A DNA stretch of 38,081 nucleotides from Oscillospiraceae bacterium. GTDB taxonomy: Bacteria > Bacillota > Clostridia > Oscillospirales > Oscillospiraceae. The stretch lies in contig JAFSZH010000082.1 of NCBI GenBank assembly GCA_017455685.1, positions 1 to 38,081 on the forward strand, in the 5' to 3' direction. Every line of letters begins with the position of its first letter. Within the stretch, counting starts at the first letter, position 1. The position numbers were made by a program, and so were the translations under genes. Below the pieces are notes generated by a model that saw only the letters and a program-made list of their open reading frames with translations, searched no databases and was not told where the DNA came from. Shown here in pieces: positions 1-38,081 of this stretch.

Positions 1-11
1 CCCCCGCCTGC

Positions 12-82
12 GGGCGGGCCGCGGCGCGGCTCTGGAGTGCCCCCGGCACTCCATTCACGTCCGCGCCGTTCGAATCCCGCCC
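12..82. other. Long, perfectly paired hairpin element of unknown function
   Basis: Three helices stack in one hairpin without a mismatch: 12-18 with 76-82 (7 bp), 23-29 with 61-67 (7 bp), and 34-41 with 45-52 (8 bp, three-base CCC loop). They are separated by two internal loops of the same shape, each 4 bases on one side and 8 on the other (CCGC against GTTCGAAT; CTCT against ATTCACGT). The GTTCGAAT loop resembles a tRNA T-loop, but the T-stem and cloverleaf do not form, so this is not a tRNA. Bases 3-8 can also pair with 13-18, giving an alternative fold. The terminator at 105-125 lies just downstream on the plus strand. It could be a small RNA, a palindromic intergenic repeat or an attachment-site remnant; orientation is undecided. 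The pairing is seen directly; any function is inference. Confidence 0.6.
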
Positions 83-104
83 AAAAGGGCCTATACCAAA
101 AATA

Positions 105-130
105 GCACCCCCCTGGTGGGGGTGCTTTTT
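105..130. terminator. Bidirectional intrinsic terminator
   Basis: An 8-bp stem (105-112 with 118-125, five-base loop) is flanked by an A-run on the left and TTTTT at 126-130. It can end transcription of the minus-strand tRNA-Arg and of anything arriving on the plus strand through the hairpin element at 12-82. Confidence 0.85.
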
Positions 131-134
131 CTGG

Positions 135-208
135 TACGCCGGACGGGATTCGAACCCACGACCTTTGGCTCCGGAGGCCAACACTCTATCCAGCTGAGCT
201 ACCGGCGC
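135..208 (-). tRNA. tRNA-Arg (anticodon CCG)
   Basis: A full cloverleaf can be drawn on the minus strand. The acceptor is GCGCCGG with CCGGCGT, the D-arm is GCTC...GAGT, the anticodon stem is TTGGC/GCCAA around loop CTCCGGA (anticodon CCG, reading CGG), and the T-arm has loop TTCGAAT. The discriminator is A. The 3' CCA is not encoded, unlike the other two tRNAs in this window. A promoter lies at 241-269 and a terminator at 105-130, so it appears to be transcribed alone. Confidence 0.95.
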
Positions 209-240
209 ATTTTTATGCCGCTCTCTTAAGCAGCTTTGTC

Positions 241-269
241 AGTATAGCACACCGACTTTTAAAAGTAAA
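241..269 (-). promoter_or_regulatory. Promoter of tRNA-Arg
   Basis: On the minus strand, TTTACT (264-269) and TATACT (241-246) are separated by 17 bases, about 30 bases upstream of the tRNA 5' end. Confidence 0.7.
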
Positions 270-280
270 GGGATAATTTA

Positions 281-309
281 CCGCGCCGGAAAAGAATTCT
301 CCGGCGCGG
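281..309 (-). terminator. Terminator behind ahcY
   Basis: A 9-bp GC-rich stem (281-289 with 301-309) lies 12 bases past the ahcY stop and is followed on the minus strand by the weak U-tract TAAATTAT. Confidence 0.65.
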
Positions 310-320
310 CTGCGTCCTTT

Positions 321-1556
321 TCAGATCCCAAGATAGGCGATCTGCTCCTCGGTGAGAGCGTCGATGGAAATGCCCAGGGTCTCCAGCTTCTTCCGGGCGA
401 TAGACTCGTCGATCTCGGCGGGGACCCGGATCACGCCGGGCTTCAGCTCGTCCCGGTGCCGGGCGATATACCGGGCGCACATGGCCTGCACGGCGAAGCT
501 CATATCCATGATCTCCGCCGGGTGTCCGTCTCCGGAGGCCAGATTCACCAGCCGTCCCTCCGCCAGCAGGTACACCGTTCTGCCGTTGGGCAGCACGAAG
601 CCCTCAATGTTATGCCGCGCCTCGAAGCGGTCCACAGCCATCTCCCGCAGGGCCGCGGCGTTGACCTCCACGTCAAAGTGACCGGCGTTGGAGAGAATGG
701 CCCCGTCCTTCAGCAGCGGGAAGTGCTCCGGCCCCACCACGTTGCTGCAGCCGGTGACGGTGACGAAGATATCTCCCAGCCGGGCCGCCTCGGACATGGG
801 CAGGACGGTATAGCCGTCCATGTGGGCTTCGATGGCTTTTACCGGGTCGATCTCCGTGACGATGACCCGGGCGCCCATGCCCCGGGCGCGCATGGCCACG
901 CCCTTGCCGCACCAGCCGTAGCCGCTGACCACCACCTGTTTGCCCGCCACGATCAGATTGGTGGTGCGCATGATGCCGTCCCATACGGACTGACCGGTGC
1001 CGTAGCGGTTATCAAAGAGGTGCTTGCAGTCGGCGTCGTTCACCAGCATCATGGGGAATTTCAGTTCCCCGGCCCGGGCCATGGCCTGCAGGCGAAGGAT
1101 GCCGGTGGTGGTCTCCTCGCAGCCGCCCAGGACGCCCTCGATCAGTCCGGGGAAGCGGGTGTGCATTCCGTGGACCAGATCGCCGCCGTCGTCGATGATG
1201 ATATTGGGCCCCGGCGCCAGCACGGAGTCGATGTCCGCTTCGTACTCCTCCGGGGAAGCGCCGTGATGGGCAAAGACCTCCATGCCTCCCGAGACGAGGG
1301 CGGCGGCCACGTCGTCCTGGGTGGAAAGCGGATTGCTGCCTGTGACGAACATCTCCGCCCCGGCCATCTCCATGACACGGCAGAGCCAGGCGGTCTTGGC
1401 TTCCAGATGGACGGAAAGGGCCACCTTCAGGCCTTCCAGCGGGCGCTCTTTCCGGAAATCCTCGGCGATGGAAGCCAGCACGGGCATATGATCGGCCGCC
1501 CAGCGGATCTTTTTCTCACCGGAGGGGGCAAGGGTGATATCGGCAATGTGACTCAT
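321..1556 (-). CDS. ahcY: Adenosylhomocysteinase
   Basis: Hydrolyses S-adenosylhomocysteine reversibly to adenosine and homocysteine in the cytoplasm, relieving product inhibition of SAM-dependent methyltransferases. The 411-residue protein has the family landmarks: His50 in SVHLEAKTAWL, Asp122/Asp123 in IDDGGDL, Glu147/Glu148 in GGCEETTTG, Lys178 and Asp182 in the DCKHLFDNRYG segment, and the NAD-binding loop SGYGWCGKG near residues 211-219. It belongs to the short form (about 410 residues) known from Thermotoga and archaea, which lacks the roughly 40-residue insertion of many bacterial and eukaryotic enzymes. Some short-form relatives prefer S-inosylhomocysteine, so the exact substrate is not fixed by sequence. 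The start is ATG with AGGAGG eight bases upstream. It is monocistronic, between its own promoter (1582-1611) and terminator. Confidence 0.95.
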   Translation of the reverse strand: MSHIADITLAPSGEKKIRWAADHMPVLASIAEDFRKERPLEGLKVALSVHLEAKTAWLCRVMEMAGAEMFVTGSNPLSTQDDVAAALVSGGMEVFAHHGASPEEYEADIDSVLAPGPNIIIDDGGDLVHGMHTRFPGLIEGVLGGCEETTTGILRLQAMARAGELKFPMMLVNDADCKHLFDNRYGTGQSVWDGIMRTTNLIVAGKQVVVSGYGWCGKGVAMRARGMGARVIVTEIDPVKAIEAHMDGYTVLPMSEAARLGDIFVTVTGCSNVVGPEHFPLLKDGAILSNAGHFDVEVNAAALREMAVDRFEARHNIEGFVLPNGRTVYLLAEGRLVNLASGDGHPAEIMDMSFAVQAMCARYIARHRDELKPGVIRVPAEIDESIARKKLETLGISIDALTEEQIAYLGI

Positions 1557-1581
1557 ATTTCATCCTCCTGTCAACGGCCCT

Positions 1582-1611
1582 ATCATACCATCCGGACCGG
1601 GTTCTACGCAA
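1582..1611 (-). promoter_or_regulatory. Promoter of ahcY
   Basis: Minus-strand TTGCGT (1606-1611) and TATGAT (1582-1587) with an 18-base spacer, about 25 bases upstream of the ahcY start. No SAH riboswitch can be fitted in the short leader. Confidence 0.55.
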
Positions 1612-1623
1612 CTGCTTTGCAGG

Positions 1624-1652
1624 AAAAAGAGGCGCCGAAGCGCCTCTTTTTT
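1624..1652. terminator. Bidirectional terminator behind the spoIIE operon
   Basis: A 7-bp GAGGCGC/GCGCCTC stem (1629-1635 with 1640-1646, loop CGAA) is flanked by A and T runs on both sides. The minus-strand transcript of the 135-residue protein gene ends here. Confidence 0.85.
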
Positions 1653-2059
1653 CACATGACGCGGGCCATCTGCACCATAACCCAGGCCAGGGCCGCCGCT
1701 GCCGCCCCCGCCACCGCGTAGAGCGCATTGCGCAGCCGGGGCAGCAGAGCGCTCCATCGGGACCCGCCGGTCAGGAGATACCCGCTGACGGCCTGCTGCG
1801 CCTGGCGCAGCACCTCCTGCTGGCTGACGCCGGTCTCGCCGGCATAGTCCTCCCGCACGATAAAGATCGCCTGTTCAAAGATCTTCGGGTCCGGCGACTT
1901 GACCACGATGATCCGTTTGGAAATACCCTTGACCACCAATCCGCCCCCTTCCGCTTCTTCCGGTGGATTATACAAGGATTCCCGTTTCAGGCCGGTTTTA
2001 GTCCGGGCAAACGCAGCTTTTCCCCGCAGTGTCCGGGCCACGCCTTCAAACAGATTCAC
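1652..2059 (-). CDS. Small protein with one C-terminal membrane segment, coupled to spoIIE
   Basis: I do not recognise a named family with certainty. The 135-residue product has a basic N-terminus, a central soluble part containing the stretch KSPDPKIFEQAIFIVREDY (roughly residues 54-72), and one hydrophobic helix near the C-terminus (about residues 113-130), so it is probably tail-anchored. Its GTG start overlaps the TGA that ends the full-length spoIIE frame (GTGA), which implies translational coupling and a shared sporulation-period transcript. The terminator sits immediately after the stop. A role in sporulation is inferred only from that coupling. Note that translation of this gene may suffer from the TAG codon 140 bases upstream in spoIIE. 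Confidence 0.75.
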   Translation of the reverse strand: MNLFEGVARTLRGKAAFARTKTGLKRESLYNPPEEAEGGGLVVKGISKRIIVVKSPDPKIFEQAIFIVREDYAGETGVSQQEVLRQAQQAVSGYLLTGGSRWSALLPRLRNALYAVAGAAAAALAWVMVQMARVM

Positions 2060-4389
2060 GCTCTCTCCTCCACCCGCACGGCCAGCACGGTCATATCATC
2101 GGAATATCCGTAGCGCTCGCCCGCCTGCCGAATCACGCTCCTGGCCAGTGCCCGGGTGTCGGTGCCCTCAAACTCCATGAGCATGTCCCGGAGCCACTAA
2201 TCGTCCTGGGAGGACACCACGCCGTCGCTGGCAATGAGCGCCACTCCGCCGGGCTTGATGCGCATGCGCACCACGTCCGGGGGCTCGCCCTCCTCCGCCA
2301 GAATGCCCGCCGCCATGGTCACACCCTTGATGCGCCGGACTATCTTGCCGCTGCGGATGTAAGAGGGCGCCGCGCCGTATTTATAGAACCCCGCCTGGCC
2401 GGTGAACAGGTCCACGCACATGAGGTCCACAGTGGCGTAGCCCCAGTTCTCCCCGTTTTTCAGCAGCATGACGGAGTTGAGCAGCTTCATGGCCGTGCCG
2501 GGCTCCACCCCGGAGCGGAGGAAGCGCTCCAAAATCCGCACAACGGAGATGGACTCCTTCGCCGCCTCCTCCCCGCTGCCCATGCTGTCGGACAGCACCA
2601 CGCAGAGCACTCCCTGCTCGGTCTTGAAATAGGTGCCCCGGTCGCCGGAGACCGGCTCGCCCTCCTTTTTCATGGCGGCCACGCCCACGGACACCGCCAA
2701 GGGCTCCGCCTCCAGAAGCACCATCTTCCCCTGTTCCCGATTGGAAGCTGCCGGGCGGCACATACGCACTCCCAGAGTCTCGGAGATCCGGTCAAGATAG
2801 TCGCTCTCCCGGGTGAGGATGGGAAGTCGGGCGCTCTCTACCACCGCGTGGAGACGGCCACTCGGGTCCCGGAACACGGACACGGAAGCGTTCACGTCCT
2901 TACTGTTCAGGTAGCGCAGCAGCCGCCGCTCCCCCAGCGGGTCGGTCCCGGCGGCGCAGCGCAGGTCCTCGGACACCGCGTCCAGCACGCCGGCCAGGTA
3001 GCGGTACTGGCCGTAGGCCGCCGTCCGGTTTTCCTCCAGCCGGGTCTTCAGCTGGCGGCGGTAAATGAGCGCACGGAGCTCCATGTTCACCGCCGCGATA
3101 AAGCTCTCGGCCCGTCGGCAGTTTTCCCGGAAGCGCTCCGGAAGATCCGCGCTCTCCAGCCGTCCCCGGCGGCGCATGGCATCCGTGGCGTCGTTGAGCA
3201 TATTCAGCGTGTCCACGTAGTTGAGCTGCCAGCACTCGCCTTTTTTCGGGCAGGCGGCGCACACCGCTTCCGCCGCCCGGTCGTAAATGGTAGCCACGTC
3301 CGCATCGTTGGAGCCGCTCTCCGCGCTGCGCCGGACCGTCTCATACAGCTCCCGGAAGGCCTCTGCCAGTTCCCGGGTGCGGCCGGAGGTGTAGTACCGC
3401 AGGCCGCTCTCCCCCAGTCCCGCCGCCGGCTGCCGTACGCCGGACACGGCCATGGTCATGGCCCCGGCGGGCAGGATCAGAAAGATCACGCTGGCCGCGA
3501 ATGCTTCGTACAGCGCCGGGAGGCAGGGGTTGGTCTCCCAGCTCCAGAACACCGCCAGGGTGTTGGCCGCCAGATAGATCAGCAGGAACAGCAGCCGTCC
3601 CTGCCGTTTCAGCGCTCCGGAGAGCAGCCCGGCAAAGCCGTAGCACACGGTGAAGAGCGCAGCTTCCCCGGCGGCCAGGTCCATGGAAAGGCCCGTGATC
3701 ACGCCCACAAAGGCTCCGGTCATGCTCCCGCCGCCGAAGGCCGCCACCATCACGCAGAAAACCGCCAGCACCCGCCCCACGCATACCGCGTCAAAGAGGG
3801 TGATCCGGCTCAGCGCCATGAGAAAGCAGCACAGCAGCAGTACGCCTCCCGCGTCCCGGCGCAGCTCGTCCTGCTCCCGTCTGGCCGGAACGGAGGACAG
3901 GGCCATCACGAAGAGGTAGGCCCCCAGGCCTGTGAGCATGACCTCGGTAAGCAGCTCCACCAGAGCCTGGAGCCGGAAGAGCCGGCCGTACAGATTCAGC
4001 GCCCCGGTGGCCGCCATCACGGCGGAGGCCGCCGCCGGCATGAACCAGATCTTCCGACCGCTCCGGGTCTCCCGGCACAGGAAGGCGATGGTGTAGGTCA
4101 TCACCAGCGCCGCCAGATACCGCAGCGACCAGCCCACGCCGCCGGAGACCACGTAGCCAAGCCCGGCCCCCAGCAGGCACATCAATCCGCCCACGCCGCC
4201 CCCGGCCCGGGCGGCCATGGCCACGCCGAAGGGCCCGCAGCTGCCGAAGATCCGCACGTTTCCTGTCACAAAACCCAGGGCAAAGTGGGTAAACAGCGAA
4301 GCGGTGCGGATCGCCGCGGGCCGGTTGATCCTCAGCTTTCTCTGTTCCAGCGGGTTTTTTATCCCCATGATCCTGCCATCCACCGACAT
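2056..4389 (-). pseudogene. spoIIE: Stage II sporulation protein E (serine phosphatase), interrupted by an in-frame TAG
   Basis: SpoIIE dephosphorylates SpoIIAA in the forespore to free sigma-F and also sits at the polar septum. The N-terminal third is a run of hydrophobic helices as in the family; a central domain and a C-terminal PP2C phosphatase domain follow. Recognisable phosphatase motifs are SDSMGSG, GYATVDLMCVDL, YGAAPSYI and IASDGVV. At 2197-2199 the frame meets TAG. Beyond it the same frame continues without a shift for 46 residues, starting WLRDML and including YSDDMTVLAVRV, the final metal-binding Asp motif, up to TGA at 2056-2058. Stopping at TAG gives a product truncated inside the PP2C fold. 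I place the start at ATG 4389, because GGAGGAG lies six bases before it; an upstream ATG at 4404 would put that site inside the gene. The motif usually reads SDGMG; here Ser replaces Gly. Confidence 0.85.
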
Positions 4390-4570
4390 CAAGCACTCCT
4401 CCATGCATCGTTTTGATGGCTCTGATGATACCCCGGCCCGGGTTCAAAGGCAGTCATACGGCGCTGTTGGATTTGTGTTTTTCTCTTTCGGAAATGGGCG
4501 GAAATAAGGCCCCGGCGCGGTACCGGGTCCGGCCGGGGCGGAGGATCGCTCTTTCATTTCCCGCGCAAAA

Positions 4571-4596
4571 AAGCGGAGAGCCAACGCTCTCCGCTT
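4571..4596 (-). terminator. Terminator behind the GNAT gene
   Basis: A stem of at least 9 bp (4573-4581 with 4586-4594, loop CAAC) begins immediately after the acetyltransferase TAA and is followed on the minus strand by a T-run (AAAAAA at 4567-4572 on the plus strand). It separates this operon from spoIIE. The rest of the 4390-4570 gap shows no gene. Confidence 0.85.
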
Positions 4597-5130
4597 TTAC
4601 GCTTCCCGTTTCGTTTTGTATTTCCGGTAGGAGTTCCGGGGCCGGGGCTCCGGCTTATGCTCGGACAGGGGCGTTTCATACACGCTCACCAGCTGAAAAC
4701 CGTTTTTCTCAATGACCCGGTTGCTGCCGATGTTTTCCGTGTCCGCCTCGATGACGATGGTATCAAAGCCGTCCCGGAAAAGCTCGTCCGTCACTGCGCT
4801 CAGGGCCTCGGTCATATACCCGCGGCCCCAATAGGCCCGGCCGGAGCAATAGCCCAGCACCGGGCTGCCGCGGTGATACCCCACCACGTCGATCATGCCG
4901 ATGAGTCTGCCCTCGCTCCTGAGCTCGATGCCCCAGCGGTAGGTCTCCGGCCTGTCGTATTCCTCCAGCCAGATCCCCAGGATCCGTGCGGTCTGCTCCG
5001 GGCTCTCGTGGGGGAACCAGGAGAGATACCGGGTCACCTCCGCATCGGAGGCCCAGCACTCGTAGATCCGCTCCGCATCCTCCGGCCGGAATCGGCGCAG
5101 AAGCAGGCGCTCGGTTTCCAGCTCGCGCAT
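4597..5130 (-). CDS. GNAT-family N-acetyltransferase (RimJ/RimL-like)
   Basis: This 177-residue single-domain protein transfers an acetyl group from acetyl-CoA to an amine; the substrate cannot be told from sequence. It begins RELETERLLLRRF, typical of the RimJ/RimL group, has the acetyl-CoA pyrophosphate loop YWGRGYMTEAL, and ends the fold with NRVIEKNGF. I prefer the ATG at 5130, eight bases after GGAGG, over a GTG at 5139 that overlaps the ribosome site. It is the last gene of the uvrA-recD2-comFC-mreB run, 37 bases behind mreB, and stops directly at a terminator. Relatives in this position could modify ribosomal proteins, antibiotics or small molecules; none is favoured. Confidence 0.9.
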   Translation of the reverse strand: MRELETERLLLRRFRPEDAERIYECWASDAEVTRYLSWFPHESPEQTARILGIWLEEYDRPETYRWGIELRSEGRLIGMIDVVGYHRGSPVLGYCSGRAYWGRGYMTEALSAVTDELFRDGFDTIVIEADTENIGSNRVIEKNGFQLVSVYETPLSEHKPEPRPRNSYRKYKTKREA

Positions 5131-5167
5131 AATGGTCACCTCCGGGTGTTTTTCGAATCGCGGGCGC

Positions 5168-6211
5168 TTATTTCACGCCGGAGTCCAGCTGACGGCGGCG
5201 GGCGAAGTTCATCATGCCGTCGGTCATGCTGTCCAGCCGGGAAAGCATGCGGCCCGCGCCGTAGGCGGTGCAGGAAAGGGCGTCGTCCACCACGTGGGCG
5301 GCGATACCGGTACGCTCGGTGACCAGCTTGTCCAGACCGTAGAGCAAACTGCCGCCGCCGGAGAGCACCACGCCGTTCTCGGAGATATCCGCCACCAGCT
5401 CGGGGGGCGTGCGCTCCAGCACCATGTGGATGGTCTCCAGAATGGTCTCCACCGGCTCGGAGAGGGCTTCCACCATCTCATCGGAGTTGATGGTCACCGT
5501 CCGGGGCAGGCCGGTCATCAGGCAGCGGCCCTTGACCTCCTCGTAGCTGACCTCCGGGCGCTCCTTGACGCAGCCGATGGTCTTTTTCAGATCCTCCGCC
5601 GTGCGGCTGCCGATGAGCAGGTTGTGCTTGCGGCGGATGTATTTGATGATGGCCTCGTCAAAGGCGGCGCCGGCGGTCTTGATGGACTCGGACACCACCA
5701 CGCCGTTGAGGGAGACCACCGCAGCCTCGGTGGTGCCGCCGCCCACGTCGATGATCATGTGGCCGTCGGGCCGGTTCACGTCCAGACCGGCGCCTACGGC
5801 CGTGGCCACGGCGGACTGGACCAGATAGACCTTCCGGCCGCCGCCCTCGATAACGGCGTCCATGATGGCCCGCTCCTCCACGCCGGAGATGCCGCCGGGA
5901 ACGCAAACCAGCACCCGGGGCTTGAAGAGGCTGAAGCTGGTGACCCGGCGGATCAGCTCACGAAGCATGGCTGCGGTCATGTCATAGTCGGAGATCACTC
6001 CTGCGGCGATGGGATGCACCGCCACGATGTTGGCGGGAGTGCGGCCCAGCATCTTTCTGGCTTCCTCGCCCACCTTAATGAGATGGCCGTCCTGCCGGTC
6101 CACCGCCACGATGGTGGGCTCCCGGAGACGGATGCCCTTGCCGCTGACGTACAGCAGCGTGGTATCGGTGCCCAGGTCGATGGCTATATCCCGTTCAACA
6201 AAAAACATCAT
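5168..6211 (-). CDS. mreB: MreB/Mbl-family actin-like cell-shape protein
   Basis: A bacterial actin that polymerises along the membrane and guides side-wall peptidoglycan synthesis. The 347-residue length is normal. The nucleotide-binding signatures are present: IDLGTDTTLLYVSGKGI near the N-terminus (phosphate 1), IIDVGGGTTEAAV (phosphate 2), and LSGGGSLLYGLDKL (adenosine site). The N-terminal MMFFVERDIAID lacks an obvious amphipathic helix. DLGTDTTLLYV departs from the common DLGTANTLVYV, so this may be one of several paralogues, and mbl or mreBH are possible names. mreC, mreD and minCD, the usual neighbours, are absent; instead it lies 13 bases behind comFC. GAGGTG about nine bases before the ATG supports the start. 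Confidence 0.93.
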   Translation of the reverse strand: MMFFVERDIAIDLGTDTTLLYVSGKGIRLREPTIVAVDRQDGHLIKVGEEARKMLGRTPANIVAVHPIAAGVISDYDMTAAMLRELIRRVTSFSLFKPRVLVCVPGGISGVEERAIMDAVIEGGGRKVYLVQSAVATAVGAGLDVNRPDGHMIIDVGGGTTEAAVVSLNGVVVSESIKTAGAAFDEAIIKYIRRKHNLLIGSRTAEDLKKTIGCVKERPEVSYEEVKGRCLMTGLPRTVTINSDEMVEALSEPVETILETIHMVLERTPPELVADISENGVVLSGGGSLLYGLDKLVTERTGIAAHVVDDALSCTAYGAGRMLSRLDSMTDGMMNFARRRQLDSGVK

Positions 6212-6224
6212 ATCTCAAAACACC

Positions 6225-6890
6225 TCATTGTCTTTTTTCTTTGTTTTTGCGCGGCGTGGCGACGGCGGCGGCCAGGACCTCCTCCGCGCCGGCGAGCATC
6301 AGCATTCTGGCGCATTCGGAGACCGTGGCGCCGGTGGTGACCACGTCGTCTATCAGCAGGACGCGTTTCCCCCGCACCGGGTTCGGGTCGATCACCCGGT
6401 AACAACCGGACACGTTGGCCCGCCGGGCCTCCGGCGTGCGGATGCCGGACTGGGGCGGGATCTCCCGGATCTTTTCCAGAAGGGGCTCGGCCTCAGTCCC
6501 CAGCTCCTCCGCCGCAGCCTCCGCCAGGATCCCGGCCTGGTCGTAGCCCCGGCGGCGCAGCCGTTTCCGGCTCAGCGGCACCCAGGTGATCACGTCAAAG
6601 CTCCGCTCCTCCTCCCGCAGCTTCCGGGCGATCATCCGTCCGTAGACCCTGCCCCGGGCGGGAGCGCCGTGGAACTTGAAGCGCAGGATGGACGCTCGGA
6701 CAACGCCCTCGTAATACAGCGGCGCGGTGACAGAGGAGACAAAATCCGCTTTCCGCTTTTCCGGGCCGGTATAGGGCAGGTCCTTCCGGCAGTCGGGGCA
6801 GACCTCCTCCGACGGCCGGGAGAGCACCTTTCCGCAAAAGGGGCATTTGGGCGGAAAGAGGAAATCCAGAACGGCGGTCAGGGCGCTCAT
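6225..6890 (-). CDS. comFC: ComF-family phosphoribosyltransferase-like protein
   Basis: ComFC-type proteins act in DNA uptake and handling of single-stranded DNA during natural transformation in the cytoplasm. The 221-residue protein starts with a four-cysteine zinc-binding knuckle (Cys16, Cys19, Cys31, Cys34), followed by a type I phosphoribosyltransferase fold ending in the PRPP loop VLLIDDVVTTGAT, with SGxRxPEARRANVSG before it. Its ATG overlaps the TGA of recD2 (ATGA), so the two are translationally coupled. comFA and comFB are not in the window. Many non-competent clostridia keep a lone comFC, so competence should not be assumed. Confidence 0.92.
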   Translation of the reverse strand: MSALTAVLDFLFPPKCPFCGKVLSRPSEEVCPDCRKDLPYTGPEKRKADFVSSVTAPLYYEGVVRASILRFKFHGAPARGRVYGRMIARKLREEERSFDVITWVPLSRKRLRRRGYDQAGILAEAAAEELGTEAEPLLEKIREIPPQSGIRTPEARRANVSGCYRVIDPNPVRGKRVLLIDDVVTTGATVSECARMLMLAGAEEVLAAAVATPRKNKEKRQ

Positions 6891-9154
6891 TGCACTTCAC
6901 CCGCCAGCCTGGCCCGCAGGCCGCTGTACCGTCTGGTCTTGCGGCCGTTCTCGATCATGCTCTCTACGATGATCGAATCGCCCACGATAATCAGCAGCTC
7001 CCTGGCCCGGGTCACGGCGGTATACAGCAGATCCCGGCTCAGCAGCCGCGCGGGGGCCCGTCCGGCTGCCAGCACCACGGCCCTGTACTCGGAGCCCTGG
7101 CTCTTGTGGACGGTCACGGCGAAGGCGTGCTCCAGCTCCCCCAGCTGCTCGTAGCCGTACCAGGTGAGCTTTTCGTCGAAGTCCACCCACACCAGCTCGT
7201 TGGCCGTGTCGATGCGGAGGATACGGCCCAGATCGCCGTTGAAGATGCCGGTGCCGGTCTCCGGCGCAGAGCCGGGTGCCGCTTTCCCGTCCATGATGGC
7301 GGCGGCGTCGCCGCCCTTGCACCATACTATATCATAGTTGTTCCGGATTTGCATCACTCTATCGCCCTCCCGGAACACTGTTTCGCCAAATATTTTTTCC
7401 TTTTTCTCCGGCGAAGGGGGGTTCAGCGCCTCCTGCAGCCGCCGGTTCAGGGCAAAGGTGCCCGTTTCCCCCTTGCGAGTAGGCGTCAGCACCTGGATCT
7501 CCCCGGGGTCAAAGCCCATGTTTTTCGGCAGCCGTTCGCGGCAAAGCTCCACCACAGTGGCGGAGATCTTCTCCCCGGTGCCCCGCTGGAGGAAGAAAAA
7601 GTCCCCCCGGTTCTCCCGGAGATCGGGCACGGCCCCCCGGTTGATGCTGTGAGCGTTGCTGATGATGCGGCTCTCCCCGCTCTGGCGGAACACCTCCGTC
7701 AGCCGGACGGAGGCCACCGCCCCGGAGCGAAGCACGTCCAGGAAGAAGCTCCCCGGCCCAACGCTGGGCAGCTGGTCCGCGTCGCCCACCAGCACCAGCC
7801 GACAGCCCCGGGGCAGGGCCTTGAGCAGGGCGTGGATCAGGGTGATGTCGATCATGGAGCACTCGTCCAGGATCACCGCGCCGCAGCGGAGGGGCTCGTT
7901 TTCATTCTTCCGGAATACCAGCTCGTCCCCCTCGGCGGCCCAGGCCGCACCCAGCAGGCGGTGGATGGTAAAGGCCTCCTGCCCGGTGAGCTCGGTCATC
8001 CGCTTGGCGGCGCGCCCGGTGGGGGCGGCCAGCAGACAGTCGATCTGCAGCTCTTCATACAGCCGCAGAATGGCCTTGATGATGGTGGTCTTGCCCGTGC
8101 CGGGGCCGCCTGTCAGCGCCAGCAGCCGCCGGGAAGCGGCCAGCTCGATGGCCTGGCGCTGCTGGGAGGCGTAGCGCATGCCGCTCTCTCGTTCCAAATC
8201 GTCGATGAGCCGGTCGAGACCGGCCGGAGGGGTCAGCTTCTCCCCGGCCATGGACCGCAGGGTCTCCGCCGTACAGGATTCCGCCTCGTACAGCCGCCGG
8301 AGATACACCGCCGTCACGTTGGCCACCGGCTGGATCACCGCTTCGCCCTCGTCGGAGAGCACGTCCAAGCACTCGTCCGCCGTTTCTGCGTCCACGCCGA
8401 TGAGCTGGGCGGTGGCCGCCACCAGCTTTTCCCGGGGGAGAAAGCTGTGGCCGTTGTTGAGATTATGTACCATCTCGAAGACCAGCGCGGCGGTGATGCG
8501 CTGGGGGCTGTCCTCCTCAAAGCCCAGGGACAGCGCCAGGGCGTCGGCCTCGTCAAAGCTGCCGCCCACCCGGTCGGTGGCGATCAGATAGGGATTCGCC
8601 CTGACCATTTCCAGAGCGCCGTCGCCGTAGAGCTTGTAGAGCCGCATGGCGTATTCGGGCCGGAGGGCGTTGGCGGAGAGGAACTCCAGCAGCACCCTGA
8701 GCCCGGCCTGCCGCCGGAAGGTCTCGCTGATCTCCCGGGCGCGCCGGGCGCTGATGCCCTTTACGTCCGTGAGCCGGTCCGGATCGTCGGAGAGCACGTC
8801 CAGCGTACGGCTGCCGAAGCGGTTCACCAGCAGCGCCGCCGTGGCGGGGCCCACGCCCTTCACCACGCCGGAGGCCAGGTATTCATAGATATGCCGCTCC
8901 CCCACCGGCAGGCTGCGCCGGGCGGCGGAGGCCTTGAACTGGTCCCCGTGGCTGGGGTGGCGCTCCCACGCGCCCTCCACCGTCAGCCCCTCGCCGGGGG
9001 CGGCAAAGGGCAGGCAGCCCACCACCGTGACGGGCTCGTCGCCCCCCACGTCCAGCCGCAGGACCGTATAGCCGTTCTCCTCGTTCTGGAAGATCACGTT
9101 TTTGACCGTGCCCACCAGCTGGATCTCTTCGCTCAGTCCGTACTCTTCGTCCAT
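6887..9154 (-). CDS. recD2: RecD2-type SF1B DNA helicase
   Basis: A 5'-3' helicase related to RecD but working without RecBC, linked in Firmicutes to repair and replication-fork maintenance. The 755-residue protein has an N-terminal OB-like region (about 10-80), helix-hairpin-helix units around residues 95-145 (VVKGVGPATAALL, DVKGISARRA), Walker A GGPGTGKTT at 349-357, Walker B ILDECSMID at about 428-436, motif III GDADQLPSVGPG at about 457-468, and the C-terminal helicase segment with AFAVTVHKSQGSEY. Length is normal for RecD2. It starts 15 bases downstream of uvrA with GAGAGGAA before the ATG, and overlaps comFC by four bases, so repair and recombination genes share one transcript. Confidence 0.95.
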   Translation of the reverse strand: MDEEYGLSEEIQLVGTVKNVIFQNEENGYTVLRLDVGGDEPVTVVGCLPFAAPGEGLTVEGAWERHPSHGDQFKASAARRSLPVGERHIYEYLASGVVKGVGPATAALLVNRFGSRTLDVLSDDPDRLTDVKGISARRAREISETFRRQAGLRVLLEFLSANALRPEYAMRLYKLYGDGALEMVRANPYLIATDRVGGSFDEADALALSLGFEEDSPQRITAALVFEMVHNLNNGHSFLPREKLVAATAQLIGVDAETADECLDVLSDEGEAVIQPVANVTAVYLRRLYEAESCTAETLRSMAGEKLTPPAGLDRLIDDLERESGMRYASQQRQAIELAASRRLLALTGGPGTGKTTIIKAILRLYEELQIDCLLAAPTGRAAKRMTELTGQEAFTIHRLLGAAWAAEGDELVFRKNENEPLRCGAVILDECSMIDITLIHALLKALPRGCRLVLVGDADQLPSVGPGSFFLDVLRSGAVASVRLTEVFRQSGESRIISNAHSINRGAVPDLRENRGDFFFLQRGTGEKISATVVELCRERLPKNMGFDPGEIQVLTPTRKGETGTFALNRRLQEALNPPSPEKKEKIFGETVFREGDRVMQIRNNYDIVWCKGGDAAAIMDGKAAPGSAPETGTGIFNGDLGRILRIDTANELVWVDFDEKLTWYGYEQLGELEHAFAVTVHKSQGSEYRAVVLAAGRAPARLLSRDLLYTAVTRARELLIIVGDSIIVESMIENGRKTRRYSGLRARLAGEVQ

Positions 9155-9169
9155 AGTTCCTCTCTTCCG

Positions 9170-12034
9170 TCAGGAAGCGTCCTCCGCCTCCTGCCGCCGG
9201 CCCCGTTCCAGCACCGGCTTCAAAAACTGTCCCGTGGCGCTCGCCTCACACGCGGCGCACTCCTCCGGCGTTCCGGTGAAGATCACCATGCCGCCGGCGT
9301 CGCCGCCCTCCGGGCCCAGGTCGATGATGTGATCGGCGCATTTGATCACGTCCAGATTGTGTTCGATGACGATCACGGTGTTCCCCGCCTCGGTGAGGCG
9401 CTGGAGCACCTGGATCAGCTTGTGGATATCCGCCGAGTGCAGGCCGGTGGTGGGCTCGTCCAAAATATACACCGTCCGGCCGGTGTCCCGCCGGGACAAC
9501 TCCGTGGCCAGCTTTACCCGCTGGGCCTCACCGCCGGAGAGGGTCGTGGAGGACTGGCCCAGCTTCACATAGCCGAGCCCCACGTCCATGAGCGTCTGGA
9601 GCCTGGGCACCAGCTTAGGCTGGTTTTCAAAGAAGGTCAGTGCCTCCTCCACGGTCATATCCAGCACGTCGGCAATGTTCTTACCCTTGTAATGGACCTC
9701 CAGCGTCTCCCGGTTGTAGCGCTTGCCGTGGCACACGTCGCAGGGCACGTAGATATCCGGCAGAAAGTGCATTTCGATCTTCACCAGGCCGTCGCCGGAG
9801 CACGCCTCGCACCGGCCGCCCCGGACGTTGAAGGAGAACCGTCCCGGCCCGTAGCCCCGGAGGGCCGCCTCCTTGCTGGAGGCGAACAGGTCCCGGATAT
9901 CGTTGAAGAGCCCGGTATACGTGGCGGGGTTGCTCCGGGGCGTCCGGCCGATGGGCGTCTGGTCGATGGCGATGACCTTGTCCACGTACTGCAGTCCGTC
10001 GATGCCGTCGTGCTTTCCCGCCCGGACCTTGGTGCGCATCTTTTCCGCCGCCAGAGCCTTGTAGAGCACCTCGTTCACAAGAGAGGACTTGCCCGAGCCG
10101 GACACGCCCGTGACGCAGATCAGCTCGCCCAGAGGAAACGCCACGTCGATATGCTTCAGATTGTTCTCCGCCGCGCCCCGGACCACCAGCTGCTTTCCGC
10201 TGCCCTGCCGCCTTGTGCCGGGCAGGGGGATGCGCTTTCTGCCGCTGAGGTAATCGCCGGTGACGCTCCGGGGGCAGGCGCAGATATCCTCCACGCTGCC
10301 CTGGGCCACGATCTCGCCGCCGTGGACCCCGGCTCCGGGGCCGATGTCCACCAGGTAGTCCGCCGCCCGCATGGTGTCCTCGTCGTGCTCCACCACGATA
10401 AGGGTATTGCCCATGTCCCGCAGATCCTTCAGCGTCTGCAGCAGCTTGGCGTTGTCCCGCTGGTGCAGGCCGATGCTGGGCTCGTCCAGGATGTACAGCA
10501 CCCCCATCAGGGAGGAGCCGATCTGGGTGGCCAGCCGGATCCGCTGGGCCTCGCCGCCGGAGAGGGTGGCGGCGGCCCGGGAGAGAGTGAGATACTGCAG
10601 GCCCACGCTCCGCAGGAAGCCCAGCCGAGCCCGGATCTCCTTGATGATCCGGTCGGCGATCATGTGCTGCATGGGCGTGAGCTCCTTCTCCGCCTTATCC
10701 AGAAAGCGAAGGCAATCCATCACCGGCAGGTCGGAAAACTCCGAGATATTCAGCCCGCCCACTGTGACGGCCAGCACCTCCTTCCGGAGACGGCGGCCGC
10801 CGCAGTCCGGACAGGGCACCTCCGCCATGCACTGCTCGATCTCCGCGCGCATGGCGGGGCTCTGGGTCTCGCGATAGCGCCGCTCCAGATTGGCGGCGAT
10901 GCCCTCAAAGGCCTGGTAGAGGGTCCCCTTCCCCCGCTGCTGGTCGTACTGCAGGGTCAGCTTTTCCCCCTTCGTGCCGTAGAGGATGGCGTCCAGAGCT
11001 TCTTTGGGCAGCTCACGCACGGGCTGGTCCAGGCGGAAATGGTATTTTTTGGAAAGCGCGTCGAAGTACATCCGGGAAATGGTGTCGCCCCGGATGTTGC
11101 CCCAGCCGCTGGCCACGATGCCCCCGTCCAGCAGGGACAGGGACGGGTTCGGCATGATCAGCGTGGGGTCCACCCGCTGCTGGGTGCCCAGGCCCGTGCA
11201 GGTGGGACAGGCGCCGTAGGGGTTATTGAAGGAGAAGGACCGGGGCGCCAGCTCCTCGATGGAGATACCGCAGTCCTCGCAGGCGTAGTTCTGGGAGAAG
11301 GACAGGGTCTTATCCTCCCCCGGCAGGTCCACCATCACCAGTCCCCCAGCCAGATTGGAGGCGGTCTCCACCGAGTCGGTGAGACGGCGGCGGACCTCCG
11401 GCTTGATGATCAGCCGGTCCACGATGATCTCGATATCGTGCTTCTTGTTCTTTTCCAGCGTGATATCCTCGGACAGGTCGTAGACGATGCCGTCCGTCCG
11501 GGCCCGGACGTAGCCGCTCTTCCGGGCGTCCTCGAAGATCCGGGCGTGCTCGCCCTTCCGGCCCCGGATCACCGGCGCCAGGATCTGGATGCGGGTGCCC
11601 TCGGGCAGGGCCATCACCTGGTCGATGATCTGGTCGATGGTCTGCTGGCGGATCTCCTTGCCGCAGTTGGGGCAGTGGGGAATGCCCACCCGGGCCCACA
11701 GCAGGCGCATATAGTCATAGATCTCCGTGACGGTGCCCACGGTGGACCGGGGATTCCGGCTGGTGGTCTTCTGGTCGATGGAAATGGCCGGGGAAAGACC
11801 GTCGATATAGTCCACGTCCGGCTTTTCCATCTGCCCCAGGAACATCCGGGCGTAGGAGGACAGGCTCTCCACGTACCGGCGCTGGCCCTCGGCGTAAATG
11901 GTGTCGAAGACCAGGGTGGATTTGCCGGAGCCGGAGATGCCGGTGAAGACGATCAGCTTCTCCCGGGGGATCTCCAGATCCACGTTTTTCAGGTTGTTCT
12001 GCCGCGCGCCGCGGATGAGAATGGTGTCTCTCAC
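9170..12034 (-). CDS. uvrA: Excinuclease ABC subunit A
   Basis: The damage-recognition ATPase of nucleotide excision repair; it loads UvrB on lesions. There are two ABC ATPase halves: Walker [10 protein letters not shown] at residues 32-40 and a second [11 protein letters not shown] in the C-terminal half; two LSGGEAQR signatures; and zinc-binding Cys pairs (CEDCG...CPTC; CEAC...CDVC). The glycine-rich C-terminal tail is replaced by [10 protein letters not shown]. About 954 residues is normal. An upstream in-frame GTG (12046) is possible, but GTG at 12034 fits the usual beginning [13 protein letters not shown] and has GAGG six bases before it. It is the first gene of the run and has a near-consensus promoter at 12089-12117. 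uvrB and uvrC are not in the window. Confidence 0.97.
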
Positions 12035-12088
12035 GATGTGCCTCACAGTCTTGGAATAAGTGAATATCCGTCAGTTCGTAACTTGTTT

Positions 12089-12117
12089 ATTATACCTGAT
12101 GATCCCGCTTCTGACAA
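12089..12117 (-). promoter_or_regulatory. Promoter of the uvrA-recD2-comFC-mreB run
   Basis: Minus-strand TTGTCA (12112-12117) and TATAAT (12089-12094) with a 17-base spacer, about 55 bases upstream of uvrA. No convincing LexA site overlaps it. Confidence 0.8.
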
Positions 12118-12154
12118 GGACAATTTCATTTCCGCCCGCATCTGCCGTCTTTCA

Positions 12155-12184
12155 TTGACAGCCTCGGCGGCTGTGTGATATCGT
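12155..12184 (+). promoter_or_regulatory. Possible promoter of the ECF transporter locus
   Basis: TTGACA (12155-12160) is followed after 18 bases by TATCGT (12179-12184), 66 bases before the ATPase start. The -10 is imperfect. The leader 12185-12250 shows no riboswitch that I recognise. Confidence 0.45.
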
Positions 12185-12250
12185 TGAACCAGCGGACGGA
12201 GCCTCGCAGCATGGACGGCCCTCCGCATCTTGTGTTTGAGGGATTGCCTT

Positions 12251-13966
12251 ATGGAGAGCAAAAAGCCGATCATCTCGTTTAAAAACTTCTCCTTTCAGTA
12301 TTTTACCCAGAAGGAGCCCACGCTGTACGACATCGACCTGGATATCTATCCCGGCGAAAAGGTGCTGATCGTCGGGCCCTCCGGCTGCGGAAAAAGCACG
12401 CTGGCCCACTGTATCAACGGTCTGATCCCCTACGCCTACCGCGGAACGATCAGCGGGACGCTCCTTGTGGACGGGAAGAGCCCCGGGGAGAGCAGTCTTT
12501 TCGAGCGCTCGAAAAAGATCGGCACCGTTCTGCAGGATTCCGACGGACAGTTCGTCGGTCTGACCGTGGGGGAAGATATCGCGTTCTCGCTGGAAAACGA
12601 TCTCGTCCCTCAGTCGGAGATGAAAGAGACCGTGAAGCGGGTGGCCGACATGGTGAATATGGGCGGGCAGCTGCGCTCCTCCCCCTTTGAGCTCTCCGGC
12701 GGCCAGAAACAGCGCACGGCGCTGGCGGGCGTCATGGTGGATGACGTGGAGGTGCTGCTCTTCGACGAGCCGCTGGCCAATCTCGACCCGCTGACGGGGA
12801 AAACGGCGATCGATATGATCGACCGCATCTACCGGCAGTATCACAAAACGGTGATCATCATCGAGCACCGCATGGAGGACGTGCTGTACCGGCACGTGGA
12901 CCGGGTGCTGGTTTTGAGCGAGGGGCGCATCGTCTCCGACTGTCCTCCGGACGAGCTCGTATGCTCCGATCTGCTGCGGGAGCTGGGCATCCGGGAGCCG
13001 CTGTACGTGACGGCGCTGAAATACGCCGGCGTCACGCTGACGCCCGATCTGCATCCGGGCTATCTGGACACGCTGGATATCGGCCGGGTCCGGGAGGCGC
13101 TGCTCCACTGGCAGGCGGAGCAACCCCCGCATGTGGAGAAAGAGCCCGGCGACGTCCTCCTCTCCGTCCGTGATCTGAGCTTTCAGTATACGCCCCGCCG
13201 CAAAAACCTTGAGGATATCAGCTTCGACGTACATCGGGGAGAGATGGTCTCGATCGTCGGGGCCAACGGCGCGGGGAAAAGCACGCTGGCCAAGGTCATC
13301 TGCGGCTTCTGCAAAGAGGACGCCGGAGATATTCTGTTTGACGGGCAGTCGATCCGGGACTGGACGATCAAGGAACGCTCGTTCAAGATCGGCTACGTCA
13401 TGCAAAACCCCAACCAGATGATATCCAAGTCCATGATCTTCGACGAAGTGGCCCTGGGACTTCGGATCCGCCGGCTGCCGGAGGAGGAGATCCGGGAGCG
13501 CGTCTGGAACGCGCTGAAAATCTGCGGGCTGTATCCCATGCGCAACTGGCCCGTAGCGGCGCTGTCCTACGGACAGAAGAAACGGGTGACGATCGCCTCC
13601 ATGCTCGTCATGGACCCGCAGATCCTGATCCTGGACGAGCCCACCGCGGGGCAGGACTACCGGCACTATACCGATATCATGGAGTTCCTGCGGAGCCTGA
13701 ACCGCCGGGGGATCACGATATTGATGATCACCCACGACATGCATCTGATGCTGGAATACACGCCCCACGCCATCGTGATCACCGACGGAAAGAAGATCGG
13801 GGACGGCGGTGCGGTGGAGATCCTCACCGATGCCGACATGGCGGAGCGTGCGAATCTGAAGCTGACCTCTCTGTACGAGCTGGCGACAAAGGCGCGGCTT
13901 CCGGACCCGCAGGGCTTCGTGCAGCAGTTCATTGACCACGAGGAGGGCAGCCGAAATGAAGGATAA
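12251..13966 (+). CDS. ECF transporter energising module: two ABC ATPase domains in one chain
   Basis: Powers an energy-coupling-factor importer at the inner face of the membrane; it replaces the separate EcfA and EcfA' subunits. The 571-residue chain has domain 1 with Walker A GPSGCGKST (42-50), signature LSGGQKQR (148-155) and Walker B VLLFDEP (168-174). Domain 2 has Walker A GANGAGKST (337-345), a degenerate signature LSYGQKKR (438-445) and Walker B ILILDEP (458-464). The linker spans about 230-300. The altered second signature suggests the two ATP sites are not equivalent, as in other fused YkoD-like proteins. The start is ATG 12251, with GAGGGA seven bases upstream, rather than an earlier in-frame ATG. 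It overlaps the EcfT gene by 11 bases. The cargo is discussed under the S component. Confidence 0.93.
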   Translation: MESKKPIISFKNFSFQYFTQKEPTLYDIDLDIYPGEKVLIVGPSGCGKSTLAHCINGLIPYAYRGTISGTLLVDGKSPGESSLFERSKKIGTVLQDSDGQFVGLTVGEDIAFSLENDLVPQSEMKETVKRVADMVNMGGQLRSSPFELSGGQKQRTALAGVMVDDVEVLLFDEPLANLDPLTGKTAIDMIDRIYRQYHKTVIIIEHRMEDVLYRHVDRVLVLSEGRIVSDCPPDELVCSDLLRELGIREPLYVTALKYAGVTLTPDLHPGYLDTLDIGRVREALLHWQAEQPPHVEKEPGDVLLSVRDLSFQYTPRRKNLEDISFDVHRGEMVSIVGANGAGKSTLAKVICGFCKEDAGDILFDGQSIRDWTIKERSFKIGYVMQNPNQMISKSMIFDEVALGLRIRRLPEEEIRERVWNALKICGLYPMRNWPVAALSYGQKKRVTIASMLVMDPQILILDEPTAGQDYRHYTDIMEFLRSLNRRGITILMITHDMHLMLEYTPHAIVITDGKKIGDGGAVEILTDADMAERANLKLTSLYELATKARLPDPQGFVQQFIDHEEGSRNEG

Positions 13967-14792
13967 GCTGTTCGACTATATCGAAAAAGACAATTTCGTC
14001 TTCAACCTCTCCGGCATGACGAAGCTGCTGTGCTTTTTGATCCTCACGTTCACGGTCATGTTCTCCTACGACGCCCGTGTCATCGCCGGGGTGCTGATCT
14101 TTTCGTTCTGGGTGCTGCACGTTTCGGAGATCCGCTTTTCGCAGATCCGCGTGATGCTGTACTACGTGCTGGTGTTCCTGGCGATCAACTTCGTGCTGAC
14201 GTTTGTTTTCAGCCCCCAGTACGGCGTGGAGATCTACGGCACGAAGCACGAGCTGTTTACCATCTCCGGCCGCTACGTCATGACGCGCGAGCAGCTGCTC
14301 TATCAGGGAACGAAGGTGCTGAAGTATCTCTCCGTCATCCCCCTCGGGATGCTCTTCCTTCTGACGACCAATCCCAGCGAGTTCGCCGCGTCTCTGAGCT
14401 CCATCGGCGTGAGCTACAAGGCCTCCTTTGCCGTTGCGCTGACGCTGCGGTACTTCCCGGACATGATCCGCGATTACAATGACATCGCTCTCTCGCAGCA
14501 GGCCCGCGGGCTCGACCTGTCGAAAAAGGAACGGCTCGGCACGCGGCTGAAAAACGTGATGAACATTTTTGTCCCGCTGATCTTTTCCTCGCTGGACCGG
14601 GTGGAGACCGTGTCCAACGCCATGGATCTGCGCAGCTTCGGTAAGCACAAAAAGCGCACCTGGTACGCCTTCAAGCCGCTGAAAAAGGCCGACGGCGCCG
14701 CTTTCGCCGTCTCCATCGTCATCGCGCTCATCTCTCTCGGCATGACCTTTTTCGTCAATCACGGCCGATTCTGGAATCCGTTTATATCCTGA
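13956..14792 (+). CDS. ECF transporter transmembrane subunit (EcfT / CbiQ family)
   Basis: The membrane scaffold that links the ATPases to the substrate-binding S component. The 278-residue protein has about five hydrophobic helices, concentrated at residues 22-75, 110-160 and 245-265. A cytoplasmic section carries the Ala-Arg-Gly coupling motif in SQQARGLDL, which contacts the ATPases in this family; a second basic segment (around RSFGKHKKRTW) follows. The ATG at 13956 is preceded by AGGAGGG eight bases upstream and lies inside the end of the ATPase gene, so the two are coupled. Length and motif fit EcfT well. Confidence 0.92.
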   Translation: MKDKLFDYIEKDNFVFNLSGMTKLLCFLILTFTVMFSYDARVIAGVLIFSFWVLHVSEIRFSQIRVMLYYVLVFLAINFVLTFVFSPQYGVEIYGTKHELFTISGRYVMTREQLLYQGTKVLKYLSVIPLGMLFLLTTNPSEFAASLSSIGVSYKASFAVALTLRYFPDMIRDYNDIALSQQARGLDLSKKERLGTRLKNVMNIFVPLIFSSLDRVETVSNAMDLRSFGKHKKRTWYAFKPLKKADGAAFAVSIVIALISLGMTFFVNHGRFWNPFIS

Positions 14793-14804
14793 AAGGAGAA
14801 AACC

Positions 14805-15656
14805 ATGGGAATGTTCGATAAGCCGATCCTCGTTTTCCAGACAGACTTTACTTACAAGGAAGGCGCCGTCAGCGCCATGTACGGCGTCGTGAAGACCGTG
14901 GACCGGGAGTTGGAGATCTTTGACGGTACGCACGAGCTCCCGCAGTATGACGTCTGGTCCGCCAGCTACCGTCTGATGCAGTGTCTTCCCTTCTGGCCGA
15001 AGGGGACGATCTACGTCTCCGTGGTGGACCCGGGCGTGGGGACAGCGCGCAGGGCCTGCGTGGCCAAAACCGCAAACGGATATTACGTCGTCACGCCGGA
15101 CAACGGCGCGCTCACCCACGTCAAGCGAGAATTCGGCATCCTTGAGGTGCGTGAGATCGACGAGACCGTGAACCGGCTGCCGTCCACGCGCGGTGTTTCC
15201 GTGTTCCACGGGCGCGATCTGTTCGGCTATACGGCCGCCAGGCTCGCCTCCGGTATCATCAGCTATGAGGAGGTCGGCCCGCTGTACCCCGTCGGGGAGA
15301 TCGTGTCTCTGCCGATCCTGGAGCCCACCGTGGAACCCGGGCACGCAAGAGGGATTTTTGAGATCGACGATCCGAACTTCGGGAACCTCTGGACGAACAT
15401 CCCCACGGACGCCTTCCGGAAAGCCGGCTTCCGGTACGGGGACACGGTGCGGGTCCGCATCTTCCACGGCGACACGCCGGTTTTTGAGGAAGACGTGCTG
15501 TACCACCAGAGCTTCGGGTTCGCGGCCAAAGGCGCGCCGATGCTCTACACCAACGAGCTGATGAAGGTCGGCATGGCAGTGACGGAAGGGTCCATGACAG
15601 AGCGCTACGGTCTCTCCTACGGCCCGGACTGGATCGTGGATCTCTGTTTCGCTTGA
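14805..15656 (+). CDS. SAM hydrolase-type enzyme (DUF62, SAM hydroxide adenosyltransferase / fluorinase-chlorinase superfamily)
   Basis: Family members attack SAM at C5' with hydroxide or halide; the hydroxide type yields adenosine and methionine. The 283-residue protein has the N-terminal TDFTYKEGAVSAMYGV, VSVVDPGVGT, VTPDNGALT and FHGRDLFGYTAARLA segments, and a C-terminal beta domain beginning near NFGNLWTNI. The Asp-Arg-His set reported for the hydroxide-adding group can be matched by spacing as Asp75, Arg82 and His135, so a hydrolase is favoured over a halogenase. The start is ATG 14805 after AAAGGAG. It lies 12 bases behind ecfT and 59 before the S component, so it sits inside a transport locus; its substrate may be what the transporter imports, or SAM made inside. 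That link is inference. Confidence 0.88.
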   Translation: MGMFDKPILVFQTDFTYKEGAVSAMYGVVKTVDRELEIFDGTHELPQYDVWSASYRLMQCLPFWPKGTIYVSVVDPGVGTARRACVAKTANGYYVVTPDNGALTHVKREFGILEVREIDETVNRLPSTRGVSVFHGRDLFGYTAARLASGIISYEEVGPLYPVGEIVSLPILEPTVEPGHARGIFEIDDPNFGNLWTNIPTDAFRKAGFRYGDTVRVRIFHGDTPVFEEDVLYHQSFGFAAKGAPMLYTNELMKVGMAVTEGSMTERYGLSYGPDWIVDLCFA

Positions 15657-15681
15657 CAAAAAAGAGGCGCGCGCGTATTGT
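15653..15681 (+). promoter_or_regulatory. Strong promoter for the S-component gene, overlapping the DUF62 stop codon
   Basis: TTGACA (15653-15658) and TATTGT (15676-15681) with exactly 17 bases between them. The -35 contains the TGA stop of the preceding gene. It lies 35 bases before the S-component ATG, which has its own GAGGGG ribosome site. Confidence 0.75.
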
Positions 15682-15715
15682 TTAGTCAGCTTTTAAAAAA
15701 AGAGAGGGGAAAACT

Positions 15716-16273
15716 ATGAAAAAGCTGTTTGAGTTCAAGACCAAGACCATCGTCGCCACCGGTATCGGCGCCGCCCTGTTCACGCTGCTGTTCATGTTCG
15801 TGAAGGTCCCGACCGGCATTCCCGAGACGGATATCCAGACGGCCTACGGCGTCGGCTCGTTCTTTGCCGCCATGTTCGGTCCTATCGCGGGCTTCCTGAT
15901 CGCCTTTATCGGCCACGCGCTCTCCGATGCGGTCCAGTACGGCTCTCCCTGGTGGAGCTGGGTCATCGCGTCCGGCGTGTCCTGCTGCATCGTCGGCCTG
16001 GTGTATCCGAAGCTGAAGGTGGATGAAGGCATCTGCACCGGAAAGGATCTGATCCGCTTCAACGTGTTCCAGATCGCTGCCAACGTGATCTCCTGGGTCA
16101 TCGTCGCCCCCGTGCTGGACATCGTCATCTACAGCGAGCCCGCGAACCTGGTCTTTACCCAGGGCGCCGTGGCCGCGCTTTGGAACGCGATCTCCATGGG
16201 CGTGATCGGTTCCCTGCTGCTTTTCCTCTATTCCAAGACCCGTTCCGGCAAGGGCTCTCTCTCCAAGGAGTGA
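15716..16273 (+). CDS. ECF transporter substrate-binding (S) component, UPF0397-like
   Basis: The integral-membrane subunit that captures the substrate for the ECF importer. The 185-residue protein has about five to six hydrophobic helices. It carries the UPF0397-like beginning KTIVATGIGAALF, then AAMFGPIAGFLIAFIGHALSDAV and PWWSWVIASG, in the order known for that family; the substrate of UPF0397 proteins is not settled to my knowledge. It is expressed from its own promoter as well as by read-through, which would let it outnumber the ATPase/EcfT module. Its place behind a SAM hydrolase-type gene makes an adenosyl-, methionine- or other sulfur-containing compound a reasonable candidate cargo; this is inference from neighbourhood only. 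Confidence 0.88.
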   Translation: MKKLFEFKTKTIVATGIGAALFTLLFMFVKVPTGIPETDIQTAYGVGSFFAAMFGPIAGFLIAFIGHALSDAVQYGSPWWSWVIASGVSCCIVGLVYPKLKVDEGICTGKDLIRFNVFQIAANVISWVIVAPVLDIVIYSEPANLVFTQGAVAALWNAISMGVIGSLLLFLYSKTRSGKGSLSKE

Positions 16274-16331
16274 TCCCGGCCGAGCCTGCGAAAGGCATGG
16301 GTACGGACACCGATCATTTATGCGTTCCGAC

Positions 16332-16378
16332 GCCAAAAAGAAAAACCCGGGTCGACGACCCGGGTTTTTCTTTTTGGC
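16332..16378. terminator. Bidirectional terminator between convergent genes
   Basis: A 22-bp perfect inverted repeat (16332-16353 with 16357-16378, three-base loop) with a GC-rich core and A/T-rich outer arms gives a U-tract on either strand. It ends both the ECF locus and the glycosidase operon. Confidence 0.92.
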
Positions 16379-16396
16379 AAGGCTGCGCGGCCGCTC

Positions 16397-18877
16397 TCAA
16401 ACGGAGAACAGGAAACTGCCCGCGGCGACCGTCTCCGTTTTCCCATCCGGAAGCCGGATCTCCGCCGTACAGTTGTCGGGGATCGTGACAGAGAACACGG
16501 TTTTGCCGTCCTTGCGCTCCCAGCCGGATTCCACCGTGCCATAGACGCTGTCGTAGCCGGCTTTGGCAAAGCGGAAATGGCCGCCGGGGCGCGGGCAAAT
16601 AACGAAATGATTCTCACCGTCCATCCGGATGCCGCACATGGTTTGGAACAGCCACTCGATCACCGCGCCCTTGGAGTAATGGTTGAGGCTGGCGATGCCG
16701 CCCTGGGCCTCGGTGCCCTCCCAGCTCTCCCAAATGGTGGTGGCGCCTGCCCTGGGCATAAAGAGCCAGCCGGGCATCTCCTCATTTTCCAACAGGCGGT
16801 AGGCCGCTTCGATATCAACGTCCGCCAGCACGTCCAGGATCAGCGGCGTGGAGAGAAAGCCCGTGCCCAGCCGCCAGCCGTAGTGCTCCAGCGCCTCCAG
16901 GAGGCGCCTTTTTGCATAGGCGGCCTGCTCCTCATTCAGCAGCTCAAAGGCCAGTGGCCGCACCAGCAGCGCCTGCCGGTCGGTGTCCAGGTCTTTTCCG
17001 AAAGCTCTCTGATAGGCTGCCTTGCATTTCTCAGACACGGCGCGGTATTTTGCCGCGTCCTCCGGGCGCTGCAGCTCCCCGGCGATCTCCGCCAGGCAGC
17101 GCAGCACACAGGCGGTGTAGGCCGTGCTGACCTCGCTGTGCGGCAAAACTATGTCCTTCCAGTCGTTGGGCTTCACGTCCGCGGGCTCCGCCCATTCGCC
17201 GTAGCTCTGCCCCCTGCGCACCACGCCGTCCGGGGAGATGCGCCGAATCATGAAAGCGGCATATTTCTTCATGGGCTCGTAGTACTGTGTGATGATCTCC
17301 CGGTCGCCGTACTTTTTCCAGAAGCGGTACGGCAGCAGGATGCCGATGTCCGACCAGCCCACCGAGCCGTTCAGCGTCCACATATAAAAATCCACGCCGC
17401 CGTATGGCGCGATCTGGGGCAGGCGGCCGGAGCGCTTCTGCCAGTCGTACACGTCCCGCAGGTATTTCCGCGAGAACGCTGCGTAATCGAAGAGGTAAGA
17501 CGCCGTTTCGAAGAAGATCTGCGCATCGCCCGTCCAGCCGTGGCGTTCCCGGGTGGGACAGTCGGTGGGAACGTCGAGAGAATTGGACCTGGTCGACCAC
17601 TTCGCCGCTTCCACAAAGCGGTTCAGCAGCTCGTTGGAGCTTTCAAAACGCCCGGTCTCCCGCAGATCGGAATAGACCGCGATGGCCTCAATGTCCTCCG
17701 GAAGCAGCTCCACGTCCGTCTCCACCTCCGCAAAGCGAAAGCCGAAAACGGCGAAGGTGGTTTTATACTCGTTCCGTCCTTCCCCGCAGATGTAGTTGAT
17801 CTGCTGCAAGGGGGAGGTTTTCTTTTTGCCCACGCACTGGATGTTTTTGAGCGTCAGATTGCCGTCCCCGTCCAGCATTTCTCCGAAGCGCCACAGCATC
17901 CGCTGCCCCACCCGGGCGTTCACCGTGAAGGCCACGTAACCGGCCAGGTTCTGTCCGAAGTCCAGGAGCTTCTTCCCGTTAGGCGCGGTGGTGATCGTCG
18001 GGTGAAAGCGCTCGTGCTCCGTGACGGGGACGTTGTTGGAAGCCGTGGGCGTGACCGGATGGCTCGTCTCCTTCGCCTTGCCCCGGTACAGGGGCGTGCG
18101 GAAGGCCTCCACGATCTCGCCGTCCTTGTTGTCGGCAAAGCGGATGGGGCCGTCGTTCGACCACTGCCAGCTGCCGTCAGAGATCACGGTTTCCCGCAGG
18201 CCGCCGCCATACTCGTATTCCAGCTGGCAGAGGAGCTTCGTCTCCGTGCCGTACTGGTTGGTGATGCCCCAGGCGCCGCAGCTGCCGCGGTACCAGCCGT
18301 CGGCAAGCTGAACGGTGAGCTCATTCTCGCCCGGTCGGAGCAGGTTGGTCACGTCATAGGTCTGGTACTGCACGCGTTTGCGATAGTCCGTATGTCCCGG
18401 GGCAAGGCAGAAGCCGCCCGCCTTTTCGCCGTTGAGCTTCGCCTCATACAGGCCGCAGGCGGTGATATACAGCCGCGCCCGGCGGACTTCTTTATCGACC
18501 GTAAAGCTCTTGCGAAAGCAATCGACGGGATAGCGCTCCTTTTTGTTTGGCGTATAGCCGCCGGTGATCCATTTCGCCGTCCAGTCGGCTTTGTCAAGAA
18601 GACCCGTTTCAAAGAAGGCCCCGCTCCACTCCCCCGGCTCGCCGTTCTCGTCCCAGAGCCGGACACGCCAGTTCACGCGCTCACGGCTGCGCAGCTCCTT
18701 CGGATAGACCGCCTGCATGGATGAGCTGTCCACTTTCCCGCTGTCCCAGTTTTCGGTGACGATCTGATATGCCGTCTGCCTTACGCCGCCCTCGCAGTTC
18801 CACATGAGCCGGGGATGAGAAAGGTCGATGCCCAGCGCATCACGCAGATATTCCGTTTTCAGCCGGATCGCTCTCAT
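16397..18877 (-). CDS. Alpha-L-rhamnosidase, glycoside hydrolase family 78
   Basis: Removes terminal alpha-L-rhamnose from glycosides by an inverting mechanism. The 826-residue protein has N-terminal beta-sandwich domains (about 1-290), then the domain around LLDFGQNLAGYVAF (304-317), and an (alpha/alpha)6 barrel. The barrel contains the family signature DVPTDCPTRERHGWTGDAQ (435-453), YGEWAEPADVKPND, and GATTIWESWEG with the conserved Trp-Glu pair. There is no signal peptide, so it acts in the cytoplasm. Its ATG overlaps the GH3 stop (ATGA). With the GPH symporter and GH3 enzyme, it points to use of rhamnosyl-glucosides such as rutinose or plant flavonoid and saponin sugars. The exact linkage preference is unknown. 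Confidence 0.94.
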   Translation of the reverse strand: MRAIRLKTEYLRDALGIDLSHPRLMWNCEGGVRQTAYQIVTENWDSGKVDSSSMQAVYPKELRSRERVNWRVRLWDENGEPGEWSGAFFETGLLDKADWTAKWITGGYTPNKKERYPVDCFRKSFTVDKEVRRARLYITACGLYEAKLNGEKAGGFCLAPGHTDYRKRVQYQTYDVTNLLRPGENELTVQLADGWYRGSCGAWGITNQYGTETKLLCQLEYEYGGGLRETVISDGSWQWSNDGPIRFADNKDGEIVEAFRTPLYRGKAKETSHPVTPTASNNVPVTEHERFHPTITTAPNGKKLLDFGQNLAGYVAFTVNARVGQRMLWRFGEMLDGDGNLTLKNIQCVGKKKTSPLQQINYICGEGRNEYKTTFAVFGFRFAEVETDVELLPEDIEAIAVYSDLRETGRFESSNELLNRFVEAAKWSTRSNSLDVPTDCPTRERHGWTGDAQIFFETASYLFDYAAFSRKYLRDVYDWQKRSGRLPQIAPYGGVDFYMWTLNGSVGWSDIGILLPYRFWKKYGDREIITQYYEPMKKYAAFMIRRISPDGVVRRGQSYGEWAEPADVKPNDWKDIVLPHSEVSTAYTACVLRCLAEIAGELQRPEDAAKYRAVSEKCKAAYQRAFGKDLDTDRQALLVRPLAFELLNEEQAAYAKRRLLEALEHYGWRLGTGFLSTPLILDVLADVDIEAAYRLLENEEMPGWLFMPRAGATTIWESWEGTEAQGGIASLNHYSKGAVIEWLFQTMCGIRMDGENHFVICPRPGGHFRFAKAGYDSVYGTVESGWERKDGKTVFSVTIPDNCTAEIRLPDGKTETVAAGSFLFSV

Positions 18878-21294
18878 GCGTTCTCTCTCCGGGCAAGCTT
18901 CTCCGCCATGCGAATGATGCGCGCGGCATTGATCTCCAGCTGGCGGCGGCTCACCAGACCGTTCCGCAGCCCTTTCATCATGGCCCTGAGATCGCCCCTG
19001 CCGCCGGGCATGGTCAGATCGTTGCCCGCGGCGGCAGTCTTCGCGGCGTCGGGAGCGGGGTATTTCTTTCTGCCTCCGTACATGGAGCCGATGATCCAGT
19101 CGGTCATCACGATGCCCTTATAGCCGAATTCGGCGCGCAGCACGTCCTCGATCAGATCCCGCCGCTCGCAAGTATGGACGCCGTTGAGCAGGTTGTAGGA
19201 GGTCATCAGCGCGTGGGGCTGGCTCTCCCTGACGGCGATCTCAAAGCCGCGCAGATAGATCTCGCGCATGGCCCGCTCGCTGACCTGGCTGTTGTTGGCG
19301 TAGCGGTTGGTTTCCTGGTTGTTGGCCGCAAAGTGCTTGACCGTGGTGCCGCAGCCGGGGTGCTTCTGCACGCCCCGGGTGATCGCGGCGGCGAAGCGGC
19401 CGGAGAGCAGGGGATCCTCGGAAAAATACTCAAAGTTGCGGCCGCAGCGGATGTCCCGGTGGATGTTCAGCGCGGGCGCCAGCCACAGGTGCACGCCGAA
19501 GCGTTCCATCTCGTCGCCCACGACGTCGCCGCAGCGCTCGGCAAAGACGAGGTTCCAGCTCTGCGCCAGCGCGGTGCCGATGGGGATGGCCGTGCAGTTC
19601 TGCTCAAAGACTTCGCCTGCGGCTTTTTTGCTTTTGTCCAGCAGCCGCATCACAAAGGCCGCGGGGGCGGGCATCAGCTCCATCACGCTTTCCAGCATCC
19701 CGCCGCCGACGGCATGGGCGCCCTTTTCGTCCCGGGTGTACTGACGGCTCAGCCGCAGTCCTGCCGGGCCGTCGGCCATGACCATCGCCGGGACGGCCGG
19801 ATCTCCCAGATGCACGGTCTCCCCCGCCGCGCCGGCCACGGTGTTGGCAGCGTCGCCGATCACGCTCTGAGCGCTCTTTTGCCGGAACGCGCCGATATTT
19901 ATAAGGCACAGCGCCTCGTCGCTGAGTGCCTCCGTTCTCGGATCGACCTCGTGAGAGAGGGTGTAATCCACGGTCTCCGTTTCAAAGACCGCCGCGTCCA
20001 GCGAAAGCACGGGCACGTCGGCGGCCGTGCTTTCCCGCTGTCTGTCCGGCTGCCAGTCGGAAAAGTCCGGCTTGCCGAGGCAGTTTTTGACCTGTCTGGT
20101 ACGCGCCTCGCCCTGCAGACGCAGGACGCCGACCGCGTTCGTATCTCGGCTGGAGCGGCCGAGGCGCAGCACGTAGTCGCCGCTCTCCAGGATCCAGGCG
20201 GCCCGCTCCGCGTCATAGGAAGCCAGATCGCGCAGCTCGAAAGACAGGGTCAGCGCCTGTTCCTCCCCCGGCTGCAGCTCGTCCGTCTTCTCAAAGGCGG
20301 CCAGCGTCTGGAACGGCTTGTCCAGCCGACCCGGGGGCGGAGAGACGTACAGCTGCGCCACCTCTTTGCCGCGGCTCAGACCGGTGTTCTTCACGGAAAC
20401 GGCCAGGCTGACCCTGCCATTTTCTTCCGTCATTCTTCCCGCGGTCAGGTCGAAGCTCGTACCGCTCAAACCGAAGCCGAAGGGGAACAGCGGTTCCCTG
20501 CCCGCGCTGTCGAACCAGCGATAGCCCACGTAAACGCCCTCAACGTAGCGGGTCTCGTCCCGCTCGCCGAAGCTGCCGATCGCCGGATAGTCCTCCCAGG
20601 CGCTCCAGGTCGTGGTCAGCCGTCCGGAGGGCGTGCTCCTACCGAGGAGGAGGTCGGCCAGGATGCTGCCTGTCTCGGCACCCAGCTGGCTGAGCAGCAG
20701 GACGTTTCGCACCTCCATGACCGGGGACAGGTCCACCGGCCCGCCCACGTTCAGCACCAGCAGGAATTTTTCGAATTTCCCGTTGAGCGCCAGGATATCC
20801 CGCTTTTCCGTTTCCGTCAGCAGGATATCTCCCGGAACGCCGCGCCGGTCCGAGCCCTCGCCGGAGATGCGGGAGAGGACGTATACGGCGGCGTCGCCGG
20901 CTGCGTCCAGCGGACGATCGTATTCGGGTTCCGGCATCACCGCGCCCATGCTGTCCAGGATCGCCAGCGTCCCGCGCTTCAGGGCGGAGCGCTTCAGCTC
21001 GCGGAGAAAGCGCTTTTTCGCCTCCGTGAAGAGAACGCCGTATCGGTCCATCCAGCCTTTGCTGGTGATGCGGAAGCCTGCAGCCTCCAGCCCGGCCTCG
21101 GCCGTCACGAAATACCGGGAGTTGACCTCGCCCGAGCCGGTACCGCCCTTGACGGTTCGGCGGGCGCCGCTGCCGTAAAGAGCCAGATCGCAGGGGGCGG
21201 CGAGAGGAAAGGCCCCGTCGGTCTTCAGCAGCACCGCGCATTCCGGGCCGAAGCGCCGCATAAGCGCGCTGTGTTCTCTTTCGTAATCGTTCAT
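18874..21294 (-). CDS. Glycoside hydrolase family 3 beta-glucosidase-like enzyme with permuted domain order
   Basis: Cleaves beta-linked glucose or related sugars with retention. In this 806-residue protein the alpha/beta sandwich domain (about 1-260) and the fibronectin-III-like domain (about 290-400, YVGYRWFDSAGREPLFPFGFGL preceding it in two parts) come first. The TIM barrel (about 490-800) comes last, the reverse of the usual GH3 order. The barrel has GRNFEYFSEDP, KHFAANNQE and the nucleophile motif IVMTDW with Asp732. Permuted GH3 enzymes are known from rumen clostridia and their relatives. The start is ATG 21294 with AAGGAGG eight bases upstream; a longer in-frame reading overlaps the symporter gene and lacks a ribosome site. 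No signal peptide, hence cytoplasmic. It sits 16 bases behind the symporter and is coupled to GH78. Confidence 0.93.
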   Translation of the reverse strand: MNDYEREHSALMRRFGPECAVLLKTDGAFPLAAPCDLALYGSGARRTVKGGTGSGEVNSRYFVTAEAGLEAAGFRITSKGWMDRYGVLFTEAKKRFLRELKRSALKRGTLAILDSMGAVMPEPEYDRPLDAAGDAAVYVLSRISGEGSDRRGVPGDILLTETEKRDILALNGKFEKFLLVLNVGGPVDLSPVMEVRNVLLLSQLGAETGSILADLLLGRSTPSGRLTTTWSAWEDYPAIGSFGERDETRYVEGVYVGYRWFDSAGREPLFPFGFGLSGTSFDLTAGRMTEENGRVSLAVSVKNTGLSRGKEVAQLYVSPPPGRLDKPFQTLAAFEKTDELQPGEEQALTLSFELRDLASYDAERAAWILESGDYVLRLGRSSRDTNAVGVLRLQGEARTRQVKNCLGKPDFSDWQPDRQRESTAADVPVLSLDAAVFETETVDYTLSHEVDPRTEALSDEALCLINIGAFRQKSAQSVIGDAANTVAGAAGETVHLGDPAVPAMVMADGPAGLRLSRQYTRDEKGAHAVGGGMLESVMELMPAPAAFVMRLLDKSKKAAGEVFEQNCTAIPIGTALAQSWNLVFAERCGDVVGDEMERFGVHLWLAPALNIHRDIRCGRNFEYFSEDPLLSGRFAAAITRGVQKHPGCGTTVKHFAANNQETNRYANNSQVSERAMREIYLRGFEIAVRESQPHALMTSYNLLNGVHTCERRDLIEDVLRAEFGYKGIVMTDWIIGSMYGGRKKYPAPDAAKTAAAGNDLTMPGGRGDLRAMMKGLRNGLVSRRQLEINAARIIRMAEKLARRENA

Positions 21295-21310
21295 GTTCCG
21301 ATCCTCCTTA

Positions 21311-22837
21311 TCAGTTCTGCGCTTCCGCGCTGTGACGCGCCTTGATCTCCGCCTGCTCTTTGCCGATGGTTTTTTCCACGTTGAGGAAAAACAGCAGCAG
21401 GAAGGCTGCGATGCTGGTGAGAGTTTCCAGTCCCACAAAGGCGAATGTAATGACCCATTTGACCGTGCCCGGCTGGGCGATGGCCACTGTCAGTACGCCG
21501 TCCGCGGCGGGCTTCAGACTTTCCAGCGCCAGCTGCGCTGTCCAGCCGTTGGCCGCGAGCCGGGAGGCGGCCTCTGCCGTGCTGCCCGCCGTGAAGGGGG
21601 CGAGATACCCGGTTTTTGCCAGCATCCAGTTGAACACGCCGGTCATGACGCCCACCATGGCCACGGCGATGATATTATAGATGGACATGGCCGCGCCGTC
21701 GATACGCAGATCGGATTTCCATTCCATGTGATCCAGGCAGTCCGCGAACAGCGCCATGAACACGTAGGAGCCGGGCAGCCCGCCCGTGTTTTTGATGAAC
21801 TGGCCGATCAGCACGACCGTCATGTTCGTGGGGAACAGCCAGCAGATCAGGGAACCTGCGGCGATCAGAGCGCAGCCGACCATGGTGACGTTCCGCTTGC
21901 CGAAGCGCTTGGCCAGAGGCCATACGGCGAAGATGCCGATACCCATGGGGATGCCGCCGATGACGGAGACCAGCATCTGGGTCACCCCGTCGTTGTAGGT
22001 GCCCAGTACGTAGTTGCAGTAGTAGACCAGGCCCAGATTCTTGATCACCGTGCCGATGGTGGTGACCAGGAAATAGCCATAGATGATCAGCATATACCGG
22101 TCGGAGAACAGGAGCTTCATCTGCGACGCGAAGGACAGTTTGCTCTTTTCCTCGGCCTTTTCCGTTTCCTCCGTGATGCGCTCCTTGGTGAAGAAGTATT
22201 CCATCAGGGTCAGCGGCAGGGCCAGGATGGAGAGGATGCTCATCAGCGTGATCCACTTGGCCTTATCCACGCCGATGGCGGGCATGATGACCATGGGGAA
22301 CACCAGCGCCACGAGGATGCCCGACATCATGATGGTGGTGATCTGGTTGAAGACCGAGAGACCGCCCCGGGCGGTGCCATCCCGGGTAGAAAGGGGCACC
22401 ATCAGCCCATGGCTCATGTTGAAGATGGTGTAGGCAAAGGAATAAAACAGGTTGTAGGAGATCATTACCCACAGGGCCTTCACGGTGTCGCCGGCTTCGG
22501 GCACGGTGAAGAGCAGGATGCCGGTGACCGGCACCAGCACCGCAGAGAGAAGCAGCCAGGGCCGGGCCTTGCCCTCTTTTGTTTTGGTGCGGTCGATGAT
22601 CTGGCCCATCAGAACGTTGGTGATGGCGTCGATGATCTTCGAAACGATGGGAAAGACCGTCAGAAAAGCACCGCCCCACAGAGGTGTCAGATTCAGCACG
22701 TCTGTGTAGTAGACGTTCAGATACGTGGCAAGCACCGCGTTCAGGAGCAGCGCTCCGGCGGGGCCCAGCAGATAGCCCAGCCACTTCTCCTTCCCGGTGA
22801 CTTCCTTCGTGCGGATCAGGCTGGCAGGCAGTATCAT
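21311..22837 (-). CDS. GPH-family (MelB-like) sugar:cation symporter
   Basis: Imports a glycoside together with Na+ or H+. The 508-residue protein shows the twelve-helix pattern of the glycoside-pentoside-hexuronide family. The N-terminal half has [21 protein letters not shown], matching the family's conserved Asp-rich cation site region and the following basic loop ([10 protein letters not shown]). A charged cytoplasmic loop ([15 protein letters not shown]) separates the halves. The start is ATG 22837, nine bases after AAGGAGG. An insertion near residues 415-470 (ending in a small Ala-rich stretch) lies between two C-terminal helices. It is the first gene of the operon with the GH3 and GH78 enzymes, so its cargo is probably an oligosaccharide or aglycone-linked disaccharide containing rhamnose and glucose. 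Confidence 0.92.
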
Positions 22838-22867
22838 GTCCCTGTTCCTCCTTTTGATTTCACGCTT

Positions 22868-22896
22868 ATTATACCAAAAAGAACAGGGCGTGTATT
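22868..22896 (-). promoter_or_regulatory. Probable activator-dependent promoter of the symporter-GH3-GH78 operon
   Basis: The minus strand has a perfect TATAAT (22868-22873) 30 bases before the symporter start. The position 17 bases further upstream reads AATACA, a poor -35, as expected for a promoter that needs an AraC-type activator. It lies back to back with the regulator promoter. Confidence 0.55.
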
Positions 22897-22923
22897 GCAC
22901 AATGGTATGTTTTTTCGTATAAT
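22895..22923 (+). promoter_or_regulatory. Promoter of the AraC-type regulator gene
   Basis: TTGCAC (22895-22900) and TATAAT (22918-22923) with a 17-base spacer, 24 bases before the preferred start. The -35 overlaps the upstream region of the divergent symporter promoter. Confidence 0.75.
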
Positions 22924-22947
22924 TGTAATAGCTCGGGAGGGATGGAC

Positions 22948-24147
22948 GTGGAGAGGTTGGATCTGCCGTATATCGTGAGGTCGCTGGGAGCGCTCTCGGG
23001 CGTTCCGGTGCGGCTGTACGAGGGGGAGGAGCTGCGCTGTGCCTTCTTCCCGGTGAAGCTGCCCCGTGACCCGGTGGAGGTCTGCCGGAAGGAGCTCTTC
23101 TCCATTCTGGAGCACGTGGGGTTTTACGTTTCGCCTCTGTTCCACAGCTACGGAGTGGTCAGAGCGGGAAATACCCGGCTCGTCATCGGCCCCGCGTCCC
23201 AAATCATGGCCGGGGAGCAGCGGCTGCGGGAGCTGGCCTTCCAGCTCGGCGTTCCGAAAGAGGAGACGGCGGACTTCCTCGCGGGGATGAACGCCATCGT
23301 CCCTATGCCGGTGGAAAGCCTGCTGCAGCTGCTCTGCACGGTCAACCATCTGCTCAACGACGGGGAAAAGCTGGAGCTCTCCGAAGTCGCCATTTACGAT
23401 GCGGAACAGCGCACAATCAAATCCACCGTCGAGAAGCGCCGGACCGAGCGGATCTACGAAGAGACCGCCCCGACCGGGGAGCGCCACAATACGCTGGCGC
23501 TGGAAGAGACGCTGATGGACATCGTGCGCCGGGGGGACAGCGCCGCGCTGAAAAGCTGGCTGGCCAGCGCGCCGGCCGTCCACGGGGGCACCATGGCCGG
23601 GGACCTGCTGCGGCAGCTGCGCAATCTGTTCATCGTCACCGCCACGCTGGCCTCCCGGGCCGCCATCCGGGGCGGCCTGCGGGAGGACGACGCTTTCGCC
23701 CTGTCCGACGGCTACATCCGCCGGGCGGAGCTGCTGACGGACTACGCCAAGATCATGAATCTGCAGTATCACATGCTGCTGGAATACACCGAGCAGGTGG
23801 AAAAGCTCCGCCGGGGCAGACATCCCACCCGGCTGGCGACCCAGGCGGCCGACTACGTGCGCCGCCATCTTTCCGAGGCGATCACCGTGGAGAAGATGGC
23901 GGAGGAGTTTTATATGAGCCGGCCTTATCTCTCGGCCCGGTTCCGGCAGGAGACCGGTCAGACGCTGACGGATTATATCCTTGGTGAAAAAACGGAGGAA
24001 GCCAAGCGCCTTCTCCGCTGGTCCGACAAGTCTGCCGCCGCCATCGGGGCCTATCTGGGCTTTTCCTCCACCTCCCACTTCTCCCGGGTGTTCAAGAAAT
24101 ACGTCGGCCTCACGCCGAATGAGTACAGAGAGAAGCAGCGTGTCTGA
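22948..24147 (+). CDS. AraC-family transcriptional regulator of the glycoside locus
   Basis: A DNA-binding activator of about 399 residues. The C-terminal hundred residues carry two helix-turn-helix units: [26 protein letters not shown] and, after a linker helix, [29 protein letters not shown], closing with the family NEYREKQ. The first ~290 residues are a helical and mixed domain without a recognised cupin or PAS motif; a sensor role is inferred. Two starts are possible, ATG 22942 and GTG 22948. GGGAGG ends only one base before the ATG but seven before the GTG, so GTG is preferred. It is divergent from the symporter operon and probably controls it in response to the imported sugar. Confidence 0.9.
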
Positions 24148-24192
24148 TCGGGAAAGGGCATGCCTCAGATAGACTTGTTTATCGACTTCTTG

Positions 24193-24231
24193 AAAGAAAC
24201 AGCGGACCCCAAAAGGGGTCCGCTGTTTCTT

Positions 24232-24232
<1 letters not shown>
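24193..24232. terminator. Bidirectional terminator between the AraC gene and the tRNAs
   Basis: An 18-bp perfect stem (24193-24210 with 24215-24232, loop AAAA), GC-rich in the middle with A/T-rich ends. It touches the CCA end of tRNA-Thr and serves both convergent transcripts. Confidence 0.9.
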
Positions 24233-24307
<75 letters not shown>

Positions 24308-24335
24308 AAAGTTCATGCCCCCGGATGGGGGCATG

Positions 24336-24412
24336 TGGCGACCGAGAAGGGACTTGAACCCTCGACCTCTAGCGTGACAGGCTAGCGTTCTAACCGACTG
24401 AACTACTCGGCC
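24336..24412 (-). tRNA. tRNA-Asp (anticodon GTC)
   Basis: A 77-base cloverleaf. The acceptor is GGCCGAG/CTCGGTC, the anticodon stem is CTAGC/GCTAG with loop CTGTCAC (anticodon GTC), and the T-loop is TTCAAGT. It has the discriminator G typical of tRNA-Asp and an encoded CCA. It is first in the pair; the 28-base spacer to tRNA-Thr holds a small hairpin (ATGCCCCC/GGGGGCAT) that may serve processing. Confidence 0.97.
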
Positions 24413-24425
24413 ACAGAGCTTGTTC

Positions 24426-24454
24426 AGTATACGAAATACCGGCGAAATTGTCAA
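24426..24454 (-). promoter_or_regulatory. Promoter of the tRNA-Asp/tRNA-Thr transcript
   Basis: Minus-strand TTGACA (24449-24454) and TATACT (24426-24431), 17-base spacer, with an A/T-rich tract upstream that may act as an UP element. Confidence 0.85.
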
Positions 24455-24491
24455 GATTTTTTTTGCGTTTTTTTCATCCTTTCTTCTCAGG

Positions 24492-24520
24492 TTGTCAAAT
24501 TCCTCTTTTCATGGTATATT
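24492..24520 (+). promoter_or_regulatory. Promoter of the DUF2284 gene
   Basis: TTGTCA (24492-24497) and TATATT (24515-24520) with a 17-base spacer, 32 bases before the ATG. Confidence 0.75.
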
Positions 24521-24552
24521 ATCCATATCTTTGACCGTGCGGAGGTGTGCTC

Positions 24553-25098
24553 ATGACACCCGATCTGGAAACGATCAAGCGCGTCGTTCTTGACGCCGGA
24601 GTCTTTGAGATCGGTGAAGTCTCCATGGCCGATCTTGTATTCGAACCTGAGATCCGCAGGATCTGCGAGGGCAACATGTGCCGCAGCTACGGCGGCTGCT
24701 GGGCCTGCCCTCCCGCCGTGGGAACGCTGGCGGAATGCGAAGAGCGCTGCCGGCAATACGATCGTTTTCTGCTCTTCAACTGCAGGTATCCTCTGAAAAG
24801 CAGCTTTGACATCAAAGGCATGATGACCGCCATGCGGGAGTTCAAAACGCTGACCGAAAAGGCGGCTGACGCCCTGCGCCCCTTGGGGCTTGACTATATG
24901 CTGCTCTCCAACGAGGGCTGCGGCAAATGCGCCAAATGCACCTGGCCGGACGCCCCCTGCCGTTTTCCCGACAGGCTGTACCACTCCATCGAGGGCTACG
25001 GCTTCAACGTGACCCGGCTCTCCAAGCTGGCCGGGCTCCACTACAACAACGGGCCCGGCACCGTCACGTATTTCGGCGCACTGCTCTATAAGGAATAA
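24553..25098 (+). CDS. DUF2284-family cysteine-rich metal-binding protein
   Basis: The biochemical function of this family is unknown; it is described as a predicted metal-binding protein. The 181-residue product has ten cysteines in two clusters. The first is Cys38, Cys43, Cys49, Cys52 (CRSYGGCWACPP, the family hallmark), plus Cys62 and Cys66. The second is Cys123, Cys126, Cys129 and Cys136 (GCGKCAKCTWPDAPC), which resembles an iron-sulfur ligand set. There is no signal peptide or membrane helix. The start is ATG 24553, seven bases after GGAGG. It is transcribed alone between its promoter and a strong terminator, facing an iron-sulfur aldo/keto reductase. Confidence 0.9.
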   Translation: MTPDLETIKRVVLDAGVFEIGEVSMADLVFEPEIRRICEGNMCRSYGGCWACPPAVGTLAECEERCRQYDRFLLFNCRYPLKSSFDIKGMMTAMREFKTLTEKAADALRPLGLDYMLLSNEGCGKCAKCTWPDAPCRFPDRLYHSIEGYGFNVTRLSKLAGLHYNNGPGTVTYFGALLYKE

Positions 25099-25102
25099 AT
25101 AA

Positions 25103-25141
25103 CGTCCCTCTGCCCGGCGGGCAGAGGGACGACCGATTTTT
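25103..25141. terminator. Bidirectional terminator between DUF2284 and aldo/keto reductase genes
   Basis: A 13-bp perfect stem (25103-25115 with 25119-25131, three-base loop). TTTTT follows at 25137-25141 on the plus strand, and TTATTTATT follows on the minus strand. Confidence 0.88.
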
Positions 25142-25143
25142 AA

Positions 25144-26256
25144 TCACTCCAACAGTTCGGCGCAGCTCTCCAAGAGTTCGGTGATGGGGAGCTTCTGGGG
25201 ACAGGCGTCCTCGCACTGGAGGCAGTGGACGCAGTCCGAGGCCTTCCCTTTTCCCCGGGTGGCGAAGCCGTATTCCCGTTTGGCCTGTCCGTCGTTCTCA
25301 AAGACCAGCTGCTGATTCCTGGCCCGGAAGATGCCGGGGATATTGATGGACATGGGGCAGCCCTCCACGCAGTAGCCGCAGGCGGTGCAGGGGATTGTCT
25401 CCACCGCGGCCATGGCCTCCTGCGCGGCGCGGATCACACCCTGCTCGGACTCGTTCAGAGGGCGGAAGTCCTTCATATAGGAGAGGTTGTCCTTCATCTG
25501 CGCCAGGTTGGACATACCGCTGAGCACCGTCAGAATGCCGTCCAGAGAGGCGATATACCGTATGGCCCAGGAGGCGTAGGACGCCTTGGGGTCCGCCGCG
25601 TCCAGCAGGGCCCGGACGGACCGGGGCGGGTCGGCCAGGGTGCCGCCCTTGACCGGCTCCATCACCGTGACCAGCTTGCCGAACTTCCGCACGGTCTCGT
25701 AGTTGGCCCGGCTGCGCACGCCGGGGCTTTCCCAGTCGGCGTAGTTCATCTGCAGCTGCACGAATTCCGCCTCCGGGTGCTCCGTCAGCAGTTTTTCCAG
25801 CAGATCGGGATAGTCGTGGAAGGAAAAGCCGATGTGCCGGATCTTCCCGGCGGCCTTCTGCTCCTTGACGAAATCCCAGATGCCGTAGTCCTCATACAAC
25901 TTCGCGTTGTTTTTGGATATGGCGTGAAGCAGATAATAGTCCACGTAGTCCTTGTTCAGCCGTTCCAGACTGGTGAAAAACTGCTGTCTGGCGTCCGCGG
26001 CGTCCTTGGCCACCCGGGCGTTGAGCTTGGTGGCGATGGTGAAGCTCTCCCGGGGATGGCGGTCGAACAGGGCTTTTCGGATGGCCAGCTCGGAGCCGGG
26101 ATAGACGAAGGCCGTGTCAAAATACGTTCCGCCCGCTTCAAGAAACGCATCCGCCATGGCGGCGGTCTGGTCAACGTCGATGGAGCCGTCGGCCAGGGTG
26201 GGCAGCCGCATCAGCCCGAAGCCCAGGCGGAATCCGTCAGTTCTGAAATTATCCAT
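25144..26256 (-). CDS. Aldo/keto reductase with C-terminal double 4Fe-4S ferredoxin domain
   Basis: An oxidoreductase of the cytoplasm; the substrate is unknown. Residues 1-275 form the aldo/keto reductase barrel with the catalytic tetrad visible as Asp47, Tyr52, Lys77 and His111. Residues 286-356 form a ferredoxin-like part with two clusters: Cys290, Cys293, Cys296, Cys300 and Cys342, Cys345, Cys348, Cys352. The first cluster is followed by Pro301, and the second is spaced CxxCxxCxxxCP. This architecture is common in anaerobic clostridia, where electrons may come from ferredoxin rather than NADPH alone. The ATG is preceded by AAGGAGGTG. It is monocistronic, divergent from prfA, with its own promoter. 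Confidence 0.94.
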   Translation of the reverse strand: MDNFRTDGFRLGFGLMRLPTLADGSIDVDQTAAMADAFLEAGGTYFDTAFVYPGSELAIRKALFDRHPRESFTIATKLNARVAKDAADARQQFFTSLERLNKDYVDYYLLHAISKNNAKLYEDYGIWDFVKEQKAAGKIRHIGFSFHDYPDLLEKLLTEHPEAEFVQLQMNYADWESPGVRSRANYETVRKFGKLVTVMEPVKGGTLADPPRSVRALLDAADPKASYASWAIRYIASLDGILTVLSGMSNLAQMKDNLSYMKDFRPLNESEQGVIRAAQEAMAAVETIPCTACGYCVEGCPMSINIPGIFRARNQQLVFENDGQAKREYGFATRGKGKASDCVHCLQCEDACPQKLPITELLESCAELLE

Positions 26257-26281
26257 AGGGCACCTCCTTGGATTTGATTAT

Positions 26282-26310
26282 ATTGTATTACGCCAGCCGG
26301 GAAGAATCAA
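26282..26310 (-). promoter_or_regulatory. Promoter of the aldo/keto reductase gene
   Basis: Minus-strand TTGATT (26305-26310) and TACAAT (26282-26287) with a 17-base spacer, 26 bases before the ATG. A TATAAT five bases further downstream is an alternative -10. Confidence 0.65.
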
Positions 26311-26334
26311 TCGGTATTATTCGATTAGCGGCGG

Positions 26335-26363
26335 TTTACTTTCCCGGAAAGCTGTGATACTAT
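26335..26363 (+). promoter_or_regulatory. Promoter of the prfA operon
   Basis: TTTACT (26335-26340) and TACTAT (26358-26363) with a 17-base spacer, 33 bases before the prfA ATG. Confidence 0.65.
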
Positions 26364-26396
26364 GTCCGTGGTCCGTCAAAAGAAAGGGTGTCGTCC

Positions 26397-27473
26397 ATGC
26401 TTGAAAAGATCCGGCAGCTGGCCCGGAGGTATGAGGAAATCGAATACTCTCTCGCCCAGCCGGAGGTCTGGAACGACGCGGAGCTCTCCCGCCGTCTGAC
26501 CCGGGAGCGTTCGGAGCTGGCGCCGGTGGCAGAGGCGTGGAAGCGCTATGAAAGCTGCCGGCGGCGGCGGGAGGACGCGCTTGCCCTCTCCGCCGACGCG
26601 GAGCTGCGCGCCCTGGCCCAGGAGGAGGCGGAGGAGGCTCTGCGGGGCATGGAAGAGGCCCGGCAGGAGCTGCGGCTGCTAATGCTGCCCAAAGACCCGG
26701 ACGACGGAAAAAACGTCATCATGGAGATTCGCGTAGGCGTAGGCGGCGAGGAAAGCGCCCTCTTCGCGGCGGATCTTTTCCGGATGTACTCCATGTACGC
26801 CGAGCGGCGGCACTATCAGATCGAGATCGCCAACCGCAGCGAGACCGAGCTGGGGGGCATCCGGGAGATCAGCTTCGTGATCCAGGGAGCCGACGCCTAC
26901 TCCCGCTTCCGCTTTGAGAGCGGCGTCCACCGGGTCCAGCGCGTCCCGGAGACGGAGACCCAGGGCCGCATCCACACCAGCACCTGCACCGTGGCCGTTC
27001 TGCCCGAGCTGACGGAAAGCGAGTTCAACCTGGACCTCAACGACGTGCAGATCGACACCTTCCGCTCCTCCGGCGCCGGCGGGCAGAAGGTGAACAAGAC
27101 CTCCAGCGCCATTCGTGTCACGCACATCCCCACCGGGACCGTGGTGGAGTGCCAGGACGAGCGCAGTCAATACAAGAACAAGGCCAGGGCGCTGAGCATA
27201 CTGGCCTCCCGGCTGGCCCAGGCGGAAAAGGAGCGGCAGGACGCCGCCGTATCCGCCCAGCGCCGGTCCCAGATCGGGTCCGGCATGCGCAACGAGCGCA
27301 TCCGCACCTACAACTATCCCCAGGGCCGCGTCACCGATCACCGGATCGGGCTGACCCTGTACAAGCTGGACGCCGTACTCAACGGCGATCTGGACGAGCT
27401 GATCGACGCCCTGCTCACCGCCCGGCGGGCAGAGCAGCTCCAGCAGTCCGGACAGGAGGACGCAGCCTTATGA
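26397..27473 (+). CDS. prfA: Peptide chain release factor 1
   Basis: Recognises UAA and UAG in the ribosomal A site and triggers peptide release. The 358-residue protein has the stop-codon-reading tripeptide Pro-Glu-Thr at 184-186 within [14 protein letters not shown], and the catalytic Gly-Gly-Gln at 228-230 within [14 protein letters not shown]. Length and both motifs are normal for RF1, so it should read UAG. The start is ATG 26397, after AAAGGGTG; a GTG three codons earlier is a less likely alternative. The stop overlaps the next ATG (ATGA). prmC, which methylates the GGQ glutamine and commonly follows prfA in Firmicutes, is not next to it here. Confidence 0.96.
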
Positions 27474-28690
27474 AAACGCTTGTGATCCGCTCTGAAAACG
27501 AGCTCTCCCGGGCGGCGGAGCTGCTGCGGCAGGGACAGCTGGCGGCGGTGCCCACGGAGACGGTCTACGGGCTCTGCGCCGACGGCACCAATGCCGGGGC
27601 GGTGGCCGCGCTCTATGAGATCAAGGGACGGCCGGAGGTGAAGCCTCTGTCGCTGATGATCCCCTCCGCCAACGCCATGGGCCTCTATGCCCGGGAAGTC
27701 GGCGGCGCCGCCCGGCTGCTGGCGGAATCGTTCTGGCCGGGACCGCTGACCATCGTGCTGCCCGCCCGCACGGACCGAATCCCCTCCATCGTCCGGGCCG
27801 GGAAGGACACCATCGGCCTGCGCTGTCCCGACCACCCCATGACCCTGGCCCTCCTCAGGCTCGCCGGCGTGCCGCTGGCGGGGCCCTCCGCCAATCCCTC
27901 GGGGCTACCCAGCGCCGTGAACGCGGAGCAGGTGCTGACCTATTTCGACGGCGCCATCGCCGCCGTGGTGGACGGCGGGGAATGCGGCTTTGGGGAAGCC
28001 TCCACCATCGTGGACCTGTCCGCCGTCCCCTACCGCATCCTGCGCCGGGGGGCGCTGGCGGAGGACGCCATCGGCGCCGTTCTGGCCCGGAGCGTAAAGT
28101 GCATCGGACTCACCGGCACCACCGGCAGCGGCAAGACCACCGTGCTCCGGTATCTGGAGAGCCGGGGCGCCCTGGGGCTGGACTGCGACGAGATCTATCA
28201 TGAGCTGCTGGAGAGCTCCGAGCCGCTGCTGACAGAGCTTCGCTCGGCCTTCCCCGCTGCCTTTTCCGGAGACGCGCTGGACCGGAAAGCTCTGGGCGGC
28301 ATCGTTTTTGCCGACCCCGAAGCGCTGCGGAGGCTCGGTTCCATCACCAGAGATCATGTGATCCGGGAGGTGGAGAAGCGTCTGGAGGCATTCGCCTGGC
28401 AGGGCGGGCAGGTGGCGGTGATCGACGCCATCGGCCTTGTCGAGAGCGGGCTGGCATCGCGCTGCTGCCGCACCGCGGCCGTCACCGCCGATCCTGCGCT
28501 GCGTCTCCGGCGGATCATGGCCCGGGAGGGCATCGATGAGGACTACGCCCGGAAACGGATCGCTGCTCAGCAGGACGAGTCCTTCTACCGGGAACACTGC
28601 GATATCCTGCTGCGCAACGACGGTACGCGCGAGGAGCTGCTGCTGCAGTGCGCGGCGCTGTTCAACGAACTATTTGAAGACAAGAATTAA
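27470..28690 (+). CDS. Fusion protein: threonylcarbamoyl-AMP synthase (TsaC/Sua5) plus dephospho-CoA kinase (CoaE)
   Basis: The N-terminal half (about 1-205) makes threonylcarbamoyl-AMP for the t6A37 modification of ANN-reading tRNAs. It has [12 protein letters not shown] (27-38), KGRP (52-55), [11 protein letters not shown] and SANPSG (140-145). The C-terminal half (about 209-406) is a P-loop kinase for the last step of coenzyme A synthesis, with [12 protein letters not shown] (213-224), [30 protein letters not shown] and the lid-like [18 protein letters not shown]. The typical CoaE segment VxDxPLLFE reads [11 protein letters not shown], somewhat diverged. There is no stop or frame change between the halves, and TsaC lacks the extra C-terminal Sua5 domain. 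ATG 27470 overlaps the prfA stop, with AGGAGG nine bases upstream; reading the frame further upstream only adds antisense-free prfA overlap. Confidence 0.93.
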
Positions 28691-28711
28691 AAAATATAAG
28701 GAGGCCATGGA

Positions 28712-30106
28712 ATGGAAGAATCCAACCTGAGAGACGAGCTGTTTTATCAGCAGAAGAACGGATACGATCTGATTGATCTGGACGAGCGGCTGAAGCTGGA
28801 AGCCTACTGCGAGGAGTACAAGGCGTTCCTCAACGCTTCCCGCACCGAGCGGGAGGCCGTGCGGGAGGCCATCCGGCTGGCCGAGGCGGAGGGCTTCGTC
28901 CCCTTCGTCCGGGATATGCCGTTGAAGGCGGGAGACAAGGTCTACAAGAGCATCCGGGGCAAGGCGCTGATGCTGGCCGTGATCGGCAGCGAACCGCTGG
29001 ACAAGGGCGCCAACATTTCTGCGGCCCACGTGGATTCCCCCCGGCTGGATCTCAAGCCCCTGCCTCTGTACGAGGACCACGAGCTGGTGTATCTCAAGAC
29101 CCATTACTACGGCGGTCTGAAAAAATATCAGTGGCTCACCAGTCCTCTGGAGCTCCACGGCGTGGTGATCAAAAAGAACGGTGAGAGCGTGGACGTGGTC
29201 ATCGGCCAGGACCCGGAGGACCTCAAGCTGGTCATCACCGACCTGCTGCCCCATCTGGCCCAGAACCAGGTCAAGGAGAACGCCTCCGATTTCATCAAGG
29301 GCGAGAACATGAACCTGCTCTTCGGCAGCGTGCCCTACGCCGACGAGGGGAAGGACCGGGTCAAGCTGGCCGTCCTCTCCCTGCTCCGGGACCGCTACGG
29401 CATCAGCGAGGAGGACTTCCTCTCCGCCGAGCTGGAGGTCGTGCCCTCCTTCCCCGCCTGCGACGTGGGTCTGGACCGCTCCCTTATCGGCGGCTACGGA
29501 CACGACGACCGGGTCTGCGCCTATGCGGAGCTGAAGGCCATTCTGGAGCTCGATACGCCCCGCCGCACCGCCGTGTGCATCCTGGTGGACAAGGAGGAGA
29601 TCGGCTCCGTGGGCACCACCGGCATGCAGAGCCTTGCCTTTGAGGCCTTCATGAAGGACCTGTGCGAGAGCCAGGGCGTGCACCTGCGCCACTGCTTTGA
29701 GAACAGCTTCTGCCTGTCCACCGACGTGTGCAACGCCTTCGACCCCATGTACTGGGAAGTCAGCGAGCGGCCCAACCGCAACGGCGCCAGGCTCAACTAC
29801 GGTCTGGGCGTGTGCAAGTTCACCGGCGTCCGCGGCAAGAGCGGCTCCAACGACGCCTCTGCCGAGGTGATCGGCGCTCTGCGCCGGGTGTTCGCCGACA
29901 ACGGCGTGGTGTGGCAGACGGCCGAGCTGGGCAAGGTGGACCAGGGCGGCGGCGGAACCGTGGCCCGGTTCCTGAGCGTCCGGAACATCGACACCGTGGA
30001 TGCGGGCGTGCCCGTGCTGAGCATGCACGCTCCCTGGGAGGTCGTGGCCAAGTTCGACTGTTATATGAACTACAAGGGCGTGCTGGCCCTGTATAAGGAT
30101 CTCTGA
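28712..30106 (+). CDS. M18-family zinc aminopeptidase
   Basis: Removes N-terminal residues, often acidic or neutral ones, from cytoplasmic peptides; the family forms large dodecamers with two metals per active site. The 464-residue length fits. Metal and catalytic segments are visible: SAAHVDSPRLDLK (His and Asp), GYGHDDRVCAYAEL (bridging Asp), LVDKEEIGSVG (Glu-Glu), STDV, and the C-terminal SMHAPWE (His). The start is the second ATG (28712), seven bases after AAGGAGG; the nearer ATG at 28707 opens a frame of only seven codons. It follows the TsaC-CoaE fusion by 21 bases and ends the operon at a strong terminator. Confidence 0.94.
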   Translation: MEESNLRDELFYQQKNGYDLIDLDERLKLEAYCEEYKAFLNASRTEREAVREAIRLAEAEGFVPFVRDMPLKAGDKVYKSIRGKALMLAVIGSEPLDKGANISAAHVDSPRLDLKPLPLYEDHELVYLKTHYYGGLKKYQWLTSPLELHGVVIKKNGESVDVVIGQDPEDLKLVITDLLPHLAQNQVKENASDFIKGENMNLLFGSVPYADEGKDRVKLAVLSLLRDRYGISEEDFLSAELEVVPSFPACDVGLDRSLIGGYGHDDRVCAYAELKAILELDTPRRTAVCILVDKEEIGSVGTTGMQSLAFEAFMKDLCESQGVHLRHCFENSFCLSTDVCNAFDPMYWEVSERPNRNGARLNYGLGVCKFTGVRGKSGSNDASAEVIGALRRVFADNGVVWQTAELGKVDQGGGGTVARFLSVRNIDTVDAGVPVLSMHAPWEVVAKFDCYMNYKGVLALYKDL

Positions 30107-30120
30107 TATTACAATCATAA

Positions 30121-30150
30121 AGGCCTGTGCCGATGGGCACAGGCCTTTTT
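30121..30150 (+). terminator. Terminator of the prfA operon
   Basis: An 11-bp perfect stem (30121-30131 with 30136-30146, loop GATG) followed by a T-run to 30150. The minus-strand DHHW gene ends just to the right, at 30161, and may share it. Confidence 0.9.
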
Positions 30151-30160
30151 CTTATGCGCT

Positions 30161-31579
30161 TTAATTCCCCACGAACAGGTTTGCCAGCTGGTTGCCCCGG
30201 CCCTGGGACTGGAGGGCAGAGAAGCAGAAGATCATGTCGTCCACGTCGTACATCTCCGCAAATTCCCGGAGGGTCCGGTGGCGGTACTTCCGGTAATCCA
30301 CCACGTACACGTACTGATAATGGGCTGTGAGGTAATAGGAGAAAACGTTGCCGTTGGAATCCTTCAGCAGCAGGCAGGCGGAGCCGTCCTGAATGTCGTC
30401 GTTGACGAAGGTAGCCAGCGGCACGTCCCCGCCCAGGAAGCACAGATACTTGTCCGTACCCCGCACGTCCGTCAGGAGCGGGTACTCGTAGCCCGGGTGC
30501 TCCTTGGTATCGTTCGTGTCGAAGGAGAGGTACAGCCGGATATTTCCCTTGGGTTCGTAGGCGTAGACCGTGTCCACGGTGATCCTGGCGCTCTGGTTGG
30601 CCTGGTAGTACAGGCTGCCGTAAAACGGCTCGAAAACCCTCTCAGTGTAGGCGTCCAGTCCTACCGGCTCCTTCCCGGCCGACCGGGCCCACTGGGCATA
30701 GCCGTACCAGGCGCCCAGGGCCGTCCAGTGATGGTCGCCGTAGAAATAGACGTACTCGTTGTTGTGCTGAAGCAGCGCCGAGAGCACGTCCACGGTGATC
30801 ACGTCCTCGTTCATCAGCCCATACATGAATTCAAACACGTCCTCCTCCGGGATGCAGCTGACCCTCTCCCGGAAATCCCGGGGCAGCATCACGGTGGTGG
30901 AGGTGGGCAGAACGACGCTGTAGACGTTCCCCCGGCCCTGCTCCTTCAGGATCCCGGCCGCCCGGTTGACCATGTCCGCAAAGACCCCGGAGTAATACTG
31001 GCTGAAGCCCGTGTACTCAAAGGCCCGGTTGTCCACCTGGATCACCGCGCCGGTCCTGATAAGGTCCGCTTCCTCCACGTCCACGCCCATCCAGACCGGG
31101 TCCTCCGGCTCATAGGACGGCTCAGGGGTCTCCGTGGGGGCGGGGGTCGCGGGGGCAGGTTCCCCGGCCTCCGGGGTCGCCGCTGCGGGAACGCTCTCCA
31201 CAGCGGGCTCCGGCGTGGGAACGGGGACCTGATCCGATTGGCGGATCTCGCCGTAGATCACCACATCCGACCTGCCGTAGAGATTTTTCAGAAACAAGTT
31301 CGTTTTGACCCAGCTGTCCCGGCCGGGAAAGGTATCGGAAAACCACAGCTCAATGCCCCGGAAATAGCTGCCGTCCGCCAGCGAGGACAGGGAGAACTCC
31401 GGGATCTGCGCCAGCTCCCGTTTCTCCCGCTGGGACATGGTGGGCCGGGCGGGCAGATACCACGCCGCCGCCGTCATGCCGAAGAGCACGGAAAAAAAGA
31501 GCGCCGCCGCTAAAACACGCCGCTTGACAAGCCTTCCGGGCTCCTTCCCCGTATTCTTCTGCTGTTTATCTTCAGCCAT
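30161..31579 (-). CDS. Membrane-anchored DHHW-family protein (AlgX/AlgJ-like, probable glycan O-acetylation partner)
   Basis: One transmembrane helix (about 21-43) anchors a large extracytoplasmic part. A Pro/Thr/Glu/Ala-rich linker (about 117-160) interrupts the domain. The hallmark GDHHWT at 281-286 gives the DHHW family its name and corresponds to the catalytic Asp-His region of AlgX/AlgJ-type SGNH O-acetyltransferases; a conserved serine around PTSTTVMLP would be the partner. Such proteins usually work with an MBOAT acyl-donor channel. No MBOAT gene is in the window, so that partner is unproved. GAAGGA precedes the ATG by eight bases. It is monocistronic, with a consensus promoter, in a region of surface-glycan genes. 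Confidence 0.85.
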   Translation of the reverse strand: MAEDKQQKNTGKEPGRLVKRRVLAAALFFSVLFGMTAAAWYLPARPTMSQREKRELAQIPEFSLSSLADGSYFRGIELWFSDTFPGRDSWVKTNLFLKNLYGRSDVVIYGEIRQSDQVPVPTPEPAVESVPAAATPEAGEPAPATPAPTETPEPSYEPEDPVWMGVDVEEADLIRTGAVIQVDNRAFEYTGFSQYYSGVFADMVNRAAGILKEQGRGNVYSVVLPTSTTVMLPRDFRERVSCIPEEDVFEFMYGLMNEDVITVDVLSALLQHNNEYVYFYGDHHWTALGAWYGYAQWARSAGKEPVGLDAYTERVFEPFYGSLYYQANQSARITVDTVYAYEPKGNIRLYLSFDTNDTKEHPGYEYPLLTDVRGTDKYLCFLGGDVPLATFVNDDIQDGSACLLLKDSNGNVFSYYLTAHYQYVYVVDYRKYRHRTLREFAEMYDVDDMIFCFSALQSQGRGNQLANLFVGN

Positions 31580-31625
31580 ATCCGGATCCTTCTGGAACGC
31601 TCCTGTGTGTTTCGAAAACAGAGAC

Positions 31626-31654
31626 AGTATATTTCACTTGCCGGGAATTGTCAA
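31626..31654 (-). promoter_or_regulatory. Promoter of the DHHW gene
   Basis: Minus-strand TTGACA (31649-31654) and TATACT (31626-31631), 17-base spacer, 46 bases before the ATG. Confidence 0.82.
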
Positions 31655-31705
31655 CTTGCCCGGATGTATAGACGGCGCTCCATCGGGGAATACTCCTCCT
31701 GGGAC

Positions 31706-31736
31706 AGCAAAAACCGCTTCAGGATGAAGCGGTTTT
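31706..31736 (-). terminator. Terminator overlapping the end of the VanZ-like gene
   Basis: An 11-bp stem (31710-31720 with 31726-31736). On the minus strand its first arm is the last coding sequence (Lys-Thr-Ala region) and the TGA lies in the loop and second arm; GTTTTTGC follows. Confidence 0.75.
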
Positions 31737-32207
31737 TGCCTTTCTGCGGCGGCGAAGCGCGTCAATGCCTGCGGTCAGCACCAGTCCCAGCAGCACGCCG
31801 ATACAGTCGATCAGCACGTCCTGGACCTGGCTCCCCCGGCAGGAGAGAAGCTGCAGCCCCTCGTCTATCGCCCCCGCCGCCGCGCCCAGTGCCGCGGCGG
31901 TGAAGAAGCGCTTTTTCCCCCGGCTCTCCAACCGGAGCCAGACAAGGACGGCGAGCACGGCGAACTCCGTTATGTGGGCGGCCTTCCGAACCAGAAAACT
32001 GGTGGGTTCTTCCTGGCCGTCCCCGTCCTGGTCCATCATATAGGTAAAGACGTCCTCCCGGAAGCCCAGCATCGCGGCCACATCGTTCATGGTCTCCATG
32101 ATGGTGTCGCTGATCGCTCCGGACAACTCCCGGGACAGCAGGGAGTTGCTCCAGATGAACACCAGTGTCAGCGCAATGAGCAGCGAGAGAAGTTTTTTTC
32201 GCTTCAA
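31719..32207 (-). CDS. VanZ-family membrane protein
   Basis: Named after the VanZ protein linked to teicoplanin resistance; the biochemical role is unknown, and most genomic copies lie near envelope genes rather than resistance clusters. The 162-residue protein has about four hydrophobic helices and the family core VRKAAHITEFAVLAVLVW (73-90), then GAIDEGLQLL (112-121) and QVQDVLIDCIGVLLG (127-141), with the conserved Lys-His and Asp-Glu residues. Between helices 1 and 2 it has MDQDGDGQEE (58-67), a Ca-binding-loop-like Asp pattern. The start is TTG, because the only upstream ATG in reach is out of frame; AAAGGGG lies nine bases before it. It is divergent from the O-antigen ligase-like gene. 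Confidence 0.88.
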   Translation of the reverse strand: MKRKKLLSLLIALTLVFIWSNSLLSRELSGAISDTIMETMNDVAAMLGFREDVFTYMMDQDGDGQEEPTSFLVRKAAHITEFAVLAVLVWLRLESRGKKRFFTAAALGAAAGAIDEGLQLLSCRGSQVQDVLIDCIGVLLGLVLTAGIDALRRRRKAKTASS

Positions 32208-32236
32208 GCTTTCATCCCCTTTCCCGGGATATGGGA

Positions 32237-32265
32237 AGTATATAGCGGCCGGGGCGTTTTTTCAA
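32237..32265 (-). promoter_or_regulatory. Promoter of the VanZ-like gene
   Basis: Minus-strand TTGAAA (32260-32265) and TATACT (32237-32242), 17-base spacer, 29 bases before the TTG start. Confidence 0.7.
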
Positions 32266-32284
32266 GGGAAAAGCGGCGGAGAGT

Positions 32285-32313
32285 TTGACGAACGCCGCTC
32301 CGTCTGCTATGCT
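32285..32313 (+). promoter_or_regulatory. Promoter of the O-antigen ligase-like gene
   Basis: TTGACG (32285-32290) and TATGCT (32308-32313), 17-base spacer, 28 bases before the ATG. TATGAT five bases further downstream is an alternative -10. Confidence 0.65.
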
Positions 32314-32341
32314 ATGATGGAATCGAATGGGAGGATCTTCC

Positions 32342-33646
32342 ATGGAAACCTGGTTTGAACGCTCCGCTCCGGGGCGTTTTCTGAATACGCTGGGAACGCT
32401 GCCGGTCAGGCTCCTCGCCCCTCTGGCCGCCGGCAAGGTCCGCGCCGGGGGCCCTCTGCGGCCCCGCCATTGGGTGTTGGCACTGGGTCTGGCCGGGATG
32501 CTGTGCGTTCCCCACGAGGCGTGGAACAACCTGTACGGCGTGCTCTTCGCCTTCGCCGCTCTGGCGCTCTACTGGTGGGACTGCGCCGCGGAAAGGCGGC
32601 AGCCCCTCTCCTCCGCCGCTCTGGGTCCGGGAGTGTGGGCCTTTCTCACCGTATGCCTGCTGGTCCTGTGCCGGGCGGGCAGCGCCGTGGGACACCTGCG
32701 CATCCTGATCTTTCTGCTGACGGGGTTCACGCTGACCTATCTCACCGCCGCCTCCATGGAGGACGAGGGCTTTCCCGACCTTCTCTGCGGCTGTGTCACC
32801 GCCGCGCTGGCACTCACCGCCGTCTACGGACTTCTCCGCTACGCGTTGGGCACGGAAAACTATTTCGTCCCCATGAGCGGGCGGCTCTATCCCCGGCTGG
32901 GCTCCACGCTGGAGCACGGCATCAATTACAGTGAATTTACCGCCATGGCGCTGCCGGTCTCCCTTGTCTGGGCGGCGGGGCGGAAGGGCCGGAAACGGGT
33001 CCTTTTGCTTCTCCTTCTGCTGCCCCCCTGCGCCGCGGTGCTGTTGACCTACGCCCGCACCGGCTGGGTGGCGCTGGCTGCCGCGCTGGTCGTGCTGCTG
33101 TGGTTTTACAACAAAAAGCTGCTGATCCCGGCGGTCATCGCGGGCGTGGCGGCCGTCTTCCTCCTGCCCGCCGGCATCCGGGAACGGCTGCTCTCCATGC
33201 TGCAGTTCAACGACGCGGGCTCCTCCGGTCGGTTCACCCTGTGGAGTGAGTGCCTCCGGATGCTCAGGGACCACTGGCTGCTGGGCGTGGGACTGGGTCC
33301 GGAAAACTTTTATCCCGTTTATCAGAGCTACTCCACAGGGGCGCTGGCTTTTCAGCCGCCCCACGCCAACATGGGGTATCTGGAGATCTTCCTCTCCGTG
33401 GGCGCCGCGGGCTTTGCGGCGTATCTCTCCTTCTTCCTGGGCATTCTCTTCCGGCTGGGAAAGGCCCGCCGGGCGGAACAGGATCCCGGGCGGCTGTGGC
33501 TCAACCGGGCGCTGACCGCCTCGCTGACGGCAGCGGCTGTGGCCAACGTGCCGGAACACCTGTGGTTTTATCCCAGGATCCTGTTTTTCTGGTGCATGAT
33601 CTTCGGCATGGCCGTGGGAATAAGCAAAACCCCGAAAGACGATTGA
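32342..33646 (+). CDS. O-antigen ligase / Wzy polymerase-like membrane protein
   Basis: An integral-membrane glycosyltransferase that joins or polymerises undecaprenyl-linked glycans outside the membrane. The 434-residue protein has about ten to twelve hydrophobic helices. It has the family's hallmark region: LTYARTGWVAL (with the conserved Arg), then a large external loop with SSGRFTLWSECLRMLRDHWL, GVGLGPENF and PPHANMGYLEI (conserved His and Asn). In a Gram-positive cell, ligation to lipid A does not apply, so polymerisation or attachment of a wall polysaccharide is likely. ATG 32342 is preceded by GGAGG eight bases upstream. It is monocistronic between its promoter and a terminator whose first arm is its own 3' coding end. 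Confidence 0.88.
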   Translation: METWFERSAPGRFLNTLGTLPVRLLAPLAAGKVRAGGPLRPRHWVLALGLAGMLCVPHEAWNNLYGVLFAFAALALYWWDCAAERRQPLSSAALGPGVWAFLTVCLLVLCRAGSAVGHLRILIFLLTGFTLTYLTAASMEDEGFPDLLCGCVTAALALTAVYGLLRYALGTENYFVPMSGRLYPRLGSTLEHGINYSEFTAMALPVSLVWAAGRKGRKRVLLLLLLLPPCAAVLLTYARTGWVALAAALVVLLWFYNKKLLIPAVIAGVAAVFLLPAGIRERLLSMLQFNDAGSSGRFTLWSECLRMLRDHWLLGVGLGPENFYPVYQSYSTGALAFQPPHANMGYLEIFLSVGAAGFAAYLSFFLGILFRLGKARRAEQDPGRLWLNRALTASLTAAAVANVPEHLWFYPRILFFWCMIFGMAVGISKTPKDD

Positions 33647-33663
33647 CCGTCTTTCGGGGTTTT
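33626..33663. terminator. Bidirectional terminator overlapping the 3' end of the O-antigen ligase-like gene
   Basis: A 16-bp perfect stem (33626-33641 with 33648-33663, six-base loop holding the TGA). It encodes the last residues Lys-Thr-Pro-Lys-Asp-Asp. It also serves the convergent deacetylase gene that stops at 33675. Confidence 0.88.
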
Positions 33664-33674
33664 CGGTTTTCCTG

Positions 33675-34751
33675 TCAGGAGAACAGGATCTTCGTGTTGC
33701 CGATGCACCAGGATTCCGGGAACAGAGGCAGGAACAGATAGCCCTGCTCCTGCAGCTGGGGCACGGCCCGCTGGAAAGCGAAGAGGGTGGCGGCGTTCCA
33801 GTCATGGCTGAGGATCATGGCGATGTTCATCGTCCTGATCTCATACATGGCCGTATTGTAGGCGGTGTATCCGTCCGGGTTGGCAACGCTGTTGTCAAAG
33901 ATGTCGCAGGACCAGTCCACCCAGACGTAGCCCAGCTCATCCAGCACCGCCAGCATTTCTTCTTTGGGCAGCTTGGCAAAGGCCCAGGCGGAACCGCCGG
34001 GGAAGCGGAAGATGCCGGGCTTGAAGCCGGTGCTGTCATAGACCCATTGATCCTGCTGCTCCACCATCTCCCGGAAGCTGTCGATGCCCTTGCCGTACAC
34101 GTTGCCGTAGATCTCATACTGGTGGGAATAGGTGTGATTTTGGATGCTGTGTCCGCCCATGGCCTCGGCCCGGAGGATGCCGCGCTCCGTCTCCTCGGTG
34201 TCGTCGTAGTCGCTGGAGTTGGCCTCCCGGGAGGTGAAAAACGTGACGTAAGCGCCGTACTGCGCCGCAGCCTCCAGGAAGCTGTTGGTGACGTAGGTCG
34301 GGCCGTCGTCAAAGGTCCAGTAACAGATCTTGGCGTCGGACTCTCCGGCCACGATCTTCTCCTCCAGCTGCCGGATCTTTCCGGCGTACTCCTCCCGGAG
34401 CGCGAGCGTGTTCTCGTAAATGTTGTCCAGCATGTCGACGCGCTCCTGCAGCGCCGCCGCGGTCTCCCGCCGGGATGCGATCTCCCCGTCCAGACGGGCG
34501 ATCTCCTCCTGCACCCGGGCGCCCTCGTCGCCGGCCCGGGACAGGTCCTCTTTTATTTCCTCGGCCCGCTCGGCCAGCTGCCGCTCCAGCGCGTCGGTAT
34601 CGGCCTTCACCTGCTCTGTCTCGGTCTCCAGATCGCTGATCTGCCGGGTGTAGTCCTCCGCGGGGAAGGTATAGTAAGAAACGGCGGTCACGGCGCAGAA
34701 GATCACGCCGGCGGCGGCCAGTGCCGCCAGGATCCAGTTAACGATCTTCAT
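33675..34751 (-). CDS. Membrane-anchored polysaccharide deacetylase with N-terminal coiled coil
   Basis: Removes N-acetyl groups from a wall polysaccharide or peptidoglycan outside the membrane. The order is: one transmembrane helix (about 5-27), a long coiled coil (about 33-137), then a NodB-type carbohydrate esterase family 4 domain. The metal and catalytic motifs are complete: TFDDGP (146-151), HTYSH (206-210), FRFPGG (248-253), VDWSCD (278-283) and LSHD (314-317). The length is 358 residues. The coiled coil between anchor and enzyme is not part of the basic deacetylase design and suggests assembly with a partner. Its ATG lies inside the end of the preceding gene (14-base overlap), which itself encodes a one-helix coiled-coil protein. 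Confidence 0.93.
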   Translation of the reverse strand: MKIVNWILAALAAAGVIFCAVTAVSYYTFPAEDYTRQISDLETETEQVKADTDALERQLAERAEEIKEDLSRAGDEGARVQEEIARLDGEIASRRETAAALQERVDMLDNIYENTLALREEYAGKIRQLEEKIVAGESDAKICYWTFDDGPTYVTNSFLEAAAQYGAYVTFFTSREANSSDYDDTEETERGILRAEAMGGHSIQNHTYSHQYEIYGNVYGKGIDSFREMVEQQDQWVYDSTGFKPGIFRFPGGSAWAFAKLPKEEMLAVLDELGYVWVDWSCDIFDNSVANPDGYTAYNTAMYEIRTMNIAMILSHDWNAATLFAFQRAVPQLQEQGYLFLPLFPESWCIGNTKILFS

Positions 34752-35208
34752 TTAGATACGCCTCCACCTTCGTCATGCCGTCGAGCCAGGCATTGTACAC
34801 CGTGAGATAATACGAGATCTCCTCGTCGGCTTCCTTCGTTTCCACTTCACTCTGCAGCCGGGCGATCTCCTCATCCAGCGAGCCGAGCTCCGCTTCCATC
34901 TCCGCGGCCTTCTCTTTGGCGGCGTCCACCAGCTGCCGATCCTGCGCCAGCTGGTTCTCGCTGCCCTCCAGGGAGTTGGGGTCCACCTGATTATAGGCGG
35001 CCTTCGCCTCGTCCAGCGCCGCCTGGGCCTCCGCCGTCGCCTTCTCGTTCTCCATGCGCAGCTGAGCGGTCCTGCCCCGGTAATTCATGCCCATGAATAC
35101 GGACCCCGCCAGTACCAGGACCAGCAGAGCGCATATCACCGTCTGCACGGTCTTTTTCTTCTTGACCGCCGTTCTCTCCGTTTTTCTGCTCACGATCTGA
35201 TTCTCCAC
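34738..35208 (-). CDS. Single-pass membrane protein with long coiled coil, coupled to the deacetylase
   Basis: No named family is recognised. The 156-residue protein has a basic N-terminal tail (about 1-21, RKTERTAVKKKK), one transmembrane helix (about 22-41), and then an extracellular alpha-helical coiled coil (about 48-135) rich in Ala, Glu, Lys and Leu, ending in a short SYYLTVYNAWLDGM segment. The layout resembles the deacetylase N-terminus encoded next, and the two genes overlap by 14 bases, so a heteromeric coiled-coil complex is plausible. The start may be GTG 35208 or GTG 35193; GGAG lies nine bases before the latter, so the first five residues are uncertain. Confidence 0.8.
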   Translation of the reverse strand: MENQIVSRKTERTAVKKKKTVQTVICALLVLVLAGSVFMGMNYRGRTAQLRMENEKATAEAQAALDEAKAAYNQVDPNSLEGSENQLAQDRQLVDAAKEKAAEMEAELGSLDEEIARLQSEVETKEADEEISYYLTVYNAWLDGMTKVEAYLNEDR

Positions 35209-35250
35209 TCTTTTCTTTCCGATGCACCGGTTATTTTTGAATGCTGTGCT

Positions 35251-35279
35251 ATTATACGCCGTTCTCCCCGTAAAAGAAA
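35251..35279 (-). promoter_or_regulatory. Possible promoter of the coiled-coil/deacetylase operon
   Basis: A perfect minus-strand TATAAT (35251-35256) 42 bases before the GTG. The hexamer 17 bases upstream (35274-35279) reads TTTCTT, a weak -35. Confidence 0.5.
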
Positions 35280-35318
35280 GCCGATTTTCCCGGAAAAATG
35301 GAAAATCGGCTGTTTTTT
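35279..35318. terminator. Terminator behind the hflKC-glycosyltransferase operon
   Basis: A 12-bp stem (35279-35290 with 35300-35311). On the minus strand it follows the glycosyltransferase stop and is followed by TTCTTTTA. The plus strand has a T-run at 35313-35319, though no plus-strand gene ends here. Confidence 0.8.
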
Positions 35319-36394
35319 TATTCTTCGTACAGCGCCGCCAGGGCGTCCGCCGACCGGTCCAGGTCGTATTCCGTCGTCACACGGCGATAAGCCTCCCGGC
35401 CCAGGGCGGCGCTCCTCTCCGGATCGACCAGCAGGGACAGCAGGTTTTCCGCCATGGCCTCCGTATCTCCCGGAGCGCACGCGGTCCCGCAGCCCCGGCA
35501 GAGCTCTCTTCCGGCTCCCACGTCCGTCACCGCCAGAGGCAGGGCGCAGCTCATGGCCTCCAGGATGGAAAAGCTCATGGCCTCGTTGAACAAAGCGGAG
35601 CTCACGTAGGCGTCCGCCGAGCGCAGCAGGGTCTCCGTATCGGTCCGGTAACCCGCCTGGATCACCTGCGTTTCCAGCCCCAGCTCCCGGATGCGGCGGG
35701 AGATCATGCCGTACTCCTCCCCGTCTCCGGCGATCACGACAGCAAAGGGCCGGTCCGTCAGCTCCCGCAGCCGGGCCGCGGCGTTCAGCAGGAAGAAAAG
35801 TCCCTTTTCCGGCGCATAGCGGGCGAATGTCAGGAAAATAAAGGTATCCCCCGCAAGACCGTACTCCTGCCGGATAGCGTTCAGCTTTTCCGGCAAGGGC
35901 CGGGGCCGCACGCCGTTGGGGATCACCCGGATCCTGTCGGGGCAGACGCCGTTATCCCGCAGCAGCGCCGCGCCCGGGTCATAGAGCGCCACGACCGCGG
36001 CGTCACGGGGGGTGATCAGCCGGTTCACGAGCCGCCACGCCGCCCCCTGCCGGATGGACAGGTGGCCGGTGAAGACTACCCGGGTCTCCCGCCGCCAGAG
36101 CCGGGAGAGCACGGCGATCACGTTCTCCCGGGGATACTGGGCGTGGATCGCCGTGATCTGATGGTCCCGGCAGTAAGCCGCCAGCTTTCGGGCGGCGGAG
36201 AGGGTCCGGACCGGCCGCAGGTCCAGCCGCAGCACCGGATAACCCGCCCGCTCCGCCTTCTCACTGAGCTCTCCCCCCTCCTGAAAAGCCAGATGGCACG
36301 TGTGCCCCCGGGCGGAGAAGAGCTCCATGAGATCGTAAACGTATTTTTCCGTGCCCGCCCTGCCGGCGTAGCTGATGAGATACAAGAGGTTCAA
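35318..36394 (-). CDS. Glycosyltransferase family 4 (group 1)
   Basis: Transfers a sugar from a nucleotide donor to a lipid- or polysaccharide-linked acceptor at the cytoplasmic membrane face. The 358-residue GT-B protein has an N-terminal Gly-rich acceptor loop (SYAGRAGTEKYVYDLMELF) and a C-terminal donor half with FARYAPEKGLFFLL, AGDGEEY, and the EX7E motif EAMSFSILE that binds the nucleotide sugar. I place the start at TTG 36394: AAGGAAG is five bases upstream, and translation from there begins at NLLYLISYAGR, the usual GT4 opening. A longer ATG reading from 36442 would overlap hflC and adds non-homologous residues. It follows the hflC stop by 13 bases, so it is co-transcribed with hflKC. 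Confidence 0.9.
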   Translation of the reverse strand: MNLLYLISYAGRAGTEKYVYDLMELFSARGHTCHLAFQEGGELSEKAERAGYPVLRLDLRPVRTLSAARKLAAYCRDHQITAIHAQYPRENVIAVLSRLWRRETRVVFTGHLSIRQGAAWRLVNRLITPRDAAVVALYDPGAALLRDNGVCPDRIRVIPNGVRPRPLPEKLNAIRQEYGLAGDTFIFLTFARYAPEKGLFFLLNAAARLRELTDRPFAVVIAGDGEEYGMISRRIRELGLETQVIQAGYRTDTETLLRSADAYVSSALFNEAMSFSILEAMSCALPLAVTDVGAGRELCRGCGTACAPGDTEAMAENLLSLLVDPERSAALGREAYRRVTTEYDLDRSADALAALYEE

Positions 36395-36407
36395 AGCGGC
36401 TTCCTTC

Positions 36408-37295
36408 TCAGTAGAACAGCTGGGCGATGGGGCTGTCCGCATCCAGGATCAGGGTCTTTTCCTGGCCGGTCATGGACTCCCGCAGGGCGTCCAGCGCGAT
36501 CATGAAGGTGTAGAACTCCGCCTCCTCCGGGGAATCGTAGACCTCGGAGAGGATACGCATGTACTCCGCGTCCCCCTCGGCCCGGACGGTGGCCGCCTGG
36601 GCTTCCGCCTCCGCCAGCAGGATCTGCACCTGCCGGTCGGCGGTATTGCGGATGGATTTGGCTTCGCTCTCGCCCTCGGCCAGGTAGCCGGCGGCGATGT
36701 TGTTCCGCTCGGAGATCATGCGGTTGAAGACGGCGGTCTTGTTGTCGTCGGGCAGGTCGATCTTCTTGGTCTCCACGGCGATCAGGTCGATGCCGTAACG
36801 CTCGAAGGAGCTGCCGATGTTGGCCATGATGGCGCCCACCAGCCGGCCGTCCCGGCCGGAGATGATCTCCGCCTGGGTCATGGAGCTGATGACGGTTTTC
36901 AGCGCGTTGTAGACGTTGGCGTTGATGCGGCTCTCCGCGTTGGTGACGGACCCGGACAGCGTCTCGATGAACAGCCGGGGGTCTTCGATGCGCCAGATGG
37001 CGAAGCAGTCGGCGATCAGCGTGGTCTTGTCCGCGGAGATCATGTCGCTGACGGGAAGGTCATAGAGCAGGACCGTGTTGGGCAGGGTGCTTGTCTGCTG
37101 CACGATGGGGATCTTGAAGTACAGCCCCGGCTCGCTCTTCACGTCCACCACCGCGCCGAACTGGCGCACGATGCCGTATTCGTTCTGGTGGACCACGTAG
37201 AAGCAGGATTCAAACAGGATCAGGAGCAGCACGACGACCACGATCACGATCGCCGTACGAATAGGATGGGCAGGTTTTTTCATTTCCGTGTTCAT
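36408..37295 (-). CDS. hflC: HflC, SPFH-domain membrane protein
   Basis: Forms with HflK a large membrane ring that regulates the FtsH protease and membrane-protein quality control. The 295-residue protein has one N-terminal transmembrane helix (about 14-36), then the SPFH/band-7 domain (VHQNEYGIVRQFGAVVDV to the LPDDNKTAVFNRM region), and a helical C-terminal part rich in Ala and Glu (AEGESEAKSIRNTADRQV). ATG 37295 is preceded by GGGAGG eight bases upstream; the GTG at 37313 that overlaps the hflK stop lacks a site. ftsH is not in the window. Confidence 0.94.
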   Translation of the reverse strand: MNTEMKKPAHPIRTAIVIVVVVLLLILFESCFYVVHQNEYGIVRQFGAVVDVKSEPGLYFKIPIVQQTSTLPNTVLLYDLPVSDMISADKTTLIADCFAIWRIEDPRLFIETLSGSVTNAESRINANVYNALKTVISSMTQAEIISGRDGRLVGAIMANIGSSFERYGIDLIAVETKKIDLPDDNKTAVFNRMISERNNIAAGYLAEGESEAKSIRNTADRQVQILLAEAEAQAATVRAEGDAEYMRILSEVYDSPEEAEFYTFMIALDALRESMTGQEKTLILDADSPIAQLFY

Positions 37296-37309
37296 GTTCG
37301 ATCCTCCCT

Positions 37310-38081
37310 TCACAGTACGTTCTCACCGTCGGCGACGGCGACCTGGGCGAAGGTGTCCAGCGGCAGCACTGTGGTGAGCTCGCTGCCGTCCTTGCCCATG
37401 ATGATGACCTTCATATCCGGGAACACCCTGGCAATGGTCTCGTAGAACAGACGCTGCCGGGTGATCTCCTGGAACTTGGAGTATTCCTCATAAAGCTCCC
37501 GGAACCGGTTTGCCTGGCCCTGGGCCTCGGCGACGCGGGACTGTCTGTAGGCCTCCGCCTGCTGCAGGATCTGGTCGGCGTTGGCTCGGGCGGCCGGGAT
37601 CTGCTCGTTGGCGTACTTGTTGGCGTTGTTGATGGCGGTCTCCGCCTCCTGCTTGGAGGTCTCCACCGCCTTGAACGCCTGCTGCACCTCCAGCGTAGGC
37701 GGCTCGGCGTCCTGCATGGCGATGTTCACCAGCGCGATGCCCAGGTCCTCCTGCTCCAGACGGTTGACGATCTTGTCCCGGATGGCGGCCTGGATCTCCG
37801 CCTTGCCGGTGGTGATCACGTCATCCACCCCGTACAGGCCGATGGTGTCGCGGATATAGCTCTGGCACAGCATTTTCAGGATCTGCACCGGCTCACGGCT
37901 GTTGTAAAGGTACTTCACCGGGTCGGTCACACGGTACTCCACGTAGAAGTCCACGTTGACGAAGTTGAAGTCCACGCTGATCATCAGCGACTCGTCCTCG
38001 ATGCTGGCGTTGTTGCTGAGGTTGTAGCCGATGGCAAAGCCCTGGGTCGCCTTGCTGACGATGGTCTTCTGCTGGATCAGC
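37310..38081 (-). CDS. hflK: HflK, SPFH-domain membrane protein (N-terminus beyond the window)
   Basis: Partner of HflC. The frame stays open to the right edge of the window: codons from 38080 read LIQQKTIVSKATQGFAIGY before the internal Met at 37984, so that Met is not the start. Visible are the SPFH core (VDFYVEYRVTDPVKYLYN, RDTIGLYGVDDVITTGKAEI), the long C-terminal helix (VETSKQEAETAINNANKYANE, QQAEAYRQSRVAEAQGQANRF) and the tail LPLDTFAQVAVADGENVL. The transmembrane segment and Gly-rich N-terminus lie outside. The stop is 14 bases before the hflC start. Confidence 0.93.
   Translation of the reverse strand, partial: LIQQKTIVSKATQGFAIGYNLSNNASIEDESLMISVDFNFVNVDFYVEYRVTDPVKYLYNSREPVQILKMLCQSYIRDTIGLYGVDDVITTGKAEIQAAIRDKIVNRLEQEDLGIALVNIAMQDAEPPTLEVQQAFKAVETSKQEAETAINNANKYANEQIPAARANADQILQQAEAYRQSRVAEAQGQANRFRELYEEYSKFQEITRQRLFYETIARVFPDMKVIIMGKDGSELTTVLPLDTFAQVAVADGENVL

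Follow-up and report, generated by a model that had tools for sequence, protein, structure and literature searches.

In the excerpts of PMC5468089, the putative metal-coordinating side chains of Bacillus subtilis SpoIIE are D628, D746 and D795, and the carbonyl of G629 is a further metal ligand. The loss of sporulation is common in gut Firmicutes, according to excerpts of PMC8340488. The skin and gin elements, which interrupt sigK and gerE respectively, are excised during sporulation, as described in part of PMC5595907. No natural spoIIE allele with a nonsense codon or premature stop was found in the titles or abstract openings of the few papers listed on this subject. Here we describe a spoIIE gene with an in-frame TAG in an Oscillospiraceae bacterium. 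The window, that is, the whole stretch of DNA analysed, is 38,081 nucleotides in length (contig JAFSZH010000082.1). It belongs to the draft assembly GCA_017455685.1, which comprises 85 contigs with a total length of 1.89 Mb, is 72% complete and is referred to below as the studied genome.

The spoIIE gene and its in-frame TAG

Read on the minus strand of the window, the frame of spoIIE ran from 4404 downward through 735 codons, a TAG, 46 further codons and a TGA. The features of the gene and of its neighbour are as follows.

2056..4404, minus strand: spoIIE, 782 codons including the TAG codon, then the stop TGA at 2056-2058 (Pfam domains, alignments to relatives)
2914..4308, minus strand: SpoIIE_N domain, residues 33-497 (PF19732, E 3.5e-37)
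2059..2724, minus strand: PP2C phosphatase domain, about residues 561-782, interrupted by the TAG
2197-2199, minus strand: in-frame TAG, codon 736
2059..2196, minus strand: the 46 C-terminal codons after the TAG, coding-like, with constraint as in congener pairs
1652..1939, minus strand: next gene, a conserved small protein (conservation in congeners; probable true start near 1936-1939)

The initial annotation had reported a single in-frame TAG in spoIIE. This was confirmed by the minus-strand reading and by a whole-genome profile search with PF07228, which independently returned the locus with '1 TAG' inside. The identity of the gene was borne out by long alignments to relatives and by the Pfam domains of the window protein, in which SpoIIE_N was followed by PP2C SpoIIE. 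The PF07228 match had an E value of 2.1e-17 even without the tail behind the TAG. Against the NCBIfam equivalog TIGR02865, the protein scored 334 bits when read through and 313 bits up to the TAG, compared with a cut-off of 490.8. The alignment nevertheless covered positions 4-763 of 764, and the shortfall may be a lineage effect.

The 46-codon tail located 3' of the TAG (WLRDMLMEFEG...YSDDMTVLAVRVEERA, 2059-2196) was aligned with relatives and with the structures of B. subtilis SpoIIE. Its coding score was +0.43 per codon. The alignments and the score together indicate that these residues are the SpoIIE C-terminus, as had been proposed. The TGA had also been said to overlap the next start codon. 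An open frame at 1652-2059 does reach the spoIIE stop through GTGA (2056-2059), and GTG is a possible start. However, the part of the next gene that is conserved among congeners begins only at about 1936-1939 (VVKGISKR...), so the true start probably lies about 120 bases further on. A Pfam search of this gene at E 1e-5 gave no match.

Elsewhere in the window, a 1762-codon open frame was found at 6890-12178 on the plus strand, opposite recD2 and uvrA. It probably arises as a side effect of codon usage rich in G+C.

Active-site residues

The metal ligands of B. subtilis SpoIIE were mapped onto the window protein by hand via alignment to PDB 3t91 and 5mqh. One constant offset fitted all three Asp residues, the construct name 590-827 being taken from the excerpts of PMC5468089.

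2587..2589, minus strand: Asp606, a retained metal ligand corresponding to B. subtilis D628
2584..2586, minus strand: Ser607 (AGC) at the position corresponding to Gly629, where all 52 other sequences have Gly
2224..2226, minus strand: Asp727, a retained metal ligand corresponding to D746, located 5' of the TAG
2098..2100, minus strand: Asp769, a metal ligand corresponding to D795, missing if translation stops at the TAG

The three Asp ligands were present in all 30 aligned sequences, the studied protein being read through, and the equivalent of D795 was located 3' of the TAG. Termination would remove the last metal-binding Asp (D769), in agreement with the initial annotation. The same annotation held that the rest of the gene was without other damage, and this was not quite the case. 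Residue 607 was Gly in 29 of 29 relatives and in all 52 sequences of the wider set, and was Ser in the studied genome only.

Ser607 was the sole deviation of the studied protein at PP2C columns conserved to at least 98%. One to four deviations at such columns were counted in 15 of 53 sequences, including three in the congener G005, and none of those listed for other sequences fell on the three Asp or on the Gly629 column. A single deviation of this kind is ordinary in number and unusual only in its place. In other PP2C families, the place of Gly629 is taken by a different residue. Since Gly629 acts through its backbone carbonyl, Ser may be tolerated at this position. The presence of Ser607 favours a real loss over a base error only moderately.

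Codon 736 in relatives

The site of codon 736 was aligned first in 29 relatives and then in 52 distinct sequences. The column was variable, with GGC, GCC, GCA, ACG, CAG, GAG, CGC and other codons, and no stop was present in any of the 52 distinct relatives, three of which were gapped there. We also searched 400 genomes of the family, a sample of a larger group, for spoIIE; 335 had a match and 65 had none. Among the 150 matches listed, the studied genome was the only one with a stop-bearing row.

Probable recent inactivation, or base error

We consider, with moderate confidence, that the window carries a natural allele of spoIIE recently inactivated by a nonsense substitution. Such a substitution at a variable, non-catalytic position would end SpoIIE 46 residues early. 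The truncated protein would keep the membrane and regulatory parts and would lose the end of the PP2C fold together with the D795-type metal ligand, so that neither dephosphorylation of SpoIIAA-P nor release of sigma-F would be expected of it. The Ser at the place of Gly629 in the same active site would suggest that the phosphatase was already no longer needed or was losing its activity. On sequence grounds, we infer that phosphatase activity has been lost and that sporulation has been lost or impaired. The allele is most likely ordinary in kind, a loss-of-function mutation and not a case of a novel codon reading.

The dN/dS of the tail was 0.11-0.25 in four pairs of the studied genome and a congener versus 0.16-0.43 in six congener-only pairs, values that rest on 46 codons and are hence rough. 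That the tail has not decayed agrees with the recent date first assigned to the event, and it fits a fresh mutation and a base error alike. Because the tail is undecayed and Spo0A, SpoIVA, SigF and SpoIIAB are intact, any loss must be very recent.

The main rival to the loss-of-function allele is that the metagenome assembly contains a consensus base error or mixes strains, in which case the actual or predominant codon would be a sense codon and spoIIE would be intact. We regard this as a tentative alternative, possible but on the unlikely side. In its favour, only a single base of a draft genome is concerned, and the tail is under normal constraint. When 436 kb were scanned for stops flanked by coding signal, 27 candidates were obtained, spoIIE among them. 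On visual inspection, most of the others were ends of genes with a start codon soon after, a few being less clear, and spoIIE was the only in-frame interruption judged clear in the sample, which fits a rare error.

Several observations weigh on the other side. In uvrA, located on the same contig, the studied genome had no singleton deviations at 376 invariant columns of 30 sequences, so the contig is not visibly error-ridden, although this control is weak because six of the 29 other sequences had none either. Rows of the uvrA alignment often showed an internal stop; these were taken mostly as natural ends at ragged alignment ends, so a stop column alone is weak evidence. Frequent assembly errors were considered and rejected, as the stop scan and the uvrA comparison showed little sign of them. 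A base error also leaves Ser607 as a second rare change in the same active site. Finally, codons one substitution from TAG were a minority in the column, seven of 49 (three CAG, three GAG and one AAG), and the six same-genus codons (GGC, GGC, GCC, ACA, GGG and GGA) were all at least two substitutions away.

A possible function of truncated SpoIIE

The 735-residue SpoIIE might still be useful at the division site or septum, with another phosphatase serving SpoIIAA-P. The N-terminal part of the protein is intact, and two other PP2C-type proteins are encoded at C66 (about 580 aa) and C8. However, the C66 phosphatase adjoins an apparent anti-sigma antagonist of its own and a kinase-like gene and so probably has its own target, and no internal-stop row was seen in the other 149 matches listed. 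We consider a useful truncated protein highly unlikely.

At C66, locus L151 13440-16740, this second PP2C (SpoIIE-type) phosphatase is followed by a putative fused anti-sigma-antagonist and kinase-like gene. It is possible that the phosphatase and its neighbour form a separate partner-switching module.

Reading of UAG

Partial reading of UAG as sense, by near-cognate read-through or a suppressor tRNA, would supply full-length SpoIIE at a low level. We find this less credible still. The window itself encodes release factor 1.

26394..27446, plus strand: prfA, intact gene of release factor 1, whose product should recognise UAG as a stop (TIGR00019, 480 bits against a cut-off of 423)

Since release factor 1 is intact, UAG should terminate. 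ARAGORN, applied to the loci of tRNA matches, found no CUA anticodon among 25 tRNA loci, although such a tRNA could sit in the missing part of this incomplete genome. The sole match for PylS in the 72% complete genome was below the cut-off and lay in a gene that, from its sequence, is putatively lysyl-tRNA-synthetase-like. A release-factor-2 match with an apparent internal 'TAA' was rejected; the TAA is the gene's own end, and the frame is intact over 369 aa.

Gene calling on 436 kb of the 1.89 Mb gave 394 genes, of which 246 ended in TGA, 137 in TAA and 11 in TAG, spoIIE included. TAG is thus rare as a stop and its leaky reading would cost little, but the ten other TAG-ended genes had no coding signal past the stop, their scores being 0 or below compared with that of spoIIE. 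The undecayed spoIIE tail would also suit read-through, yet TAG was absent from the site in the 52 relatives and in the other 149 matches listed. The RNA fold 3' of the TAG was no better than that of shuffled sequences (z = 0.53), and so gave no sign of a structured read-through signal.

UAG therefore appears to be a normal stop in the studied genome. Read-through and recoding, both offered in the initial annotation, found no support in the release factor, the tRNA and PylS searches, the unconserved codon or the ordinary fold, and a TAG kept among relatives as a conserved recoded codon was not borne out. Recoding of UAG is judged unlikely from release factor 1, the tRNAs, PylS and the other TAG-ended genes. 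The least probable proposal is that UAG acts as a leaky brake in a host-adapted lineage, low read-through letting a few cells sporulate and the stop codon tuning the frequency of sporulation.

Sporulation genes of the genome and genus

Open frames for Spo0A, SpoIIAA, SpoIIAB, SigF, SpoIIGA, SigE, SigK and SpoIVA were present in the studied genome. Those of SpoIIAA, SigF, SpoIIGA, SigE and SigK were the best matches, yet fell below at least one NCBIfam equivalog cut-off; SigE passed NF006158 and SigK passed the subfamily model NF004471. When eight or nine genomes were compared, the singleton residues of the studied genome numbered none in Spo0A, three in SpoIVA, one in SigF and two in SpoIIAB. 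General decay of sporulation genes was rejected, as these four proteins showed no clear excess of odd residues relative to congeners.

In the congener G003 (78% complete), no match was obtained for SpoIIE, Spo0A or SpoIVA, and none at the level of SigF or SigG. From this gene content, G003 is likely to be a non-sporulating congener, which makes a loss of sporulation within the genus plausible. Of five relatives with contigs, four were Oscillospiraceae, one of these from sheep rumen.

Interrupted sigG

The sigG sequence of the studied genome ceased after about codon 95 and ran into an unrelated gene near the contig end. For this gene, no Pfam match was found, and there was one weak PHROGs match of unknown function. 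With SigG of G006 as the query, 36 of 50 genomes had a full-length gene and eight had no SigG-level match. The gene was split near residue 94-98 in G011, G012, G030 and G037, the studied genome had the first half only, and G009 had two overlapping pieces on two contigs. The break point common to five of the 50 genomes was between FSTYGVPMI and GEIRRYLRDN. The breaks are located as follows.

L173 1423-2621: studied genome, C27, near the contig end
L229 407-7642: G030
L232 4553-6602 and L233 4256-4597: G011
L230 4282-5467: G012
L196 5024-5326 and L197 3484-4050: G037

In G030, the two halves of sigG were on one contig, about 6.4 kb apart, and a serine recombinase gene (Resolvase, Recombinase and zinc-ribbon domains) was located directly 5' of the second half, as it was in G011. 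In G037, recombinase genes were present on both contigs, away from the break. Short direct repeats around CCGATGA at both halves were common to G030, G011 and G037. The first gene beyond the break was homologous in the studied genome and G012 (76% identical), and these two shared another junction sequence, as compared at DNA level for the first half of G012. The sigG site thus seems to serve two or more kinds of element. By analogy, the interruption looks like a skin-type intervening element. Among the literature matches listed and the excerpts consulted, sigG was not seen as a target of such excised elements. If the element is excised in time, sigG of the studied genome need not be dead, and its interruption was therefore not counted as proof of lost sporulation.

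The 6.4 kb element of G030 (L229 883-5453) carries an apparently metabolic cargo of genes putatively for alcohol dehydrogenase, aldehyde ferredoxin oxidoreductase and molybdopterin-type proteins; genes of phage origin were not seen by eye. In G012, a DUF499 protein, presumably of a type found in defence islands, is encoded beyond the break (L230 10133-12001).

Comparison with known systems

If the stop is real, a member of a gut-associated family would have been caught at the start of sporulation loss, with its forespore switch disabled and most of the tested genes intact. If it is a base error, sporulation calls made from gene presence in draft genomes can miss single-codon lesions, or such lesions can be invented. 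The recoding reading would have mattered most and is unsupported.

Systems that read UAG as sense, through pyrrolysine or a suppressor tRNA, resemble the window gene in having an in-frame UAG with coding sequence on both sides. The studied genome differs from them in that release factor 1 is present, PylS and a CUA tRNA were not found, and one gene only is affected in the sample. The sigG interruption, with the recombinase and direct repeats seen in some relatives, is similar to the sigK skin and gerE gin elements described in part of PMC5595907.

The window protein shares with B. subtilis SpoIIE (PDB 5mqh, 3t91 and 5ucg; excerpts of PMC5468089) an alignable PP2C domain, the three Asp in frame and the two SpoIIE Pfam domains. 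It differs in having a TAG before the last ligand and Ser in place of Gly629. The sporulation loss of gut Firmicutes, as given in excerpts of PMC8340488, is similar in that a sporulation gene is disabled, the named relatives are host-associated and the congener G003 is without the tested genes. However, most of the tested genes are intact in the studied genome, which would represent an early stage and not a completed gene loss.
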